From the NCBI RefSeq assembly GCF_010093065.1, contig NZ_CP048113.1:2976001-3040000 (forward strand): a DNA stretch of 64,000 nucleotides, in the 5' to 3' direction. Shown piece after piece: positions 1 to 64,000 of the stretch. The notes beneath the pieces were generated by a model, which was not told the origin of the DNA, ran no database searches, and saw only the letters and a list, made by a program, of their open reading frames with translations. Both the position numbers and the translations under genes were made by a program. How positions within the stretch are numbered: the stretch's first letter is position 1; the number at the start of each line of letters is the position of its first letter. The DNA is from Chitinophaga agri (GTDB lineage Bacteria; Bacteroidota; Bacteroidia; Chitinophagales; Chitinophagaceae).

Positions 1-95
1 CTTACATCTATCCTGGCGACCACCTGTGCCTGTACTGAAGGGGCGACAACGAACAGCAGGAGTGCAATAACACTCCACATACATTTGTTTTTCAT
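1..95 (-). CDS. N-terminus of a secreted protein (partial, cut by window edge)
   Basis: Only the first 31 codons are inside the window; the rest lies to the left. The ATG is at 93-95. The residues visible are a short basic N-region (MKNK), a hydrophobic core (ALLLFVV) and a likely signal peptidase I site after VQAQ, so the product is exported by Sec. It lies 30 bases downstream of the dipeptide epimerase gene on the same strand and is probably in the same transcript. Too little of the mature protein is visible to assign a family. Confidence 0.7.
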   Translation of the reverse strand, partial: MKNKCMWSVIALLLFVVAPSVQAQVVARIDV

Positions 96-125
96 AACAG
101 TGTTCTATTTGAGGGTAATGGGTTC

Positions 126-1136
126 CTATCTTAAAATAGCGCCTGTACCGGGCCTGTCAGCATAGATAATACGGCCGTCCAGGATCTTCACGCCATCAGC
201 AGTATCTTCTGCCAGCAACAAAGGACCATCCATATCCACATAATCAAGGTAAGGCAGGAGGTGCGCAACAGCCGAAGTACCCACAGTGCTCTCATTCATG
301 CTGCCGGTCATGACCTGCATGCCCAGTTGCTTTGCATGTGCGATCATTCTTCTGGCAGGAGTGATACCTCCACATTTGGTCAGTTTGATATTGATGCCAT
401 GAAAGAGTCCTTTACACAGAGCGACATCAGCTTCAGTGATACAGCTTTCATCCGCTATCAGTGGTAAAGCTGATTGTTCATATACACGTTTCATCCCTGC
501 CGTATCAGCGGCCGGCATGGGTTGCTCTATAAATTCTACTCCGAGTGATCTGAAAGCAGTGGCATTACGCAGGGTCTCTTCTACTCCCCAGGCACAGTTC
601 GCATCTACCCGGAAGATCGCGTTCGTATGCTTTCTGAGTTCCTGTATGATAGCAATGTCATCTTTCGTGCCCAGTTTGATCTTATAGATCGGCCAGGGAA
701 ATTCTTTCAGTTTGCTGACCATATTGTCTACCGTATCAATGCCGATGGTGTAGTCAGTCATTGGGTTATGGGAAATATCCAGTCCCCAGACTTCATACAG
801 CTTTTTACCCTGCTTTTTCGCATAGAGATCATGGGCAGCCAGGTCGATGGCACAAAGCGCGAAGAGATTGTCTTTAAACAGGGGATAAAGCCTTTCCCAG
901 AAGGCCTCCGGGGTATCGAGCATATATCCTTCTATGAGGCTGCGGTGTGCATTGATATCTTCCATCAGGCGGGGTACCGTCATATTATAATATGAGTTAT
1001 CCGCCGTCTCTCCGAGTCCACTGATACCATCCTGTTCAAGTTTCACTACAAGCAATGGTTGTACATCTTTGGACTTACGCGAGATGGTGAATGTATGCTT
1101 AAACTTTAGTTCAAACGGATATAGTGTCAATTGCAT
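126..1136 (-). CDS. Dipeptide epimerase (enolase superfamily, L-Ala-D/L-Glu epimerase type)
   Basis: Enolase-superfamily enzyme of 336 residues, the usual length of the muconate-lactonizing subgroup. The N-terminal capping domain (about 1-120) precedes a TIM barrel with all expected residues: the KxK base pair (K152, K154 in YKIKLG), metal ligands D178 (RVDAN), E204 (FIEQP) and D229 (IADES), and the opposite base K251 (NIKLTK). The DMD near 301-303 matches the DxD motif that binds the dipeptide amino group in Ala-Glu epimerases. The family epimerises dipeptides such as L-Ala-D-Glu from murein recycling; the exact dipeptide here cannot be read from sequence. Cytoplasmic. Followed 30 bases on by a secreted protein gene. 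Confidence 0.9.
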   Translation of the reverse strand: MQLTLYPFELKFKHTFTISRKSKDVQPLLVVKLEQDGISGLGETADNSYYNMTVPRLMEDINAHRSLIEGYMLDTPEAFWERLYPLFKDNLFALCAIDLAAHDLYAKKQGKKLYEVWGLDISHNPMTDYTIGIDTVDNMVSKLKEFPWPIYKIKLGTKDDIAIIQELRKHTNAIFRVDANCAWGVEETLRNATAFRSLGVEFIEQPMPAADTAGMKRVYEQSALPLIADESCITEADVALCKGLFHGINIKLTKCGGITPARRMIAHAKQLGMQVMTGSMNESTVGTSAVAHLLPYLDYVDMDGPLLLAEDTADGVKILDGRIIYADRPGTGAILR

Positions 1137-1161
1137 ACCACAAAATAAAAATAAAGCGGCA

Positions 1162-1202
1162 TAAAAAAAGGGCTATCCACTATATAGCAGATAGCCCTTT
1201 TT
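1162..1202 (-). terminator. Intrinsic terminator of dnaK
   Basis: A 13-bp stem (1165-1177 with 1190-1202) around a 12-base loop, followed in the leftward direction by a run of seven T. It sits 20 bases after the dnaK stop and before the epimerase start, so it separates the two transcripts. Confidence 0.8.
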
Positions 1203-1222
1203 CTTAAATATTCCTAAGTTAC

Positions 1223-3127
1223 TTACTTAACTTCTTCAAATTCAGCATCAGTTACGCCTTCGTTACCGGCAGCGCTTCCCTGAGGCTTACCTTCTGCACC
1301 TGCACCACCGTTAGCCTGGGCTTCCTGGGTTGCTTTGTACAGTTCTTCAGAAGCAGCAGTCCATGCAGTGTTCATCTCTGCAACAGCCGCATCAACCTGT
1401 GCTGCGTCACCGCTCTTATGTGCTTCTTTCAGTTTATTCAGGGCAGTTTCGATAGTGCCTTTTTTATCAGCAGGGATCTTGTCACCATATTCTTTCAGCT
1501 GTTTCTCAGTCTGGAAGATCAGGCTATCAGCCTGGTTCAGTTTCTCGATCTTTTCGCGCGCTTCTTTATCTGAAGATTCATTAGCTTTCGCTTCTGCTTT
1601 CATTTTTTCGATCTCATCTTTGCTCAGACCACTACCAGCTTCGATACGGATGTTCTGGGTCTTACCAGTTCCTTTATCTTTCGCAGTTACGTGCAGGATA
1701 CCGTTCGCATCGATGTCGAAGATCACTTCTACCTGAGGCACACCGCGTGGAGCTGGTGGGATACCATCCAGGATAAAGCGACCCAATGTACGGTTCTGGC
1801 TTGCTAAAGGACGCTCACCCTGCAGTACGTGGATCTCAACGCTTGGCTGGTTATCAGCAGCAGTAGAGAATGTTTCCGATTTTTTGCTTGGAATAGTCGT
1901 GTTAGCTTCGATCAGTTTAGTGAACACACCACCCATGGTTTCGATACCCAGAGAAAGCGGGGTAACGTCCAGCAGCAGTACATCTTTCACCTCACCGGTC
2001 AGTACACCACCCTGGATAGCAGCACCGATTGCTACAACTTCATCCGGGTTTACGCTTCTGTTAGCTTTTTTACCGAAGAATTTCTCTACTACTTCCTGGA
2101 TCTTAGGAATACGGGTAGAACCACCTACCAGGATTACCTCATCGATCTCAGAAGGATTCATGCCTGCATCTTTCAGTGCTTTACGGCAAGGTTCCAGTGT
2201 TCTCTCCACCAGGGTATCAGCCAGCTGCTCAAATTTAGCGCGGCTCAGTTTTTTCACCAGGTGTTTAGGAACGCCATCAACTGCAGTGATATAAGGCAGG
2301 TTGATTTCGGTTTCCTGAGAAGAAGACAGTTCGATCTTTGCTTTCTCTGCTGCTTCTTTCAGACGCTGCCATGCCATTGGATCCTTGTGCAGGTCAACCG
2401 CTTCATCCTTCTTGAATTCTTCAGCCAGCCAGTCCATGATCACTTTATCGAAGTCATCACCACCTAAGTGAGTGTCACCGTTAGTAGATTTTACTTCGAA
2501 TACGCCGTCACCCAGTTCGAGAACGGAGATATCGAAAGTACCACCACCAAGGTCAAACACAGCGATCTTGCTGTCAGCGTGTTTTTTATCAAGACCGTAA
2601 GCCAGTGCAGCAGCAGTAGGCTCGTTGATGATACGGCGAACAGTCAGACCTGCAATCTCACCAGCTTCTTTAGTAGCCTGACGCTGCGCGTCATTGAAGT
2701 AAGCAGGTACAGTGATTACGGCTTCGGTTACTTCCTGACCCAGGTAATCTTCCGCAGTTTTCTTCATCTTCTGAAGGATCATTGCAGAGATCTCCTGTGG
2801 AGTATATAACCTGCCATCAATATCGATACGTGTAGTGTTGTTTTCGCCACGTGCTACTTTGTAGCTCCAGTGAGGAATTTCATTGGATACTTCGTCAAAG
2901 TGACGACCCATGAAACGCTTTACTGACATAATGGTGTTCACCGGGTTAGTGATAGCCTGACGTTTTGCAGGGTCACCCACCTTTCTTTCACCATTCTTTA
3001 AGAAACCCACAACGGAGGGCGTAGTTCTGCGTCCTTCATCATTGGCAATCACTACCGGTTCGTTACCTTCCATAACGGCAACGCATGAGTTGGTAGTTCC
3101 TAAGTCAATACCTATTATCTTTCCCAT
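1223..3127 (-). CDS. dnaK: Chaperone protein DnaK (Hsp70)
   Basis: Cytoplasmic ATP-dependent chaperone working with DnaJ and GrpE. I place the start at the ATG at 3125-3127 because the mature family begins [14 protein letters not shown]; an in-frame extension to 3217 has no homology to the family. Length 634 residues, normal for Bacteroidota. The nucleotide-binding domain shows the phosphate-1 loop (IDLGTTNSC), the phosphate-2 loop (FDLGGGTFD) and the adenosine motif (LVGGSTRIP). The linker is [16 protein letters not shown]. The lid ends in a Gly/Ala-rich stretch and the typical acidic tail DAEFEEVK. Transcribed alone, without dnaJ or grpE next to it. I saw no CIRCE element or clear Bacteroidota promoter in the 248-base upstream gap. 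Confidence 0.98.
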
Positions 3128-3375
3128 AATTATAAATATTCTCGCTTGTAGTTGTAGATAGATTTTGTCTCCGATGAACCAAATGTCAATGATTATGCCA
3201 ACGGATGTGTCATGCAATTATGTCAGTCAACGGTGTCAGTTCACCGCCAGTAACCGACAAAAGCGGCATTCCGACTGAACAATTTTCATGTAAAGGGGTT
3301 GTATGGGGTAAATCATGGCACCAACCATGTCTGACGAGTAATGTAAATTCAGTTAATCTTTAACCCTGAACAATT

Positions 3376-4722
3376 ATGAAAAGCTCCTCTTTTTTCCGGG
3401 CAGCCTGTATGCTGGCCCTTTTTGCCCCGTTATGCACATTAGCCCAGACCACCGTTAACGGCCCCATTTTTACAGATGGCCCTGGCTACAGAAGATGGTC
3501 GGTAGGCATCAATGGGGGATTGCTGGCCCCGGTTGCAGCCAGTGGCGGTAGTAATGATTTCACAAAATGGAAAGCCTCTGCCGGCTATGGGGCGTATATA
3601 AAATGGCAATTGTTACATTCCCTGGGTATCCGGGCCGATTATACAGGTGGCAAGCTGGCAGGAAACAATGACCGCAAACTGGGGAACGGCGATGCACCCG
3701 GCCGGGCGTTAAACTCCTTTGAGACCAAACTAAAGTGGTCCGCCAGCGTAAGCGCAGTAGTTAACGTAGCTACCATTAACTGGATGTATAAGAAGAACGC
3801 CGTACAAATCTATTTGTCTGGCGGTGGTGGACTGGCCGGCTATTCACCAAAGATCAGCACCCAGCTGGAAGGTGGTCTCACAAAATATAGTCAGAACAGT
3901 ACCATCAAAGAATTCTATGTTCCTATCGGTGCCGGCCTGAAGTTCAAATTGTCTGAAGCCGTTAACCTCGATCTCGGGTATACTATGTATTACGTAGACG
4001 GAGATAACCTGGATGGCTTCAATTATGGCCCCGACAAGGATAAATTCTCTTATGGTTATGCCGGTCTTGAATTTCCTTTGGGCAAAAGGACCAAACCTCA
4101 GTTAAGCTGGCAGAACCCTGCCAGGGTCATGTATGATGAACTCGCCCAGCAGAAAGCGAACCTGCAACAGGAACTGGAAGCGTCCAGGGCGGCCAACGTC
4201 CGCCTCACAGCAGATGTGGATAAGCTGATAGCAGATGCAGATGGCGACGGCGTATCTGATTACTTTGATAAGTGTCCGGGTACAATGGCAGGGGCCAAGG
4301 TAGATGGCAGCGGCTGTGACCTTCCTAAAGATACCACCCCTAAACAGATCATCACCAAAGTGACCATCACAGAAGATGACCGCCGGCTGATCAAGGACGC
4401 TATTCAGAACCTGGAGTTTGAATTCGCCAAATCAAGTCTGAAACCCAGCTCCTACCCTACACTGAATAAAGTAGCGGAAATGCTCCGCACCAAAGGCTTT
4501 AGCCTCAAACTCGGTGGTCATACCGACAATGTAGGCAGCGCCACCAGGAATATGGCCCTTTCCAAAGACAGGGCTGAAGCCGTGAAACAATATCTGGTGG
4601 AACAGGGTGTAAATGCATCTAAGATTGAGGCAGTGGGCTATGGCGCCAATCAGCCGATAGCCAGCAATAAAACAGCAGCTGGCAGACAGAAAAACAGACG
4701 GGTGGAATTTACCATATATTAA
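3376..4722 (+). CDS. OmpA-family outer-membrane protein with TSP3 repeat
   Basis: 448 residues. Sec signal peptide (1-23, ending TLAQ). Residues about 35-245 form a beta-barrel-like region rich in alternating aromatic and Gly residues. A short helical stretch (about 256-285) and a calcium-binding TSP3-type motif (DADGDGVSDYFDKCPGT) lead to a C-terminal OmpA domain (about 340-448) with the peptidoglycan-binding signature GHTDNVGS...NMALSKDRA and the late R-R-V-E-F end. It should sit in the outer membrane and bind peptidoglycan through the periplasmic domain. Divergent from dnaK and followed 51 bases on by another outer-membrane protein gene. Confidence 0.92.
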   Translation: MKSSSFFRAACMLALFAPLCTLAQTTVNGPIFTDGPGYRRWSVGINGGLLAPVAASGGSNDFTKWKASAGYGAYIKWQLLHSLGIRADYTGGKLAGNNDRKLGNGDAPGRALNSFETKLKWSASVSAVVNVATINWMYKKNAVQIYLSGGGGLAGYSPKISTQLEGGLTKYSQNSTIKEFYVPIGAGLKFKLSEAVNLDLGYTMYYVDGDNLDGFNYGPDKDKFSYGYAGLEFPLGKRTKPQLSWQNPARVMYDELAQQKANLQQELEASRAANVRLTADVDKLIADADGDGVSDYFDKCPGTMAGAKVDGSGCDLPKDTTPKQIITKVTITEDDRRLIKDAIQNLEFEFAKSSLKPSSYPTLNKVAEMLRTKGFSLKLGGHTDNVGSATRNMALSKDRAEAVKQYLVEQGVNASKIEAVGYGANQPIASNKTAAGRQKNRRVEFTIY

Positions 4723-4773
4723 AGAATACGGGCATAGATTTTGCTCACCTTGGCAAATTTCTATGAGGCTATT

Positions 4774-5373
4774 ATGAAAAAACTGATCCTTTCTGTAATG
4801 CTGGCAGCTTGCGCGGCGTTTACAGCAAAAGCACAAACACTGTCTTTCGGCGTTAAAGGCGGTCTGACCATATCAAAACTGACCCAGTTTAATGATTCGA
4901 AAGTTCGTCCATCCGTTTATGCAGGTGGTTTTGCAAATATTGCTTTCACCGAAAGCATTGCGCTGCAACCGGAATTACTGTACTCCGGCCAGGGCACAAA
5001 ATATGAACCACTGAACCAGACGATCACCTACCGCCTGAACTATATTAATATTCCGGTGATGTTCCAGTATCGCATTGTGCCTGAGTTCTTCCTGGAAGCT
5101 GGTCCGCAACTGGGTTTCATGGTGGCAGGAAAAACACATGCCGGTAAAGTAACTATAGATATCAGCGACGATACCAAGGCTGTCGATTTCGGTTTGGGCT
5201 TTGGCCTTGGATACCAGTTCCCTGTAGGTCTGGGCGTCTCTGCCCGTTATATGTTCGGACTGACAAACGTATTCGAAAGAAGCCTGGATGATAACAAGAA
5301 CTCCGTCGCACAGATAGGCCTGTTCTATACGTTCAAACATCAGCATACAGCTTCGAAGAAGCGTAAACGATAA
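4774..5373 (+). CDS. Porin-family outer-membrane beta-barrel protein (PorT-like)
   Basis: 199 residues starting at the ATG at 4774; an in-frame TTG at 4741 would put eleven residues before an otherwise perfect Sec signal (MKKLILSVML...AKAQ). The mature part begins SFGVKGGLT and shows alternating beta strands typical of the small Bacteroidota barrels annotated as porin family or outer membrane beta-barrel domain, including the NYINIPVMFQYR and LGFGLGYQF strands. No specific function can be inferred. It lies 51 bases after the OmpA-family gene and ends in a strong terminator, so the two may be cotranscribed. Confidence 0.8.
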   Translation: MKKLILSVMLAACAAFTAKAQTLSFGVKGGLTISKLTQFNDSKVRPSVYAGGFANIAFTESIALQPELLYSGQGTKYEPLNQTITYRLNYINIPVMFQYRIVPEFFLEAGPQLGFMVAGKTHAGKVTIDISDDTKAVDFGLGFGLGYQFPVGLGVSARYMFGLTNVFERSLDDNKNSVAQIGLFYTFKHQHTASKKRKR

Positions 5374-5380
5374 TCGCCTG

Positions 5381-5416
5381 AAGGGCCGGCAGCACATTCT
5401 GCCGGCCCTTTTTCTT
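5381..5416 (+). terminator. Intrinsic terminator after the porin gene
   Basis: A 12-bp perfect GC-rich stem (5381-5392 with 5399-5410), six-base loop, then a T-rich tail (TTTCTT). It lies just after the stop at 5373. Confidence 0.9.
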
Positions 5417-5479
5417 GTCCGGATACCGCTTTTCTTTGTTATATTATTATCTCTCCCCCTTACCCCGCTATATTTTTTA

Positions 5480-5487
5480 TACCTTTG
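5480..5487 (+). promoter_or_regulatory. Candidate -7 element for argS
   Basis: TACCTTTG matches the Bacteroidota -7 consensus TAnnTTTG exactly. It ends 31 bases before the argS ATG. No TTTG is found at the expected 19-base spacing, so this rests on the -7 element only. Confidence 0.45.
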
Positions 5488-5518
5488 ACGTTACTTTTTG
5501 CATTAACAGTTTATCAGC

Positions 5519-7447
5519 ATGAGTGTTGTACAATCCATCAGAACTGCTGCTGCCGCAGCAATTAAGGCGCTTTTTGACCAGGTGATCCCTGCGCAGGACA
5601 TTGCCATTAATACCACCAAACCTGAATTTGAAGGTGAATACACCATCCTGGTGTTCCCTTTGACTAAAGTCAGCCGCTTAAAACCCGAAGAAACTGCTGA
5701 TCGACTGGGTAAATACCTGCAGGAACATAATCCTGACATCGTAGCAGGATATAATGTGATCAAAGGCTTCCTGAATATCCAGGTGAATGAACAATACTGG
5801 GCGCAATACCTGCAGCAACACTTCAATAACCGCAATATCGGTAAGAAGCCATCTAACGGTAAGAAAGTGATGGTGGAATACTCTTCTCCCAATACTAACA
5901 AACCGCTGCATCTGGGCCACCTTCGTAATAACTTCCTGGGTTATGCAGTATCAGAAATACTGAAAGCCAATGGTTATGAGGTGATTAAAGCCAACCTGGT
6001 AAATGACAGGGGTATTCATATCTGTAAGTCCATGCTGGCATGGCAGCTGTTTGCTCATGGTGATACCCCTGAGTCAACAGGTATAAAGGGTGACCACCTG
6101 GTAGGCGACTACTATGTGAAATTTGAGTCCATCCTGAAAGAACAAACAGAGCCTATCATCGCGCGTGCCCTGGAAAGAGACTTCAAAGACTTTGAAGGCG
6201 CAGACCTGGAACGTATAGAGAAACTGGTGACTGCCTTCCATAAACCTGAAATACAGGCTGACGGAGAAAAACTGGCTAAGCTGAACGACGATATCAAAGA
6301 ACTCGCACGTAAGCAGACAGAGATTATGCAGCAGGCCAAGATCATGCTGCAGCAGTGGGAAGCAGGTAACCCTGAAGTAAGGGCACTCTGGGCAACCATG
6401 AACAGCTGGGTATATAAAGGTTTTGACCAGACCTACAAACGTCTCGGTATCGACTTTGATAAAATGTACTATGAAAGTGAGACCTACCTGCTGGGTAAAG
6501 ACCTGGTAGAGGAAGGACTCGCAAAAGGCGTATTGTTTAAAAAACCAGACAACTCCGTATGGATCGACCTGACTGCCGACGGACTGGATGAGAAACTGCT
6601 GTTGCGTGGAGACGGCACATCCGTATACATGACGCAGGACCTGGGTACCGCCCGCCTGAAATACGACGATTACCAGATGCAGCAAAGTCTGTATGTGGTA
6701 GCGGACGAACAGAACTATCACTTCAAGGTATTACAACTCATCCTGAAGAAACTGCAGGAGCCTTGTGCAGATGGTATCTATCACCTGTCTTACGGTATGG
6801 TGGAGCTGCCAAGTGGGCGTATGAAAAGCCGCGAAGGTACTGTAGTTGATGCGGATGACCTGGTGGATGAAATGATCGCAACTGCAGAGGAACAGACCAG
6901 ATCCTCTGAGAAGCTTAATGACATGAGTGAGGATGAATTGGGCTTACTGAATAACATGATCGGTCTTGGCGGATTAAAATACTTCTTGCTGCGTGTAGAT
7001 CCTAAGAAGAAAATGATCTTCGATCCGAAGGAATCTATTTCCTTACACGGAGTAACAAGCGCCTTCGTACAGTATGCCCATGCACGTATCAAGTCCATTC
7101 TGCGTGAAGTAGCACCGGATGTTACCAAATTGGAAGGTTACTGTCATAAGGGCAGCCTGCTACCACTGGAAAAGGAACTGATCGTGTTGAACGAGCAATA
7201 TGAAAACGTACTGGAAGAAGCAGCGAAAGAAATGAGTCCGTCTGTGATTGCTAACTATGTATATCAGCTGGCACAAACATTCAACTCTTTCTATGCGGAG
7301 AAAGTAGACGGTGTGCCTACTTATTCAGTACAGAGAGCCGCTACACCTGAACAACAGAAACTGCGTGTGCAGATCAGCATGCTGACTGCTATGACTATTT
7401 CAAAAGCAATGAAACTGTTAGGTATCGACGTTCCTGAAAGAATGTAG
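5519..7447 (+). CDS. argS: Arginyl-tRNA synthetase
   Basis: Class Ia aminoacyl-tRNA synthetase charging tRNA-Arg in the cytoplasm; 642 residues. The N-terminal additional domain (about 1-110) is followed by the HIGH-type motif HLGH at 131-134 within NTNKPLHLGHLRNN. The MKSREGTVV segment (after LPSGR) corresponds to the KMSKS region in its usual ArgRS variant form. A long charged helical insertion (about 225-285, rich in KLAKLNDDIKELARK) is present, as in other Bacteroidota ArgRS. The C-terminal DALR anticodon-binding domain (about 520-642) contains FVQYAHARI. Monocistronic, ending in a long bidirectional hairpin. Confidence 0.97.
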   Translation: MSVVQSIRTAAAAAIKALFDQVIPAQDIAINTTKPEFEGEYTILVFPLTKVSRLKPEETADRLGKYLQEHNPDIVAGYNVIKGFLNIQVNEQYWAQYLQQHFNNRNIGKKPSNGKKVMVEYSSPNTNKPLHLGHLRNNFLGYAVSEILKANGYEVIKANLVNDRGIHICKSMLAWQLFAHGDTPESTGIKGDHLVGDYYVKFESILKEQTEPIIARALERDFKDFEGADLERIEKLVTAFHKPEIQADGEKLAKLNDDIKELARKQTEIMQQAKIMLQQWEAGNPEVRALWATMNSWVYKGFDQTYKRLGIDFDKMYYESETYLLGKDLVEEGLAKGVLFKKPDNSVWIDLTADGLDEKLLLRGDGTSVYMTQDLGTARLKYDDYQMQQSLYVVADEQNYHFKVLQLILKKLQEPCADGIYHLSYGMVELPSGRMKSREGTVVDADDLVDEMIATAEEQTRSSEKLNDMSEDELGLLNNMIGLGGLKYFLLRVDPKKKMIFDPKESISLHGVTSAFVQYAHARIKSILREVAPDVTKLEGYCHKGSLLPLEKELIVLNEQYENVLEEAAKEMSPSVIANYVYQLAQTFNSFYAEKVDGVPTYSVQRAATPEQQKLRVQISMLTAMTISKAMKLLGIDVPERM

Positions 7448-7451
7448 TCTA

Positions 7452-7514
7452 TCTGATAGATATAAAAGTAAAGGGTTCGCCAAAAGCGAACCCTTTACTT
7501 TTATATCTATCAGA
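7452..7514. terminator. Bidirectional hairpin terminator, 29-bp perfect arms
   Basis: A perfect inverted repeat: 29-base arms 7452-7480 and 7486-7514 around a CAAAA loop. It lies between the convergent argS and TPR genes. Each arm has a GC core (AGGGTTCGC) next to the loop and an A/T-rich outer part that gives T-rich tails on both strands. The arms are about twice as long as an ordinary intrinsic terminator needs. Confidence 0.85.
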
Positions 7515-7523
7515 CGTTTATGA

Positions 7524-8216
7524 TCATGGTACTACCGCCAGAGCCCTATCACACATCGCCTCTCCTTTTGCCACCTCTCCCTGACCAATATACGATTTAC
7601 CCAGCATGAACATAGCAAATGCATTAGCTGGTTGTATCCGAAGCAGCTTATCCCAATAACTGATAGCTGCTGTAAACGCTCCGGACAGATAATACTGGTG
7701 CCCTAATGCCTGTATCGCCCGTGTTTCATCGGCACGTAGTCCCAGACAAGCCTCCAGTTGCTGTATACCTTTAGCTGTTTCTTTGATATGCAGATACGAC
7801 ATTCCCAGGGTCAGACAAAGGTCTGCATCTCTTCTACGTCCTCTCTTAATTGCTGTTTCAAACGACTGTACTGCGGCAGAAAAGTCCTTCGTATTGAAAT
7901 ATAAAACGCCTATTGTATACCAGGCATCAGCCTGCTTTCCTTCCAGTTGTAAATACGCTTTATAGTAGCCAATGCTCTCCGGATATGTCTCTTCGAGTGC
8001 CGCTATCTCGGCCAGTTGCAGGTAAGCATTGGCGTAACTACTATCCAGCAATAAGATCTCCTTAAAGCATTGCCTGGCAGCATCAAAAGCTCCCGCATGA
8101 CGGTAGCTGATACCTTCTTTGTAAAGAGTTTTCAATTTATTTCCTGGAAAAGCCATAGCAACTTGCACAAATAGTGTAGTCCATAACAGTAGACATAAGA
8201 TACGGAAATTCAGCAT
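7524..8216 (-). CDS. Exported tetratricopeptide-repeat protein
   Basis: 230 residues with an N-terminal signal peptide (about 1-22, ending AMA). The rest is a run of TPR units: ...AGAFDAARQCFKEIL, NAYLQLAEIAALEETYPESI, DAWYTIGVLYFNTKDFSAAV, and a final NAFAMFMLGKSYIGQGEVAKG. TPR arrays are protein-binding scaffolds; the partner is unknown. Probably periplasmic. It lies 35 bases after cdd on the same strand and may share its transcript. Confidence 0.8.
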   Translation of the reverse strand: MLNFRILCLLLWTTLFVQVAMAFPGNKLKTLYKEGISYRHAGAFDAARQCFKEILLLDSSYANAYLQLAEIAALEETYPESIGYYKAYLQLEGKQADAWYTIGVLYFNTKDFSAAVQSFETAIKRGRRRDADLCLTLGMSYLHIKETAKGIQQLEACLGLRADETRAIQALGHQYYLSGAFTAAISYWDKLLRIQPANAFAMFMLGKSYIGQGEVAKGEAMCDRALAVVP

Positions 8217-8251
8217 AGCGTGTTATAGGGACCACTACAAAGATAGTGATT

Positions 8252-8737
8252 TTATTGCATATCTTCTGCGGTGAATCCCAGCGGCAGGAGGTGCCTGATA
8301 GTAGGGATCACAAAGACTTTACCCGTCTGCCCGCCCATAATGATCCTGATAGCCTGCTGCTGACGACCCTCGTACTCTGACAACGTCTGACGGCAGATGC
8401 CACACGGCGAGATCGGTGCGTCATTACTGCCTTTGGGATTGTGATAACTGACCGCGATCGTGAGTATGGGTACACCCGGGTATAATGAGGCAGCAGTAGA
8501 CAATGCCACTCTTTCAGCACAGATACCTGCCGGAAATGATGCATTTTCCTGGTTAGTGCCACGTACCACGATACCATTGGCCAGCAGGATCGCTGCGCCT
8601 ACATAAAAGTTGGAATATGGCGCATACGCCTGGGCGGTTACTTCACGTGCTTCTTCCAGTAAACGCAGATCAGCAGTAGGTAAGGCTGCGCTATCGGGGT
8701 AGGAATGGTATTCGAAGGAATGTTTGCGGATATCCAT
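8252..8737 (-). CDS. cdd: Cytidine deaminase
   Basis: Zinc enzyme converting cytidine and deoxycytidine to uridine forms in pyrimidine salvage; cytoplasmic. 161 residues, slightly longer than the approximately 130-residue tetrameric form because of an N-terminal extension. The zinc site is complete: C73-A74-E75 (GICAERVAL; Glu is the proton shuttle) and P-C112-G-I-C115 (ISPCGICRQ). The substrate-binding motif N-Q-E-N precedes the first motif. A heptameric repeat lies directly upstream of its ATG. Confidence 0.95.
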   Translation of the reverse strand: MDIRKHSFEYHSYPDSAALPTADLRLLEEAREVTAQAYAPYSNFYVGAAILLANGIVVRGTNQENASFPAGICAERVALSTAASLYPGVPILTIAVSYHNPKGSNDAPISPCGICRQTLSEYEGRQQQAIRIIMGGQTGKVFVIPTIRHLLPLGFTAEDMQ

Positions 8738-8743
8738 GAGAGA

Positions 8744-8768
8744 AATTAGGAATTAAGAATTAGGAATT
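8744..8768. repeat. Heptameric tandem repeat AATTAGG/AATTAAG
   Basis: Three and a half copies of a 7-base unit (AATTAGG, AATTAAG, AATTAGG, AATT) start 6 bases upstream of the cdd start codon. The unit would lie in the 5' leader of the cdd mRNA. Function unknown. Confidence 0.7.
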
Positions 8769-8800
8769 GAAATGCAGCGAAGATCACTATGTAAAGTAAT

Positions 8801-8842
8801 ATAAAGAAAAAGGCGCTTCAAATGAAACGCCTTTTTCTTTAT
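8801..8842 (-). terminator. Terminator of lepB
   Basis: A 15-bp perfect stem (8801-8815 with 8828-8842) with a 12-base loop. The arms carry A-rich/T-rich ends that yield a U-rich tail in the leftward transcript. It lies between lepB and cdd. Confidence 0.8.
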
Positions 8843-8906
8843 TTATTTAACAGGAAGTGATGAATTGCTGCATTGATACGGTTCAATTTGCCATCCCGAT
8901 TCCTGA

Positions 8907-10091
8907 TTATTTGATTGTCTTGAACAGTCTGTTCCAACGGATGCTTCCGTGGCCATAACTCATCCATATCAGCCATGCTTTACCTACGATATGATCTTCA
9001 GGAACAAAACCCCAGAAACGGGAATCCAGTGAGTTGTCACGGTTATCACCCATCATCCAGTAGTAGTTCATTTTGAAGGTATAGCTGCTTGACGGCTTGC
9101 CATTGATATAGAACTGACCATTTTTACCTTCCAGTGTATTGCCTTCATATACGCTGATGATACGATCGTAGAAAGCAATATTGGTGCTATCCAGCTGAAC
9201 AGTCACTCCTTTCTTCGGAATATACAGCGGACCGAAGTTATGCTCTGTCCATTTGTAATGCGCGGTATCATGCGGGAATACACTCAGCAACTGTTTAGAT
9301 GGGTTTACAAAAGGCTCAACACCTTTTACTACCGGCCATGTTTTTAACAGGTTAGCTACTCCCGGCGTGAGGTCATACAGGAAACGGCCGGCTTCAAACT
9401 CGCCTCCCATTGGGTTCGTATCCATATTCAGCTCATCCAGACGAACAGGATTCAGCTGCTCACCAGAAGTCGTTACAATATAACGACGCTCACTCTCAGG
9501 AGGGATCGGCGCCTGTGAACCATTGATGAATACCACTCCATCTCTGATAGACAGGGTATCACCCGGAATAGCCATACAACGCTTAATATAATTCTCACGT
9601 TTATCTACAGGACGGGATGTCACATGGTTCTGCGCCCATACGTTCTCACGTCCATTATTTCTTACCAGCTGGTAGTAGCTCTGCTCCTGTTGTTCCAGTG
9701 CTACTGTATCACCTTCGGGGAAGTTAAATACAACAACATCATAACGTTCCACATCTGAAAAACCTGGCAGACGTCTGTATTTCCACTGTACTGCTTCAGA
9801 ATATGCCTTACTATACCTGGTAAAAGGCAGTGTATGATGGGTAAAAGGCACAGCCAGCGGCGTCATAGGAACACGTGGACCATAACTGATCTTACTAACG
9901 AACAGAAAATCGTTCACCAGTAAGGTCTTTTCCATAGATGGGGTTGGGATAGTGTACGCCTCAAAAATAAAAGTGCGTATCAAAGTAGCAGCGATGATGG
10001 CGAATATCGCAGCATCAAACCACTCTCTTATAGCAGATTTCTTCTTCTTTGGCTGACCCTCTTTATTTCTTCTCCAAAAAGCCAGGTTCAT
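8907..10091 (-). CDS. lepB: Signal peptidase I
   Basis: Inner-membrane serine protease that removes Sec signal peptides. 394 residues, long for the family because of insertions typical of Bacteroidota. A cytoplasmic basic N-terminus (RRNKEGQPKKKK) precedes one membrane anchor (about 26-44). The catalytic Ser is S52 (TIPTPSMEKTL) and the general base is K170 (YIKRCMAIPGD). Box E is present as GDNRDNSLDSRFWGFVP. A substantial insertion between the Ser and Lys boxes (about 75-160) probably covers the active-site rim. Monocistronic with its own promoter and terminator. Confidence 0.96.
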   Translation of the reverse strand: MNLAFWRRNKEGQPKKKKSAIREWFDAAIFAIIAATLIRTFIFEAYTIPTPSMEKTLLVNDFLFVSKISYGPRVPMTPLAVPFTHHTLPFTRYSKAYSEAVQWKYRRLPGFSDVERYDVVVFNFPEGDTVALEQQEQSYYQLVRNNGRENVWAQNHVTSRPVDKRENYIKRCMAIPGDTLSIRDGVVFINGSQAPIPPESERRYIVTTSGEQLNPVRLDELNMDTNPMGGEFEAGRFLYDLTPGVANLLKTWPVVKGVEPFVNPSKQLLSVFPHDTAHYKWTEHNFGPLYIPKKGVTVQLDSTNIAFYDRIISVYEGNTLEGKNGQFYINGKPSSSYTFKMNYYWMMGDNRDNSLDSRFWGFVPEDHIVGKAWLIWMSYGHGSIRWNRLFKTIK

Positions 10092-10119
10092 TAAGATTTG
10101 TTTAAGATATTTTAAAGAT

Positions 10120-10127
10120 CAAATATA
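10120..10127 (-). promoter_or_regulatory. Candidate -7 element for lepB
   Basis: On the minus strand TATATTTG matches TAnnTTTG exactly, 28 bases upstream of the lepB ATG. The -33 region is poor (TTAG at 18 bases). Confidence 0.5.
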
Positions 10128-10303
10128 AGATACTGATTCTGCAAGCTAATTAATACTAACCAAAAGTTTTGCTAAAATAATAGGATTAGATTGATTTAAT
10201 AAAGTTTTTTACATGTAAAAGCATTGAGAAATATGCACTTCGGAATACCTCTCCCTCCTTTCACCTCACCCCCGCATACCCTTTAAACGCAGTAGGGGCC
10301 TGC

Positions 10304-10960
10304 TTATACCAGCTCCTTTCGCAGTATTTCATTGATCTGAGGCGCACGGTTATACACCATAAAATGCCCCCCATCGGGAATAGTATAATCAGCCTTGATA
10401 AAACGGAGCGGGAAAGTCCTGTCCCTGCCACCATGAATATGTACAATAGAAGCCGGCATAAAATCATTGGCCCAGTTCACGACCACCCTTATCCCCCAGC
10501 GCAGGTAACCGTAGGAGGTTTTCTTCATATAGTCCGACAACAGCTCCATTTCTTCTGCTGTTTCTGCATTCAGGAACAGCTTCACCACACCTTTCCGGCG
10601 GGTAAAAATGATCGCATCCGGTAACCGGAGCAATGCCAGTAAACCGGTTCTCCGCACCCAGCCCAGATATGGCGGACGCTCTCCGGTATTCTTGATACTG
10701 CTGATCAGGATCACTTTACTGACCGGGCGCTGACGGGCTATCTCCACTGCCAGCATTCCCCCAAAGGAGACACCTACCAGTGTCACATCCTCGTGTTCGA
10801 TCCTGGCAGCCATACGGGCGGCATATTCCGGAAATGTCTCCTCCGGTACAGGTGTTAACCAGTCAAGATAATGTACGGTATAAGCTGCGGGGAAACTAAG
10901 GTGTTTGAAGATCCGTTCGTCTGCTCCCATTCCGCTGAGCAGGTATAGGTGCTTGTCCAT
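10304..10960 (-). CDS. Alpha/beta hydrolase
   Basis: 218-residue cytoplasmic alpha/beta-fold hydrolase. It starts with the oxyanion region LLSGMGADERIF and carries the nucleophile elbow GVSFGGM with S65. The catalytic His is in PDGGHFMVYN near residue 200; the Asp is likely the D in HGGRDRTFP. No lid domain or substrate-specific motif is evident, so the ester or amide substrate is unknown. It lies downstream of the response regulator gene, behind a terminator. Confidence 0.85.
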   Translation of the reverse strand: MDKHLYLLSGMGADERIFKHLSFPAAYTVHYLDWLTPVPEETFPEYAARMAARIEHEDVTLVGVSFGGMLAVEIARQRPVSKVILISSIKNTGERPPYLGWVRRTGLLALLRLPDAIIFTRRKGVVKLFLNAETAEEMELLSDYMKKTSYGYLRWGIRVVVNWANDFMPASIVHIHGGRDRTFPLRFIKADYTIPDGGHFMVYNRAPQINEILRKELV

Positions 10961-11034
10961 AATACGGTAACTAAAATGCAGGATTATTAATGATGCAATG
11001 AGGCTGGCGGGTTACTCCTGACTGGTATATGATG

Positions 11035-11070
11035 AAAATGGCTGTCCACCGTATAGTGAACAGCCATTTT
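11035..11070 (-). terminator. Terminator of the sigma-54-type response regulator gene
   Basis: An 11-bp stem (11035-11045 with 11060-11070) immediately beyond the stop at 11077. The leftward tail is only weakly T-rich (TTTTCATC). Confidence 0.65.
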
Positions 11071-11076
11071 CCTTTA

Positions 11077-12261
11077 TTAAGCGTTCATTTTCTTCTTGTC
11101 CCTTGCAGGCAATACATAGTCAAATACATCCTCGGCAGTGATGGTCTTACCGGAGAGGATGACCAGGCGGGCTACCACGTTACCCAGTTCGCGGATATTA
11201 CCAGACCAGTTATGTTGCTGTAATGCCTTCATGGCCTCCTTATCTACTGTCTTCCTGGCCATGCCGTATTCCTGACAGGCACTTTCCAGGAAGTGCTCTA
11301 CCAGGGCAGGAATATCATCACGGCGATCATTCAGTGAGGGTACATGGATCAGGATCACACTGAGACGATGGTACAGGTCAAGACGGAAGTTCTTGTCCTC
11401 CACTTCTTTCAGCAGGTCTTTGTTGGTAGCTGCTACCACACGTACATCCACGCTGATCTCTTTATCGCCCCCAACCCGGGTGATCTTACCTTCCTGTAAT
11501 GCCCTTAACACCTTGGCTTGCGCACTAAGGCTCATATCACCTATTTCGTCCAGGAACAGTGTACCACCATTCGCCTGTTCGAACTTACCGATACGTTGTT
11601 TTACTGCGGATGTAAAGGAACCTTTCTCATGACCAAACAGTTCACTTTCAATTAGTTCACTAGGTATTGCGGCACAGTTCACTTCTACAATAGGACCGGC
11701 TGCACGGTTGCTCAGCTCATGTAACCAGCGGGCTACCAGCTCTTTACCCACCCCGTTCTCACCTGTCACCAATACACGGGCATCCGTAGCGGCCACCTTT
11801 TCAATGGTCTCCTTTATCTTCAGAATAGGCGCTGACGTCCCGATCATTTCCTGTGTCTTGTTCACTTTACGGCGCAGCGTCTTGGTTTCAGTAACCAGGT
11901 TGCTCTTGTCCATCGCATTACGCAGGGTGATCAGCAGTCTGTTAAGATCTGGTGGTTTAGAGATATAATCATAAGCTCCTTTCTTCACGGCATCTACCGC
12001 TGTGTCAATATTACCGTGGCCTGATACCATGATGATAGGCACATCGGTATTGATCTCTCTGGCCTTCTCCAGAAATTCCAGCCCATCCATTTTGGGCATT
12101 TTAATATCGCAGAGCACAGCGTCATACTGCTTATCCTTGAACAGCTTAAATCCTTCCGCACCATCAGCTGCTTCCTCTACCTTATACCCTTCATAACTCA
12201 GAATTTCAGATAGCGTTTTACGTATGCTTTTCTCATCATCAATTATCAGAATGCTGGCCAT
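11077..12261 (-). CDS. NtrC-type response regulator lacking the DNA-binding domain
   Basis: 394 residues: receiver domain (about 1-120, phosphoacceptor D52 in LCDIKMPKMDG) and a sigma-54 AAA+ ATPase domain (about 138-375). Walker A is TGENGVGKE (166-174) and Walker B is GGTLFLDEI. The loop that normally reads GAFTGA and contacts sigma-54 is GSFTSA here (214-219): Phe and Thr are kept, two small residues differ. The protein ends about 20 residues after the AAA+ lid (ends DKKKMNA), so no Fis-type helix-turn-helix is present. It may activate from solution or work without sigma-54. No partner histidine kinase is adjacent. Confidence 0.9.
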   Translation of the reverse strand: MASILIIDDEKSIRKTLSEILSYEGYKVEEAADGAEGFKLFKDKQYDAVLCDIKMPKMDGLEFLEKAREINTDVPIIMVSGHGNIDTAVDAVKKGAYDYISKPPDLNRLLITLRNAMDKSNLVTETKTLRRKVNKTQEMIGTSAPILKIKETIEKVAATDARVLVTGENGVGKELVARWLHELSNRAAGPIVEVNCAAIPSELIESELFGHEKGSFTSAVKQRIGKFEQANGGTLFLDEIGDMSLSAQAKVLRALQEGKITRVGGDKEISVDVRVVAATNKDLLKEVEDKNFRLDLYHRLSVILIHVPSLNDRRDDIPALVEHFLESACQEYGMARKTVDKEAMKALQQHNWSGNIRELGNVVARLVILSGKTITAEDVFDYVLPARDKKKMNA

Positions 12262-12285
12262 ATCTTTATTTTAGTGAACAACGAA

Positions 12286-12293
12286 CAAAATTA
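12286..12293 (-). promoter_or_regulatory. Candidate -7 element for the response regulator gene
   Basis: Minus-strand TAATTTTG, an exact match to TAnnTTTG, 24 bases upstream of the start codon at 12261. No -33 TTTG at the right spacing. Confidence 0.45.
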
Positions 12294-12431
12294 AGGCAAA
12301 ATACTTGATAGTGCCCAAGATAACAAATGCGACACCAACCCCTGCCATTTGTCTACAGTTTCTATGGACTTTCGACATTAATCCGTAATTTCAATGATCG
12401 TTTTCCCTCAAATCCTGTAATTCACTTGGAT

Positions 12432-13247
12432 ATGCAACAACTTTTAGAAGAATTAAGGCGGAGGCACCAGCTGGCTGCAGCGACTGCTTATCCTCCTACC
12501 AGTGCGGTGAACGACTTTGCCAACAACTTTATAAACTGGCTCTTCCCCGAGTACACAGGGAAAGTGATGGCTGATATTGTATTACTGGAGGAATATGCCC
12601 ACATGCTGCAAGGGGAACTGCAGCAATTGTTGCTGCCCATGCAGCAGCAGCTACCCTCGTCCGCCGAAGACCTGAGCGTACAGTTCATGGAACAGGCGCC
12701 CGTTATTTACGACGCTTTGCAGAAAGATGCAGAAGCCATCTATAAAGGCGACCCTGCTGCCACCTGTATGTATGAAGTGATCCGGGCATATCCGGGCTTC
12801 TACGCCATTGCGTTCTACCGCATTGCACATGCCCTTCACCAGCTGAAAATACCACTACTACCCCGTATGATCACTGAACGGGCCCATAGCTGTACCGGCG
12901 TAGATATACACCCGGCGGCGGTGATCGCTCCGTATTTCTGCATTGACCACGGCACCGGCATCGTGATAGGTGAAACAACGGTGATTGGTGCAAATGTCAA
13001 ACTCTACCAGGGGGTGACACTGGGTGCCCTGAGTGTGGATAAAGACATGGCACGCAGCAAACGCCATCCTACTATTGAAGATAACGTCATCATCTATGCA
13101 GGAGCTACCATCCTTGGTGGCGATACCGTGGTCGGGCATCACAGTATTATCGGCGGAAATGTTTGGCTGATCAAAAGTACTGCGCCTTTCAGCCGTATCT
13201 ATTACCGGGCTGACGGGAGTATTAATGTTGTAGAAAACAGTTATTAA
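12432..13247 (+). CDS. cysE: Serine O-acetyltransferase
   Basis: Makes O-acetylserine from serine and acetyl-CoA, the first step of cysteine synthesis; cytoplasmic. I prefer the ATG at 12432 (271 residues, MQQLLEELRRRHQ). A longer form from 12327 is possible but its extra 35 residues look unrelated to the family. The N-terminal helical domain (about 1-150) includes the conserved YEVIRAYPGF segment. The C-terminal left-handed beta helix has hexapeptide repeats and the catalytic region DIHPAAVI...IDHGTGIVIGET. The final stop overlaps directly onto the cysM start (TAAATG), so both are translated from one mRNA. Confidence 0.93.
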   Translation: MQQLLEELRRRHQLAAATAYPPTSAVNDFANNFINWLFPEYTGKVMADIVLLEEYAHMLQGELQQLLLPMQQQLPSSAEDLSVQFMEQAPVIYDALQKDAEAIYKGDPAATCMYEVIRAYPGFYAIAFYRIAHALHQLKIPLLPRMITERAHSCTGVDIHPAAVIAPYFCIDHGTGIVIGETTVIGANVKLYQGVTLGALSVDKDMARSKRHPTIEDNVIIYAGATILGGDTVVGHHSIIGGNVWLIKSTAPFSRIYYRADGSINVVENSY

Positions 13248-14129
13248 ATGCATTCGATATTAGATCTTGTTGGTAACACGCCCATGGTTGCGCTTAAAAG
13301 TGTCAGCGCTAACCCGAATGTGACCATTTACGCAAAACTGGAAGGGAATAATCCGGGAGGAAGTGTGAAAGACCGTGCAGCCTATGGTATGATCAAAGGT
13401 GCACTGGACAGGGGAGAGATTAAACCAGGCATCAAACTCATAGAAGCGACCAGCGGTAATACCGGTATCGCACTGGCCATGATCGCCAGCCTTTTTGGGG
13501 TGGAAATAGAACTGGTCATGCCGGAAGATGCGACCCGCGAAAGGGTGCTCACCATGGAAGCATTTGGGGCAAAGGTGATCCTGACGCCAAAGGAGGCCTC
13601 TATGGAAGGCTCCATCGATTATGCCAATGCACAGGTGGCAAAAGGGGGCTATCACATGCTGAACCAGTTTGCCAACCCGGACAACTACGGCATGCACTAT
13701 AAGACCACCGGACCTGAAATATGGCGGGATACTCAGCAGGGAGTAACGCATTTTGTGAGCGCCATGGGGACCACCGGGACCATCATGGGTGTGTCCAAAT
13801 ACCTGAAAGAGCAGAACAACCAGGTACAGATAGTGGGTTGTCAGCCGACTGAAGGCAGTAAGATACCCGGCATCCGCAAATGGCCTGAGGCTTACCTTCC
13901 GAAGATCTTCGACAGATCGAGGATAGACCGCGTGATGGACATCTCCGAGGAAGAAGCAAAAGCTATGACCCGCAGGCTGGCCAAAGATGAAGGTATTTTC
14001 TGCGGTATGAGCAGTGGCGGGGCGGTATCAGCAGCGGAAAGGATCTCCAGGGAACTCGAGCATGGCGTGCTGGTATGTATTATTTGCGACAGAGGAGACA
14101 GGTACCTGTCCTCCGACCTGTTTGGTTGA
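13248..14129 (+). CDS. cysM: Cysteine synthase B (O-acetylserine sulfhydrylase)
   Basis: PLP enzyme that replaces the acetate of O-acetylserine with sulfide (or thiosulfate in CysM) to make cysteine. 293 residues, the short CysM-type length. PLP lysine K41 in NNPGGSVKDRA; phosphate-binding loop in TSGNTGIAL; the G-rich GTTGTIMG loop; and the C-terminal SSGGAVSAA. The ATG follows the cysE stop with no gap, so the two consecutive pathway enzymes are coupled. The CysM rather than CysK label rests on length and on the short C-terminus and is not certain. Confidence 0.93.
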   Translation: MHSILDLVGNTPMVALKSVSANPNVTIYAKLEGNNPGGSVKDRAAYGMIKGALDRGEIKPGIKLIEATSGNTGIALAMIASLFGVEIELVMPEDATRERVLTMEAFGAKVILTPKEASMEGSIDYANAQVAKGGYHMLNQFANPDNYGMHYKTTGPEIWRDTQQGVTHFVSAMGTTGTIMGVSKYLKEQNNQVQIVGCQPTEGSKIPGIRKWPEAYLPKIFDRSRIDRVMDISEEEAKAMTRRLAKDEGIFCGMSSGGAVSAAERISRELEHGVLVCIICDRGDRYLSSDLFG

Positions 14130-14171
14130 GTCAACATTGATCCCCCTGCTGGAATTACCGGCAGGTTGTAA

Positions 14172-14216
14172 AATAAAAAGAGGCCGCATCTGAGATACGG
14201 CCTCTTTTCTTTTATA
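14172..14216. terminator. Bidirectional terminator between cysM and pdhB
   Basis: An 11-bp perfect core stem (14176-14186 with 14198-14208) flanked by A-rich and T-rich stretches, giving U-rich tails both ways, between convergent genes. Confidence 0.85.
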
Positions 14217-14228
14217 ACAAAGTAGCTG

Positions 14229-15212
14229 TTACTTCTTCATGTACATCACTTCTTTCACCAGTTTCACAGTGCGCTCTACATCAGGCAGATAACCTTTTAC
14301 CAGGTTAGGAGCATAGTGCATTGGAGCATCAGCAGCAGTGATACGGCGGATCGGAGCGTCCAGATAATCAAAACCTTCTTTCTGGATACGGTAAGAGATC
14401 TCAGAAGAAACGCTCGCAAATGGCCATTGTTCTTCTACGATCACCAGGCGGTTGGTTTTCTTAACAGACTGCAGGATGGTGAACCAGTCCAGCGGACGGA
14501 TCGTACGCAGGTCAATCACTTCGGCCTCGATACCTTCTTTCGCCAGTTCTTCAGCAGCACCCAGCGCAACTTTCATCATTTTGTTGAAAGAAACGATCGT
14601 TACGTCTTTACCGGCACGTTTGATATCAGCTTTACCGATCTCAATGATGTATTCTTCTTCAGGTACTTCGCCCATATCACCATACCCTACCTCGCTCTCC
14701 ATGAAAACAACCGGATCGTTATCACGGATAGCCGCTTTCAGCAGACCTTTACCATCATATGGGTTAGATACTGAGATAACTTTTAAACCTGGGATATTTG
14801 CATAGTAGCTTTCGAAAGCAGTTGAGTGCTGTGCACCCAGCTGACCCGCGGAACCGTTAGGTCCACGGAAAACGATAGGACAACCTACCTGGCCACCACT
14901 CATTGCCAGCATCTTAGACGCTGTATTCAGGATCTGGTCCAGTGCTAGTACGGCGAAGTTCCAGGTCATAAATTCAACGATCGGGCGAAGACCATTCTGA
15001 GCAGCACCAACAGCGATTGCAGTGAAACCCAGCTCGGCGATTGGCGTATCAATTACTCTCTTAGGGCCAAATTCGTCCAGCATTCCCTGGCTAACTTTGT
15101 AGGCTCCGTTATATTCGGCTACTTCCTCTCCCATCAGGAAAACGCGGTCATCACGACGCATCTCTTCCTGCATGGCTTCTCGTAAGGCTTGTCTGAAAGC
15201 TATCTGACGCAT
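14229..15212 (-). CDS. pdhB: Pyruvate dehydrogenase E1 component, beta subunit
   Basis: 327 residues, standard length for the beta subunit of heterotetrameric E1. With the alpha subunit it binds thiamine diphosphate and decarboxylates pyruvate for acetyl-CoA formation. Characteristic segments: [17 protein letters not shown] with the Glu that contacts Th[11 protein letters not shown] region, [14 protein letters not shown], and the C-terminal transketolase domain with the [10 protein letters not shown] motif. The alpha subunit gene is not next to it in this window. A 2-oxoisovalerate (branched-chain) E1 is possible, but the sequence pattern fits pyruvate E1. Strong own promoter. Confidence 0.93.
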
Positions 15213-15267
15213 GCTGTTACTCTTAAAGTTTGAAAGTTAAATGCCCTAATTTATATTAAGGCAGGGG

Positions 15268-15298
15268 CAAAATTATTGTTTGTTGACGAAAAAGCAAA
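15268..15298 (-). promoter_or_regulatory. Bacteroidota housekeeping promoter of pdhB
   Basis: Minus strand: -33 TTTG (15295-15298), exactly 19 bases, then -7 TAATTTTG (15268-15275). This is a full match to the sigma-ABfr consensus TTTG-N19-TAnnTTTG. The predicted transcript starts near 15262 and has a leader of about 50 bases. Confidence 0.85.
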
Positions 15299-15399
15299 GT
15301 AAAACTTCAGAGTAAAATCCACCAGATTTTAAATACTATATATTAAATATTACATATATTAGCGGGTAGACTGCCTGTTATAAGTTAATATCCTGTCCT

Positions 15400-16044
15400 A
15401 TGTTTACGATCACTGTCCTATCCTTCTGCTTTCTGGCTGCCATTTCGTGCAAGATTAAAAAAGTAAAAGCGCCCATTATCACCAGTCTGACCTGGTATTT
15501 CCACCTGGCAATGTGTGTATTTTCCGTTATCTGTGTCCTCCTGCTGGTCAGCGGTTACGGATTTAAGGGCGGGTATACCGAAAGGGTGTTTTTCACACTG
15601 TATGCAGGCTCCGGCATCATTTTATACGGGCTGACACCAAAGGAAGTATCGGGTAAATGGGTCTATCTCTGTACTTTTTACGGATTTCCCTTTGCCCTCC
15701 TTTTCGGATTGCTACTCCCTCCTCTTCGGACGCTGACCGTGATCACCGGACTCGGATTACTGTCTGACGGCGATCTGAAGCGTTATCCTATCGATGACGA
15801 CTACGCCATACAAACCAAAACGGTGGATATCATCTACCGCTACCCCACCTATAGCCTGGTAGAAGACAAATACTGGTTATTCGAAAAGATCTCTCCGGAT
15901 GTGGTGAAAACTGCCGGGCAGCTGACTACGCTGAAAGCGCAGAAAGCAGGCGAGGATAGTGTGAAACTGAGCCTCAACCTGGTGAACGAACCAGGTGAAG
16001 TATCTAAACTGGACACGGTGATTGCCCTCCAGCTGAGACGTTAG
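15400..16044 (+). CDS. Membrane protein of unknown function
   Basis: 214 residues. Four hydrophobic segments fill the first half (about 1-16, 28-50, 66-79, 86-106). The second half (about 110-214) is soluble and begins LLSDGDLKRYPIDDDY, with no recognised motif. I do not recognise the family. It is flanked by pdhB (divergent) and by the 464-base gap holding a periodic palindrome. Frame and codon pattern look like a real gene. Confidence 0.7.
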   Translation: MFTITVLSFCFLAAISCKIKKVKAPIITSLTWYFHLAMCVFSVICVLLLVSGYGFKGGYTERVFFTLYAGSGIILYGLTPKEVSGKWVYLCTFYGFPFALLFGLLLPPLRTLTVITGLGLLSDGDLKRYPIDDDYAIQTKTVDIIYRYPTYSLVEDKYWLFEKISPDVVKTAGQLTTLKAQKAGEDSVKLSLNLVNEPGEVSKLDTVIALQLRR

Positions 16045-16144
16045 TGTACGTTCGTTTTTCCTTTATACAACATAAAGTGACAATAGTGCGCTGGCAGGGT
16101 AACACCCCTGCCGGCTGATACCCTGTTATTCATATTAAACTGGT

Positions 16145-16226
16145 ACCAAAAGGTCACTTCAAGGGCACTTCAATATCCCAGGGATATTGAAGTGCCCTTG
16201 AAGTGACCTTTTGGTGACCTTATAGT
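16145..16226. repeat. Periodic palindrome A: 35-bp arms made of 11-bp units
   Basis: A perfect inverted repeat: arms 16145-16179 and 16181-16215 with a single central base. The right side is a tandem array of 11-base units: GATATTGAAGT (16183), GCCCTTGAAGT (16194), GACCTTTTGGT (16205) and GACCTTATAGT (16216). The last unit lies outside the palindrome. The left arm is the reverse complement of the first three. It is not a normal terminator: no T-tract and no loop. It lies 100 bases after the stop of the membrane protein gene and about 280 bases from the thiolase stop. Confidence 0.9.
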
Positions 16227-16370
16227 AGCCTGCTAATAACGGTATTTCACCCTGATTAAAGCGGCTGCTCTACATCATAAATACTGATAATCACCAGTTT
16301 GAAAAAAAAGACACTCCCATTTCAGACAATAGGGAGGAACTATAACCCCTAAATATCTGATAATCAATAA

Positions 16371-16410
16371 AAAAGAAAAGGGCATCCACTATCAGTGAAC
16401 GCCCTTTTCC
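16371..16410 (-). terminator. Terminator downstream of the thiolase gene
   Basis: A 9-bp stem (16375-16383 with 16401-16409) plus an inner CACT/AGTG pairing, followed leftward by TTTTTTATT. It lies about 100 bases past the thiolase stop. Confidence 0.7.
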
Positions 16411-16508
16411 AATCAGAGACTCAGGGTAATATCTTAAAGATCAGGTCTGTTATATGAGAAAATAATTAGATTGATCGGAAATGAATGATAAAATGCAGGA
16501 GCAATCAA

Positions 16509-17687
16509 TTAGTTATTAACCGCTTCTATGACGATCGCGCTTGCGCCGCCGCCGCCATTACAGATACCTGCCACACCGTAGCGGGCATTATTATGACGCA
16601 GGATAGAACTGAGTGTTACCACGATACGGGCACCACTACACCCTATCGGATGGCCGATGGAAACAGCTCCTCCCCATACATTTACTTTTTCGGGAGACAG
16701 GCCCAGATCACGTTCATTGGCAAGTGGAACACAGGAGAATGCCTCATTGATCTCCACAAAATCAATATCCGCGACAGTCAGTTTTGCTTTCTCCAGTGCT
16801 TTATTCACGGCCTTTACAGGTGTGGTAGTGAACCATTCCGGCGCCTGTGAGGCATCTGCAAAACTGATGATCTTTGCCAGTGGCTGTAGTCCCAGTTCCT
16901 TTACTTTTTCACCGCTCATCAGGACGACTGCGGCTGCCCCGTCATTGAGATTAGAGGCATTTGCCGCGGTAATGGTACCGTCTTTCTGGAAAGTGGGTTT
17001 CAGGGTAGGGATCTTCTCGAAGTTTACTTTTTTATAATCTTCGTCTTCCGCCACTGTCACCACCTGTTTACCAGGTACTTCCACAGGAACGATCTCATTT
17101 TTGAAATAGCCTTTTTCAGTAGCTTCCGCCGCTCTTTTATAGCTCTGGATAGCGTAAGCGTCCTGCTCTTCGCGGGTGATCTTATATTCGGTATTACACA
17201 GCTCTGCCGCATTACCCATGTGAAAATCCTTGTAAGGGTCCCAAAGGCCATCGCGGATGATACCGTCTGTTACTGCACCATGTCCCAGTTTGTAACCGCT
17301 ACGCGCTTTGTCGAGGTAATAAGGTACATTACTCATGCTTTCCATTCCACCTGCTACGACCACATCATTATCGCCTGACAGGATGCTTTGTGCACCCAAC
17401 ATAATGGCTTTCATGCCGGAGGCACATACCTTATTGACAGTAGTACAAGGTACATTTGTAGGAATACCGGCATAGATACTGGCCTGATTAGCGGGTGCCT
17501 GTCCCAGGTTGGCACTGATCACATTACCCATGTACACTTCATTCACCGCAGTAGCAGGTATACCTGCTTTCTCCAGCACGGCTTTCATAACGATGGCTCC
17601 CAGTTGTGTCGCTGATAAAGCTGACAATGCGCCATTAAAAGAACCGATGGGGGTACGCACTGCTGAAACTATAAATACTTCTTTCAT
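16509..17687 (-). CDS. Acetyl-CoA C-acetyltransferase (thiolase)
   Basis: 392 residues, the standard biosynthetic/degradative thiolase length. The enzyme condenses two acetyl-CoA to acetoacetyl-CoA or runs the reverse cleavage. Nucleophile C88 (NKVCASGMKA), the NEAF motif (EINEAFSCV), GHPIGCSGAR with the catalytic His, and the C-terminal Cys in CNGGGGASA are all present. The usual NxNGG before GHP reads NVWGG. Whether it serves fatty-acid breakdown, ketone use or polymer/isoprenoid synthesis cannot be told; no partner gene (reductase or CoA-transferase) is adjacent. Confidence 0.93.
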   Translation of the reverse strand: MKEVFIVSAVRTPIGSFNGALSALSATQLGAIVMKAVLEKAGIPATAVNEVYMGNVISANLGQAPANQASIYAGIPTNVPCTTVNKVCASGMKAIMLGAQSILSGDNDVVVAGGMESMSNVPYYLDKARSGYKLGHGAVTDGIIRDGLWDPYKDFHMGNAAELCNTEYKITREEQDAYAIQSYKRAAEATEKGYFKNEIVPVEVPGKQVVTVAEDEDYKKVNFEKIPTLKPTFQKDGTITAANASNLNDGAAAVVLMSGEKVKELGLQPLAKIISFADASQAPEWFTTTPVKAVNKALEKAKLTVADIDFVEINEAFSCVPLANERDLGLSPEKVNVWGGAVSIGHPIGCSGARIVVTLSSILRHNNARYGVAGICNGGGGASAIVIEAVNN

Positions 17688-17760
17688 CCGTAGAAATTTA
17701 AGTCACGCCAGTAGGCGGGGCTGTTAAGATTGTTTGGTTTTCACCAAATATAACGGAATT

Positions 17761-18420
17761 TCACAAACGGTAGCCCAGCTTAAATCCGAATGCGAAGCTT
17801 GGACTATATCCATCTTCATCGATAGAAAGACGCAGGAAACGGTCAGTATCACGGTAAGAATCATAAGGATCTCCCGGTGTCGTACGCCGATGTCTGAATC
17901 CACAACCTGCATACAGCTCTATCAGTATACGACGGTCCGGACCGACATATCGCTGTACCCCCATATTGGCAGACAGTGCACTTACTGCTTTCTTCTGCCT
18001 TACTGTATACATGTTGGTATTAGTGCCGTCGAAACTGTAAAACTGTTCATTGTAACGGATCTCTTTATAGAGCCCCATCAAACTGACATAAAAACTCCTG
18101 TGTTCCTTTTGCCAGAAGGAAGGAAAGAATTTAATCTCAGGACGTACACGAAAGCCTCTTCTGTCACGACTGTCTTCGTAGGTGTCAGGCAATACATAGA
18201 GCAGCGCTGTCGCATCAAGCCCAACGGCCACCGTTTCAGAGAAACGGTACTCCAGGCCCAGAGAAGGGCCTCCCTCCGGCTCTGTCAATGAACTAAGCGT
18301 CGTATTAAGAAAGACGCCTTTCTGTGAGGGGAGCACTTTCTTTTGTGTCTCCTTTTCCTCCTGCGCCGTAGCAATGCTACCAACAAACAGCAGACAACAT
18401 GCGAGTAATAAATGTTTCAT
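17761..18420 (-). CDS. Exported barrel-like protein, paralogue of the upstream gene
   Basis: 219 residues from the ATG at 18418-18420; an in-frame extension to 18501 would bury the signal peptide (MKHLLLACCLLF...ATAQ). The mature part contains EYRFSETVAVG, FRVRPEIKFF and a final GYRL, resembling DUF3575-type outer-membrane proteins of Bacteroidota. It resembles the preceding gene product in layout: EYRF, RPE followed by alternating aromatics, YKE/YKK, GP-RI-E, terminal GYR. Third gene of a three-gene operon. Specific role unknown. Confidence 0.75.
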   Translation of the reverse strand: MKHLLLACCLLFVGSIATAQEEKETQKKVLPSQKGVFLNTTLSSLTEPEGGPSLGLEYRFSETVAVGLDATALLYVLPDTYEDSRDRRGFRVRPEIKFFPSFWQKEHRSFYVSLMGLYKEIRYNEQFYSFDGTNTNMYTVRQKKAVSALSANMGVQRYVGPDRRILIELYAGCGFRHRRTTPGDPYDSYRDTDRFLRLSIDEDGYSPSFAFGFKLGYRL

Positions 18421-18452
18421 AAAAGCTGTATTATTTTTTGGGGATGATTGTA

Positions 18453-19202
18453 CTAGAAACGGTAACCTATTTTGATGGCCATTGGAACAGCAGCCGTCCA
18501 TGCGTAACGCTGATTCTTTGCTTCATCAAAGCTATAATCCTTATCCTCCAGATAGCTTGTCGCAGGTGGCTGATGCGTATAAGCGTAATCCTTGTATTTA
18601 ACTCCCAATCCTATAAACCCTTCAAGCAGGATACGGTGCGCAGGACCGATCAGGAACTGTGCGCCAAACTTACTGGCAGTACTATACACCTGCTTGGTCT
18701 TCTCATAAGGAGTGATCTGCTCATAGTCATAGTGTCCCCATTGATCAAGACCGATCTGCTGGATACGCTCCTCGAGGAAGTTGACTTTCTTGTAGGAGAT
18801 CTCCTGAGCAAAGAACATCCTATACCGGCTACGCTTGCCAGTCAGATAATACCTTACCTCAGGACGGATGGCATATCCTTTCGCTTTAGGGGTATACCTT
18901 CCCCTGATATCAAATGCGTTCTTCGAATCGATGAAAATCCAGGTAGCCTCTGTCAGCACGCTCCAATGATTGTTAAAACGGTATTCTCCAGCGAGAGAGA
19001 TCCCACCATCCGGTGCTACAAGCGACACAAGGTTTGTACTGATCCTCCAGCCCTGCAGTACGCTATCGGGGATACCGCTGTGGGAATACGACGTCAGATA
19101 AGTGGTGATACCCGGTTCACCTGGCTTTCCGGCTGGTCTTCTCTGCGCTGACGCAGCTATTGTCAATAGGCAACAAAGAGATGTTATGTACAGATATTTC
19201 AT
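18453..19202 (-). CDS. Exported barrel-like protein of unknown function
   Basis: 249 residues with a signal peptide (MKYLYITSLCCLL...ASAQ). The mature region has beta-barrel character and shares its order of motifs with the next gene (EYRFNNHW, IRPEVRYYL, ISYKKVNF, GPAHRILLEGFIGLGVKY, GYRF). Probably an outer-membrane protein. The start codon shares one base with the stop of the LVIVD lipoprotein gene (TAATG), so translation is coupled; the paralogue follows after 32 bases. Confidence 0.75.
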   Translation of the reverse strand: MKYLYITSLCCLLTIAASAQRRPAGKPGEPGITTYLTSYSHSGIPDSVLQGWRISTNLVSLVAPDGGISLAGEYRFNNHWSVLTEATWIFIDSKNAFDIRGRYTPKAKGYAIRPEVRYYLTGKRSRYRMFFAQEISYKKVNFLEERIQQIGLDQWGHYDYEQITPYEKTKQVYSTASKFGAQFLIGPAHRILLEGFIGLGVKYKDYAYTHQPPATSYLEDKDYSFDEAKNQRYAWTAAVPMAIKIGYRF

Positions 19203-20413
19203 TAATAGGCCAGTTTGGAAATGAGTGTAATAGATGCAGGAGATGATATATCATAACACGCTATCCATGTTGCACTGCGTGCGAATAAAAGCGTGCCTTC
19301 AATGATCATATCTGTATAAATATCTCCCTGCTTTTCCGCAAAACGGGTAATGACCGGCGGCGCTGAAACATCCACTATGCTGATACCCTTAGTGGTACCT
19401 GCATACAGATAATTGCCACCGCGGATAACTGCATAAGTGGTATCAAATTGTAAGGAACCTGCCAGTGTTAAGGTGTTATAGTCGGCCGATAGTTCATAGA
19501 CGTTCACTTCCGGCTCCTTTGATGGACTGCACATCATAAAGTTGTAGTTACCCACCGAATAAACATATTTGCCGGCCGGTACCAGTATCTCACAGGCATA
19601 TGGCGGCGTTAAACCTGTCTTGTAGTTGATTATGGCAGGATTGGAAAGGTCATATAATGAGATGCGGCTTCTTTCTTTCCTAACCGTAGCCAGTAACTCA
19701 TTGAACATATAGATACTGTCAATGCGATCAGTTCCTGTCAGTTGCTGCTTTAACACCGGCGCCGTCGGTTGCGCAATGGAATAAGACATCAGATTTCCCT
19801 TATCACTGACGTAGAGATATTCACCTTCCACTACTATACCGGCACTTAGTTTCAACTGTGAGGGATCAGTATCCTTATGTCCTCTATCCGCACGACATTG
19901 CGGGTTGTTCACTATTCCTTTCTGCCATCCGATCACGGCTCCTTTCGAATGGTCCACACATTCAAAGTAAGCACCCTCAAAAGGCGGAAAATCTTTCTGT
20001 GTCCACATACCAGGTACTCGTCCCACATGCGAAAGAGAGGGCAGCTCTTTTAAAGGTATGACGACCAGGTCATTGTAATTATCTGCGTAGAGATAGTCTC
20101 CTTTCACAGTAGCTGTCCGAAAACCAGGAATACGGAGAAAGGCCGTTCTTACAGGATGCGCGGGATCCTGGTAAGAGATCAGGTGTAATCCGGAGTCAGA
20201 TTCTGCCTGCAATACCAGCTTGCCGTATGTATACAGCTTACCGGGATGGACGCTGGACCTGGCAGGTTGATAGCTGATCTGCTTGAAAGTCGGATTATTA
20301 TCATAAACAGGTAGATAGCCTTCAACAGCTCCACGCATCCAGGGATCCTGGTCACATCCCCCCAATAGGAAACAGGTCGCTAACAGTACATAGGTAAATA
20401 ATAGGCGGGTCAT
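19202..20413 (-). CDS. LVIVD-repeat lipoprotein
   Basis: 403 residues. Lipoprotein signal with lipobox LLGGC (Cys about 19), followed by DQDPW. The rest is built of beta-propeller-like LVIVD repeats: GDYLYADNYNDLVVIPL, GEYLYVSDKGNLMSYSI, NELLATVRKERSRISLYDL, GNYLYAGTTKGISIVDV. Such propellers are surface or periplasmic proteins of unknown function, frequent in Bacteroidota. First gene of an operon with two barrel-like proteins. Confidence 0.85.
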   Translation of the reverse strand: MTRLLFTYVLLATCFLLGGCDQDPWMRGAVEGYLPVYDNNPTFKQISYQPARSSVHPGKLYTYGKLVLQAESDSGLHLISYQDPAHPVRTAFLRIPGFRTATVKGDYLYADNYNDLVVIPLKELPSLSHVGRVPGMWTQKDFPPFEGAYFECVDHSKGAVIGWQKGIVNNPQCRADRGHKDTDPSQLKLSAGIVVEGEYLYVSDKGNLMSYSIAQPTAPVLKQQLTGTDRIDSIYMFNELLATVRKERSRISLYDLSNPAIINYKTGLTPPYACEILVPAGKYVYSVGNYNFMMCSPSKEPEVNVYELSADYNTLTLAGSLQFDTTYAVIRGGNYLYAGTTKGISIVDVSAPPVITRFAEKQGDIYTDMIIEGTLLFARSATWIACYDISSPASITLISKLAY

Positions 20414-20440
20414 TAAATAGGCATTTTACAATTAAGCGGA

Positions 20441-20448
20441 CAAAGGTA
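20441..20448 (-). promoter_or_regulatory. Candidate -7 element for the LVIVD operon
   Basis: Minus-strand TACCTTTG, exact match to TAnnTTTG, 27 bases upstream of the ATG. No -33 TTTG at 19 bases. Confidence 0.45.
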
Positions 20449-20636
20449 GCGGGAAGTTACAAACGAGGGGTTAAAAAATCGTTAAGGCATACCTTCCATC
20501 CGCCATAGGCGAGCACGATCGTACCCTATCATATGGCTGCTGCTATCACATGAAACCGGCAACAGTACTGCATCAGAGACACAAACCCCGCCAAACGGTG
20601 AATTTTAGTTAAATTCGCGTTCTGAAAATATAGCCA

Positions 20637-22616
20637 TTGATTTCACAGAATACCATACAGCAGATACTTAGCCGGATTGACATTGTGGAGATAGTGGGCA
20701 ATTTCGTGAAATTGAAAAAGCGGGGCGCCAACTACCTTGGTCTCTGCCCTTTCCATAATGAAAAATCCCCTTCCTTTACGGTCACTCCCAGCAAGGAGAT
20801 CTTCAAATGTTTCGGATGTGGCCAGAGCGGTAACGCCATCAAGTTCCTCATGGAGCATGAAAAGTATTCCTATGTCGAAGCCCTGCGGTGGCTGGCACAG
20901 AAATACGATGTACCCATTGAGGAGACAGAGGTAAGTCCGGAGGTCCGTCAGCAGCAGATGATGGCTGACAGCCTTTACATCATCAACAACTTTGCACGCG
21001 AATACTTTTCCAATACCCTCTTCAATACTGAAGAAGGCCAGAACGTTGGCCTGAGTTACTTTGAAGAACGTGGATTTACACAGGAGACCATCCGGAAGTT
21101 CCAGCTGGGTTACAGCCTGAACACCTGGGATGCATTCACCAAGGCAGCGTTAGCCAAGGGATACAACCTGGACTATCTGCAAAAAACGGGTCTTGTCACT
21201 ATCAGGAATGAACAGCCCGGTGATAATTACCGCGGCCGTGTGATCTTTCCTATCCACAACCAGAGCGGCAAGGTACTGGGATTTGGTGCACGTATCCTTG
21301 TTAAAAACGATCGTGCGCCCAAATATGTCAATTCCCCGGAGAACGAGATATACGTCAAAAACAGGGTACTGTATGGCACCTACTTTGCCCGCCACGCCAT
21401 AGACAAGCTGAATGAATGCCTGCTGGTAGAGGGGTACACCGACGTGATATCCCTGCATCAGGCCGGGATTGAAAACGTAGTTGCCTCCAGCGGTACGTCT
21501 CTGACGCAGCACCAGCTGCGACTGGTGAAGAAGTACACCAACAACCTGACCATCCTCTTTGACGGGGATAATGCCGGCGTAAAAGCAGCGTTGAGAGGTC
21601 TGGACATGGCGATTGAGGAAGGATTGAACGTAAAGCTGGTTTTAATCCCCGATAAGGAGGACCCGGACAGTTATGTACAGAAGATAGGCGCAGATGCTTT
21701 CAGAGAGTTTATAGCTGCTAATAAACAGGATTTCGTACTGTTTAAGCTGCGGCTCCTGGAGCAGGAAGCAGGTAATGACAGTACCCGTAAATCACAGCTT
21801 GTAAATGAGATCGCTGAAACGATCTCCAAGATTGACAAAACGGAAGACTTCACCCGTCAACAGGATTATATCCGTCAGTGCAGTCAGCTACTGAAGATCG
21901 ATGAGCAGGGCCTGATCAACCTGGTCAATAAGTTCATACGTGAACGTTTCCAGAAAAAAGAACAGCAGTTCAACCGTGAGCATACCAGCAACACACCTGC
22001 TGTAGACGATGATCTTTCACCGGAAGCAATTGCCGCCATGGAGGCCATGGAAAATGGTGGAGAACCTGCGGTCAACTTCTTTAATCCGGATGAAAAACAG
22101 GAACGGGAACTGGTGAAGATACTCCTCCGCTTCGGAGATAAACCTTTCAGTGAGGAAGAGCAGAGCACTGTTGCGGATTACATCTTCCACCTCCCCTATG
22201 ACTTCGAATCACTGGCAGATAATGAGCTGGTTAAGCGGATATTAAGGGAATATAAACTGCTATATGACCAGGATAGCCTGCCAGATAAAAAATGGTTCCT
22301 GTACCATAATGACCAGGAAATAGCCACACTGGTAGTAGGGATCATGGAGGATAAGGAAGCAGAGCTCAGCGCCGCCTGGAAGGATAAATTTGAGATCGAT
22401 ACCGTCTATGGCGACAATGCATATCTCAAAGACACCATCTCTACCACAAACTATCTGATGCTTAGAAAGATCCGTAAGATGATCATAGAGAATCAGCAGG
22501 AACTGGAAAAATCGACGGTGTTTGAAGAGCAGCTCAAATGTATGGAGATGCATAAACACCTGAAAGTGCTGGAGAATGAGCTGACACAGGGATTGGGAAC
22601 CGTAATATTCCGGTAA
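20637..22616 (+). CDS. dnaG: DNA primase
   Basis: 659 residues. Makes RNA primers at the replication fork. Start is TTG at 20637 (reads M-I-S-Q), which matches the N-terminus expected of the family; no in-frame ATG lies close by. CHC2 zinc finger: C37, H40, C58, C61 (CPFH...CFGCG). TOPRIM domain: VEGYTDVISLHQ with the catalytic Glu, and the DGDNAG acidic motif. The C-terminal half (about 440-659) is the helicase-interacting region and is poorly conserved. Alone on its strand between divergent and convergent neighbours. Confidence 0.96.
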   Translation: MISQNTIQQILSRIDIVEIVGNFVKLKKRGANYLGLCPFHNEKSPSFTVTPSKEIFKCFGCGQSGNAIKFLMEHEKYSYVEALRWLAQKYDVPIEETEVSPEVRQQQMMADSLYIINNFAREYFSNTLFNTEEGQNVGLSYFEERGFTQETIRKFQLGYSLNTWDAFTKAALAKGYNLDYLQKTGLVTIRNEQPGDNYRGRVIFPIHNQSGKVLGFGARILVKNDRAPKYVNSPENEIYVKNRVLYGTYFARHAIDKLNECLLVEGYTDVISLHQAGIENVVASSGTSLTQHQLRLVKKYTNNLTILFDGDNAGVKAALRGLDMAIEEGLNVKLVLIPDKEDPDSYVQKIGADAFREFIAANKQDFVLFKLRLLEQEAGNDSTRKSQLVNEIAETISKIDKTEDFTRQQDYIRQCSQLLKIDEQGLINLVNKFIRERFQKKEQQFNREHTSNTPAVDDDLSPEAIAAMEAMENGGEPAVNFFNPDEKQERELVKILLRFGDKPFSEEEQSTVADYIFHLPYDFESLADNELVKRILREYKLLYDQDSLPDKKWFLYHNDQEIATLVVGIMEDKEAELSAAWKDKFEIDTVYGDNAYLKDTISTTNYLMLRKIRKMIIENQQELEKSTVFEEQLKCMEMHKHLKVLENELTQGLGTVIFR

Positions 22617-22623
22617 TGATCAT

Positions 22624-22680
22624 TTGGTATAAAGACAAAGGCCTGACTGCATAACAGTCAGGCCTTTGTCTTTATACCAA
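22624..22680. terminator. Bidirectional hairpin terminator, 26-bp perfect arms
   Basis: Arms 22624-22649 and 22655-22680 are perfect reverse complements around CATAA. It lies between convergent dnaG and the PKD protein gene and nearly fills the gap. Confidence 0.85.
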
Positions 22681-22683
22681 CGG

Positions 22684-25209
22684 TTATTGCAGGAGCAATG
22701 ACCGTGTCTGTTTCACACCATTGCCTGTCAGCTCTATTATATAGTAACCTTTGGGCAGATGAGAGAGTTCAAGCAATTGCTGCTGCGCAGCGGTAGATCG
22801 TGTATAGACGACACCACCCTGTAGGTTATACACCCTGATCAGCATTGCCTGCTGCAATGGTTTATCAAACTGTATATATACCTTACCTGTGGATGGATTC
22901 GGATAGGTCTTTATGCTGACATCACCATCTTTCCTGTTTAAGTGATCTAGTGATGCGACTGTCGGTGGCCGTACAGCACTGCTGTCAGCATAACCGTAGC
23001 TGACAGGATCAGACCAGTCATCGCAACCTTCATCACTGCGTACATACACCACATAGGTACCCGGCGTGGCATAGTATAGATACGGCGCATTACCCGCCAG
23101 CACTTCTACACCATCACGATACCATCTGTAGAAGTAACCTGTCCACCACTGTGTCTGCGGATAAGCCACCAGGGTATCATTACCAGGTACGGGTGTACCG
23201 TGTATTTCAAGAGATGCATTTACGTGCGATGTGATCATGATATACATTGTCTCTTCAGCGCGTAGATGACCTTCATCATCAAACAACCTGGCTGTGTAGT
23301 AACCGGATGTACGTGCAATGAATGCATTTCCGCCCTGACCATTCTGCCAGGCGATGTAATAGTGCTTATCTGCCGGTACACGCACGTTGGCAAAGACCCA
23401 TATAGAATCTACACACGTTACCTGTCCATACGTTTCGAGCTGAATATCCCATGCGGTATCAATTGGTACGTTGTAGTAATAAGGAGACGACAAAGAAGAG
23501 CAACCGTTCACACCAGTCACCCGCAGGCGGTAAATACCTGGTTCGGGCATGGATAAAGCACTGGCATTGGAATATACAGTATCATTCCTGTACCAGGTAT
23601 AACTATACCTGGCCGGTAATGTATCATTCAATGGCCATGCATACAATGTATCCTGACTATACGTTCTGATCTCAGCAGTGAATGGCCTGTTAATGGTCAC
23701 CTGGATCGTATCCATAACTCTGATGGCAAAACAACTGTCTTCCGCACCAGCTATATAATAACCAGACTCAGTCACCGCAATGGTCTGGGATGTCTGCCCG
23801 CTGCTCCAGTAATAATAGCTCGCCTGCGGAGAGCTGTTCAGCGTCAGGAATACGGTATCACCACAGGCATTAGGCTGTGCAGTGATATGGGCAGTCCATG
23901 GTGCTACATAAGGGATCACAAACTGTTTTGATACGGATGCAGTTCTTCCGCTGGCAGTGATCACGGAAAAGGAAACATCATAGGTGCCCGGCTGATCAAA
24001 GTGCTGATAGGTGTCCTTTGTAGTACCTCCACTGTAATTATCAAAGTCCCACAAATAGCTTACTACGGCATCTCCAGGTGCTACTTTGACAATACCATTG
24101 AAGCCGATACTGCGTGGATCACAGGCAGATATCCGGTAAGTATAATCCACCTGCAATGCAGTTGTGTCCACATTATAGTGTAGTGTGTCAGAGATGTCAT
24201 TACAGCCGGCATCATTTTGTACGAATACTTTATAGACACCTGGCTGCGGATCGTACAACTGAGGCGAGTTCGTATTCAGGATCAGTATATTGTCCCTGTA
24301 CCATCTGTAATTATAACCGTACCACCATTCTGTGCTCGGAGAAGCGATGAGTGTATCACTACCAGGTACGGCGCCCGGATGTAGTTCCAGTGTGGCCCTG
24401 AATGGCTTGTTAAACGTTACGGTAGCAGTATCAACTGCGTGGATATTTCCCTGTAGGTCTCTCAGCACAGCAGTGTACACGCCTTCTGTAGTAACCCTGA
24501 TATAAGGGGTAAGTTCACCGGTACTCCACACTAAAGCATAGGAACTATCGGGCGTCGTAATATTTGCAAAGAGTTTAAATACATCGCCGCACGGAGATTC
24601 CGGCTCCACAGAGATGTTGATCTTCCAGGAAGTATCAACAGGTGTCACCACGACAAGTGTCTGCGCCGTCATAGTACGACCACATGCGGTGTACCTGAGG
24701 GTGATCCTGCCTGTATCAGTCACCGTCACTTTACGCGCGGTACTGATCAGTCTATTGCCCCGATACCATTTGTAGGTACCCAGGCTGTCAAATGACAAGG
24801 GTGCAGCCAGATTACGGAGTGTGACAGCACCATGGGCAGGCAATGTGACTGTAGCTGGTAGTTGTGCCATAGCTCCTATTCTGACGAGGTTATCGCCGGA
24901 CAGGGAGTCGGCGCCAATACGTCCGTGTTTGTCGCGCACTACCAGTCTTACAGGAAATACACCATGACGGGTATACCGGTGTGCGACCTTCGGTCCGGAA
25001 GTGGAATCAACTGTACCGTCTCCGAAATACCATTTCCAGGAAACAATGCCGGATTTACCGGGATGGGATGTCATGTCTTTAAAGTTGATCGTCACCGGCG
25101 CATTACACGACTGACGTCTGGAAAGATCGAAGTGTACCTTAGGGCCGGGTTGTGCGTATAGGAAATGGCACAGGTACACCAAAACAAACAACAATAGTGT
25201 CTTTTTCAT
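22684..25209 (-). CDS. Large secreted PKD-domain protein with T9SS sorting domain
   Basis: 841 residues. Signal peptide (1-19, ending LYAQ). Two PKD domains are clear: one near residues 22-110 (WKWYFGDGTVDSTSG) and one near 345-430 (YLWDFDNYSGG). Two long modules are internal duplicates: about 195-345 and about 590-745 share a SxxCxDxxxxFANxxxP start, a TSGYYTA/TEGVYTA strand, a WW-GY-YRWYRD segment and a CND/CDDxSD end. The C-terminal domain (about 765-841) has the type-A sorting pattern (KTYPNPSTGKVYI...GYYIIELT). Secreted through T9SS, cell surface or external; likely adhesin-like. Substrate unknown. Confidence 0.9.
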   Translation of the reverse strand: MKKTLLLFVLVYLCHFLYAQPGPKVHFDLSRRQSCNAPVTINFKDMTSHPGKSGIVSWKWYFGDGTVDSTSGPKVAHRYTRHGVFPVRLVVRDKHGRIGADSLSGDNLVRIGAMAQLPATVTLPAHGAVTLRNLAAPLSFDSLGTYKWYRGNRLISTARKVTVTDTGRITLRYTACGRTMTAQTLVVVTPVDTSWKINISVEPESPCGDVFKLFANITTPDSSYALVWSTGELTPYIRVTTEGVYTAVLRDLQGNIHAVDTATVTFNKPFRATLELHPGAVPGSDTLIASPSTEWWYGYNYRWYRDNILILNTNSPQLYDPQPGVYKVFVQNDAGCNDISDTLHYNVDTTALQVDYTYRISACDPRSIGFNGIVKVAPGDAVVSYLWDFDNYSGGTTKDTYQHFDQPGTYDVSFSVITASGRTASVSKQFVIPYVAPWTAHITAQPNACGDTVFLTLNSSPQASYYYWSSGQTSQTIAVTESGYYIAGAEDSCFAIRVMDTIQVTINRPFTAEIRTYSQDTLYAWPLNDTLPARYSYTWYRNDTVYSNASALSMPEPGIYRLRVTGVNGCSSLSSPYYYNVPIDTAWDIQLETYGQVTCVDSIWVFANVRVPADKHYYIAWQNGQGGNAFIARTSGYYTARLFDDEGHLRAEETMYIMITSHVNASLEIHGTPVPGNDTLVAYPQTQWWTGYFYRWYRDGVEVLAGNAPYLYYATPGTYVVYVRSDEGCDDWSDPVSYGYADSSAVRPPTVASLDHLNRKDGDVSIKTYPNPSTGKVYIQFDKPLQQAMLIRVYNLQGGVVYTRSTAAQQQLLELSHLPKGYYIIELTGNGVKQTRSLLLQ

Positions 25210-25237
25210 AAATAATAGGGGGGTAACGTGAGTTAAA

Positions 25238-25268
25238 CAAAATTAGGTTCACACAAATATATGTGAAA
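25238..25268 (-). promoter_or_regulatory. Candidate promoter of the PKD protein gene
   Basis: Minus-strand -7 TAATTTTG (25238-25245) with TTTC at the -33 position 19 bases upstream (25265-25268). One mismatch in the -33 element. Confidence 0.6.
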
Positions 25269-25277
25269 GCGGACATA

Positions 25278-25312
25278 AAAAATAAATCCTGAAGGTTTCC
25301 CTTCAGGATTTA
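25278..25312 (-). terminator. Terminator of the thyA-folA unit
   Basis: A 13-bp perfect stem (25283-25295 with 25300-25312) and a four-base loop. In the leftward direction the outer arm runs into ATTTATTTTTTATG. Confidence 0.85.
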
Positions 25313-25359
25313 CTCACTGGATAATTATTCACAAAGTATATATTCAATATTATGTATAC

Positions 25360-25854
25360 TTAGCGTTCTCTCTCCCACACCTGGAAAGTCATGGCATGTG
25401 CATGTTTTTCATCCTTTTCATGCCTTTCATTCTTCACCAGTTTCCATCCACGCGGGTCGAAGTCAGGGAAATAGGTGTCTCCTTCCACCACAGCGTGTAC
25501 ACGGGTCAGGTATAATCTGTCTACTATTGACAAAGCCATTTTAAAGATCTCTCCGCCACCAGTGATAAAGATCTCTTCAGTGCCGAAGGTCTTTGCCTTT
25601 TCAATACCTGCTTCCAGGGAAGGCACGATGTACAGTCCCTGCGCAGCATAGTCTTTCTGGCGGGTGATCATGATATTAGGTCTTCCTGGTAATACCTTTC
25701 CCAGTTCTTCAAAAGACTTTCTGCCCATGACAATAGGTTTGCCCATGGTAGTGTCCTTGAAGTATTTCATGTCAACTGGTAAATGCCAGGGAAGATGATT
25801 ATTTACCCCGATTACATTGTTTTCGGAGGCGGCAACGATTATAGAAAGTGTCAA
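25360..25854 (-). CDS. folA: Dihydrofolate reductase
   Basis: 164 residues. NADPH-dependent reduction of dihydrofolate to tetrahydrofolate. Start taken as TTG at 25852-25854 because the next residues (TLSIIVAASENNVIG) are the expected N-terminus and no in-frame ATG exists before the conserved core. Motifs: GVNNHLPWHLPVDMKYF with the active-site acidic residue, GRKSFEELGKVLPGRPN, and ITGGGEIF for NADPH. It follows thyA after 44 bases, so the enzyme that makes dihydrofolate and the one that recycles it are coupled. Confidence 0.95.
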   Translation of the reverse strand: MTLSIIVAASENNVIGVNNHLPWHLPVDMKYFKDTTMGKPIVMGRKSFEELGKVLPGRPNIMITRQKDYAAQGLYIVPSLEAGIEKAKTFGTEEIFITGGGEIFKMALSIVDRLYLTRVHAVVEGDTYFPDFDPRGWKLVKNERHEKDEKHAHAMTFQVWERER

Positions 25855-25898
25855 GCAGCAAAATTTAATGTTGAAAGTTAGGTGATCTATCTGTTCCC

Positions 25899-26693
25899 TT
25901 ATATCGCTACAGGAGCTTTGATATGCGGGTGATGCTGATAGTTCAGCAGTTCGAAGTCTTCAAATTTGAAGCTGAATATATCTTTTACTGCCGGATTGAT
26001 CTTCATCGTTGGCAATTCATACGGCTGACGGCTTAGCTGCAGCTTTGCCTGTTCCATATGATTACTATACAGGTGTACATCTCCGAAAGTATGTACAAAA
26101 TCACCAGGTTCAAGATCGCAAACCTGTGCCATCATCATAGTCAGCAGGGCGTAGGAGGCAATATTGAAAGGTACGCCCAGGAATACATCTGCACTACGCT
26201 GATACAGCTGGCAGCTCAGGCGACCATCGGCTACATAGAACTGAAACAGGCAATGACAGGGGCTTAATGCCATATCTGGCAGGTCGCCTACATTCCATGC
26301 ATTGACGATGATCCTGCGGGAATCGGGGTTGTTTTTAATGGTCTTCACTGCATCAGTGATCTGGTCTATCACTCTGCCGTCTTTCGTTTCCCAGCTACGC
26401 CATTGTTTACCATAAACGGGCCCCAGGTCCCCATTTTCATCCGCCCATTCATCCCAGATGCTCACCCCGTGATCTTTCAGGTATTTAATGTTGGTATCAC
26501 CATTCAGGAACCACAGTAGTTCATAGATAATGGACTTCAGGTGTACCTTTTTGGTCGTGATCATAGGGAAACCTTCCTGTAAGTTGAATCTGAGCTGAGC
26601 GCCAAAGCAGCTGGTTGTACCTGTACCGGTACGGTCCGTCTTCACACTGCCTTGATCTATAATATGTTGGAGTAGTTTAAGGTATTGTTCCAT
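25899..26693 (-). CDS. thyA: Thymidylate synthase
   Basis: 264 residues, standard length. Methylates dUMP to dTMP using methylene-tetrahydrofolate. Motifs: [14 protein letters not shown] near the N-terminus, the catalytic loop [12 protein letters not shown] with the nucleophilic Cys, RRIIVNAWN, and [20 protein letters not shown] for dUMP binding. Upstream partner of folA. Confidence 0.97.
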
Positions 26694-26738
26694 GCAGCAA
26701 AGTAACGAAATTTTACCTAAGCATGTAAGGGTTACCTT

Positions 26739-26927
26739 TTACGGACAAATCTGGTAGCACAACCTTCGATACATTGGAGATACCACATTTCCAGACAAAT
26801 AGGATACCGCTACCCAGCTACCCAACAGGTCACCCGGCACATCTCCCACCGGCAGGTTGTTGTCTTTCTTACAGGCAATAACAGTCAATGCCATGGCTGT
26901 CGCCATCACCAGTACTTGAGTTTTCAT
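26739..26927 (-). pseudogene. Truncated lipoprotein, possible lipocalin-like remnant
   Basis: 62 residues. A complete lipoprotein signal (MKTQVLVMATAM...VIAC, lipobox VIAC) followed by KKDNN. Then comes DVPGDLLGSWVAVSYLSGN, which resembles the first strand of lipocalin-like lipoproteins (LLGTW...SY). The frame ends shortly after with SPMYRRLCYQICP, far short of the approximately 130-150 residues of that family. It could be a decayed gene or a real short lipoprotein. It lies 46 bases upstream of thyA. Confidence 0.5.
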
Positions 26928-27045
26928 GCTATTTATGTTTAAGTTCTAAAAAACGTGGACCGTTCTTTCGGTTAGTGTTTTTAAGGTATCCGGAAATGCG
27001 CAGCGCTTGTTCCCAGCGTCCGGACTTCACGATCAGTACAAAATA

Positions 27046-27091
27046 AAACAGCGTTTCATAACAGCTGTATATACTGTTATGAAACGCTGTT
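27046..27091 (-). terminator. Terminator of the proline dehydrogenase gene
   Basis: An 18-bp stem (27047-27064 with 27074-27091) and a nine-base loop. The leftward tail reads TTTATTTTG. It is 33 bases past the stop. Confidence 0.85.
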
Positions 27092-27124
27092 CATATTGAA
27101 AAGTTACAACGTCTTAGAAAAAGC

Positions 27125-28303
27125 TTAAATACCTCTGCGCTTTCTTTCCTTGCGGATCAGCCCCAGCTCACGGCCTACTTGTCCGGAGATAGAAGTATTT
27201 TCCTGTGCACGGCGCAGCAGGTAAGGCATCACATCTTTTACCGGGCCGTATGGCAGGTATTTAGATACATGATAACCTGCATGTGCAAGGTTAAAGGTGA
27301 TGTTATCACTCATACCCAGTAACTGGGAAAAGCTCAGGTGCGGGTGATTGTGAGGCAGTTGCTGCTGATGTAACATACTGGCGGCCAGCATGCTGCTTTG
27401 CTCGTTGTGTGTACCGACAAATAGTGCCAGTTTATCAAGCCGCTCCATACAGAATGTAACAGCTGCATTGTAATCCTTATCGGTCGCTGCCTTATCAGGC
27501 TGGATCGGCGAAGGATAGCCCATCTCTTCTGCGCGTTTGCGTTCTTTTTCCATATAGGCGCCCCTTACCAGCTTTGCGCCCAGCAGGTAACCGTGCTGCT
27601 GTGCCTTCTCGAAAGAACGTTTCAGAAAGGCCAGTCTGTCATGGCGGTACATCTGGAAGGTATTGAATACAATAGCCTGCCCTTTATTGAACTGTCCCAT
27701 CAGCTCGTCGGTCAGATCATCAACGGGCTGCTGTATCCAGGACTCTTCCGCGTCTATCAGCAAACCCACCTTATGTTTGGCTGCTGTGGATGCGATAGTC
27801 TGAATACGGGTGCGTACACGGGCATATTCTGCCGCTTCTTCGGGAGTCAGCACCGCGTTGCTGTGGATCTTCTCCAGCAGACTAAAACGCGCGAAACCCG
27901 TTACTTTGATGGCTATGAAAGGAATGTTAGGATTACCAGCTGCATATTCAATGGCACGAACGAACTCAGGCACGGCATGATCATAGTTTTCCTCTCCCTC
28001 CATGGCTTCTACGCCATAATCCAATGCTACACCTACGTGGAACTTACCTAGCTGGCTGGCAGTCTGTGCAGCCTCCTGGAGGTTCTCGCCTCCACAGAAC
28101 TGGCTAAAGATCGTGTTACGGATGATGCCTTTGATCGGCAATCCTATTTTCAGCGCAAACGGTGTAACGGCTGCACCTAATTTCACCAGCCAGGGCTTAC
28201 CAATATTGGTAAACAGGAAGTCAGCTTTTTTTAATGCTTTGTCTGTCTTTGATTCAAAAGCTATGGCGGTATTCTCGAATGATAATGATAGCTGCTTTTC
28301 CAT
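27125..28303 (-). CDS. Proline dehydrogenase
   Basis: 392 residues from the ATG at 28301-28303; an upstream start at 28312 adds only three residues and overlaps the promoter. Flavoenzyme that oxidises proline to pyrroline-5-carboxylate, giving electrons to the quinone pool. Stand-alone PRODH form, not fused to P5C dehydrogenase. TIM-barrel motifs: LVRGAYMEKERKRAEEMGY with the conserved Arg and Tyr, DAEESWIQQPVDDL, GTHNEQSS, and the C-terminal RRAQENTSI, which binds proline carboxylate through the paired Arg. No P5C dehydrogenase gene is adjacent. Promoter lies almost on the start codon. Confidence 0.95.
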   Translation of the reverse strand: MEKQLSLSFENTAIAFESKTDKALKKADFLFTNIGKPWLVKLGAAVTPFALKIGLPIKGIIRNTIFSQFCGGENLQEAAQTASQLGKFHVGVALDYGVEAMEGEENYDHAVPEFVRAIEYAAGNPNIPFIAIKVTGFARFSLLEKIHSNAVLTPEEAAEYARVRTRIQTIASTAAKHKVGLLIDAEESWIQQPVDDLTDELMGQFNKGQAIVFNTFQMYRHDRLAFLKRSFEKAQQHGYLLGAKLVRGAYMEKERKRAEEMGYPSPIQPDKAATDKDYNAAVTFCMERLDKLALFVGTHNEQSSMLAASMLHQQQLPHNHPHLSFSQLLGMSDNITFNLAHAGYHVSKYLPYGPVKDVMPYLLRRAQENTSISGQVGRELGLIRKERKRRGI

Positions 28304-28309
28304 GGGGCG

Positions 28310-28340
28310 CAAAGTTAGTATGCGGACACATTACAGCAAA
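28310..28340 (-). promoter_or_regulatory. Full Bacteroidota promoter abutting the proline dehydrogenase start
   Basis: Minus strand -33 TTTG (28337-28340), exactly 19 bases, -7 TAACTTTG (28310-28317). The -7 element ends only 6 bases before the ATG at 28303, so the transcript should start at or within a few bases of the start codon. Confidence 0.85.
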
Positions 28341-28511
28341 AATGATCTGGTAAGTATAACAATCCGTTTACAATTGATTAGAAAACATCTAAAGAAAATC
28401 TCGTTTCCTTAAATGAATCATCTGATAAATAACGCTTAATTAAACCCAATAAAGCTTCCTTCCTATATTTTTTTCTTTAATTTTATATCTTCATCAAAAT
28501 CAGTATTCTCA

Positions 28512-29303
28512 GTGCCTTTACATCAGCCGCAAACTACGATCCGCCCTGTAGCGGGCATTTTCGTCCTTCTATCTGTATTTTGTTCTGTCACTTTTTTCTC
28601 CGCCTGCACGCAACAGGGGAAAAAACCTGCGCTAACCGGGTTGCAGCAACAGGGGCTTACCTATACCACGCATGAAGGGGTGATCGGAGAACGTAAGAAG
28701 ATCGCATTACCTAACGGGGCCGCTGTCATACTGAACAGTAACTCCCGTCTCCTGGTACCGTCAGACTTTGCCCAGAGCCATACCCTGCTGCTGGATGGCG
28801 AGGCTTATTTTGATACCACGGCCTTTCCATTGACAGTAAAGACCAATATCCTGACCATGACCGCCCAAAAGCCTTCCGCCTTCAAGTTACGTTGCTTCGA
28901 AGCGCAGCAGGGAGCCACCGCTTATGTAACGGCGGGCGAAGTGGTTGTAAAAAAGTCTTATCATTCTCAGACTGACAATCAGCCGGAAACGCTGGGATTA
29001 GGAAATATGGTGCTGGCGAATAAAGAAATCGACCTGATGGAGAAAGAGACCTATCATCCGGAGGAGATGACAATCTGGTTACAAGACAAGCTGGTATTTG
29101 AGAATCTGCCGTTCATGAATGCTGTCAAGAAACTCGAGGAGTGGTACAGCACAGAAATTTATGTGGAAGGTAATGTGGCCGCTGCGGGCAATGTGAGTGG
29201 TGAGTTTAGTGCAGCTTCCCTGGCACAGGTACTGGATAAATTGAAAGAGACGGCTAAGTTTAGCTATAAGGTAAAGAAGAACAAAGTGATGGTGGATTTT
29301 TAA
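28512..29303 (+). CDS. Stand-alone FecR-like lipoprotein (FecR + DUF4974 domains)
   Basis: 263 residues, GTG start at 28512 (no in-frame ATG near). N-terminus is a signal with a possible lipobox (FFSACTQQG), so it is exported and probably lipidated. Residues about 55-160 match a FecR domain (ERKKIALPNGAAVILNSNSRL, LLLDGEAYF, VTAGEVVVKK). The C-terminus (about 190-263) matches DUF4974 (LVFENLPFMNAVKKLEEWY...AKFSYKVKKNKVMV). It lacks the cytoplasmic anti-sigma segment and inner-membrane helix of a normal FecR, and no sigma factor or TonB receptor is adjacent. Confidence 0.8.
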   Translation: MPLHQPQTTIRPVAGIFVLLSVFCSVTFFSACTQQGKKPALTGLQQQGLTYTTHEGVIGERKKIALPNGAAVILNSNSRLLVPSDFAQSHTLLLDGEAYFDTTAFPLTVKTNILTMTAQKPSAFKLRCFEAQQGATAYVTAGEVVVKKSYHSQTDNQPETLGLGNMVLANKEIDLMEKETYHPEEMTIWLQDKLVFENLPFMNAVKKLEEWYSTEIYVEGNVAAAGNVSGEFSAASLAQVLDKLKETAKFSYKVKKNKVMVDF

Positions 29304-29344
29304 GATCCGAAGATTTATACTGATGCCACGCATATGTTAATTAA

Positions 29345-29381
29345 ATAAAAAACGGAGGTATATCACCAGGACATACCTCCG
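29345..29381 (-). terminator. Terminator of the TIM-barrel protein gene
   Basis: A 9-bp stem (29353-29361 with 29373-29381) followed leftward by TTTTTTATTT. It is 21 bases past the stop at 29402. Confidence 0.85.
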
Positions 29382-29401
29382 CTCTCAATTGCATAATTAC
29401 A

Positions 29402-30433
29402 TCAGCTTAGCTCTGCGCCTACTTTCTTCAGCAACTCCAGTGTCTTACGTACACCTTCGTCTTCAGAGAGTTTTGCGCCTTCGTATTCTATTCCGATATG
29501 ACCTGTATAACCGGCGTCCTTCACGATCTTTAACATCTTAGCATAGTCTGTCTCTATACAGTTCCCATTTGCATCAAAATCGTGCGTTTTAGCACTTACA
29601 CCTTTTGCAAATGGCATCAGCTCCGTCACACCTTCATAACGGTCATACTCTTCCAGGCATTTGGTAGCGGCCCATCCCTGTGGTGTATTATCTACAGGTT
29701 TGGTACGATTCAGGCAAAAGTTACCGAAATCAGGTAAGGTACCGCAGTTTGGTCGGTTTACCTGTTTCATCACGTTTGCCAGCCATTTACCATTGGAAGA
29801 ACTACCACCATGATTTTCTACGATCACGTTGATATTGTGTGTATTGGCGAAGTCAGAGAGTTTTGCCAGGGACTCTGTCACCGCCTTGGAGACGTCATCC
29901 GGTTTGCCCTCTCCTGCCGCATTTACACGGATAGCGTGGCATCCCAGATATTCAGCTGCTTCCACCCACTTGTAGTGGTTTTCCACGGCCTTCAATCTTT
30001 TCTTCACATCCATATCTCCCATTTCACCTTCACCGTCAATCATGATCAATACGCTGCGCACGCCAACGTCACTGCAACGTTTCTTGAGATCTGCCAGGTA
30101 TGCCTTATCAGTCGCCTTATCCTTAAAGAACTGATTTACATATTCTACTGCCTCAATACCAAAGTCATTCTTTGCTTTAGCAGGAAAATCAAGATGATTC
30201 AGTTTACCTGAAAACAAGGCTTCGTGAAAAGACCATTCTGCCAGGGAGATCTTAAAGAACAGATCTTTGGCCGTTTTTGCCTCCGGGGTCTGGCCGGCAT
30301 TGGTACTGTCTTTGCTATCATTCGTGGACGCGCCGTTGTTGCACGAGCTGAGAACAGAAGGTAAAAGGCCTACTCCCATTGAATACAGCGCCATTTGCCT
30401 GAGGAAGTCCCGACGGTGTTTAGGATTGTTCAT
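29402..30433 (-). CDS. Exported sugar phosphate isomerase/epimerase-like TIM-barrel protein
   Basis: 343 residues from the ATG at 30431-30433. A twin-arginine signal (HRRDFLRQM) with a lipobox-like end (LSSC, Cys about 31) suggests Tat export, perhaps as a lipoprotein. The mature part is an AP-endonuclease-2/xylose-isomerase-type barrel: KISLAEWSFHEALF, VRSVLIMIDGEGEMG, HNINVIVENHGGSSSNG, GTLPDFGNFCLN, GVSAKTHDFD, GHIGIEYEG, which supplies the Glu, Asp and His metal ligands of the family. Substrate unknown. It follows the nine-gene operon after 213 bases and may be separate. Confidence 0.85.
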   Translation of the reverse strand: MNNPKHRRDFLRQMALYSMGVGLLPSVLSSCNNGASTNDSKDSTNAGQTPEAKTAKDLFFKISLAEWSFHEALFSGKLNHLDFPAKAKNDFGIEAVEYVNQFFKDKATDKAYLADLKKRCSDVGVRSVLIMIDGEGEMGDMDVKKRLKAVENHYKWVEAAEYLGCHAIRVNAAGEGKPDDVSKAVTESLAKLSDFANTHNINVIVENHGGSSSNGKWLANVMKQVNRPNCGTLPDFGNFCLNRTKPVDNTPQGWAATKCLEEYDRYEGVTELMPFAKGVSAKTHDFDANGNCIETDYAKMLKIVKDAGYTGHIGIEYEGAKLSEDEGVRKTLELLKKVGAELS

Positions 30434-30646
30434 ATACGTGGTTTTGTATAACAAAATACAATTTATGAGACAAAGAGAATACCCTATTAAAAAAAACTGT
30501 AAAAAATTACCTTAAAAGAATAGTTTTTTCACATTTTGTCATTATCTTGATACCCACTTAGTCGCAAATTCCCGTTTGTCTTTATTTATAATTCCACCTC
30601 ATTAATGTGCAGCACATTGATTTATGCCGCATTATAACATGATAAA

Positions 30647-31699
30647 CTAAAGCCGTTCCGTTTCAAGCGGGACGGCTTTGTCGCTTTCAGGCACGTCCTT
30701 CGGCGGATGCCGGTGCCACCAGGATGCCAGGAGCGAACCGGTAACATTCATCAGCGGACCAAACACTGCCGGCGCCAGTCCGATCGTAGCGATCTTACCC
30801 ATGTTCTTCGCAATAGCTGTTGCCAGTCCGCCGTTCTGCATACCCACCTCTATCGCAATCGTACGGCAATCCTGTTCATTCATCCTGATCAACCTGCATA
30901 TCCAGTAACCCAACCCATATCCTGACAGGTTGTGGATAAGAGAAGATAGTATTAACAGCATCCCCACATCCAGTAAACTCTCTCTTCCCTTAGCTGTAAT
31001 GATCACGATAATAAAAGCGATAGCTGACATGGAGACCTTCGGCATGACGTTATCCAGCCACTTTAGTTTACCACTCAGGAAGTGGTTGAATAACAGTCCG
31101 GCGGCCACCGGCAGTATCACAATTTTACAGATGTCCCACATCATAGCCGTCACACTGATATCGACATAGCTGCCAGCCAGCCATTGCATCAGGAAGGGTG
31201 TTACAAAAGGCGCCAGCATAGTAGATACTGCTGTCAGTGTAACAGAAAGTGCCAGATTCGCTTTGGCCAGATAGGAAATCACATTAGACGCCATACCACA
31301 TGGCACCGTACCTATCAATACTACCCCCGCGGCTATCTCCGGAGGGAACTGAAAGAGATGCGCGAGCGACCAGCCCACAAAAGGCATAATAGTGAAATGA
31401 CATACCACACCCGTGAATACACCCATCGGCATTTTTATAACGCCATAGAAATCGCGTACGCTCATCGCGGTACCCATGCCGAACATAATGATCTGTATCA
31501 GTGGCGTGATCAGTTTTGACAGGTCAAAACCTCCTACGGTGAGAAAGTATTGAGGATAATACATCGCGGTCGTGACAGCGGCGAATATCGTCAGTGTATA
31601 TACAAAGCCGCGGGTCTGCGGACGTCTCGAACAAATAACCGCCAGAACGATCCAGAACGCAATGATGAAAGGCCCGGCGGCAGGAAGTAATGTATTCAT
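30647..31699 (-). CDS. Bile acid:sodium symporter family (BASS) transporter
   Basis: 350 residues, about ten membrane segments. Conserved BASS features: FGMGTAMSVRDF, the GVVCHFTIMPFVGW segment, GTVPCGMASNVISYLAKAN (first crossover motif) and VGMQNGGLATAIAKNMG (second). The family couples sodium to uptake of organic anions, including bile acids and, in several branches, pyruvate, pantoate and other 2-oxo acids. It is the last gene of the nine-gene operon, so I infer uptake across the inner membrane of the keto-acid product made by the exported enzymes. A hairpin overlaps its 3' end. Confidence 0.88.
   Translation of the reverse strand: MNTLLPAAGPFIIAFWIVLAVICSRRPQTRGFVYTLTIFAAVTTAMYYPQYFLTVGGFDLSKLITPLIQIIMFGMGTAMSVRDFYGVIKMPMGVFTGVVCHFTIMPFVGWSLAHLFQFPPEIAAGVVLIGTVPCGMASNVISYLAKANLALSVTLTAVSTMLAPFVTPFLMQWLAGSYVDISVTAMMWDICKIVILPVAAGLLFNHFLSGKLKWLDNVMPKVSMSAIAFIIVIITAKGRESLLDVGMLLILSSLIHNLSGYGLGYWICRLIRMNEQDCRTIAIEVGMQNGGLATAIAKNMGKIATIGLAPAVFGPLMNVTGSLLASWWHRHPPKDVPESDKAVPLETERL
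30649..30679 (-). terminator. Hairpin overlapping the end of the transporter gene
   Basis: A 12-bp stem with one mismatch (30649-30660 with 30668-30679) that includes the last ten codons and part of the stop codon. The leftward tail (TTTAGTTTATC) is weak. It may end the nine-gene operon. Confidence 0.5.
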
Positions 31700-31736
31700 A
31701 AGTGGAAGTGTGCTTTATTAACAGTAAACATGCTGA

Positions 31737-32651
31737 TCACCAGGTTCTTTTTTCGAGCATTTTATCCAGCTCCTGGCGGGTCATCGGACGTAGCCCCTGC
31801 TGCCTGTGCTGCCATTCCAGGAATGCCTGGCGTATTCCATCGGGCCAGTTATTATCCAGCTCTCCCGGTGTATATTTCCCAGCCTTCAGCATCTCAAAAC
31901 TGAACTTATCTTTTATCTGTATAAAAGCGGCAATACCGATCACCTTTTCTGCCAGGTGAGCCGGCACAAATACCACACCTTCGCTGGATGTCAGCACAAG
32001 ATCACCCGGTAGTACCACTGCCTGGCCGATACGTACGGGTACATTCAATCCCGTCAGCATTACATTCTTCAGAAATGAAGGATGCCAGTCTCTCACCAGT
32101 GCATTAAATCCTGCTATTTCTTTAAGACCTTCGAGGTCTCTTGCTGCAGCGTCAAATACAACTCCATTACCGGAACGGGCATAGATGGCATTGCCCAGTG
32201 TAGAACCGATCAATGTTCCTTCTGCTATCTTACCAAAACCATCTGCTACATACACATCTCCCTTAGTCAGCTGTTGTATCGGCCAGGAATTAGTGTTACC
32301 TTTAAATCCTTTCTGCTGGCCTCTTTCCTTGACATGCGCTTCCACATCCGGACGGGCAGGGATGAACATCGCTGTTACGGCACGTCCCACTATAGGCTTG
32401 TCATCATAGATCATTTTCCACCCGCCGTCAAACTGACTATGGTATCCCTCACTGTCGAGTATCGTCCATACGTCATCCAATCCTACTGTTCGGGCCTGTT
32501 CAATAACTGCATCCGGTATTTTAGGACGGCCATCCGGAAAACGTTCGCCTGCCCAGTCGGCAGTCAGAAAAATCAGTTCCTCCCGGGAAATGGTCTGTGC
32601 CTTTATTAGGGCAGGCAGCAGCAGTAATGGGAGGAAGAAAGCTAATTTCAT
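31737..32651 (-). CDS. Exported RraA-family aldolase/decarboxylase
   Basis: 304 residues from the ATG at 32649-32651, giving a clean Sec signal (MKLAFFLPLLLL...IKAQ). The RraA core has GTLIGSTLGNAIYARSG followed by GVVFDAAARDLEGL; R171-D172 is the Arg-Asp pair that binds substrate and metal in 4-hydroxy-4-methyl-2-oxoglutarate (HMG) aldolases. The domain is longer than the approximately 160-residue RraA, with an extra N-terminal part (about 20-80) and an insertion around 100-125. True RNase-regulating RraA lacks an export signal. I infer cleavage or decarboxylation of a 2-oxo acid in the periplasm. Operon position 8. Confidence 0.85.
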   Translation of the reverse strand: MKLAFFLPLLLLPALIKAQTISREELIFLTADWAGERFPDGRPKIPDAVIEQARTVGLDDVWTILDSEGYHSQFDGGWKMIYDDKPIVGRAVTAMFIPARPDVEAHVKERGQQKGFKGNTNSWPIQQLTKGDVYVADGFGKIAEGTLIGSTLGNAIYARSGNGVVFDAAARDLEGLKEIAGFNALVRDWHPSFLKNVMLTGLNVPVRIGQAVVLPGDLVLTSSEGVVFVPAHLAEKVIGIAAFIQIKDKFSFEMLKAGKYTPGELDNNWPDGIRQAFLEWQHRQQGLRPMTRQELDKMLEKRTW

Positions 32652-32717
32652 ATCATTAGTAATTAAGAACCATGAATTGATGATAATGGGTTGCTGTTGG
32701 GACATCTGTGTTTGGGC

Positions 32718-33956
32718 TTATTTAGCCTGTACAGCCAGCCCATTCAGATCATATACTACTTTACCGGCACGGACCGTTAGTTCACAAAGTAACCTGCTGT
32801 TACCTGCTACCCTGGTACTGGCGTCAGTGAAACCGAATTTACCATTTTCAACACGTAATAACGCGATATCTGCCACACTGTTTTCGGACAAACTCCCCAG
32901 CTCTTCATGACGGATTGCCTTTGCCGCTTCCGATGTAGTCGCCTTCACCAGTTCAGGCAATGCCATACCCATATTCAGGAACTTTGACATTACATTCAAC
33001 AGGTCTTTCATATCTCCGTTCATACTACCGGTATGAATATCTGTACTGATCGTACTGGGGAAGAAACCGGCTTTTAACGCGGGTATAGCCTGTGAGTAAC
33101 TAAAGCTGGTACCACCATGCCCCACATCGAACACGATGCCTTTTTTACGGGCATCCTGTACAAAAGGACGCAGGTTTCCGTTATCATCCACAATGGACAT
33201 ACGGCCTTTTACTTTCGCATAAGCATGGGTAAAAATATCTCCGGGACGCAGGTGCTGCATGAACAGGTCTTCCAGTGATAACGGCGGATTGTTACCACCA
33301 AAATCGATCATCACCGGACAGGACGTTGCCGTTCCTGCTTCTACGGCGCGATCAACTGGTGTCCATTCACCACCTTCGTAGTGAGCCACTTTCACGCCTA
33401 CCACCCAGTTCTTAAATCTACGTATGGTTAACGCCGTCATCTTAGCATCCATATCATTGAGGTCCTGCTCATAAGGACCTCCCTGCATTCCATTGCCCAC
33501 AATATTAATGAAGGCAAACACCCGTGTTTTGGAATGCATGATCGTCTGATTGAGGAACAGCTCAAAGTTGCGCCATCCGGAACTACCGGCATCTACCACG
33601 GTAGTCACGCCACAGCGAAAGGTGAATCCGTCAGGTGCGATGGCATCATAACTATTGTTCAGATAACGGTTCGGCGTAGTGCCAATAAAATTATGCGTAT
33701 GAATATCTATCAGACCAGGCGTGACATAGAGCCCGCTGGCGTCAATTACTCTCTTTGCCGTTGCGGGATCAATATGTGCAGCGACCTTTGCGATCGTATC
33801 CTCTCTCAGTGCGACATCCATTACCGCATCTATCTTGTTCTTCGGATCGATCACATGTCCTCCTCTGATCAGTAACGTATACTCCTGGCTATACGCACCA
33901 GCATAGCAAAGGCAGCCCGATACCAGGAGTACCAGGTATTTAAGAATGCTCCTCAT
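32718..33956 (-). CDS. Exported amidohydrolase/deacetylase (EF_0837-like)
   Basis: 412 residues, Sec signal (about 1-23, ending AYS). Dihydroorotase-like composite domain then a TIM barrel. Metal site: H86-T-H88 (DIHTHNF), K189 as carbamylated-lysine candidate (GVKVAHY), H244 (IFTHAY) and the late Asp in STISTDIHTG. Where a His is usual after a V-M-V strand, this protein has D218 (VMIDFG). The family removes acyl groups from amino acid or amino-sugar-acid derivatives, and in other bacteria its genes accompany DgaE-like PLP lyases and KDPG-type aldolases. Here it sits between a DgaE-like gene and an RraA gene. Confidence 0.85.
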   Translation of the reverse strand: MRSILKYLVLLVSGCLCYAGAYSQEYTLLIRGGHVIDPKNKIDAVMDVALREDTIAKVAAHIDPATAKRVIDASGLYVTPGLIDIHTHNFIGTTPNRYLNNSYDAIAPDGFTFRCGVTTVVDAGSSGWRNFELFLNQTIMHSKTRVFAFINIVGNGMQGGPYEQDLNDMDAKMTALTIRRFKNWVVGVKVAHYEGGEWTPVDRAVEAGTATSCPVMIDFGGNNPPLSLEDLFMQHLRPGDIFTHAYAKVKGRMSIVDDNGNLRPFVQDARKKGIVFDVGHGGTSFSYSQAIPALKAGFFPSTISTDIHTGSMNGDMKDLLNVMSKFLNMGMALPELVKATTSEAAKAIRHEELGSLSENSVADIALLRVENGKFGFTDASTRVAGNSRLLCELTVRAGKVVYDLNGLAVQAK

Positions 33957-34029
33957 TGACTTACTTTTTAAATATTGAGACCTGTATATGGAGAGAAGAA
34001 GGTTTCCGTATCACTAAACACACCATTTA

Positions 34030-35274
34030 TCAACCATGCGCTTCTGACAGTGCTTTTTCTGTCAGCACTTTCTTTAATTGTGTTGCTACTATCTTTTCCT
34101 GTCCTGGTACCAGCATCCAGGTTGTGACATTGAAGGTATGCTGATCTGCGCCATCTGCCACCTCTATGGATGGTGTACCACTACGCAGTTTTTCCCTGAT
34201 CTCAGCTGCGGTAGCAGGTATCTTTTTCGGATCCCAGGAGATATGTAATGTAGGAATATGATTTGCCAGCGGTGGTACTACGACTTTGGTTTCCACCCCT
34301 CCTACTGTTTTCACGGCATCGCTGATCAGCTTGATCTGTGCCTCCCACATCTTCCATTCCCTGTCATGATCGGTGGCCAGATAAGTTTCGAGTGCCACCA
34401 GCATCCCAAGGATCTCCTCCTTGTTCACTTTTAAGCCTCTGCCAACGGTATTACCGCGTGGCGGCGCACTTAAACGGGCTGCTTCAATGTATTTTTTCCT
34501 GCCCAGTAAAAGCCCTGCGCTTTGCGGACCACGGATACCTTTACCGCCTGAAAAGCATACCAGGTCATATCCCATAGCGGTATATCTGAACAGGTTTTCC
34601 ACCGGCGGTACATCTGCGGCACAGTCGATCATGGTAGGAATACCATGTGCCTGTGCTATCTTCAGAAATTCCTCTACCTGTATCTTACCGTCGAAGTTGT
34701 TGGCATTCAGAAAATACATCAGCGCTGTTTTATCACTGATGGTCTTCTCCAGTTCTTCTTTTGTTTCGATGTAAATGATCTTCAGCCCTGTATTCTTCAG
34801 CGCATGTGCATACGCGATATCATGCGCTTTCTGAATGATCACTTCGGTCTTCATGCCCGTACCTTCCAGAAAAGGCAGTTGGGCCACTTTCTTCTCATCC
34901 ATACCTGTCAATACACCGGCGGCGCCCAATGTCATGGCTGCTGCCGCACCTGATGTAACAGTAGCATATTCACATTTCAGCAGCTTTGCAATACGCTGTC
35001 CCACCTTATCCTGTAATTCATCCAGCAGCACGTATTCCTTCGATGCATAATTGATGGCGCTCATCACCTCGTCCCGCATAAGGGAGCCTGTCATGAACGT
35101 ATACGTACCTGCTGCGTTGATAAACGTACGGATACCCAGTTCTTTAAAGTAATCTTTTGCCCCGGTTGCTTCATCTGCCGATCCTTCAGTTATGGGCAAT
35201 AGTTTAGCGCTGCCTGCAAAAGCCCCGAATACGGGTATTGCAGACATATTTTTCAATAAGTCTCTGCGGTTCAT
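34030..35274 (-). CDS. Exported SelA/DgaE-like PLP-dependent lyase
   Basis: 414 residues. N-terminal twin-arginine signal (NRRDLLKNM, residues 2-10, then a hydrophobic stretch to about 25). Fold type I PLP enzyme of the SelA-like group: TSGAAAAMTLG binds phosphate, D217 (TMIDCAAD) should contact the pyridine nitrogen, and K245 in CFSGGKGIRGPQ forms the Schiff base. The closest described members are D-glucosaminate-6-phosphate ammonia-lyase (DgaE) and EF_0838. Export by Tat fits a protein that must fold with its cofactor in the cytoplasm. Probably a beta-elimination enzyme on a 2-amino-3-hydroxy acid. Not a true selenocysteine synthase, which is not exported. Confidence 0.85.
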   Translation of the reverse strand: MNRRDLLKNMSAIPVFGAFAGSAKLLPITEGSADEATGAKDYFKELGIRTFINAAGTYTFMTGSLMRDEVMSAINYASKEYVLLDELQDKVGQRIAKLLKCEYATVTSGAAAAMTLGAAGVLTGMDEKKVAQLPFLEGTGMKTEVIIQKAHDIAYAHALKNTGLKIIYIETKEELEKTISDKTALMYFLNANNFDGKIQVEEFLKIAQAHGIPTMIDCAADVPPVENLFRYTAMGYDLVCFSGGKGIRGPQSAGLLLGRKKYIEAARLSAPPRGNTVGRGLKVNKEEILGMLVALETYLATDHDREWKMWEAQIKLISDAVKTVGGVETKVVVPPLANHIPTLHISWDPKKIPATAAEIREKLRSGTPSIEVADGADQHTFNVTTWMLVPGQEKIVATQLKKVLTEKALSEAHG

Positions 35275-35307
35275 ATGTAAAAAGAAAAGAGTAAAGAAAA
35301 ACGTTCC

Positions 35308-35769
35308 CTAGAGCATTGCTATGCAATCCATCTCTACGAGCGAATCGCCTGGCACACCGCCATATACGGCTACCGTAGTACGTACGGGCGGATTACTGCC
35401 GAAACGACCTTTATACACTTCATTCATCGCTTTGTAGTCATTCAGATCGTGCAGGAACACACTTACCTTCAGCACCTTGTTCATCGAAGACCCTGCCTTG
35501 ATCAACACCTTTTCCATTTCTATCAATACATGATCTGTATGGGCTTTGATATCTCCTTCAAAGTGAGCGCCGATACCGGCTACATACACCGTGTTTCCAT
35601 GTATCCGGAAACTGGAGAACAATGGTACGTCCTGATCATAAATCACCTCTCCCTGCGGAGTGGCATCCGGTAATGCCGGTGCTGCGGCTTTTGCAATGGC
35701 GTTGATACCTGTTATACCAGCCAGTGTGGCTGCCATCTTCTTTAATACGGAACGTCTCTGGTTTTGCAT
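35308..35769 (-). CDS. Exported RidA-family enamine/imine deaminase
   Basis: 153 residues. Twin-arginine-like N-terminus (QRRSVLKKM) and a hydrophobic segment (about 12-27) mark it as exported, unusual for RidA, which is normally cytoplasmic. The core keeps the functional residues: R130 (PPVRTTVAV, equivalent to Arg105 of E. coli RidA) and E146 in the terminal VEMDCIAML. RidA hydrolyses 2-aminoacrylate and related imines to 2-oxo acids and ammonia. In this operon it would act on the unstable product of the neighbouring PLP lyase (33 bases downstream). It follows SusD after 10 bases. Confidence 0.88.
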   Translation of the reverse strand: MQNQRRSVLKKMAATLAGITGINAIAKAAAPALPDATPQGEVIYDQDVPLFSSFRIHGNTVYVAGIGAHFEGDIKAHTDHVLIEMEKVLIKAGSSMNKVLKVSVFLHDLNDYKAMNEVYKGRFGSNPPVRTTVAVYGGVPGDSLVEMDCIAML

Positions 35770-35779
35770 GATTTCTGTG

Positions 35780-37315
35780 TTAGTTATTTTTATCCCACCA
35801 TACGCGGGTTGTCATAAGGTTTGCTCCCTGGCGGCCGATCGCTTCGGCAAGGCTTGCACTGTTTACACTCTCTTCTGAAGGTGGGTACAGCAAGCGGCGG
35901 GGAATTGTGCCACCAGTAGTGTTACCAGGTGCATTTACAGGTGTCAGTACCGGATATCCCGTACGACGCCAGTTAGCATGTATCTCCTGTTCATCCAGGA
36001 ACAAAGCTATCCATTTCTCCTGACCTATCATCGCCTTTTTAGCCTCCGTACTGCCTGTCAGCGGATGAGCCGCCTGATAGGCCGCGATCTTTTCCTGCGC
36101 AATCACACCCGCATTGCCAAATAACGCCCAGTTACGCATAGCAGCACCAATGGCATTGGAATAAGCTGCCGCAGCATCTCCTTCCCACCAGCCCAGCAAT
36201 GCTGCCTCTGCTAACAACAGATTCACTTCTGCTGCACTCATCACAATAAATGGTGCATTGTATTGCAGGATAGTGGCCGGATTAGGTTCAGACAGGCTCG
36301 GGAAATCAGTCGGTTTGTTCAGTAATCCGTTAGGCATACCTTTCTGCAATGCAGTGCTGGTATCTGCCTTACCATTGTTCCACACTATTGCTATTACATT
36401 CAGACGGGGATCTTTGTTCGTTTTCAGCACATCAATAAATGTCTGTGCCAGTTTACCACCTTCCGTATTGCTATTACCATTTGCGACTGCATAATCATTC
36501 GATAACATACTGGCGGCAGCCGGATTACGATTAATGGCCTGTGAACCATCCACATATTTCATCGTAGCGATATCTGCATCAGCTGTTATAACACCTCCCG
36601 CAATTGCCTTCTTCACCCATGTTTCTGCCACTGCCGGCGACTTTCTGGAAATACGCATACCCAAACGCAGCATCAGTGAATAAGCGAACTTCTTCCATTT
36701 CGTCACGTCTCCTGCATAGATAAAATCACCTGCTCCGAACGTAGGTGCTGCCGGGTCCAGCTTTGCCGATGCTTCATCCAGCTCCTTTAACATGTCGTTA
36801 TAGATCGATTCCTGTGTATCGTATGCCGGTGTGAAGTCATTATCGGTATACCCTTTCACTGCCGCTGAATAAGGAATATCCCCATACAGATCGGTGATAC
36901 GATGCATGATATAGACCCTGAATATGCGCGCAATAGCAAGTTTATTCACATCTGCTGCTACATCCGGTTTCAGACCATTGATGGTCGTACCGATTTCGTT
37001 AACAGCGGTCGTATACCCTGTAGTGAAATAGTCATATGGGTAGGTACCTTGCTGGAAGTAATATTTATCACCGATACCTGGTACATCCTTGTAAGTTGCA
37101 AAGTGCTGCATGGAACCTCCGCACGCCAGTACATCTGTAGAGAAGTAACTGTTGCCAAAGGCATCGAGCAATGCTTTACTGAACATGTATTCCGGTTGTA
37201 CACTTGTGGACGCATCCGGATTGACATTCATTTCTTCAAATCCTTTATCACAGGACTGGAAAGCCAGCATAGAAGCCAGCGCTGTATATAGTAAGCAGTT
37301 AAAGCGCATTTTCAT
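35780..37315 (-). CDS. SusD/RagB-like outer-membrane lipoprotein (SusD-like_2)
   Basis: 511 residues. Lipobox AFQSC (Cys about 22) then CDKGFEEMNVNPDAST, the typical start of the SusD-like_2 family. Helical TPR-rich fold; conserved TDLYGDIPYSAAV and a C-terminal RRLLYP plus VWWDKN. It forms the lid over the SusC barrel and binds the ligand before import. Gap to SusC is 19 bases. The SusD-like_2 branch is often found with non-glycan substrates, in agreement with the absence of glycoside hydrolases here. Confidence 0.93.
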   Translation of the reverse strand: MKMRFNCLLYTALASMLAFQSCDKGFEEMNVNPDASTSVQPEYMFSKALLDAFGNSYFSTDVLACGGSMQHFATYKDVPGIGDKYYFQQGTYPYDYFTTGYTTAVNEIGTTINGLKPDVAADVNKLAIARIFRVYIMHRITDLYGDIPYSAAVKGYTDNDFTPAYDTQESIYNDMLKELDEASAKLDPAAPTFGAGDFIYAGDVTKWKKFAYSLMLRLGMRISRKSPAVAETWVKKAIAGGVITADADIATMKYVDGSQAINRNPAAASMLSNDYAVANGNSNTEGGKLAQTFIDVLKTNKDPRLNVIAIVWNNGKADTSTALQKGMPNGLLNKPTDFPSLSEPNPATILQYNAPFIVMSAAEVNLLLAEAALLGWWEGDAAAAYSNAIGAAMRNWALFGNAGVIAQEKIAAYQAAHPLTGSTEAKKAMIGQEKWIALFLDEQEIHANWRRTGYPVLTPVNAPGNTTGGTIPRRLLYPPSEESVNSASLAEAIGRQGANLMTTRVWWDKNN

Positions 37316-37334
37316 CCGTAGTAGTTTTAAAAGA

Positions 37335-40300
37335 TTAGAATTTCACCATCAGGTTAGCACCGAAGCTTCTTGTACGTGGCATACCGAATGCTTCAAAACC
37401 CTGCGCATTACCATTGGTGTAGCTGGATTCCGGATCGAAGTTATCCGTCTGTTTGTAAAGGATCAGCAGGTTACGTGCTACGAAAGAGAGCGAAGCACTC
37501 TGCACGACTTTCAGTTTTGCTACCGGCAACTGATAACTGAATATCACCTGGCGTAATTTAACAAAGCTGCCATCATACAGGAAGTGGTCTGTGTAATTCT
37601 TGGTGTTATCATAGTACAGACGCAGGTTAGCTACCGGGATCGTGTTATGATATTCGTTTCCTTTTTCATCCACACCGTTCAGTTCCAGTCCATTCTCTCT
37701 TCCTTCCAGTGTTCTCTTATGTAATCCAAAGCGAACAGCATATACATCAGTGCCGGAGAACACCTTGTTACCGAATTTACCATCAACCAGGATATCCAGT
37801 GACAGGCGTTTGTATTTGAAAGTATTGCTCAGACCCATTGTGAGTGGCGGTACACCTCTTCCCAATGGTTTCAGCTCGCTCTTCTGCTCATAACCTGTTG
37901 TGCTGTTGTAGACGGTCTGACCTTTTTCATTCTTCACAGTCGTATAGCCCATGATAATACCATAAGGCTGTCCGACAGTATTGTGGATGAAAGCCCAGCT
38001 ACCCACACTGGAGGCCATCTGTAAGGTATTCAGGCCAGCAGCCAGCTGTTCTACCTTGCTCTCGTTGTAGGCCATGTTATAGCTCACGTTCCAGGTAAAA
38101 TCTTTGCCTTTAACAGGTGTGCCGGTCAGGAGTAATTCAACCCCTCTGTTGGATAATTTACCAACGTTCAGGAGGGCGTTATTATAACCGGAAGCGGTAG
38201 AGATCGCAGTGCTTACAATATCATCTGTTGTTTGCTTTTTGTAGTAAGTCAGGTCAATGCCTAGTCTGTTATTCAGGAACTGCGCTTCACCGCCTATTTC
38301 ATATGTTGTTGATGTCAGTGGTTTCAGTGAGGAGTTGGTCACCAGGTTAACCCCGTTGGACTGTGTCACCTGTTGTACCGGACGACCCAGGTGGCCTCCC
38401 TGTACCATTGTATACGTCTGATTCAGGATGTAAGGATCAGGCGTAGCACCACCTACCTGTGCCCATGAAGCACGAAGTTTTGCAAAGCTGATCGCCTTCG
38501 GCATCTTCACCGCATCAGAGAGGATGAAGCTACCACCTACGGAAGGATAAAGAATGTTATTGCTCAGTGGGCTCAGTGTAGAGAACCAGTCCTGACGCGC
38601 CGTGAAGTTCAGGAAGAATATGGATTTATAATCCAGGTCCAGTGATCCGAACACAGAGTTCGTAGCGATCTTACCTCTTGTAGGCGTTGTCGTTGATGTG
38701 GTCAGGTTGGTAGCGCTATAGAAGAAAGGAATGATGAACTGTGTACCTGCGATCGCTGTCTGATTTGAAACAAAACGACGGGCGTTGCCCCCTACGAGCG
38801 CATTCAGTCCGATAGTACCGGCGATCTTCGTATTGTAACCGGCAGTCAGCATAGAGTTCGTCTCTGCTACTGAGTTCCTGAACTCACTGTATTCTCCTGC
38901 GGCGCCTGTTGTATATACCGTTCCTGTCGGAATGATGCCAACATAGTTATAGTCAAAGAAATCGCGGCTCACGGTTCCTTTCACGTACAGGTTTTTCAAC
39001 AGGTCATACTTCACGCTTGCCTGACCGATAAAACGGTTTTTGGTGTCATTGTTTCTGAACCGGTTGATCACAAAGTAAGGATTGGAAGCATACGCAGTTT
39101 CATTCCACTGGATCTCACGGCCTGTCTCATCATACCCAGGATTCATCCAGCGGACATCGACAGTGTTAGCAACCATATACACGCCCCAGTTGGGGTTACC
39201 GGTGGCATCCCCGGAGCTGGGACGGTTGGTTGCATTCTCTACATTATATTGCGCTACAGCTTCAATGCTCAGTTTTTTACCCAGGTAAGCATTCAGATTC
39301 AGGTTTGCGATCTTCTTGTCAAACTTAGAATTAGGAATGATGGCCTTACTGTTGGTATTGGAGAGCGAGAAGCGAAAATTCACAGCTTCACTACCACCAT
39401 TGAATGCTACAGTATTAGTGAATGTAGATCCTGTCTGGTAGAAGTTCTTGATATTATCTTTCTGTGCGACATAGGGATGCATCTTTCCATCAAAAGCGAT
39501 GTACTCAGTACCATCCATCTTTGTACCCCAGGAGCGGCGGCCGTAGGTAATTGCTTCAGCCTGTGATGTTGGTTTCAGTCCTTTATCACCCTGACCATAT
39601 TCATATTGCCATTCAGGCATTACAGCAGGTGCATCCAGCGTAAGGGTAGAGTTATAATCCACACCAATACCTTTACGGGCAACACCCTTTTTAGTAGTAA
39701 TCACGATCACACCATTGGCAGCACGGGAGCCATACAATGCTGCGGCAGAACCTCCTTTCAGTACACTGATGCTTTCGATATCATCCGGGTTAATACCACC
39801 GATACCATCACCCCTGTCGACGTTCTGACCACCACCACCGGTAGTAGGTGCACCACCGGGTGTAGTGTTATCGATCGGCATACCATTCACCACGTATAAA
39901 GGCTGGTTGTTACTACCGAGTGAATTATTACCACGGATCACCACACGGCTGGAACCACCAGGGCCACTGGCCAGACTGGTTGCATTCACACCCGGGATCT
40001 TTCCACTCAGTGCATTTGCCACATTGATCTCACGTGCCTGCGTAAATTCGCTACCCTTTACTTCGGATACTGCATACACAAGTGCTTTTTTCTCTTTTCT
40101 GATACCCAATGCCGTTACTACGACTTCAGATAATGATTCATTAGATTCAGCCAGGTTGACAGCCAGCGGTGCGTCCAGATCTGTTACACTCACCTCTTTT
40201 TTAGCGAATCCCATAGAACTGACTACCAGCACGAAGGGCGGCGTTGCGCCTTTCAGGTTTAGTTCAAAGCTACCGTCTGGTCCGGCCATTGCGGCAACAG

Positions 40301-40778
40301 TTGCGTTGCCTTTCAGTACCACGCTGGCACCAGGAATAGGTGCGCCATCAGGACCCGTCACTTTACCTTTCAGTTTGTCAGCCATCAGGCTGTTTACATT
40401 CAGTATGGTTGCTGTCGTTGGTACATAAATAGAATATTGTGTTTTATTGACACGCATGAAAGCCAGTGAAAAATCAGTAAGCAGCAGGCGTAGTGCAGCT
40501 TCTGTCTCCAGGGTCTCCGCCTTTGCCATTACTTCCGCAGTTATCACTTTCCCATCCAGTAATCCTTCCTTATAGGCGATACGGACATTCTGGAATTTCT
40601 TCAGCTTGATGAGCGCTTCTTTCAGGGACACATTAGCAGATACATGTTTTACAGGGATTTTATCAGACTGCCTCATGGCATACATCGAGGGCGTCTGTGC
40701 GCTGGCAGATAAGGTAATACCTGGCAGCAGGGCACTGGAGAGCAGCCCCAAAATGAGATTTTGGTTCAAAATGTTCAT
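37335..40778 (-). CDS. SusC/RagA-family TonB-dependent outer-membrane transporter with STN domain
   Basis: 1147 residues. Signal peptide (about 1-28, ending SASAQ). STN domain (about 45-118, VSLKEALIKLKKFQNVRIAY) that contacts the FecR partner. A carboxypeptidase-D-like domain (about 137-215, GKVTGPDGAPIPGASVVLKG) is followed by the plug (SEVVVTALGIRKEKKAL, NVANALSGKIPGVNATS, NQPLYVVNGMPI, DIESISVLKGGSAAALYGSRAANGVIVITTKKG). The barrel ends GANLMVKF. TonB-driven import of a ligand held by SusD. Presence of STN with an adjacent sigma/FecR pair indicates ligand-dependent autoregulation. Confidence 0.96.
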   Translation of the reverse strand: MNILNQNLILGLLSSALLPGITLSASAQTPSMYAMRQSDKIPVKHVSANVSLKEALIKLKKFQNVRIAYKEGLLDGKVITAEVMAKAETLETEAALRLLLTDFSLAFMRVNKTQYSIYVPTTATILNVNSLMADKLKGKVTGPDGAPIPGASVVLKGNATVAAMAGPDGSFELNLKGATPPFVLVVSSMGFAKKEVSVTDLDAPLAVNLAESNESLSEVVVTALGIRKEKKALVYAVSEVKGSEFTQAREINVANALSGKIPGVNATSLASGPGGSSRVVIRGNNSLGSNNQPLYVVNGMPIDNTTPGGAPTTGGGGQNVDRGDGIGGINPDDIESISVLKGGSAAALYGSRAANGVIVITTKKGVARKGIGVDYNSTLTLDAPAVMPEWQYEYGQGDKGLKPTSQAEAITYGRRSWGTKMDGTEYIAFDGKMHPYVAQKDNIKNFYQTGSTFTNTVAFNGGSEAVNFRFSLSNTNSKAIIPNSKFDKKIANLNLNAYLGKKLSIEAVAQYNVENATNRPSSGDATGNPNWGVYMVANTVDVRWMNPGYDETGREIQWNETAYASNPYFVINRFRNNDTKNRFIGQASVKYDLLKNLYVKGTVSRDFFDYNYVGIIPTGTVYTTGAAGEYSEFRNSVAETNSMLTAGYNTKIAGTIGLNALVGGNARRFVSNQTAIAGTQFIIPFFYSATNLTTSTTTPTRGKIATNSVFGSLDLDYKSIFFLNFTARQDWFSTLSPLSNNILYPSVGGSFILSDAVKMPKAISFAKLRASWAQVGGATPDPYILNQTYTMVQGGHLGRPVQQVTQSNGVNLVTNSSLKPLTSTTYEIGGEAQFLNNRLGIDLTYYKKQTTDDIVSTAISTASGYNNALLNVGKLSNRGVELLLTGTPVKGKDFTWNVSYNMAYNESKVEQLAAGLNTLQMASSVGSWAFIHNTVGQPYGIIMGYTTVKNEKGQTVYNSTTGYEQKSELKPLGRGVPPLTMGLSNTFKYKRLSLDILVDGKFGNKVFSGTDVYAVRFGLHKRTLEGRENGLELNGVDEKGNEYHNTIPVANLRLYYDNTKNYTDHFLYDGSFVKLRQVIFSYQLPVAKLKVVQSASLSFVARNLLILYKQTDNFDPESSYTNGNAQGFEAFGMPRTRSFGANLMVKF

Positions 40779-40832
40779 AGTTTTTTTTTACGTGTCCTAG
40801 TATTCCCGCATTAAGCGCGTGTTTTTCACACT

Positions 40833-41891
40833 TTACTTTCCTGAAGCGATTATTAGTTCCTTCTCCGAAGGCTGTTCAACTCTTACGTTGAGCGTAGTGG
40901 TAATTACAGTCAATAGTTCTTCTACGTTAGCTACGTTAATATCTCCTTCGATCTTTAGCTTTCTGATTGATTGTTCACTGAGCTTTACAGTATAACCATA
41001 GTTATCCTGCAATGTTTCGATAATTTCTCCTAAAGTGGCATCGGTAAACGTCAGCGGTACCTGTGTCCAACGTTTGATCGATTCTGGTTTGTTTATTTTT
41101 TTGGTTAGCAATAATTGATTGTCTGCATATTCAATATAGTCACCGGGCAACATGACAACAGCCTTCGGTGATCTGGGCCCATCATTAAATCCTACCTGTA
41201 TCTTTCCGGTTACCAGTCCTACTTTAGTTCTTCCGTGGCGGCTTCTCACATTAAAGGATGTACCCAGTACTTCAATGGTCAGCCCCTTACTATGCACAAG
41301 GAAACGCTGACCGGGTCTCACATTGGTGGTATCCCTGTTAAGATGTGCTACATCAAAGAAGGCCTCTCCGTCTATCCATACTTCCCTTGGTGCGGTAGTA
41401 TCCCATTTCTCCTGGAAGGTAATGGAGGTGGTGGCGTTCAATGTCACAACAGAATGATCTGGCAGGGTGATCGTTCTTTTTTCGCCATATCCTGTCGCGA
41501 TCATCTCCATATGCGGCCTGCTCAGCTGATTGTACAACAAATAGCCTCCTGCAGTAGCTAGCAGTGCAATAGCAGCGGCTCTTACCCATATGTTCATCCG
41601 TCGGAATATACCCGGGCGGCGTGATTCTTCTGCTGCGATCGTCGCAGTGATCCTGTCCAGTAAGTGTGCCTTATTATCTTTATTCTCCCACACTTCCTGA
41701 GAACGATAGGTGCGGATCACACTAACGGCAAAATCAAAGTTAGCAGCAGCAGATGGATACTTTACAGGGAATTCGCTCCAGAACTGTCCTACAGAAACAT
41801 CCGTTTCTTTTCCGGACACCCATCTGACGAAGTTGTCATCATCCAGGAAATCCTCCAGTGTATACGTTATATATTTTTCATTGTTCATCAC
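40833..41891 (-). CDS. FecR-family anti-sigma factor
   Basis: 352 residues. A cytoplasmic sigma-binding N-terminus (about 1-95), one membrane segment (about 106-124, AAAIALLATAGGYLLY), then the periplasmic FecR domain (GYGEKRTITLPDHSVVTLNATTSI, WIDGEAFFDV, VLGTSFNVRSRHG) and a DUF4974-like C-terminus (VPLTFTDATLGEIIETLQDNYGYTV). It holds the adjacent ECF sigma factor inactive until the SusC STN domain signals ligand. Gaps to neighbours are 42 and 54 bases. Confidence 0.93.
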   Translation of the reverse strand: MMNNEKYITYTLEDFLDDDNFVRWVSGKETDVSVGQFWSEFPVKYPSAAANFDFAVSVIRTYRSQEVWENKDNKAHLLDRITATIAAEESRRPGIFRRMNIWVRAAAIALLATAGGYLLYNQLSRPHMEMIATGYGEKRTITLPDHSVVTLNATTSITFQEKWDTTAPREVWIDGEAFFDVAHLNRDTTNVRPGQRFLVHSKGLTIEVLGTSFNVRSRHGRTKVGLVTGKIQVGFNDGPRSPKAVVMLPGDYIEYADNQLLLTKKINKPESIKRWTQVPLTFTDATLGEIIETLQDNYGYTVKLSEQSIRKLKIEGDINVANVEELLTVITTTLNVRVEQPSEKELIIASGK

Positions 41892-41933
41892 GATATCCCC
41901 TATTTACTACTATTAGACATGACATGGTTGAAA

Positions 41934-42554
41934 TTATCCCTCGGGAACAGGAATTTTTTTAGAAAAATTTCTGAGAAGGAAAAAGAGTACACCTAAAAGG
42001 GTCAGGAAGCGTTTATCTGACACCTTCTGAAGGTTATCGAGGGCTTTATATAATAACTTGTAAGTGGAGCTCATATTAATGTCCATAATGACAGCTATTT
42101 CTTCATAGGACATACCTTCATAAAAACGAAGAAATATAATTTCCTGCTGACGCGCAGGTAATGTGTTAACAAGTGCGATCACCTGACCTCTGAGCTCCTG
42201 TTCTTCCTGACGGAAGGAGGCATCAGGTATGAAGCTGACAGCAAAAGCACCCTCTCCGGCGGCATTGTCCAGTTCTACAAATTTTGAAAGGGATTGTATT
42301 TTACGAAACAGCGTAGAGCGTAAAGCTTTATACAGATAGTTCTTTACAGAGACAGGATTACCAAGCCGTGCACGGGTGGTCCATAGTCTTACAAAAAGAT
42401 CATGTACCACATCCTGGATCAGGTCCGCATCCTGCGTAAATTTGCGGCCGTAATTGTTCAACAGTTCATAAAATTCGCCGTAGAGCGCAGTAAAGGCGTC
42501 CCAGTCCCCCTCTTTAAACGCATTCCACCATAACACGTGACTCTCCGATTGCAT
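41934..42554 (-). CDS. ECF RNA polymerase sigma factor
   Basis: 206 residues, sigma-70 regions 2 and 4. Region 2: DAFTALYGEFYELLNNYGRKF, then DLIQDVVHDLFVRLWTTR. Region 4: LPARQQEIIFLRFYEGMSYEEIAVIMDINMSSTYKLL. It has the usual Bacteroidota length and heads the nine-gene operon. It should direct transcription of the SusC/SusD operon when released by the FecR protein. Confidence 0.94.
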   Translation of the reverse strand: MQSESHVLWWNAFKEGDWDAFTALYGEFYELLNNYGRKFTQDADLIQDVVHDLFVRLWTTRARLGNPVSVKNYLYKALRSTLFRKIQSLSKFVELDNAAGEGAFAVSFIPDASFRQEEQELRGQVIALVNTLPARQQEIIFLRFYEGMSYEEIAVIMDINMSSTYKLLYKALDNLQKVSDKRFLTLLGVLFFLLRNFSKKIPVPEG

Positions 42555-42629
42555 TGGCAGTTTAGTTTATCTAGACGATTCCCTAATAATACAAAAAAAT
42601 ACCGGCAGCCAATAACATTTTCGTTGCAA

Positions 42630-43712
42630 TCAGATTTTCACAATGATATTCTTTTTATACATGATCCATACAGGAATGAATAGCAGTAACACAAGTGTGA
42701 TGGCGGCGGCGAGTGACGCATTCAATGGTGAAAAGATGGAAGAATATCCCTGGAACATCCCTCCTGACAGGCCTTTAAAGATCATCGGTACAACGCCGGA
42801 CAATACATAAGCCGTAATGGCATTCCTGCCAAACGCAACAAAAGGAGGTGTAATACGTGTGTATTGTTTTACATCGATCAGCCAGTAGGACAATGCCAGC
42901 CCCATTGCTGCCAGTCCGCCGGTATACAGTACGAATGAACTTGTCCACAATGACTTATTGATCGGGAAGCATCCATCCCATATCAGGCCTGCTATCACGG
43001 CCAGGAAACCTGCGGAGAACAACCAGGAAACCTTTTCGGCATCCGCCACATCTTTCCTGCGCAACCAGTCGCCGGTCATAATCCCCAGCAGCCCTGTAGC
43101 AATCGCCGGCAGTGTGCTTAGTAAGCCTTCCGGGTCCCAGGTGCGGGCCTGCTTCCAGAGATGTCGTTCCCCAAGCACTGTACGGTCTACCCAGGCGGCC
43201 AGATTAGTAGCCGGTTCCAGGTTAGCCGGGCCGTATCCTGGCACCGGGATCATTGTCATAAGCACCCAGTAGGTGACCAATAGGCCCAAACAGACCCATA
43301 TGCGGGCTTTTGCCCCTGTTTTGAGGTAGAGTAGGGAAATGATAAGGAAAACGATCGCAATGCGCTGTAAAACGCCTAAAATGCGCAAATTATAGAAGTC
43401 GAATGATGGGATGAGACGGAAGGCCAGTCCGATCGCAAATAAGATAGCCGCCCGGCGGAAAATATGAATGATAAGCGTTTTATGTCCGTCCACATCGGCC
43501 TTCCGGCTGCTCAGTGCAAACGTGACGGCAACACCAACCATAAAAAGAAAAAAGGGAAAGACGAGGTCTGTAGGTGTGCAGCCATTCCATTTCGAATGTT
43601 CCAGTGGAGGATAGATATATGACCAGCTCCCTGGATTGTTCACAAGTATCATCGCAGCGACGGTGAGTCCGCGGAAAAAATCCAACGACAGGAGCCTCTG
43701 TTTCATTGACAT
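42630..43712 (-). CDS. HGSNAT/DUF5009-like multi-pass membrane acyltransferase
   Basis: 360 residues with about ten membrane segments. The N-terminus SLDFFRGLTVAAMILVNNPGSW and the PTDLVFPFFLFMVGVAVTF stretch mark the family of heparan-alpha-glucosaminide N-acetyltransferase-like proteins (DUF1624/DUF5009, NagX). Such proteins transfer acetyl from cytoplasmic acetyl-CoA to amino sugars across the membrane, or act in transport; in bacteria the role is not settled. It lies 75 bases upstream of the ECF sigma gene on the same strand and 44 bases after endonuclease V. It may belong functionally to the operon, but I cannot show cotranscription. Confidence 0.8.
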   Translation of the reverse strand: MSMKQRLLSLDFFRGLTVAAMILVNNPGSWSYIYPPLEHSKWNGCTPTDLVFPFFLFMVGVAVTFALSSRKADVDGHKTLIIHIFRRAAILFAIGLAFRLIPSFDFYNLRILGVLQRIAIVFLIISLLYLKTGAKARIWVCLGLLVTYWVLMTMIPVPGYGPANLEPATNLAAWVDRTVLGERHLWKQARTWDPEGLLSTLPAIATGLLGIMTGDWLRRKDVADAEKVSWLFSAGFLAVIAGLIWDGCFPINKSLWTSSFVLYTGGLAAMGLALSYWLIDVKQYTRITPPFVAFGRNAITAYVLSGVVPMIFKGLSGGMFQGYSSIFSPLNASLAAAITLVLLLFIPVWIMYKKNIIVKI

Positions 43713-43756
43713 GGCAATTTAGTTCTGGTTCCTGGTAAGATAACAGAATAATCTGA

Positions 43757-44437
43757 TCACTCCACATTTTTCCTGTAAGCCAGGAACGCTTCCCTGCCAT
43801 AGTGATCGGCCTTACGGGTTGTTTCCGGCAAACGGTATGTTGTACACATCTTCAGTACCAGTGTCGTTGCCGTATCCAGAGAGATCTTATGCCCGACAGA
43901 TACAAACACGGGGTTAATCCCTTCCTGTGATCTCAATGCATTACCGATATGTTCTCCGTTATCTTCTGCCAGTAATGGACTGACGGATCCCCTCTCTGCT
44001 CCTGGCTGCTCATACGTACCGAATAACCTGGTCTTCCCACATCCCAGTGCAGGCACATCCAGCACTATCCCCATGTGACAGGCCAGTCCGAAGCGACGGG
44101 GATGTGCCAGCCCCTGACCGTCACAGATGATCACATCCGGTCTTTGTGTGAGTTTCTTCCAGGCCTCCAGCAATACCGGCATCTCTCTGAATGAGAATAA
44201 TCCCGGGATATAGGGAAACGTGACCTCCATACAATGGGTTGCCACTTCAACTACTTCCAGTGTGTTAAAATCAAGCAATACGAACGCACCTGCTATCAGG
44301 TCACTGTCTTTATCGTATTCCACATCCACACCGGCGATCAGCTTAATATCAGCAGGCAGCATGTCTGTCTGTATGACCTGTGTTCTCAGCTGCTCCTGCA
44401 CGTCAATTGCTGCCTGCTCCGTCAATATAGTGTTCAT
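43757..44437 (-). CDS. nfi: Endonuclease V
   Basis: 226 residues. Cuts DNA near deoxyinosine from adenine deamination. Motifs: AGVDVEYDKD with the first catalytic Asp, YIPGLFSFRE with the wedge and catalytic Glu, ICDGQGLAHPRRFGLACHMG with the second Asp and His, and LGCGKTRLFG. The family's usual SHLGV reads CHMGI. Upstream of the HGSNAT-like gene. Confidence 0.93.
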   Translation of the reverse strand: MNTILTEQAAIDVQEQLRTQVIQTDMLPADIKLIAGVDVEYDKDSDLIAGAFVLLDFNTLEVVEVATHCMEVTFPYIPGLFSFREMPVLLEAWKKLTQRPDVIICDGQGLAHPRRFGLACHMGIVLDVPALGCGKTRLFGTYEQPGAERGSVSPLLAEDNGEHIGNALRSQEGINPVFVSVGHKISLDTATTLVLKMCTTYRLPETTRKADHYGREAFLAYRKNVE

Positions 44438-44555
44438 GATAATTTTTCTTTAGATCCCATACAATCGGCAGGGTTTCTCTGTAACATTTGAGTCTGCCAT
44501 CCGTTTCATGAACATTTACGCATTAGCCCTAGTTATTCAACCAGACCTAAACGAT

Positions 44556-44867
44556 ATGAAACGCATCATTACTATTTGTGCCCTGATAGCTATGCTGTCC
44601 TGCTCTAAAGAAAACGGCAGGTCCTTCAAGGGAATGATAGCAGCGACAGATCATTGCTGTTCTTCAATGGAAGGCGGCAAACTTTACAAGATCAACATTA
44701 TTGGTACTGACAGCACGATCACCACAGTATTGCCGGCGGACTACCATCCGGGAGAAGCTATTGCTTTCAATATTCACCGGACAGATACGCCGCCCGCTAT
44801 CATGTGCCTGGCTATCTGTACAATGCCCCAGATCGTAAAGTTATCAGATGTAACAAGAATAGAGTAA
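44556..44867 (+). CDS. Small lipoprotein of unknown function
   Basis: 103 residues from the ATG at 44556; an upstream ATG at 44508 would add 16 residues before a good lipoprotein signal (MKRIITICALIAMLSC). After the lipid Cys come SKENG, a CCSSMEGG segment and two further Cys (MCLAIC). Four Cys in a mature part of about 88 residues suggest disulphides or metal binding. I do not recognise the family. Confidence 0.65.
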   Translation: MKRIITICALIAMLSCSKENGRSFKGMIAATDHCCSSMEGGKLYKINIIGTDSTITTVLPADYHPGEAIAFNIHRTDTPPAIMCLAICTMPQIVKLSDVTRIE

Positions 44868-44876
44868 CAAACGCAT

Positions 44877-45332
44877 TTATTTCTTGATCACCCCGTCGAA
44901 TTTTAATACTTTATTTAACTCCTCCCTTATCAACTGTGAAAAGGACGACTTAAACACATCTGCCTTACCTGCATCCAGCACGTACACAGCAGGATCATCT
45001 TCCAGGGTGCTGCAGTCGAAGAAATAAGAAGAAAGGCCCTGCCACTGGCCAAAGAAGAAGTGGCTGTCTTTTATTTCAAAAGCGGTGTCCCCCATTTCAC
45101 GGGCGGACTTCACCGCGTCTTTTCTGTTTTGTACCAGATACGCTACCTCACTTGAATAGTTCCGAAGGATACGCCCCTTTTTCTTACCAAAAATAGCGAT
45201 GAATTCCACGTAGGCTAAGGGCAGTTTTACATTGAACTGCTGTTCAATAGCTTTTATCTCTGTTTCAGTAACGCCCTGCGGATCACCCAGGTGCTTAGGA
45301 TATTGCTGTAAAAAATCCAGGTATTTTGACAT
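44877..45332 (-). CDS. SMI1/KNR4 (SUKH) family protein
   Basis: 151 residues. The SUKH-1 fold is indicated by VTETEIKAIEQQFNVKLPLAYVEFIAIFG and by SSYFFDCSTLEDDPAVYVLD near residues 105-125. SUKH proteins commonly serve as immunity proteins to polymorphic toxins, and others have housekeeping roles. No toxin gene is beside it, so the immunity role is unproved. The gene converges on the small lipoprotein gene with only 9 bases between stops. Confidence 0.8.
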   Translation of the reverse strand: MSKYLDFLQQYPKHLGDPQGVTETEIKAIEQQFNVKLPLAYVEFIAIFGKKKGRILRNYSSEVAYLVQNRKDAVKSAREMGDTAFEIKDSHFFFGQWQGLSSYFFDCSTLEDDPAVYVLDAGKADVFKSSFSQLIREELNKVLKFDGVIKK

Positions 45333-45537
45333 CGGATAGTCTGATAATAAGCTATAATATTAACTATTTTTTTCATAAAATAGGTGGTTTAATTTCAAGG
45401 TTCTCAAATAAGATCAGTGCTGTCGCCGCCGTCTGTCACAACAGAAGGCCCTCTCTCCTGTCAACTATGCTGCCCTGGTGGTGGTGAACAATACAATATC
45501 AGCCAGTATTCCAACACGTCTTCAAACTGAGTTATAT

Positions 45538-45650
45538 TTCAGGTATGCTCAAGGTATGTTTGAGGTGGCTTTCTCCTACGTTTCTCCTACGTTTTAAGAC
45601 GTAAGAGAAACGTAGGAGAAAGCCACCTCAAACATACCTCAAAGCTCTCT
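45538..45650. repeat. Periodic palindrome B: 41-bp arms made of 11-bp units
   Basis: Arms 45552-45592 and 45599-45639 are reverse complements with one mismatch, around a TTTAAG loop. The left side is an in-phase 11-base array: TTCAGGTATGC (45538), TCAAGGTATGT (45549), TTGAGGTGGCT (45560), TTCTCCTACGT (45571), TTCTCCTACGT (45582). The first unit lies outside the palindrome. The unit TTTGAGGTGGC of this element and CTTGAAGTGAC of the element at 16145 differ only by transitions at three of 11 bases. Confidence 0.9.
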
Positions 45651-45974
45651 TCAGTTTCCTACCGTTACGGTACAATAATTAACACTGTATGAAATAAAAT
45701 AATGGAGAGAATAAAAGTGAGGGAAAATGTAAGTTGGGTCTGTTAATGGATGAAAGGCCTTCGAAATTACGCACCCTCTCTTTCCCAAAATAGATGCCAG
45801 AATGTAGGACAATCTACACACCTTATCCTCACAGTATCAGCTGAGTACGATATTACATAGCTATACTCACTACTTTCCCACTGCACAAACTGCTGCATCA
45901 GAAATTTGGCATGTGCAGCAGGTATTGCCGGCTATTACTGTTATTCCGGCCCGACTCAGCCGCCGCAATGACTA

Positions 45975-45982
45975 TACTTTTG
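45975..45982 (+). promoter_or_regulatory. Candidate -7 element for the gene at 46073
   Basis: TACTTTTG, exact match to TAnnTTTG, with no -33 TTTG at the right spacing. The predicted leader of about 85 bases contains a GCCGG/CCGGC hairpin. Confidence 0.4.
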
Positions 45983-46072
45983 CATAGATATGCCGGCCCT
46001 TCACCGGCTGACATACGAAACTGGTATGATTTTACGCGATAGTTATCAGAGTTCACTTTAAAATCAGACAGG

Positions 46073-46495
46073 ATGACAAACGCTACCAGGGATTTAGCTG
46101 TAATTGCAGGTGTGAGCGCCATTGCCGGCTCCCGGGCTACACTGGCTCCCGCATTGTTATTTCCGGAGAACAAGGTACTGTCTATGATGGCAGCAGGTGA
46201 GGCTTATGTAGATAAGCTGCCGGGTATAGGTGACCGGATCGAATCAGCGGGGTTAATAGGCAGAAGTATTTCAGGCGCATTTGCGGGTGCTGTAGTGAGT
46301 AAGCGTAAGCGCCGGAATATGTGGCTGGGTGCTTTAGTAGGAGCAGCTGCAGCCTGTGCTGGCGCCTATGTGACATACTATGCACGTAAAAAATTCGGGC
46401 AGATCACGGGCACACCAGATCCTATAGCAGGACTGGTGGAAGATGTGGCGATGATATGCCTCGGTAGTGTATTACTGGATGACGACCGGATATAG
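46073..46495 (+). CDS. Small membrane protein (DUF4126-like)
   Basis: 140 residues. Two or three hydrophobic Gly/Ala-rich segments (about 7-30, 65-76, 84-103) separated by basic loops (SKRKRRN, YARKKF). Overall pattern resembles DUF4126 membrane proteins, but I am not certain. No enzymatic motif. Own terminator follows. Confidence 0.65.
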   Translation: MTNATRDLAVIAGVSAIAGSRATLAPALLFPENKVLSMMAAGEAYVDKLPGIGDRIESAGLIGRSISGAFAGAVVSKRKRRNMWLGALVGAAAACAGAYVTYYARKKFGQITGTPDPIAGLVEDVAMICLGSVLLDDDRI

Positions 46496-46511
46496 ACTAT
46501 GTATAAACCTA

Positions 46512-46540
46512 GGGCCGTCCGCCTTCCGGCGAACGGCCTT
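46512..46540 (+). terminator. Terminator of the small membrane protein gene
   Basis: An 11-bp GC-rich stem with one mismatch (46513-46523 with 46528-46538), TTCC loop, then TTCTTG. Confidence 0.7.
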
Positions 46541-46570
46541 CTTGTATCTGGTAACATCCATTATAACAAT

Positions 46571-46643
46571 TTAACAACATCGCTATAATAACAAAGCTCC
46601 TGGCCAATGACCAGGAGCTTTGTTATTATAGCGATGTTGTTAA
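46571..46643. terminator. Bidirectional hairpin, 33-bp perfect arms
   Basis: Arms 46571-46603 and 46611-46643 are perfect reverse complements around a seven-base loop. The inner part (AAAGCTCCTGG) is GC-richer. It ends 3 bases before the fucosidase stop. It follows an ordinary terminator of the converging gene by 30 bases. Confidence 0.8.
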
Positions 46644-46646
46644 CAA

Positions 46647-48050
46647 CTATCTTCTTTCATCATATACACCGAATTCAGAGATAGCCGGCGCATCGCTGAA
46701 CTCGTCGAACAGGATACGTACCTTACCACCCCATACAGCGTCAAAGCGGTGGATCTTTACGCGTCCGCCACCTTCACCCTTGGCCAGTGGTTTCCATACA
46801 CCATTCTCGTTATATTCGAGACGGTATTTTTTGATATTGTTACCATCTTCCACGATAGTGATCATGTTGAAACGTTTGTCCTTATCAAAGATGATCTCAT
46901 ACCATGGTTGTTTCACCTCCGGGTTAGACTGCCAGCTGCTACCGAAACGATCATCATTACCAAAGTCCATGATGTTCATATCGTTACTCCAGCTCGAATT
47001 GCTGCGCTGGAATTTAGCGATGTTGGAAGAGATAATGGGTGCTTCAGCTGGTGTTAATGCAGGGAGCGGACCCGCATTCTTCCAGCGTTTGCCCACTTCT
47101 TCGAGTGCTTTCACCGCATTAGGATCGATCAGGCCATCGCGGTTAGGCGCTACATTCAGGATGAAGTTACACCATGCTTTGTTAAGCGGCACCAGGATGT
47201 CGTCTACCAGCTTAGCAGGATCTTTTACCGGTGTGGTAGGGAAATCTGTTTTCCAGAACCATGCACTGTTAATAGGCAGGCAGGATAATGCAGGCAGCCT
47301 GTTCGCATCTTTAGAGATGTGCTGACCAGCACCCTGCTCATAAGATTTGATATCTGTGTAAAATAAAGCCTCTGTTGGGTATTTAGCCGCATTGAGGTCC
47401 ATTACCAGACAGTTAGGCTGCAGGGTCTTAATGAGGCGGTAAACCTCCTCAAATGGGATTTCATCATAAGAGATCCTTGACCATGGAGCATCCCATCCAT
47501 CAATGATCAGTGCAGAGATCTCACCATAGTTGGTCAGCAATTCTGTCAACTGCTCTTTCACCATCTCAATATGCTTACGGGTGATGTCGCGTGGACGCAG
47601 TTTGTGGTGCGTATCCAGGATAGAGTAATACAACATTACTTTCAGGCCTTTCGCTCTGAATGCATTTACATACTCCTTTACCACATCTTTCTTGTATGGA
47701 CTGTTCATCACATTGTAATCAGTCGTTTTAGTATCCCAGATACAGAAACCGCTGTGATGTTTGGTGGTAAGACAGCCGTAGGTCATATTAGCTGCTTTCG
47801 CAGTTGCCGCCCATTGATTACAATCCAGTTTTTTTGGATTGAACAGGGAAGCTGGTGCATCCGGATCAGGCCAGTCCTGGTTGGCGAAGGTCGGGATGTT
47901 GAAATGGATAAACATACCAAAGCGCAGATCAACAAATTCCTGTTGCAGGGTTGCGAGTGGTTTGGCGGTTGGTTTTACCTGCGCCTTCAGCATAGCGGGC
48001 ATAGTTAACAGCATGCCCAATGCCAGACGCAAAAAGAATACATTCTTCAT
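46647..48050 (-). CDS. Exported alpha-L-fucosidase (GH29) with C-terminal discoidin-like domain
   Basis: 467 residues from the ATG at 48048-48050, giving a clear Sec signal (MKNVFFLRLALG...LKAQ). GH29 catalytic domain: RFGMFIHFNIPTF, TTKHHSGFCIWDT, DVVKEYVNAFRAKGLKVMLYYS, and the nucleophile candidate D184 in ALIIDGWDAPW. The acid/base residue is not fixed by sequence in this family. The C-terminal region (about 350-467) looks like a discoidin/F5-8 type C carbohydrate-binding domain (WYEIIFDKDKRFNMITIVED). Likely periplasmic removal of terminal fucose. No SusC/D pair is beside it. Confidence 0.88.
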   Translation of the reverse strand: MKNVFFLRLALGMLLTMPAMLKAQVKPTAKPLATLQQEFVDLRFGMFIHFNIPTFANQDWPDPDAPASLFNPKKLDCNQWAATAKAANMTYGCLTTKHHSGFCIWDTKTTDYNVMNSPYKKDVVKEYVNAFRAKGLKVMLYYSILDTHHKLRPRDITRKHIEMVKEQLTELLTNYGEISALIIDGWDAPWSRISYDEIPFEEVYRLIKTLQPNCLVMDLNAAKYPTEALFYTDIKSYEQGAGQHISKDANRLPALSCLPINSAWFWKTDFPTTPVKDPAKLVDDILVPLNKAWCNFILNVAPNRDGLIDPNAVKALEEVGKRWKNAGPLPALTPAEAPIISSNIAKFQRSNSSWSNDMNIMDFGNDDRFGSSWQSNPEVKQPWYEIIFDKDKRFNMITIVEDGNNIKKYRLEYNENGVWKPLAKGEGGGRVKIHRFDAVWGGKVRILFDEFSDAPAISEFGVYDERR

Positions 48051-48367
48051 GTGTGTGAATACGATTTTGGATTTTGAGACCGAGTTCGTGGATAAATTAA
48101 TTCTACAGCCACTAAAATAGGACAAACAAATTATGCTTTTCAGGTATGAGAAGACACTATAATGAATTGCGAAATTCCCATTAGAAAGCAGTGCCTATAC
48201 GTTAGGTCTCCTTCCGAAGCCTGTTTGTTGTCGTTTCCATGTTTGTTCATGTCTTTTAACAATTTAACTGGAGAATGATGAGTACGTAGCAAAAAGTGGC
48301 ATGGTGTTGGATTTATGCCGGGTACATAGGTTAATAGAAAGAGTCATTAAAAACAAACACAATTTAT
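48051..48367. other. 317-base divergent promoter region
   Basis: It separates the fucosidase gene (left) and the OmpA lipoprotein gene (right). I found no exact TAnnTTTG element at a sensible place for either and no gene or strong hairpin. Confidence 0.6.
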
Positions 48368-49225
48368 ATGAAATTTAGACCCATAATATTAGGTTTATCT
48401 CTTCCCATTTTTTTATTCTCCTGCGTGAGTTCAAAGAAATTTAAGGCATCAGAGGCGAAGTACGCCGACCTCTCATCGCAGTATGCAAGTCTCCAGAGCA
48501 AACTGGAAGACTGTCAGCGTACGCTCCGTGATACAGCTTCCGCATTTGAGCGTAGCAGAAATATAAATGAAGAAAGGGTTGAAGGACTCAAACAAAATAA
48601 CAGCACGCTCCTGAACCAGTTGAAAGATCTTTCTGTGATCAGTAATTCACAGGCGGAGAGTATCAAGAAGTCTCTCGATAATATAGGTGCGAAGGATGCT
48701 TATATCCAGGATCTTCAGTCAGCGATTGCACGTAAAGACTCCCTGAATATGGCACTGGTAATGAACCTGAAAGGTGCCATTGGTAACCTGGATGATAAAG
48801 ACATCAATATTAAGGTAGAAAAGGGTGTAGTATATATTGATATCTCCGATAAAATGCTGTTTGAAAGTGGTAGCTATGATGTCACTCCAAAGGCAAAAGA
48901 AGTACTCGGAAAAGTGGCGAAAGTACTGCTGAACCAACCTGATATTGAGTTTATGGTAGAAGGTCATACTGATACCAATCCTTACAAGAAAGGCGTACTG
49001 CTGGATAACTGGGATCTGAGTGTGAAAAGAGCTACTGCTGTGACCAGGGTATTGCAGAACGACTATAATATTCCTCCTTCCCATATCACTGCAGCAGGTA
49101 GAAGTGAATATCTGCCAATTGCCAGCAATGATACACCAGAAGGACGCGCGACTAACCGTCGTACCCGTATTGTGATATTACCTCAGCTTGACCAGTTCTT
49201 CAAACTGCTCGAGAAAAAAGGATAA
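48368..49225 (+). CDS. OmpA-family lipoprotein with coiled coil
   Basis: 285 residues. Lipoprotein signal with lipobox LFSC (Cys about 19). Residues about 25-125 form a coiled coil (YADLSSQYASLQSKLEDC, VEGLKQNNSTLLNQLKDL). OmpA domain about 150-275: KMLFESGSYDVTPKAKEVL, VEGHTDTNPYKK, NWDLSVKRATAVTRVL, and NRRTRIVILP with peptidoglycan-binding Asp and Arg. Anchors the outer membrane to peptidoglycan. Confidence 0.9.
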   Translation: MKFRPIILGLSLPIFLFSCVSSKKFKASEAKYADLSSQYASLQSKLEDCQRTLRDTASAFERSRNINEERVEGLKQNNSTLLNQLKDLSVISNSQAESIKKSLDNIGAKDAYIQDLQSAIARKDSLNMALVMNLKGAIGNLDDKDINIKVEKGVVYIDISDKMLFESGSYDVTPKAKEVLGKVAKVLLNQPDIEFMVEGHTDTNPYKKGVLLDNWDLSVKRATAVTRVLQNDYNIPPSHITAAGRSEYLPIASNDTPEGRATNRRTRIVILPQLDQFFKLLEKKG

Positions 49226-49245
49226 TCATCCATTTCATTATAGCA

Positions 49246-49281
49246 GAAAAGGGCGCCTCTCTTACCGGGGGCGCTTCTTTA
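49246..49281. terminator. Terminator between the OmpA lipoprotein and nitrilase genes
   Basis: An 11-bp stem including two G-U pairs (49247-49257 with 49267-49280 region), then CTTCTTTATTTTA on the plus side. It fills the gap between convergent stops. Confidence 0.65.
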
Positions 49282-49283
49282 TT

Positions 49284-50012
49284 TTACAGCATCACCGCCT
49301 GGGTTGTACGCGTATCTGTATCAAGAATAAGGATACCTTCACTGCTATCATCCAGTTGTTCTACGACAGCACCGGTACTGTCCCATACAGCCGACTTACC
49401 GGCACACTGAAATCCGTCGGACTCCCCTACCGCATTTGACAGCAGCACCATCATATCATATTCACATCCAATAGCCGATAACCGCTCTATGGCTTTGTCA
49501 ATCCCCCCTGTGGATTTAACGGAACTGGCGAGGTAGAACTGCGCGCCACATTTGTAAGCGTCCTCTACATGTTGTGGAACAGATAATTCATAGCAGATGG
49601 CCAATGCCACATCACCATCCTCTCCGAGGAGACTAATGGTGCTCTGACCACTTACAAAATAGGGGGCTTCATCGGCGTGCAGGTATTTCTTGGCATATAC
49701 ATGCCTGGGAGCCTGCGGCTGGAATAAGACCATACTGATAGTAACGCCGGCTGTCGTTCTCAGTGGTATACCAACACCGACCGTGACCTGGTGTTCGTCA
49801 CTGATGGACTGAAAAATATCCAGCCGCTCATCATGTAATTCGGTTGCAAGATCGTGGGCCAGGGTGGGTTCATAGCCTGTGATGGATAATTCGGGAAAAA
49901 TAATGGCATCTGCGCCGTGGGTAACTGCAAGATGGATGATCTTTTTATGATTTTCAATATTAGTCAGGATGTCCCCTTTTACCGCTCTTGCCTGTGCTAC
50001 GCAAAGTTTCAT
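49284..50012 (-). CDS. Carbon-nitrogen hydrolase (nitrilase superfamily amidase)
   Basis: 242 residues. The catalytic triad is visible: E41 (IIFPELSITGYEP), Lys at 108-109 (YAKKYLHADE) and C140 (ALAICYEL). Cytoplasmic hydrolase of amide or related C-N bonds; substrate not determinable. Confidence 0.92.
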   Translation of the reverse strand: MKLCVAQARAVKGDILTNIENHKKIIHLAVTHGADAIIFPELSITGYEPTLAHDLATELHDERLDIFQSISDEHQVTVGVGIPLRTTAGVTISMVLFQPQAPRHVYAKKYLHADEAPYFVSGQSTISLLGEDGDVALAICYELSVPQHVEDAYKCGAQFYLASSVKSTGGIDKAIERLSAIGCEYDMMVLLSNAVGESDGFQCAGKSAVWDSTGAVVEQLDDSSEGILILDTDTRTTQAVML

Positions 50013-50134
50013 AGTCTAGTAAGTTTTTAGATGGACGCCTAATTAGAATAAGACTAAACTAGTGAATTTAGGTAAAACCGGTCATAATTATTAACAGAAA
50101 TCGTTTAAATAATGCGAAATTTAGCGCGGAATGC

Positions 50135-51877
50135 ATGTTCAATATCCGTAAACAGAGGACGATGGAAGTACAACACCTTTTGGACACTAATGAAGCCAGA
50201 TTAAAGGCTGTTATTGAGGCGACTCCTGAATGTATAAAAATTGTAAGCCCTGACGGCCAGCTTCAGTTTATGAACAAGGCCGGCTTATGCATGATTGAAG
50301 CCACTGACGCTCAAAGCGTTGTAGGCGGGTGCGTATTCGATCTCATTGCACCGGAACACCGCGCCGCATGGATAGATAACCATAACAGGGTCTGCAATGG
50401 CGAAAGTCTGCACTGGGAGTTCGACATTATCGGACTAAATGGTACAAGACGCCATATGGAGACACATGCAGTCCCTATGTCCAACAGTGAGGGTACCCTT
50501 TCACAACTGGCCGTTACCCACGATATCAGCCTGAAAAAGGCATCTGACCGGGTACTAAAGCGGAATGCCATCATCCTGAAAGGACAGAAATATGCATTGG
50601 AACAGGCTGTCCACGGCAGGCCCATTAAAGATGTGCTGGACACGATCGTCAAAACAGTAGAAGAACAGTCTGAGTGCCAGTTATTTGCCTGTATCCTGCT
50701 ATTAGCGCCGGACGGCAAACACCTGCTCCATGGTGCCTCTCCCAGTTTGCCACAGCATTATAACGAAGCGGTGGACGGTGGAGAGATCGGGCCCTTCGCG
50801 GGTTCATGTGGTACCGCAGCATTTAAGGGAGAAGAGATTACCGTAGCTGATATTGAAAATGACCCACTCTGGGCCAACTACAAAGAGCTGGCATTATCTC
50901 ACGGACTACGTGCCTGCTGGTCAACCCCTATCCTTTCCTCACAAAATAAGCCACTGGCCACTTTCTCGCTGTATTTCAGGACTAAACAGACTCCTTCGCC
51001 CGATGACCGGGAGGCCGTAGAATTAATGGCCCGGACAGCTGGCATTGTGATAGAATGGTACAGGGAGATCTCTGAGCGTAAAGCCTTAATGGCCCAACTG
51101 GAAACACGCGTCAGTGAAAGGACCACTGAACTGAACAATGTGAATGCGGAACTACAGAGTTCCAATGACACGCTGGAGCAATTTGCACATGTGGCCAGTC
51201 ACGACCTGAAAGAACCTGTCCGGAAGATCAAGATATTCACCTCCCGGCTGCAGGAAGAAGTGGGCGACCAGCTCACAGACAGGGGAAAGACCTATCTGAA
51301 TAAGATCCTTTCTTCTGCCGAACGTATGTCTACCATGATAGAAGGCGTGCTGAATTATTCTGTACAGAACGGGGCAGAACAGCTAACTGAAAAGATCGAT
51401 CTGAATGTCACGATCACTGAGATCAGGAATGACCTGGAGGTGCTGATCCAGCAGAAGCATGCGGAGATCACCGTAGGCCAGCTGCCTGTCATTGAAGGCG
51501 ACCGTATACTTATCCATCAGCTGTTTTACAACCTGCTGAACAATTCACTGAAATTTACCAACGATACGACCTATCCGAAGATCGGCATTGAAGCGACGCC
51601 GGTTGTAAATGGTCATCAGGCGGCTTACAACATCACGATCACTGATAATGGGATCGGCTTTGATCAGAAACAGCGTGAGAAGATATTTGACACGTTCACC
51701 CGGCTGAATTCCAAGGATAAATATGATGGAACAGGGCTTGGACTGGCATTATGCAAGAAGATCGTTCAGCGGCATCATGGGATGATCAGCGCTTCGAGCG
51801 AGTATGGTAAGGGGGCGGCCTTCCAGGTGGTACTACCGGTGGTACAACCGGGCAGCGGCGGAGAACAACCGGTGTAA
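50135..51877 (+). CDS. PAS-GAF sensor histidine kinase
   Basis: 580 residues, soluble (no membrane segments). PAS domain about 17-130; GAF domain about 150-305 (PFAGSCGTAAF...CWSTPILSS); coiled-coil linker about 310-350; HisKA with H356 (VASHDLKEPVRK); HATPase with N box NLLNNSLKF, G1 DNGIGF and G2 GTGLGLAL. C-terminal end is proline-rich and lacks a receiver. It could start at the internal ATG (M10). No response regulator is adjacent. The ligand of the PAS domain (heme, flavin or none) cannot be told. Confidence 0.93.
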   Translation: MFNIRKQRTMEVQHLLDTNEARLKAVIEATPECIKIVSPDGQLQFMNKAGLCMIEATDAQSVVGGCVFDLIAPEHRAAWIDNHNRVCNGESLHWEFDIIGLNGTRRHMETHAVPMSNSEGTLSQLAVTHDISLKKASDRVLKRNAIILKGQKYALEQAVHGRPIKDVLDTIVKTVEEQSECQLFACILLLAPDGKHLLHGASPSLPQHYNEAVDGGEIGPFAGSCGTAAFKGEEITVADIENDPLWANYKELALSHGLRACWSTPILSSQNKPLATFSLYFRTKQTPSPDDREAVELMARTAGIVIEWYREISERKALMAQLETRVSERTTELNNVNAELQSSNDTLEQFAHVASHDLKEPVRKIKIFTSRLQEEVGDQLTDRGKTYLNKILSSAERMSTMIEGVLNYSVQNGAEQLTEKIDLNVTITEIRNDLEVLIQQKHAEITVGQLPVIEGDRILIHQLFYNLLNNSLKFTNDTTYPKIGIEATPVVNGHQAAYNITITDNGIGFDQKQREKIFDTFTRLNSKDKYDGTGLGLALCKKIVQRHHGMISASSEYGKGAAFQVVLPVVQPGSGGEQPV

Positions 51878-51900
51878 TGCTACCTGCACACATTCTATAC

Positions 51901-51934
51901 AAATAAAAAAGCGGTCCGCCAATGGCGGACCGCT
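51901..51934 (-). terminator. Terminator of the exbB-exbD unit
   Basis: An 11-bp perfect GC-rich stem (51910-51920 with 51924-51934), three-base loop, leftward tail TTTTTTATTT. Confidence 0.9.
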
Positions 51935-51954
51935 CGTATAATATAACCGGTTGA

Positions 51955-52365
51955 TTATCCTTTACTCTGCGGATTGGCAGTGGCCAATACCACTTTTGCA
52001 CCGATCTCACGGGCTACTTCCATCACTTTCACTACTTCTTCCACTGGTACAGATTTTTCTGCATTGATGACGATAGTAGGATCTACTGTCTCACGACCCA
52101 GTGCAGGAATCAGCATCTGTTTCAGACTTTCGAAAGGCACTTTATTGGTACCCACGAAAAACTCCCGTTTGTCATTTATGCTGACAACAACCGTCTGCTT
52201 AGACTTGGTATTGCTTTTAGCTTTGGGCAGCGTCAGTTTGATCACATTCGGATTGGCGAGTGTTGACACGATCAGGAAGAAAAGCAACAGAATGAACAGG
52301 ATATCATTCAGTGCTCCATTGTGCAGCTCCAGGTGCCGCTTATTTCTTCTACTGCGTAAGTTCAT
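51955..52365 (-). CDS. exbD: ExbD/TolR-family biopolymer transport protein
   Basis: 136 residues. One membrane helix (about 21-40) with the conserved Asp at its start (NGALNDILFILLLFFLIVSTL), then a periplasmic domain. Together with the adjacent ExbB/TolQ protein it forms a proton channel that energises TonB (or TolA) for outer-membrane transport, such as the SusC receptor in this window. ExbD versus TolR cannot be separated without genome context. Confidence 0.92.
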   Translation of the reverse strand: MNLRSRRNKRHLELHNGALNDILFILLLFFLIVSTLANPNVIKLTLPKAKSNTKSKQTVVVSINDKREFFVGTNKVPFESLKQMLIPALGRETVDPTIVINAEKSVPVEEVVKVMEVAREIGAKVVLATANPQSKG

Positions 52366-52392
52366 ATTTAAGAATTACAGATGATCAATGAT

Positions 52393-53115
52393 TTACTTTG
52401 TTGGTTCCTGCAAAATATCAATGAACTCTGATGAAGCGGCCTCCATTTTATTGATAACCTTGTCTATCTGTGCATTCAGGAAGCTGTAACCGATGAAGGC
52501 TACCAGACCAATGATCAGACCTGTAGCGGAAGTGATCATCTTTACATAAATACCACCAGCGATCGTACCGAGGGTGATATCGGAGGTGATGGAGATGTTA
52601 AAGAAGGTCTGGATCATACCAGCGATGGTACCCAGGAACCCGAACATCGGCGCAATACCTGCGATGATGGAGAGTATCACGAGGTTCTTTTCCATCTTAT
52701 AGATCTCCAGTTTACCTACATTCTCCATTGATTTTTCAATGTTCTCAATAGGTTTGCCGATACGCTGGATACCTTTATCGATCATTCTGGCGATAGGACT
52801 GTTGGTATTTTTGGACAAAGAACGGGCAGCAGAGATATTGCCATTAGAGATATGATCTCTGATCATTGGCATAAAGTTATCTTCCAGCTTACCTGCTTTG
52901 GAGATAGTAAGATACCTTTCCACGAAGGCAAAAATAGCGATCACTGAAAGTATTCCCAGGGGGATCATCAGGATACCACCTTTTACCAGGAGGTCAAGTA
53001 ATCTGATTTGCTGATCGGCTGTTGCCGCAGCGGCTGCAGTGGCTGCGCTGGCAACGGTGTCCGCCTTTGGCTGTAATAGAGGTTCCTGTAATAATGTAAC
53101 GAGTCCTAAGAGCAT
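52393..53115 (-). CDS. exbB: ExbB/TolQ/MotA-family proton channel protein
   Basis: 240 residues. An Ala-rich N-terminal stretch (about 17-36) precedes three membrane segments (about 49-67, 145-168 and 190-212). Typical segments: VERYLTISKAGKL and GFLGTIAGMIQTFFNI...GGIYVKMITSATGLIIG. It lies 27 bases upstream of exbD. Confidence 0.92.
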   Translation of the reverse strand: MLLGLVTLLQEPLLQPKADTVASAATAAAAATADQQIRLLDLLVKGGILMIPLGILSVIAIFAFVERYLTISKAGKLEDNFMPMIRDHISNGNISAARSLSKNTNSPIARMIDKGIQRIGKPIENIEKSMENVGKLEIYKMEKNLVILSIIAGIAPMFGFLGTIAGMIQTFFNISITSDITLGTIAGGIYVKMITSATGLIIGLVAFIGYSFLNAQIDKVINKMEAASSEFIDILQEPTK

Positions 53116-53134
53116 GAATAAATTTTTAACCTTG

Positions 53135-53142
53135 CAAAAGTA
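53135..53142 (-). promoter_or_regulatory. Candidate -7 element for exbB
   Basis: Minus-strand TACTTTTG, exact match to TAnnTTTG, 19 bases upstream of the start codon. No -33 TTTG at 19 bases. Confidence 0.45.
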
Positions 53143-53234
53143 TATATTTCAAGTGCAACAAGGCAGGAAGATACCAATAATATGGTAAACATTTAACGTA
53201 TGTTCAGCCAAAATATTGCGAATCAACCAACTAA

Positions 53235-54479
53235 TTAGCTCCGTTCTTCCCATACCTGGGCCAGATGCACAATCGTTTGCACCGCTTTTTCCATGTCCTG
53301 GATACTTACATACTCATTTTTACTGTGCAGCGCCATCTCTCCCGTGAAGATATTCGGGCAGGGCAATCCCATAAATGAGAGCCTGGAACCGTCCGTTCCT
53401 CCACGGATGATCAGTCGTAACGGCTCAACGCCTGCGCGGCGGATCGCTTCTTCTGCATTGGCGGTTACCTCGGGATGCAGGTCCAGCACTTCACGCATGT
53501 TACGGTATTGCTGTGTAACGGTCAGGGTCGCACTTGCCTGCGGATAGCGGGCCATCACCGTATTCATCGTATTCCGCAGGAAGTCAGCATGGTCTTCCAG
53601 CTTCGCCGTTACGAAATCGCGCAGGATAAAATCTATCTCCGCATGCTCCACAATACCGTGTATACGCACCGGGTGGATAAAACCCTGACGGTCTTCCGTA
53701 GTCTCGGGAGACAGGCTGTCTTTCGGCAGCGCATCTACTATCTCACTGGCTATTTTAATAGCACTGACAAGTTTATCTTTAGCAGTTCCCGGATGTACGC
53801 TCACGCCATCAATAGCGATCTTGGCACCATCCGCAGAGAAACTTTCATTTTCGAGTGAACCACGCTCGCCACCATCCAGTGTGTAGCCAAACTGTGCACC
53901 CAGGCGCTGTATATCCAGCTTTTCCACACCACGGCCTACTTCTTCATCCGGCGTGAACAGGATACGGATATCGCCGTGTTTCACCTCAGGATGCGTCATC
54001 AGGAACTGTGCTGCGTCCATGATCTCTGCTACACCTGCCTTATCATCTGCTCCCAGTAATGTGTTACCGCTGGCAGTAATGATGTCCTCTCCTTTCTTGG
54101 AGACCAGGTAAGGGTGTTCGGCAGCCCTGATCACGGTACCATCGTGCGGCAGACTTATATCGCCGCCGTCGTACTGGCGGTGAATGATAGGCTTTACGTC
54201 TTTCCCGCTGCAATCACTGGAAGTATCCATGTGAGAACAGAAGCAGATCACCGGCACCTGTTTAGTGGTGTTGCCGGGGATGGTCGCAAAGACATATCCA
54301 TGCTCGTCCATGATGGCATCCGTAATACCTATTTCATGTAATTCGCTGACTAACAACCGGCCAAGGTCCTTCTGCTTTTCAGTAGAAGGAAAAGACTTAC
54401 TCAGCGGGTCTGATTGTGTATCTATCTGCACGTAGCGCGTAAAACGCTCAGTTACCGTGTATTTATAATTGTTGAACAT
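53235..54479 (-). CDS. pepT: Peptidase T (tripeptide aminopeptidase)
   Basis: 414 residues from the ATG at 54477-54479, consistent with the family length; an in-frame extension to 54563 is not family-like. M20 metallopeptidase with two zinc ions: SHMDTSSD (His and Asp), LLGADDKAGVAEIM with the bridging Asp, FTPDEEVGRG with the catalytic Glu pair, GGERGSLENES, and HSKNEYVSIQDME. Cytoplasmic release of N-terminal residues from tripeptides. Confidence 0.94.
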   Translation of the reverse strand: MFNNYKYTVTERFTRYVQIDTQSDPLSKSFPSTEKQKDLGRLLVSELHEIGITDAIMDEHGYVFATIPGNTTKQVPVICFCSHMDTSSDCSGKDVKPIIHRQYDGGDISLPHDGTVIRAAEHPYLVSKKGEDIITASGNTLLGADDKAGVAEIMDAAQFLMTHPEVKHGDIRILFTPDEEVGRGVEKLDIQRLGAQFGYTLDGGERGSLENESFSADGAKIAIDGVSVHPGTAKDKLVSAIKIASEIVDALPKDSLSPETTEDRQGFIHPVRIHGIVEHAEIDFILRDFVTAKLEDHADFLRNTMNTVMARYPQASATLTVTQQYRNMREVLDLHPEVTANAEEAIRRAGVEPLRLIIRGGTDGSRLSFMGLPCPNIFTGEMALHSKNEYVSIQDMEKAVQTIVHLAQVWEERS

Positions 54480-54483
54480 ATTG

Positions 54484-54491
54484 CAAACGTA
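54484..54491 (-). promoter_or_regulatory. -7 element abutting the pepT start
   Basis: Minus-strand TACGTTTG, exact match to TAnnTTTG, ending 4 bases before the ATG. No -33 TTTG. Predicts a leaderless or nearly leaderless pepT mRNA. Confidence 0.5.
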
Positions 54492-54664
54492 AGGAATTTC
54501 GGATTCCGGGTAATAAGTACCCTGACGATTTCTCCCATCCACAGAAAAAATTACTGTTTGCATGGATTACATTCAACAAAACAGCACACATCTACTTTTA
54601 AAATCAATAATAAAGAACAAAACACCAAATAAAAATACTTTTATTACATTTTGTTCCATATTAT

Positions 54665-54672
54665 TAAGTTTG
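54665..54672 (+). promoter_or_regulatory. Candidate -7 element for the metE riboswitch transcript
   Basis: TAAGTTTG, exact match to TAnnTTTG, 56 bases before the riboswitch P1 stem. No -33 TTTG at 19 bases. Confidence 0.45.
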
Positions 54673-54728
54673 CACAGAAAATAAGAAGACACTTATATCA
54701 ACAGCGGAAACTTGACATCATTCAATAA

Positions 54729-54909
54729 CTGTTTGTGGTTTCCCTCCTGTAAAGCGGAAGGAATTAAAAAGGAACCGTGTGTAAATCACGGGCTGACGCG
54801 CAACTGTAAGTAACCTACCGGGTATGACCACATATGTTCATTGTCCCGCCTGCGGCAGATGAGAAGAACGGTCGTCACTGTTACAAGCCAGGATACTTGC
54901 CTCAGACAG
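54729..54909 (+). ncRNA. Cobalamin riboswitch upstream of metE
   Basis: Class of riboswitch that binds adenosyl- or other cobalamins. Closing stem P1 pairs CTGTTTG (54729-54735) with CAGACAG (54903-54909). The conserved core is present: AAGGAACCGTG and CACGGGCTGACGCGCAACTGTAA around 54768-54808, and the 3' box AGCCAGGATACTTGCC (54886-54901). An ACTTGC (54894-54899) inside the 3' box can also pair with GCAAGT (54926-54931), followed by CTCCCATTTTTT, giving a possible alternative terminator-like fold. It controls metE, so B12 sufficiency should switch off the B12-independent enzyme. Confidence 0.9.
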
Positions 54910-54964
54910 CTGCATATATACTTTCGCAAGTCTCCCATTTTTTACACCATTAAAACATCTAAGT

Positions 54965-57271
54965 ATGCAAACAAACATTCTTGGCTATCCGCGTATTGGT
55001 AGCAACCGGGAATTAAAGAAAGCGAATGAAGCCTACTGGGCAGGTAAGATCTCCCTCGAAAAATTACAGCTTACTGCCCGGCAGTTACGCCGGCAGAACT
55101 GGGAGACATTGCATCAGGCAGGTATTAACCTGATTCCATCTAATGACTTTTCCTACTATGATCAGATACTGGATATGTGTATCATGACCGGCGCCATACC
55201 CGCACGTTTCAAAGCTTTAAAAGAAAACCTCGTAAACCCCGGCAGTCCTGAGCTATATTTCGCTATGGCGCGTGGTTATCAGAAAAATGGCTTTGATGCC
55301 ACCGCCATGGAAATGACGAAATGGTTCGATACCAATTATCATTACCTGGTACCTGAGTTTGATGCCTCACAGCATTACAGTTTGCTGTACAATAAATGCC
55401 TGGAAGAATTCAAAGAAGCTGCGACGCTCGGTATCCATACCAAACCTGTGGTGATCGGCCCTGTCAGCTTCCTGCTGCTGGGTAAGATAAAAGATGAAGC
55501 ACTGCAGCCAGCAGCATTGCTGGATAAATTACTGCCTGTGTACAATCAGCTGCTGCAGTCTTTACAACAGGCCGGCGCTACCTGGGTACAAATTGATGAA
55601 CCCACATTGGTACTCGACCTCACACCGGAACAACAGGATCTTTTCCTCCAGGCATATGCACAGATGAGAGCTGCTGTGCCGGCACTGAAACTACTGCTGA
55701 CCACCTATTTCGGCGGACTACAGGACAACACTCCGTTAGCGGTGCAACTACCGGTAGACGCGTTACACATAGACCTTGTGAGAGCACCTGAACAACTGGA
55801 TACGATACTGCCGCTCTTACCAGCGAATGTACTGCTGTCTATCGGTGTCGTGAACGGCCGTAATATCTGGAAGAATAACTATGAAGCATCACTCGGGCTG
55901 ATACAGCAAGCGATCGATGTAATCGGCAAGGATCGGGTACTGATCGCGACTTCCTGCTCCCTGTTACATACGCCTTATGACCTCGACCTGGAAACAGATG
56001 AGGCAGTGCTCACGCCACAGATTAAAAACTGGATGGCCTTTGCCAAACAGAAGGTAAACGAGGTGATTGCATTAAGAGACATTATTGCAGGTAACAAGGT
56101 ATTACTGCAGGCCAATCAGGCAACCATGCAGGAAAAAAGCACCGCTGCCATCATCCACAAACCAGCAGTGAAAGCCCGGCTGGCAGCACTGACGGATGCG
56201 GATGCAACACGTAAACATCCTTTTGCTATCCGGCAGCAGGCACAGGAAGCAGTATTGCAACTGCCCTTATTTCCGACCACAACCATCGGCTCTTTCCCGC
56301 AAACAGAAGATATCAGAAAACTACGTGCTGACTTCAAAAAAGGTATCATCAGCAAAGAAGCATATGATACTTCCATCCGCAAAGCAGTAGCCGACTCCGT
56401 GCAGTTGCAGGAAAGCCTGCGCCTGGATGTTCTCGTACATGGGGAGTTTGAGCGGAATGACATGGTGGAATATTTCGGCGAGCAACTGGAAGGATTTGTA
56501 TTCACGCAAAACGGATGGGTACAGAGTTATGGATCCAGGTGTGTCAAACCACCCGTGATATATGGCGACGTGCAACGTAGCGTACCCATGACCGTTGAAT
56601 GGAGCAGTTATGCACAATCGCTTACCAATAAGCCAATGAAAGGCATGCTGACAGGACCTGTCACCATTTTGCAATGGTCGTTCGTACGTGACGACCAGCC
56701 ACGTGCTGCTACTACCTTACAGATAGCACTGGCTATCCGTGATGAAGTGAATGATCTTGAAAAAGCAGGCATAAATGTGATACAGGTTGACGAACCTGCT
56801 ATCAGAGAAGGTTTACCCCTGCGTGAGGCCGACTGGCCATCCTACCTGGAGTGGGCTGTTAAAGCGTTCAGGGTCGCGGTATCCGGCGTAGCAGATACAA
56901 CACAGATACATACGCATATGTGCTATGCGGAGTTCAATGATATTATCAGCAATATTGCTGCCATGGACGCAGATGTGATCACGATAGAAACCTCCCGCTC
57001 ACAGATGGAATTGCTGGAAGTATTTGCTACGTTCCGCTATCCATATGAGATAGGTCCGGGTGTGTATGACATTCACTCTCCGCGCGTGCCGACCGTACAG
57101 GAAATGACGGAGTTGCTGGAGAAGGCAGCACAGTTGCTGCCGGCACGTAACATCTGGGTCAACCCTGACTGCGGACTGAAAACCCGCAAATGGCCTGAAA
57201 CAGAGCAGGCATTACGTAACATGGTGGCTGCCGCACATAACATGCGCGTAGCAGCTAAGACAACGGTATAA
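54965..57271 (+). CDS. metE: Cobalamin-independent methionine synthase
   Basis: 768 residues, full MetE length. Transfers a methyl group from methyl-tetrahydrofolate polyglutamate to homocysteine, with zinc. The N-terminal barrel begins GYPRIGSNRELKKANEAYW. The catalytic C-terminal barrel has LPLFPTTTIGSFPQTEDIRK, GEFERNDMVEYF, RCVKPPVIYGDV, TGPVTILQWSFVR, IQVDEPAIREGLPL, zinc ligands in THMCYAEFNDI and NPDCGLKTRKW. Preceded by a cobalamin riboswitch with its own promoter. Confidence 0.97.
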   Translation: MQTNILGYPRIGSNRELKKANEAYWAGKISLEKLQLTARQLRRQNWETLHQAGINLIPSNDFSYYDQILDMCIMTGAIPARFKALKENLVNPGSPELYFAMARGYQKNGFDATAMEMTKWFDTNYHYLVPEFDASQHYSLLYNKCLEEFKEAATLGIHTKPVVIGPVSFLLLGKIKDEALQPAALLDKLLPVYNQLLQSLQQAGATWVQIDEPTLVLDLTPEQQDLFLQAYAQMRAAVPALKLLLTTYFGGLQDNTPLAVQLPVDALHIDLVRAPEQLDTILPLLPANVLLSIGVVNGRNIWKNNYEASLGLIQQAIDVIGKDRVLIATSCSLLHTPYDLDLETDEAVLTPQIKNWMAFAKQKVNEVIALRDIIAGNKVLLQANQATMQEKSTAAIIHKPAVKARLAALTDADATRKHPFAIRQQAQEAVLQLPLFPTTTIGSFPQTEDIRKLRADFKKGIISKEAYDTSIRKAVADSVQLQESLRLDVLVHGEFERNDMVEYFGEQLEGFVFTQNGWVQSYGSRCVKPPVIYGDVQRSVPMTVEWSSYAQSLTNKPMKGMLTGPVTILQWSFVRDDQPRAATTLQIALAIRDEVNDLEKAGINVIQVDEPAIREGLPLREADWPSYLEWAVKAFRVAVSGVADTTQIHTHMCYAEFNDIISNIAAMDADVITIETSRSQMELLEVFATFRYPYEIGPGVYDIHSPRVPTVQEMTELLEKAAQLLPARNIWVNPDCGLKTRKWPETEQALRNMVAAAHNMRVAAKTTV

Positions 57272-57306
57272 TTATATCCTGATAACCATCATCCGCCATT
57301 CAAAAC

Positions 57307-57344
57307 AGGACAGTGCAGCAGGTCATCTGCTGCACTGTCCTATC
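57307..57344 (+). terminator. Terminator of metE
   Basis: A 15-bp perfect stem (57307-57321 with 57327-57341), loop GTCAT. The downstream tail is only mildly T-rich. Confidence 0.75.
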
Positions 57345-57407
57345 TTCTGCAATCAGCACATATCCAGCGCATTGCAAAACAGTTCCCCGTTTACTGATTC
57401 CGTTTCG

Positions 57408-57415
57408 TAACTTTG
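57408..57415 (+). promoter_or_regulatory. -7 element abutting the CWC gene start
   Basis: TAACTTTG, exact match to TAnnTTTG, ending 4 bases before the ATG at 57420. No -33 TTTG. Predicts a leaderless transcript for the CWC-thioesterase unit. Confidence 0.5.
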
Positions 57416-57419
57416 CGGC

Positions 57420-57662
57420 ATGGCTTGTCATGAAACCATTACCTGCCCACGCTGCCATGCAGCATTTGAATGCCGCGTTGGCTCGATCCTTCGCTGTCAA
57501 TGCCAGCAGGTAACGCTGACTGAAGAGGAGCGCACCTTTATAGGTGAGACTTATTCCGGATGTCTCTGCGCCGGATGCTTAAATGACATGAAAAAGAATT
57601 ACAGGCAAACCCGCTTTAAAGAACGCCTGCGACAACTATTCTCCCTGCGGTCAAAAAGATAA
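57420..57662 (+). CDS. Cysteine-rich CWC family protein
   Basis: 80 residues. Cys pairs in TCPRCHAAFEC, LRCQCQQ and CLCAGCLND mark the CWC family (small cysteine-rich, probably zinc-binding) of unknown function. The C-terminus is basic (RFKERLRQLFSLRSKR). It is followed 17 bases on by the thioesterase gene; probably cotranscribed. Confidence 0.85.
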   Translation: MACHETITCPRCHAAFECRVGSILRCQCQQVTLTEEERTFIGETYSGCLCAGCLNDMKKNYRQTRFKERLRQLFSLRSKR

Positions 57663-57679
57663 ACAAGAAGAACAACTAT

Positions 57680-58075
57680 ATGGCATACGAAAAACAGATA
57701 GCCGAATCCGTTACACGGATATTCAAAGCGGTATTTCCAAACACAGTGAACCATTATGATACCTTATTCGGCGGTACAGCCATGCAGTTAATGGATGAAG
57801 CAGCTTTCATTACAGCGACCCGTTTCAGTCGCATGCGCATGGTTACAGTATCGAGTGACAAGATCGATTTTAAGATGGCTATTCCTCACGGAACTATTAT
57901 AGAACTGGTGGGCACAGTCGTACATGTAGGTACGACCAGTCTGAAAGTAGAGGTGGATATTTTTGTGGAACAGATGTACAACACACACCGGGAGAAAGCT
58001 ATTTCCGGCACGTTCACATTCGTTGCGATCGATGATCAGAAACGCCCTACGAAGATCGTGCTGACACATGCATAA
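57680..58075 (+). CDS. Acyl-CoA thioesterase (hotdog fold, YciA-like)
   Basis: 131 residues. Hotdog-fold thioesterase with the core NHYDTLFGGTAMQLMDEAAFITATR, in which the conserved D (MDEAA) is the catalytic acid, and SSDKIDFKMAIPHGTIIEL. Hydrolyses acyl-CoA to free acid and CoA. Substrate range unknown. Second gene of the unit with the CWC protein; ends in a bidirectional terminator. Confidence 0.9.
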   Translation: MAYEKQIAESVTRIFKAVFPNTVNHYDTLFGGTAMQLMDEAAFITATRFSRMRMVTVSSDKIDFKMAIPHGTIIELVGTVVHVGTTSLKVEVDIFVEQMYNTHREKAISGTFTFVAIDDQKRPTKIVLTHA

Positions 58076-58098
58076 TGCGATATTATAACATGGCTTAA

Positions 58099-58144
58099 AA
58101 GCAGGAACGCTGATCACCTTTAAGGATGATCAGCGTTCCTGCTT
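58099..58144. terminator. Bidirectional terminator between the thioesterase and FKBP genes
   Basis: An 18-bp perfect stem (58099-58116 with 58127-58144), ten-base loop, between convergent genes. T-richness of the tails is modest. Confidence 0.75.
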
Positions 58145-58173
58145 AGAGATTTTACTTCCCCTAGTCTGATTGA

Positions 58174-58602
58174 CTACTTGATCTCTACGAGTTCAATATC
58201 GAAAATCAGGTCTTCGCCAGCCAGTGGGTGGTTAGCGTCGAGCGTGATAGAGTTGTCGCCAATTGCAGCTACTTTCACAGGGAATACCTGACCCTGTGGG
58301 TTGCTCATCTGCAGATCCATACCTACCTGTGGATTCAGATCAGCCGGGATATTGTCTTTAGGGAACTCCATGATCAGCTCCTCATTCTTTGGACCATATG
58401 CCTGATCAACAGGAATCTCAAGTGTTCTTTTTTCACCAATTGTCATGTCCACAACACCATTGTCGAAGCCTTTAATAACCTGACCGGAGCCTACTATGAA
58501 CTCCAATGGGTCCCTGCCCTCGGAAGAATCAAAGGTTGTTCCGTTAGTCAGGCGACCATGATAATGCACACGCACCGTATCTCCGTTTTTAACTGCTTGC
58601 AT
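58174..58602 (-). CDS. FKBP-type peptidyl-prolyl isomerase (SlyD-like)
   Basis: 142 residues. FKBP domain with YHGRLTNGTTFDSS, GSGQVIKGFDNGVVDMTIGEKRTLEIP and AYGPKNEELI, plus an inserted flap (about 70-125) of the SlyD type. It lacks the His/Cys-rich metal-binding tail of E. coli SlyD. No signal peptide, so it is a cytoplasmic folding helper. Confidence 0.92.
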   Translation of the reverse strand: MQAVKNGDTVRVHYHGRLTNGTTFDSSEGRDPLEFIVGSGQVIKGFDNGVVDMTIGEKRTLEIPVDQAYGPKNEELIMEFPKDNIPADLNPQVGMDLQMSNPQGQVFPVKVAAIGDNSITLDANHPLAGEDLIFDIELVEIK

Positions 58603-58733
58603 AAGAAAAAAATTAAAAGTGTTATAGATTTATGTTGCAAGGTAATGAAATAGTGAATAGATATTCAATTTAGGATTATTCTGCTAAACTGCCAATCTTA
58701 TATATGTTCCCCTAATTAAACTACTTTTATGCT

Positions 58734-59900
58734 ATGTATAAGGTCGTTATTATGTTACTATGCTGTCTGTTCATGACCGCTGCCATGCAGGCCCAGGTCA
58801 TTACAGGCGCCGAAAGGACCGGGGAATATCTGCCCCTGCTGAAAAACAAGAGAGTCGCATTACTGGTGAATCAGACGGCCACTATCGGGCAAACGCATCT
58901 GGTCGATTCGCTGCTGAAACTGCATGTGCATATTCAGAAAATATTCAGTCCGGAACATGGCTTCAGAGGTAATGCAGACGCCGGCGAGAAAGTTGCCAGC
59001 AGCAAGGATCCCGGTACAGGACTGCCTATTGTATCACTCTATGGCAAGCACCGGAAAGCGACTGCTGCTGATCTGAATGATGTGGACATACTCGTGTTTG
59101 ATATTCAGGATGTCGGCACCCGCTTTTATACGTACATCTCTTCCCTGCAGGAACTGATGGAATCAGCAGCGGAAAATAACAAACCGATCATTATACTGGA
59201 CCGCCCCAATCCTAACGGGCACTATGTAGATGGGCCTGTGCTGCTGGATACCAGCCTACGTTCGTTTGTAGGGATGCAGGCGGTACCTGTAGTGCATGGT
59301 ATGACTGTAGGAGAATATGCCCGTATGCTCAATGGAGAGAAATGGCTGAAGAATGGTGTCAAATGCCGGCTAACAGTCATTAACTGCCTGCACTACGATC
59401 ATCATACCCTGTATCAGCTGCCGGTAAAACCATCGCCTAATCTGCCGAACATGGCAGCCATCTACCTTTACCCTTCCACCTGTCTGTTTGAAGGTACGGT
59501 GCTGAGTCTGGGACGTGGTACTGACCTGCCTTTTCAGGTATTCGGCCATCCGTCATATCCTAAAGAACTGTACAGTTTTACGCCACGCAGCACACCCGGA
59601 GCTAAAGAGCCACCATTAAAAAATGTGACCTGCTACGGGTATAACCTCACCGGTACACCGGAAGCTGTCAATGCTGCAATGGACAGTAAACTGCAGTTAA
59701 AATGGCTGTTACAGGCATACGATCTGTATGAAGAGAAAGAAAATTTCTTTACTCCCTTTTTCGATAAACTGGCAGGTAATACTACCTTGCAGAGACAAAT
59801 CAAACAGGGCCTCAGCGAAGAAGATATCCGCCAGAGCTGGGAACCTGCACTGACACAATTTAAAACTATCAGGAAGAAATACTTATTATATGCAGAGTGA
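58734..59900 (+). CDS. namZ: Exo-beta-N-acetylmuramidase NamZ-like (DUF1343, GH171)
   Basis: 388 residues with a signal peptide (about 1-20, ending MQAQ). DUF1343 core: LLVNQTATIGQ, KIFSPEHGFRGNADAG, DILVFDIQDVGTRFYTYIS, ILDRPNPNG...VDGPVL, and the C-terminal FTPFFDKLAGN. Described members remove terminal MurNAc from peptidoglycan fragments; the Glu in SPEHGFRG is the likely catalytic residue of the family. Exported, so it should act on murein fragments in the periplasm. Its end overlaps fmt by 11 bases. Confidence 0.9.
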   Translation: MYKVVIMLLCCLFMTAAMQAQVITGAERTGEYLPLLKNKRVALLVNQTATIGQTHLVDSLLKLHVHIQKIFSPEHGFRGNADAGEKVASSKDPGTGLPIVSLYGKHRKATAADLNDVDILVFDIQDVGTRFYTYISSLQELMESAAENNKPIIILDRPNPNGHYVDGPVLLDTSLRSFVGMQAVPVVHGMTVGEYARMLNGEKWLKNGVKCRLTVINCLHYDHHTLYQLPVKPSPNLPNMAAIYLYPSTCLFEGTVLSLGRGTDLPFQVFGHPSYPKELYSFTPRSTPGAKEPPLKNVTCYGYNLTGTPEAVNAAMDSKLQLKWLLQAYDLYEEKENFFTPFFDKLAGNTTLQRQIKQGLSEEDIRQSWEPALTQFKTIRKKYLLYAE

Positions 59901-60837
59901 GCTAAAGGACCAACAAAATCTCAGGATCATCTTTATGGGTACGCCGGACTTCGCCGTGGCGTCACTCGATATCCTGGTACAGAACGGATTTAATGTAGTG
60001 GCTGTTGTCACTGCGCCTGATAAACCTGCCGGCAGAGGATTACAGTTGCAGCAGAGTGCTGTTAAACAATATGCGGTAGCTAACAATCTGCCGGTATTAC
60101 AACCTGAGAAGCTGAAGAACCCTGCCTTCCTGGAAGAATTACAGGCCTTAAAAGCAGATCTGCAGGTAGTGGTAGCTTTCCGTATGTTACCAGAATTAGT
60201 GTGGAATATGCCGCCTTTAGGCACGATTAACGTACACGCTTCCCTGTTGCCTAACTACAGAGGTGCTGCCCCTATTAACTGGGCTATCATCAACGGGGAA
60301 AAGGAATCGGGTGTGACTACCTTTAAACTCCAGCATGAAATTGATACCGGTGATATCCTGTTCAACCAGTCTGTCGTGATAAGAGATGATGAAACCGCCG
60401 GAGAACTGCACGACGACCTGATGATCACCGGTGCCCGGCTACTGCTGAAAACAGTGCAGGCCCTGGCATCCGGTACTGCCCGGGAGACGCCACAGGCGGA
60501 TATTAAAGCGGAAGATATCAAACATGCACCGAAGATATTCAAGGAAACCTGTCAGATCAACTGGGAACAGCCGATTGAGCAGATCTATAATCTCGTACGT
60601 GGTCTGAGCCCTTATCCGACTGCCTGGACAACACTCGGTGGTAAGATCCTGAAAATATACAAGGCTACCAGAGAACATACCGCACCATCCGTTGCTCCGG
60701 GTGAAGTGGTAAGTGATAATAAAACCTATCTTAAGATCGCTGCACCAGATGGCTATCTTGCTGTGCAGGAAGTACAGCTGGAAGGAAAGAAGAAGATGGA
60801 TGTGGAGTCGTTCCTGAGAGGATACAAGGTGAATTAG
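59890..60837 (+). CDS. fmt: Methionyl-tRNA formyltransferase
   Basis: 315 residues. Formylates initiator Met-tRNA with 10-formyl-THF. Motifs: IIFMGTPDFAVASL, NVHASLLPNYRGAAPINWAIINGE, GVTTFKLQHEIDTGDIL; C-terminal OB-like domain (about 210-315). The ATG lies inside the last codons of namZ (11-base overlap), so translation may be coupled. Confidence 0.96.
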   Translation: MQSELKDQQNLRIIFMGTPDFAVASLDILVQNGFNVVAVVTAPDKPAGRGLQLQQSAVKQYAVANNLPVLQPEKLKNPAFLEELQALKADLQVVVAFRMLPELVWNMPPLGTINVHASLLPNYRGAAPINWAIINGEKESGVTTFKLQHEIDTGDILFNQSVVIRDDETAGELHDDLMITGARLLLKTVQALASGTARETPQADIKAEDIKHAPKIFKETCQINWEQPIEQIYNLVRGLSPYPTAWTTLGGKILKIYKATREHTAPSVAPGEVVSDNKTYLKIAAPDGYLAVQEVQLEGKKKMDVESFLRGYKVN

Positions 60838-60899
60838 TATTAGCTTTTCAACAGTGTTCATCTCTGTCAAATATGTTCCATCGTCATTAGTCAGAGACA

Positions 60900-60949
60900 A
60901 TAAAAAAGTAAGAGGCGCTTCAACAATGAAGCGCCTCTTACTTTTTTAT
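60900..60949. terminator. Bidirectional hairpin terminator, 23-bp perfect arms
   Basis: Arms 60900-60922 and 60927-60949 are perfect reverse complements, loop ACAA, with A/T-rich outer parts on both sides. It lies between fmt and the LysM gene. Confidence 0.9.
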
Positions 60950-61016
60950 CTGTCAGATCGTTTTCGAAGAAACTTGATCTGTTTAAAAACATTCGTTATC
61001 GATTCCAAATTCTCAA

Positions 61017-62021
61017 CTATTCTTCGTAGTTCAGCTGACAATAGAATTTCGCCTCATTCGTGCCCAGTGCTTCCAGTGCAGAATCACTCAGTTTGATGAT
61101 CAGGCCTTCATTCTGCTTGATCTGCGGAATGGCTTCCAGCACTTTCGCGTAGATGAACTTACCATTCAGCGGATTGGTCACTTTAATGATGGTGCCTCTT
61201 GGAGCGGTATTATGCAGGGCATAATATTTACCTGCACTCGCATTGCTCTTGAACCATCCACCCGGGCCCTTCTCGGCTGTTACATTTTTACCATTGCTGG
61301 TCTGCTGATTATACAGCGCCTCAAAAGAACCACTGGCAACAGGTCTGGTAGCGCCTGTGTTGGTCTCAGGTGTTTTCACTGGTTCTGGTGGTGCCTGCTG
61401 ATCAGGTTTTGTTACCGGAGGTGCAGGGGTAGTACCTGCCGGAGGCGTGGTCGCTACCGGTGCAGATGGTGCAGGCGTAGGTGTTACCGGCGCCGGATTT
61501 GAAGCAGGAGGTTGCGTGGCTGGAGGAGTAGCTGGCGCCGGATTGCTGGCTACCGGCGCAGATGAAGATGGACTACCGGCACCTTTCAGATAACCGATGA
61601 TCACGTAGCTGTCTTTCTGCAACCCATCGCCGCTCATGTTATTCCAGCGACGGATGTTGTCCAGCGAAACCTTATTATGATTCACGCTGAGCCTGTAGAG
61701 GGTTTCTTTTTCCTCTACCTTATGGTATACAGGCGTTCCGCCTGCATCTGATTTCTGTGAGAAGTTAGTGTTGTTTAAGGGGATCTTTACAGACTGTCCC
61801 AGCTGCAAACCCTGTTCCGCTGAGATGTTGTTCTCGGTTGCGATCTGTTTTGGAGACAAACTATAGGACCTGCCCAGACTGTAAAGGGTTTCTCCTTTCT
61901 TTACAGTATGTTGTACATACAGATCAGGCGAGGTACCCTGTACCTGTACCCTATCCTGTGCCTGTACACCACCGGCAACACATAATACAAGTCCTGCAAT
62001 TGTCATGAACGTTTTTACCAT
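61017..62021 (-). CDS. Exported LysM protein with degenerate RlpA-like C-terminal domain
   Basis: 334 residues. Sec signal (about 1-21, ending VQAQ). Two LysM domains (about 36-81, HTVKKGETLYSLGRSYSLSP; about 97-146, HKVEEKETLYRLSVNHNKVS) bind peptidoglycan glycans. A Pro/Ala/Thr-rich linker (about 150-222) follows. The C-terminal domain (about 250-334) has the double-psi-barrel pattern of RlpA (YYALHNTAPRGTIIKVTNPLNGKFIYAKV), but the catalytic-site Asp of RlpA (usually in DRGP) is absent, with LEAIPQ in its place. Probably a non-catalytic peptidoglycan-binding protein. Confidence 0.8.
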   Translation of the reverse strand: MVKTFMTIAGLVLCVAGGVQAQDRVQVQGTSPDLYVQHTVKKGETLYSLGRSYSLSPKQIATENNISAEQGLQLGQSVKIPLNNTNFSQKSDAGGTPVYHKVEEKETLYRLSVNHNKVSLDNIRRWNNMSGDGLQKDSYVIIGYLKGAGSPSSSAPVASNPAPATPPATQPPASNPAPVTPTPAPSAPVATTPPAGTTPAPPVTKPDQQAPPEPVKTPETNTGATRPVASGSFEALYNQQTSNGKNVTAEKGPGGWFKSNASAGKYYALHNTAPRGTIIKVTNPLNGKFIYAKVLEAIPQIKQNEGLIIKLSDSALEALGTNEAKFYCQLNYEE

Positions 62022-62068
62022 TACTACGCTGTTTATACCTTTCAGGTAACTAAATTAAAAATTTTTGC

Positions 62069-63463
62069 CTACACTTCTTTCAGAATACGGAGTTCCTTAG
62101 GATAGTAATTGTTGATACGGTTAGGTAATATCTTTGCCCAGCCAAGCGCCATCCCTTCATACATCATCAAAGCCCAGCCTTTCACATCTGTCGTTACCTC
62201 AGGGTCTTCTTTTCTCAGGTAGCGTAAGGATTGCTCACGGGTCAACATCACTTGCGGAATTGTTTCCCTGACCATTGTGCTCATCGCCAGCTGATGATCA
62301 GGTATCAGCTCTTTCGCTGCAAGCTGACCTGCTTTTACGCCAGCTTTCCGCAAATATAAGTGCTGTTGCAATAAAGATACAACCGGCATCATATTTTCCG
62401 GAAATATTAATACCTCTCCCTGATGATCCATCAGGAAAAGGTTATCAAGACTTTTTATCCATTGTGCTACTTTCTCCTGATCCTTCTTTGCAACGGGTGT
62501 AATACTGTCCCTGTGTTTCTTCGCAGTGTATACGTCCCCGGAAGTCTTGCGAAAACAGGTGATAAAGAAACCTTCTCCCTTCACCTTATCAGGATAAAAA
62601 CGGTACCCTTCTGCCTGTTGTGGTCCGGCTGTCGTTGTTACGATATGCCAGTCTTCACTGACCGGTATGGGAATATTTTTAGCTGAAAGGTGCTCCTGTA
62701 TCCATTCCATGATCTCTTCATCTTCTTCCTTCGAATAGGAGCAGGTAGCATATATCAGTATGCCGTCCTCTTTTAACGCACCCCAGGCATCCGCCAGTAT
62801 GCGCTGCTGACGTTGACTGCATAATATTACATTTTCAGGCGACCATTCCGACACCGCTTCCGGGTCACGCCTGAAAAGACCTGAGCCTGAGCAGGGTGCA
62901 TCTATCACCATCACATCAAAGTAACCGGGCAGTCTGCCAAAATCACGCGGATCATTGTTCGTAACGACCACATTGGCACCTCCCCATTTACTGAGATTAT
63001 CACCCAGAAGAGCCGCCCTGCTTTTGATCACTTCATTTGACACCAGCACACTGTCAGTACTGATCAGCGATTGCAACAGGGTAGATTTGCCTCCTGGTGC
63101 CGCACAAAGGTCCAGTACTTTCAGCGGCGCATTCAGGTCACAGGTGTGACGCATTGCCTGTTCCACGAACATAGAAGACGCTTCCTGTACATAGTAGGCG
63201 CCCGCATGAAAGAACGGATCAAAGGTAAATGACGGCCGCACAGGCAGATAGTATCCATACTGTGACCATGGTACCCGGCTTACAGTTGTTGCTGTCAGCG
63301 ATTGCAGCACCTTTTGCACTGCGGCATCCTCCTGTAGTTTATTCGGATTGATCCTGAGAGAAGTGATTTTTTCGCCTGCCTCATGTATACGCAAAAAGGC
63401 TGCCAAATCCATACCTGGCAGTCCTGTGAGTGTGTCAGTAAATTTTTTCGGTAAGAAATCCAA
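62069..63463 (-). CDS. NOL1/NOP2/Sun-type rRNA (cytosine-C5) methyltransferase
   Basis: 464 residues, TTG start at 63461-63463 inferred from the N-terminal DFLPKKFTDTL; no in-frame ATG lies upstream before a stop-rich region. SAM-binding site DLCAAPGGKSTLLQSLI; two catalytic Cys motifs, DAPCSGSGLFRRD and ATCSYSKEEDEEI. The C-terminal part (about 330-464) corresponds to the extra domain of RsmF. Modifies a cytosine in rRNA, perhaps 16S; target site not determinable. Confidence 0.9.
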   Translation of the reverse strand: MDFLPKKFTDTLTGLPGMDLAAFLRIHEAGEKITSLRINPNKLQEDAAVQKVLQSLTATTVSRVPWSQYGYYLPVRPSFTFDPFFHAGAYYVQEASSMFVEQAMRHTCDLNAPLKVLDLCAAPGGKSTLLQSLISTDSVLVSNEVIKSRAALLGDNLSKWGGANVVVTNNDPRDFGRLPGYFDVMVIDAPCSGSGLFRRDPEAVSEWSPENVILCSQRQQRILADAWGALKEDGILIYATCSYSKEEDEEIMEWIQEHLSAKNIPIPVSEDWHIVTTTAGPQQAEGYRFYPDKVKGEGFFITCFRKTSGDVYTAKKHRDSITPVAKKDQEKVAQWIKSLDNLFLMDHQGEVLIFPENMMPVVSLLQQHLYLRKAGVKAGQLAAKELIPDHQLAMSTMVRETIPQVMLTREQSLRYLRKEDPEVTTDVKGWALMMYEGMALGWAKILPNRINNYYPKELRILKEV

Positions 63464-63520
63464 CCCCTTATTTTTGCAGCAAAATACAGAAAAAACGGGG
63501 CATAGCAGTCAACTCATCCA

Positions 63521-64000
63521 TTACAGGGTATTGACTATTTCAGCTACAAGCTGCTGCAGTACCTGTTTGGCGTCGCCAAACAACATAGCCGTTTTAGGCT
63601 GGAAGAACAGGTCATTTTCAATACCGGCATACCCGGGTTTCATACTACGCTTATTGACAATCACGCTTCTGGCGTTTTCCACTTCCAGTATTGGCATCCC
63701 ATAAATAGGGCTGGAAGGATCACTTTTAGCGGCAGGATTCACCACATCATTCGCCCCCAGTATCAGTACCACATCGGTGGTGGAGAACTGCCCGTTCGCC
63801 TGTTCCATCTCCAGGAGTTTATCGTACGAAACATCTGCTTCGGCCAGCAATACGTTCATATGTCCCGGCATACGTCCTGCCACCGGATGAATGGCATACC
63901 TGACCTCTACCCCTCTTGCTTCCAGCAAAGTCTCCAGTTCATGACAGGCATGCTGGGCCTGCGCTACCGCCAGACCGTAACCCGGCACGATCATCACCTT
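63521..64000 (-). CDS. pntB: NAD(P) transhydrogenase subunit beta, C-terminal part (partial)
   Basis: The C-terminal 159 codons are in the window; the N-terminal membrane part lies beyond the right edge. The NADP-binding domain III is complete: [53 protein letters not shown] and the conserved [17 protein letters not shown]. The enzyme couples hydride transfer between NADH and NADP to proton movement. Stop at 63521. Confidence 0.95.

Follow-up and report, generated by a model that had tools for sequence, protein, structure and literature searches.

A SusCD operon of Chitinophaga agri with predicted exported enzymes is a candidate phosphate-free route for acylated amino-sugar acids

Results

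In the window, by which we mean the whole 64,000-nucleotide stretch of DNA from the soil bacterium Chitinophaga agri that was analysed, nine full-length open reading frames on the minus strand form an operon running from 42554 down to 30647, and all nine family names are supported by Pfam scores above cut-off. The first gene encodes an ECF sigma factor with sigma-70 regions 2 and 4 (41934..42554, minus strand like all those below; PF08281, PF04542) and is followed by genes for a FecR-type anti-sigma factor (40833..41891; PF04773, PF16344), a SusC-type TonB-dependent outer-membrane transporter (37335..40778; TIGR04056, 610.7 bits against a cut-off of 368) and a SusD-type surface lipoprotein (35780..37315; PF12771, 293.7 bits; PF12741, 225 bits). 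Adjacent SusC and SusD genes, together with the ECF sigma and FecR genes, mark this as a SusCD-type uptake operon. The remaining genes encode a RidA with a twin-arginine signal (35308..35769; PF01042, 73.4 bits, above cut-off), a DgaE/SelA-like PLP enzyme, also with a twin-arginine signal (34030..35274; best PDB match 7lc0/7lce, E 3e-36), an amidohydrolase (AH) of the PRK09237/cog3964 type with a Sec-like start (32718..33956), an RraA-like protein with a Sec-like start (31737..32705; PF03737, 60 bits) and a BASS-family inner-membrane organic-anion transporter (30647..31699; PF01758, Pfam SBF, 135.3 bits against 24.3). The best NCBIfam model for the BASS protein was PanS, a ketopantoate/pantoate transporter (239.9 bits, below the cut-off of 400), and the cut-off of TIGR00841 was likewise missed.

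An earlier note on this DNA had described nine genes in this order on one strand, with gaps of 10-73 bases, no internal terminator and no glycoside hydrolase, peptidase or sulfatase, and each of these points was borne out. The gaps from the sigma to the BASS gene measured 42, 54, 19, 10, 33, 73, 12 and 37 bases; the RraA protein more probably starts at Met19, and the AH-RraA gap would then be 66 bases. No minus-strand terminator was found between the nine genes (four minus-strand sites, all intragenic) in a scan that is weak evidence, its total of 14 sites on both strands being close to the mean for shuffled sequence, 11.2 (sd 3.2), and whose promoter model is ill-suited to Bacteroidota. Pfam found no glycoside hydrolase, peptidase or sulfatase among the nine genes. 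Their order, beginning with the ECF sigma gene, is identical in 15 of 15 Chitinophaga-type loci; L005 and L006 are one assembly with the same identities, hence the 14 such loci in other counts. A possible tenth gene, 192 bases past the BASS gene, encodes a xylose-isomerase-like TIM-barrel lipoprotein predicted to be exported (29402..30454; PF01261, 85.5 bits). All 14 Chitinophaga-type loci have it downstream, three of them with intervening open reading frames, and each of the 14 copies has a twin-arginine and lipobox-like start.

Conservation of the gene order beyond close relatives had been set as a check, which the enzyme core (AH, DgaE-like PLP lyase, RidA and RraA; hereafter the cassette) passes in that it recurs in other families, though rearranged. 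Among 396 class-level genomes, matches to the PLP enzyme and to AH at E <= 1e-90 fell in one and the same set of ten (Fisher 4e-20). All ten, and one genome besides, also had an RraA match with an identity of 52% or more (Fisher 5e-19). Both p-values overstate independence because the ten genomes are kin (8 genera, 5 families). In two genomes, G334 and G250, RraA lies apart from the PLP cassette. Within nine genes of the PLP gene at 36 non-Chitinophaga loci, we counted RidA at 29, AH at 28, RraA at 24, a GSDH-cytochrome c fusion at 16, BASS at 11, CBM9 at 7, gluconolactonase at 6 and TRAP at 5, leaving 30 of the 36 without the lactonase and 20 without GSDH-cytochrome c. Five loci (L037-L041) had neither AH nor RidA near the PLP gene, and two of them (L037, L039) end at a contig edge by that gene. 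Six of the ten strongest GSDH-cytochrome c matches, found in ten genomes, lay inside the cassette, as did four of the eight strongest lactonase matches, with one more lactonase in an AH-RidA-BASS operon. GSDH scores were modest on four fusion proteins (34-44 bits, cut-off 25), so that PQQ use by the fusions, like their substrate, is putative. The operon in the window contains no dehydrogenase or lactonase gene; elsewhere in its genome the nearest GSDH relative (48%, with a neighbouring cytochrome c open reading frame; C1:1380451-1382075) and the nearest lactonase relative (52%; C1:5011798) are both unlinked. No AA10 LPMO was found in this genome.

The amidohydrolase passed the cut-off of the PRK09237 amidohydrolase/deacetylase family (NF006689, 447.7 bits against 371) but failed that of EF_0837 itself (TIGR03583, 236.1 bits against 432). 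Its closest PDB matches were 8je0, 8wzy, 2ogj and 2ics, the last two of which we take to be Atu3266 and an EF_0837-like protein. EF_0837/cog3964 amidohydrolases have the metal ligand set HxH-K-H-H-D, and most metal ligands are common to AH and these two structures; H86, H88, K189, H244 and D306 were at least 97% invariant (n = 49). However, the AH clade has Asp218 at the position of the strand-5 His of Atu3266, the other five ligands being kept, and AH further differs from the Atu3266/EF_0837 type in its predicted export. Atu3266, studied by Ornelas et al. (2013), reportedly favours O-acetyl esters and is only weakly active on N-acetyl-D-serine. Both points weigh against the reading proposed here, in which AH may be a de-N-acylase.

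The Schiff-base Lys245 of the PLP enzyme mapped to a Lys in 170 of 170 homologues; the enzyme scored 158.9 bits by profile and 202.7 bits with the related subfamily model TIGR01437, below the cut-off of 385.3. None of the 170 keeps any of four DgaE residues, His163 and three phosphate-binding Arg, which are replaced by N193, T342, A373 and W386 in the window enzyme. The His162/163 loop contains a His in eleven homologues, in ten of which it stands one column off, at 162, and in these eleven an alternative proton donor is possible. In 46 aligned RidAs, R5R6, R130 and E146 were at least 97% invariant; the window RidA keeps R130 and E146, by which we recognised an imine/enamine deaminase, the catalytic Arg and Glu of RidA being presumably Arg105 and Glu120 in RidA numbering. 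Its score with the subfamily model TIGR00004 was 67, below the cut-off of 106. The DgaE H163A mutant sets free the enamine (PMC9529869), and by analogy a PLP lyase with Asn, Thr, Ala or Glu in place of the His would probably hand out the enamine, not a finished imine. Enamine release by a clade lacking His163 would explain the dedicated RidA in the operon.

For the RraA-like protein we propose a role as a class II 2-oxo-acid aldolase, the aldol step being suggested by families and neighbourhoods. Arg123-Asp124, which we take to be the core of the HMG/CHA aldolase (RraA fold, 3noj), is shared by the window protein as Arg189-Asp190, and the pair was present in 39 of 39 cassette sequences, in 14 of 14 RraA proteins outside the cassette and in 120 of 120 database homologues among the matches listed. 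The window protein differs from 3noj in its predicted export, in conserved extra N-terminal and C-terminal segments and in a Ser at the Asp102 position, where 15 of 15 Chitinophaga-type sequences, the window's included, have Ser and 23 of the 24 other cassette RraAs have Asp. This Ser favours another reading, which we think unlikely, by which RraA is no lyase but serves in lactone opening, epimerisation, decarboxylation or otherwise, while BASS or TRAP proteins import intact 2-keto-3-deoxyaldonate, which is then phosphorylated and cleaved in the cell. TRAP genes in 5 of the 36 loci fit such import, and the 2-keto-3-deoxygluconate of the ong pathway is indeed phosphorylated, probably in the cytoplasm (PMC9537276). 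Against this reading stand both the invariance of Arg123-Asp124 and the occurrence of RraA with either putative route to 2-keto-3-deoxy acids. We inspected all 12 loci holding the 14 RraA matches outside the PLP cassette, and in 11 of them an enolase-superfamily protein adjoins RraA, each of the 11 having a twin-arginine motif and, below cut-off, galactonate dehydratase as its best NCBIfam model; L108 has the order SusC-SusD-RraA-dehydratase-BASS. Since RraA occurs in both dehydratase-like and PLP settings, two routes to a 2-keto-3-deoxy acid would share it.

To judge from these genes, N-acetyl-D-glucosaminate (C1-oxidised GlcNAc) or an epimer is the most likely substrate. The earlier note had offered an N-acyl amino acid or an amino-sugar acid, and the second is favoured because dehydrogenase, lactonase and sugar-acid-dehydratase-like genes accompany the enzymes in relatives. 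The first, which we hold to be distinctly improbable, would be an N-acylated D-amino acid bearing a 3-hydroxyl (D-serine, D-threonine or a beta-hydroxy amino acid of peptides or peptidoglycan) and handled by the same enzymes in the same location, with RraA decarboxylating or splitting the 2-oxo acid and BASS importing the product. The window SusD does fall in the SusD-like_2/RagB Pfam families, RagB being a lipoprotein for peptide uptake, and the AH family has members weakly active on N-acetyl-D-serine. The analogous deaminase OngC is also active on D-serine and D-threonine (PMC9537276). However, GSDH-cytochrome c (16/36), CBM9 (7/36) and gluconolactonase (6/36) near the cassette would be unexpected for amino acids, as would the pairing of RraA elsewhere with sugar-acid-dehydratase-like proteins.

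Export signals, which had been noted on all four enzymes, were confirmed by motif and hydrophobicity, and the localisation is a predicted one. The twin-arginine motif was present in 49 of 49 PLP enzymes, Acidobacteria among them, and in 34 of 34 locus RidAs, with a hydrophobic stretch within 30 residues after it in 49/49 and 34/34 at a mild threshold and in 44/49 and 33/34 at a stricter one; the window RidA and PLP enzyme both have the motif before such a stretch, and TatC has one match in the window's genome. Sec-like hydrophobic starts were found in 33 of 34 AH and 30 of 31 RraA proteins, and second RidA-family proteins in other loci had lipoprotein-like starts in 5 of 13 cases by script pattern and 11 of 13 by eye. 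Export of the four enzymes looks conserved, and although the signals rest on motif and hydrophobicity, it is very improbable that they are non-functional and that the operon, in the manner of dga or ong, serves amino-acid or sugar-acid metabolism inside the cytoplasm, given the unbroken twin-arginine counts for PLP enzymes and RidAs, the lipoprotein-like second RidAs and the twin-arginine motif in the dehydratase-like RraA neighbours (11/11).

Discussion

We estimate at roughly 60% the probability that this operon serves to break down 2-acylamino-2-deoxy-aldonic acids by a phosphate-free route outside the cytoplasm. Controlled by a sigma/FecR pair of its own, SusCD would bring the acylated amino-sugar acid into the periplasm, where the Sec-exported AH would, as its family suggests, take off the acyl group and the Tat-exported DgaE-like PLP lyase would eliminate the 3-hydroxyl as water. 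Having lost the proton-donor His of DgaE, the lyase would probably yield an enamine, as DgaE H163A does, and the Tat-exported RidA would convert enamine or imine to 2-keto-3-deoxyaldonate and ammonia, a step that may keep reactive chemistry away from the vulnerable PLP enzymes of the cytoplasm. Exported RraA would then cleave this keto acid to pyruvate and glyceraldehyde, and BASS would import the resulting organic acid. The findings are compatible with this step order, which the earlier note had proposed, while its aldol step comes from families and neighbourhoods. GSDH-cytochrome c, in part of the relatives, and gluconolactonase, in some, would form the aldonic acid in situ from the sugar; in Chitinophaga it probably arrives ready-made or comes from unlinked genes. 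The pathway appears to use exported forms of normally intracellular enzymes, with acetate and ammonia stripped outside the cytoplasm.

The earlier note had also considered the phosphate-independent, extracytoplasmic scheme undescribed. A phosphate-independent deacetylate-deaminate route with RidA, acting on N-acetylglucosaminate, is already known from marine Gammaproteobacteria, where it is cytoplasmic (PMC9537276); what is new here is confined to the extracytoplasmic site, the use of other enzyme families and the RraA step. The ong cluster of Pseudoalteromonas prydzensis, for oxidative chitin use, resembles the window in leading from de-N-acetylation through PLP-dependent deamination to a 2-keto-3-deoxy acid, and in its dedicated RidA gene, unphosphorylated substrate and TonB-dependent outer-membrane uptake; deacetylase, PLP deaminase and RidA are each required for growth of Pseudoalteromonas on N-acetylglucosaminate (PMC9537276). 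However, the ong enzymes are predicted to be cytoplasmic whereas those of the window have export signals, OngB is subtype V D-aminoacylase-like (PMC12017989) and OngC belongs to fold type III of the PLP enzymes (PMC9537276) whereas AH is PRK09237-type and the window PLP enzyme DgaE-type, and ong uses KdgK (PMC9537276) where the window operon has RraA. The OngB and OngC families were rejected for AH and the PLP enzyme, which scored best with other families and are set apart by family assignment. The ong-type clusters with LPMO are described from Gammaproteobacteria and one betaproteobacterium (PMC9537276).

The dga pathway of Salmonella (DgaABCD, DgaE, DgaF; PMC9529869) likewise runs from a PLP ammonia lyase of the DgaE kind to an aldolase, and the same type of beta-elimination is expected in both. 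In contrast to the window, its substrate is a 6-phosphate from PTS uptake, DgaE keeps His163 and the three Arg, DgaF acts on a phosphorylated keto acid, and the available text names no deacetylase where the window has AH (PMC9529869). An archaeal glucosaminate route predicted for Natrarchaeobius (PMC12343721) shares with the window's relatives an oxidation of the amino sugar by glucose dehydrogenase followed by a DgaE-like lyase, but it places deacetylation first (CE14), assumes a phosphorylated intermediate and, in the available text, mentions neither an exported lyase nor RraA.

More tentatively, and at somewhat less than even odds, Bacteroidota and possibly Acidobacteria may carry out, outside the cytoplasm, a modular metabolism that resembles the Entner-Doudoroff pathway but is phosphate-free, in which exported dehydrogenases and lactonases would supply aldonic acids, a Tat-exported front end would turn these into 2-keto-3-deoxy acids, a shared exported RraA-type aldolase would follow, BASS or TRAP proteins would carry out import, and the PLP lyase, its product protonation lost, would pass its reactive enamine to a dedicated, exported RidA. 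If so, the Tat-exported front ends would be a sugar-acid dehydratase for neutral sugars and AH, PLP lyase and RidA for amino sugars, and BASS or TRAP proteins would import pyruvate-sized acids after RraA-type cleavage.

Gene content and conservation of the operon

Nine full-length genes, all on the minus strand and spanning 42554 down to 30647, encode in turn a sigma factor, FecR, SusC, SusD, RidA, a DgaE/SelA-like PLP enzyme, an amidohydrolase (AH), RraA and a BASS transporter, with intergenic gaps of 42, 54, 19, 10, 33, 73, 12 and 37 bases in operon order. Open reading frames and family profile matches thus bore out the earlier note, which had claimed nine same-strand genes in this order. 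A tenth minus-strand gene (29402-30454), 192 bases past the BASS gene, encodes a xylose-isomerase-like protein that is predicted to be exported, with a twin-arginine motif, a lipobox and a weak resemblance to 2-oxo-tetronate isomerase (20 bits). Further downstream, a lone FecR-like lipoprotein gene (28512-29303, plus strand; FecR and FecR_C domains) has no sigma gene immediately adjoining it. We found no repeats of 20 bases or more in the operon region and no tRNA genes within the window. The genome is a single contig of 7.97 Mb, with the window at 2,976,001-3,040,000; searches of it with the PLP enzyme returned no second full copy (one weak partial match, 35%) and searches with the AH returned a single match and none beyond it, so that no second operon is expected.

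Searching genomes at species level for the PLP enzyme yielded 43 loci, and nine more regions of 16-20 kb were taken from genomes found at class level. The nine-gene order on one strand was kept in all 15 Chitinophaga-type loci (L001-L015, of which L005 and L006 belong to one assembly), and the xylose-isomerase-like gene lay downstream in 14/14 once L006 was dropped, with intervening reading frames in L013, L014 and L015. In Flavobacteriaceae, Saprospiraceae, Cyclobacteriaceae and other genomes, the enzyme set was retained in a changed order. Counting nine genes on each side of the PLP gene in the 36 non-Chitinophaga loci that carry it (L016-L042 and L067-L075, whose species-level and class-level source genomes may overlap), we observed RidA in 29, AH in 28, RraA in 24, a GSDH-cytochrome c protein in 16, a second RidA-family protein in 16, SusC in 13, SusD in 12, BASS in 11, CBM9 in 7, gluconolactonase in 6, a TRAP transporter in 5 and a PIG-L deacetylase in 3, all labelled by similarity to one reference per family and all lower bounds, as contig ends interrupt several loci. 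Five loci (L037-L041) had no AH or RidA nearby, two of them ending at the PLP gene with the contig.

Of 396 genomes sampled at class level, 10 had a PLP match at E <= 1e-90, and the identical 10 had an AH match at that threshold; RraA was matched at 52% identity or more in those 10 and one more, with weaker RraA matches in four further genomes. Fisher tests gave 4e-20 for PLP-AH and 5e-19 for PLP-RraA, values that serve only as a guide because the genomes, from 8 genera in 5 families, are not independent.

In several Flavobacteriaceae, a second DgaE-like PLP gene, whose product is 43-46% identical to the window's PLP enzyme, lies shortly past AH/RraA (L022:13550-14788; L025:13451-14692; also L027, L029-L031 and L033) and perhaps serves an epimeric substrate. 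One genome has an operon (L118:5169-17999) of SusC, SusD, AH, RidA, lactonase and BASS with a PLP-like protein of just 31% identity, which suggests a wider family of such systems. The PLP homologues of two Acidobacteria loci (L040, L041; about 50% identity), which have a twin-arginine motif but no AH or RidA beside them, adjoin an opposite-strand GSDH-type dehydrogenase gene. Just upstream of the Confluentibacter cassette (L025:36-8913), genes for GH92, GH3, GH97, an endonuclease/exonuclease/phosphatase-family protein and GH125 follow one another, which may point to a glycan as the source.

Predicted export signals of the cassette enzymes

A twin-arginine motif was present near the N-terminus of all 49 PLP enzymes and all 34 RidAs, and the twin-arginine pair of RidA was at least 97% invariant (n=46). 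A hydrophobic stretch within 30 residues past the motif was found in 49/49 PLP enzymes and 34/34 RidAs at a mild threshold, and in 44/49 and 33/34 at a stricter one. The AHs and RraAs had a hydrophobic start instead (33/34 and 30/31, respectively), with an RR motif additionally in 2/34 AHs. The Tat system exports folded proteins, a route that suits the cofactor-bearing PLP enzyme, and TatC had one match in the window's genome. The conserved extracytoplasmic location of the cassette enzymes that these motifs predict is a main novelty of the system.

Active-site residues

We mapped residues onto DgaE (PDB 7lc0), a PLP ammonia lyase of Salmonella, for 170 PLP homologues (49 from the loci, 120 listed database sequences and the window's own). 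Among solved structures, DgaE is nearest to the window's PLP enzyme, which nevertheless falls short of the equivalog cut-off and of the DgaE marker residues. The Schiff-base lysine was kept in 170/170; for this position we used the aligned lysine, which is Lys-217 in the text of PMC9529869 but lysine 213 of the SGAK motif by chain letters. None of the 170 kept DgaE Arg301, Arg332, Arg346 or His163, where the window protein has T342, A373, W386 and N193; a His anywhere in the His162/163 loop was found in 11, ten of them in the His162 column. In the DgaE study, published in FEBS Letters, the substrate phosphate was docked at the three arginines and His163 was identified as the residue that protonates C3; the H163A mutant was still active but released an enamine to solution, and the authors note that enamines of this kind are degraded by RidA (PMC9529869). 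The alignment placed Arg and Glu in the window's RidA at the catalytic positions of active RidAs. The apparent link between lost product protonation in the PLP lyase and a dedicated RidA is a further main novelty.

The AH (gene 32718-33956) keeps H86, H88, K189, H244 and D306. Its D218 occupies the position of the strand-5 metal-ligand His of Atu3266, a cog3964-type amidohydrolase (PDB 2ogj), and is Asp in at least 97% of 49 cassette AHs; Asp218 marks the cassette amidohydrolase clade. RraA keeps Arg189-Asp190, corresponding to the pair Arg123-Asp124 of the RraA-fold HMG/CHA aldolase (PDB 3noj). At the Asp102 position, RraA has Ser in 15/15 Chitinophaga-type sequences. We dropped the idea that RraA without Asp102 excludes an aldolase family-wide, since outside Chitinophaga the Asp is retained in 23 of 24 cassette sequences.

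Candidate oxidation genes and the neighbours of RraA

Dehydrogenase and lactonase are the classical pair that converts an aldose to an aldonic acid. A GSDH-cytochrome c fusion belongs to the cassette of L018, as do a second RidA-family protein and a DctPQM TRAP transporter, and an SGL-family gluconolactonase lies in or beside the cassette in L067, L068, L070 and L072. As a gauge of chance, we searched ten genomes for both proteins: of the ten strongest matches to GSDH-cytochrome c, 6 were inside the cassette, and of the eight strongest to the lactonase, 4 were, with a fifth in the AH-RidA-lactonase-BASS operon of L118 and a sixth directly adjoining a GSDH-cytochrome c gene (L081). The window's operon is without an oxidation-step gene. 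GSDH-cytochrome c-like genes elsewhere in its genome and the closer lactonase relative were unlinked to each other and to the operon; this check covered the closer of two lactonase relatives, the second being at 34%.

If RraA cleaves 2-keto-3-deoxy acids, it would be expected also with sugar-acid dehydratases, which convert neutral aldonates into acids of this kind. We followed every one of the 14 RraA matches that lie outside the PLP cassette; they fall in 12 loci (L106-L117) from 8 genomes. An enolase-superfamily protein adjoined RraA in 11 of the 12 loci, with a twin-arginine motif in 11/11; the twelfth (L106) had a PQQ dehydrogenase-cytochrome c gene nearby. For all 11 proteins the best NCBIfam model was galactonate dehydratase at 193-263 bits, below the cut-off of 311. 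In L108 the order SusC-SusD-RraA-dehydratase-BASS matches the operon of the window except for a swapped front end. Exported RraA with the twin-arginine protein resembling galactonate/gluconate dehydratases (for example L108:8967-12535) is likely a sister system for neutral sugar acids, and this exchangeable front end ahead of RraA is another main novelty.

Proposed pathway and comparison with known systems

The genes present, their conservation and neighbourhoods, the export motifs and the lost residues were observed, and from them we infer a scheme in all its reactions, its substrate and its direction of transport. An N-acetyl-hexosaminate would enter via SusCD and lose acetate to the AH; the PLP lyase would then eliminate water and release an enamine, which RidA would hydrolyse to a 2-keto-3-deoxy acid and ammonia. 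RraA may cleave this acid to pyruvate and glyceraldehyde, and BASS would import the resulting acid. The earlier reading of the operon as an exported line of deacylation, deamination and cleavage is supported in outline and narrowed toward amino-sugar acids, its individual reactions staying putative.

The nearest comparison is the ong pathway of Pseudoalteromonas, which, in excerpts of PMC9537276, carries out the same first two steps, deacetylation and deamination, on N-acetylglucosaminate and requires RidA, whose role its authors leave open there. We hypothesize that RidA clears the enamine set free by the lyase in ong as well. However, the ong enzymes are predicted to be cytoplasmic, whereas those of the window have export signals; OngC is a fold type III enzyme (both from excerpts of PMC9537276) and OngB belongs to subtype V (excerpt of PMC12017989), families other than those of the window's PLP enzyme and AH. 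The window's system is therefore analogous to ong and not a member of it, and its use of other enzyme families for the same chemistry is a main novelty. The same excerpts place the ong cluster with an LPMO in Gammaproteobacteria and one betaproteobacterium (PMC9537276). No AA10 LPMO match was found in the window's genome, so a direct link to chitin oxidation as in ong is unsupported here. Among the listed titles of openly licensed PubMed Central papers, none looked like an account of such an exported cassette.

The scheme would account for exported proteins annotated in databases as RNase regulators or selenocysteine synthases, and it would suggest what at least the 120 listed nearest homologues of the PLP enzyme do, each of them sharing 60% identity or more with it. 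To our knowledge, the natural role of cog3964-type amidohydrolases is an open question, which the cassette renders testable. Sugars are normally imported and then phosphorylated before the carbon chain is cut. Periplasmic deacetylation, deamination and probable splitting of amino-sugar acids, if true, would be a different layout, in which the cell would gain acetate, ammonia and pyruvate-type acids without prior phosphorylation.
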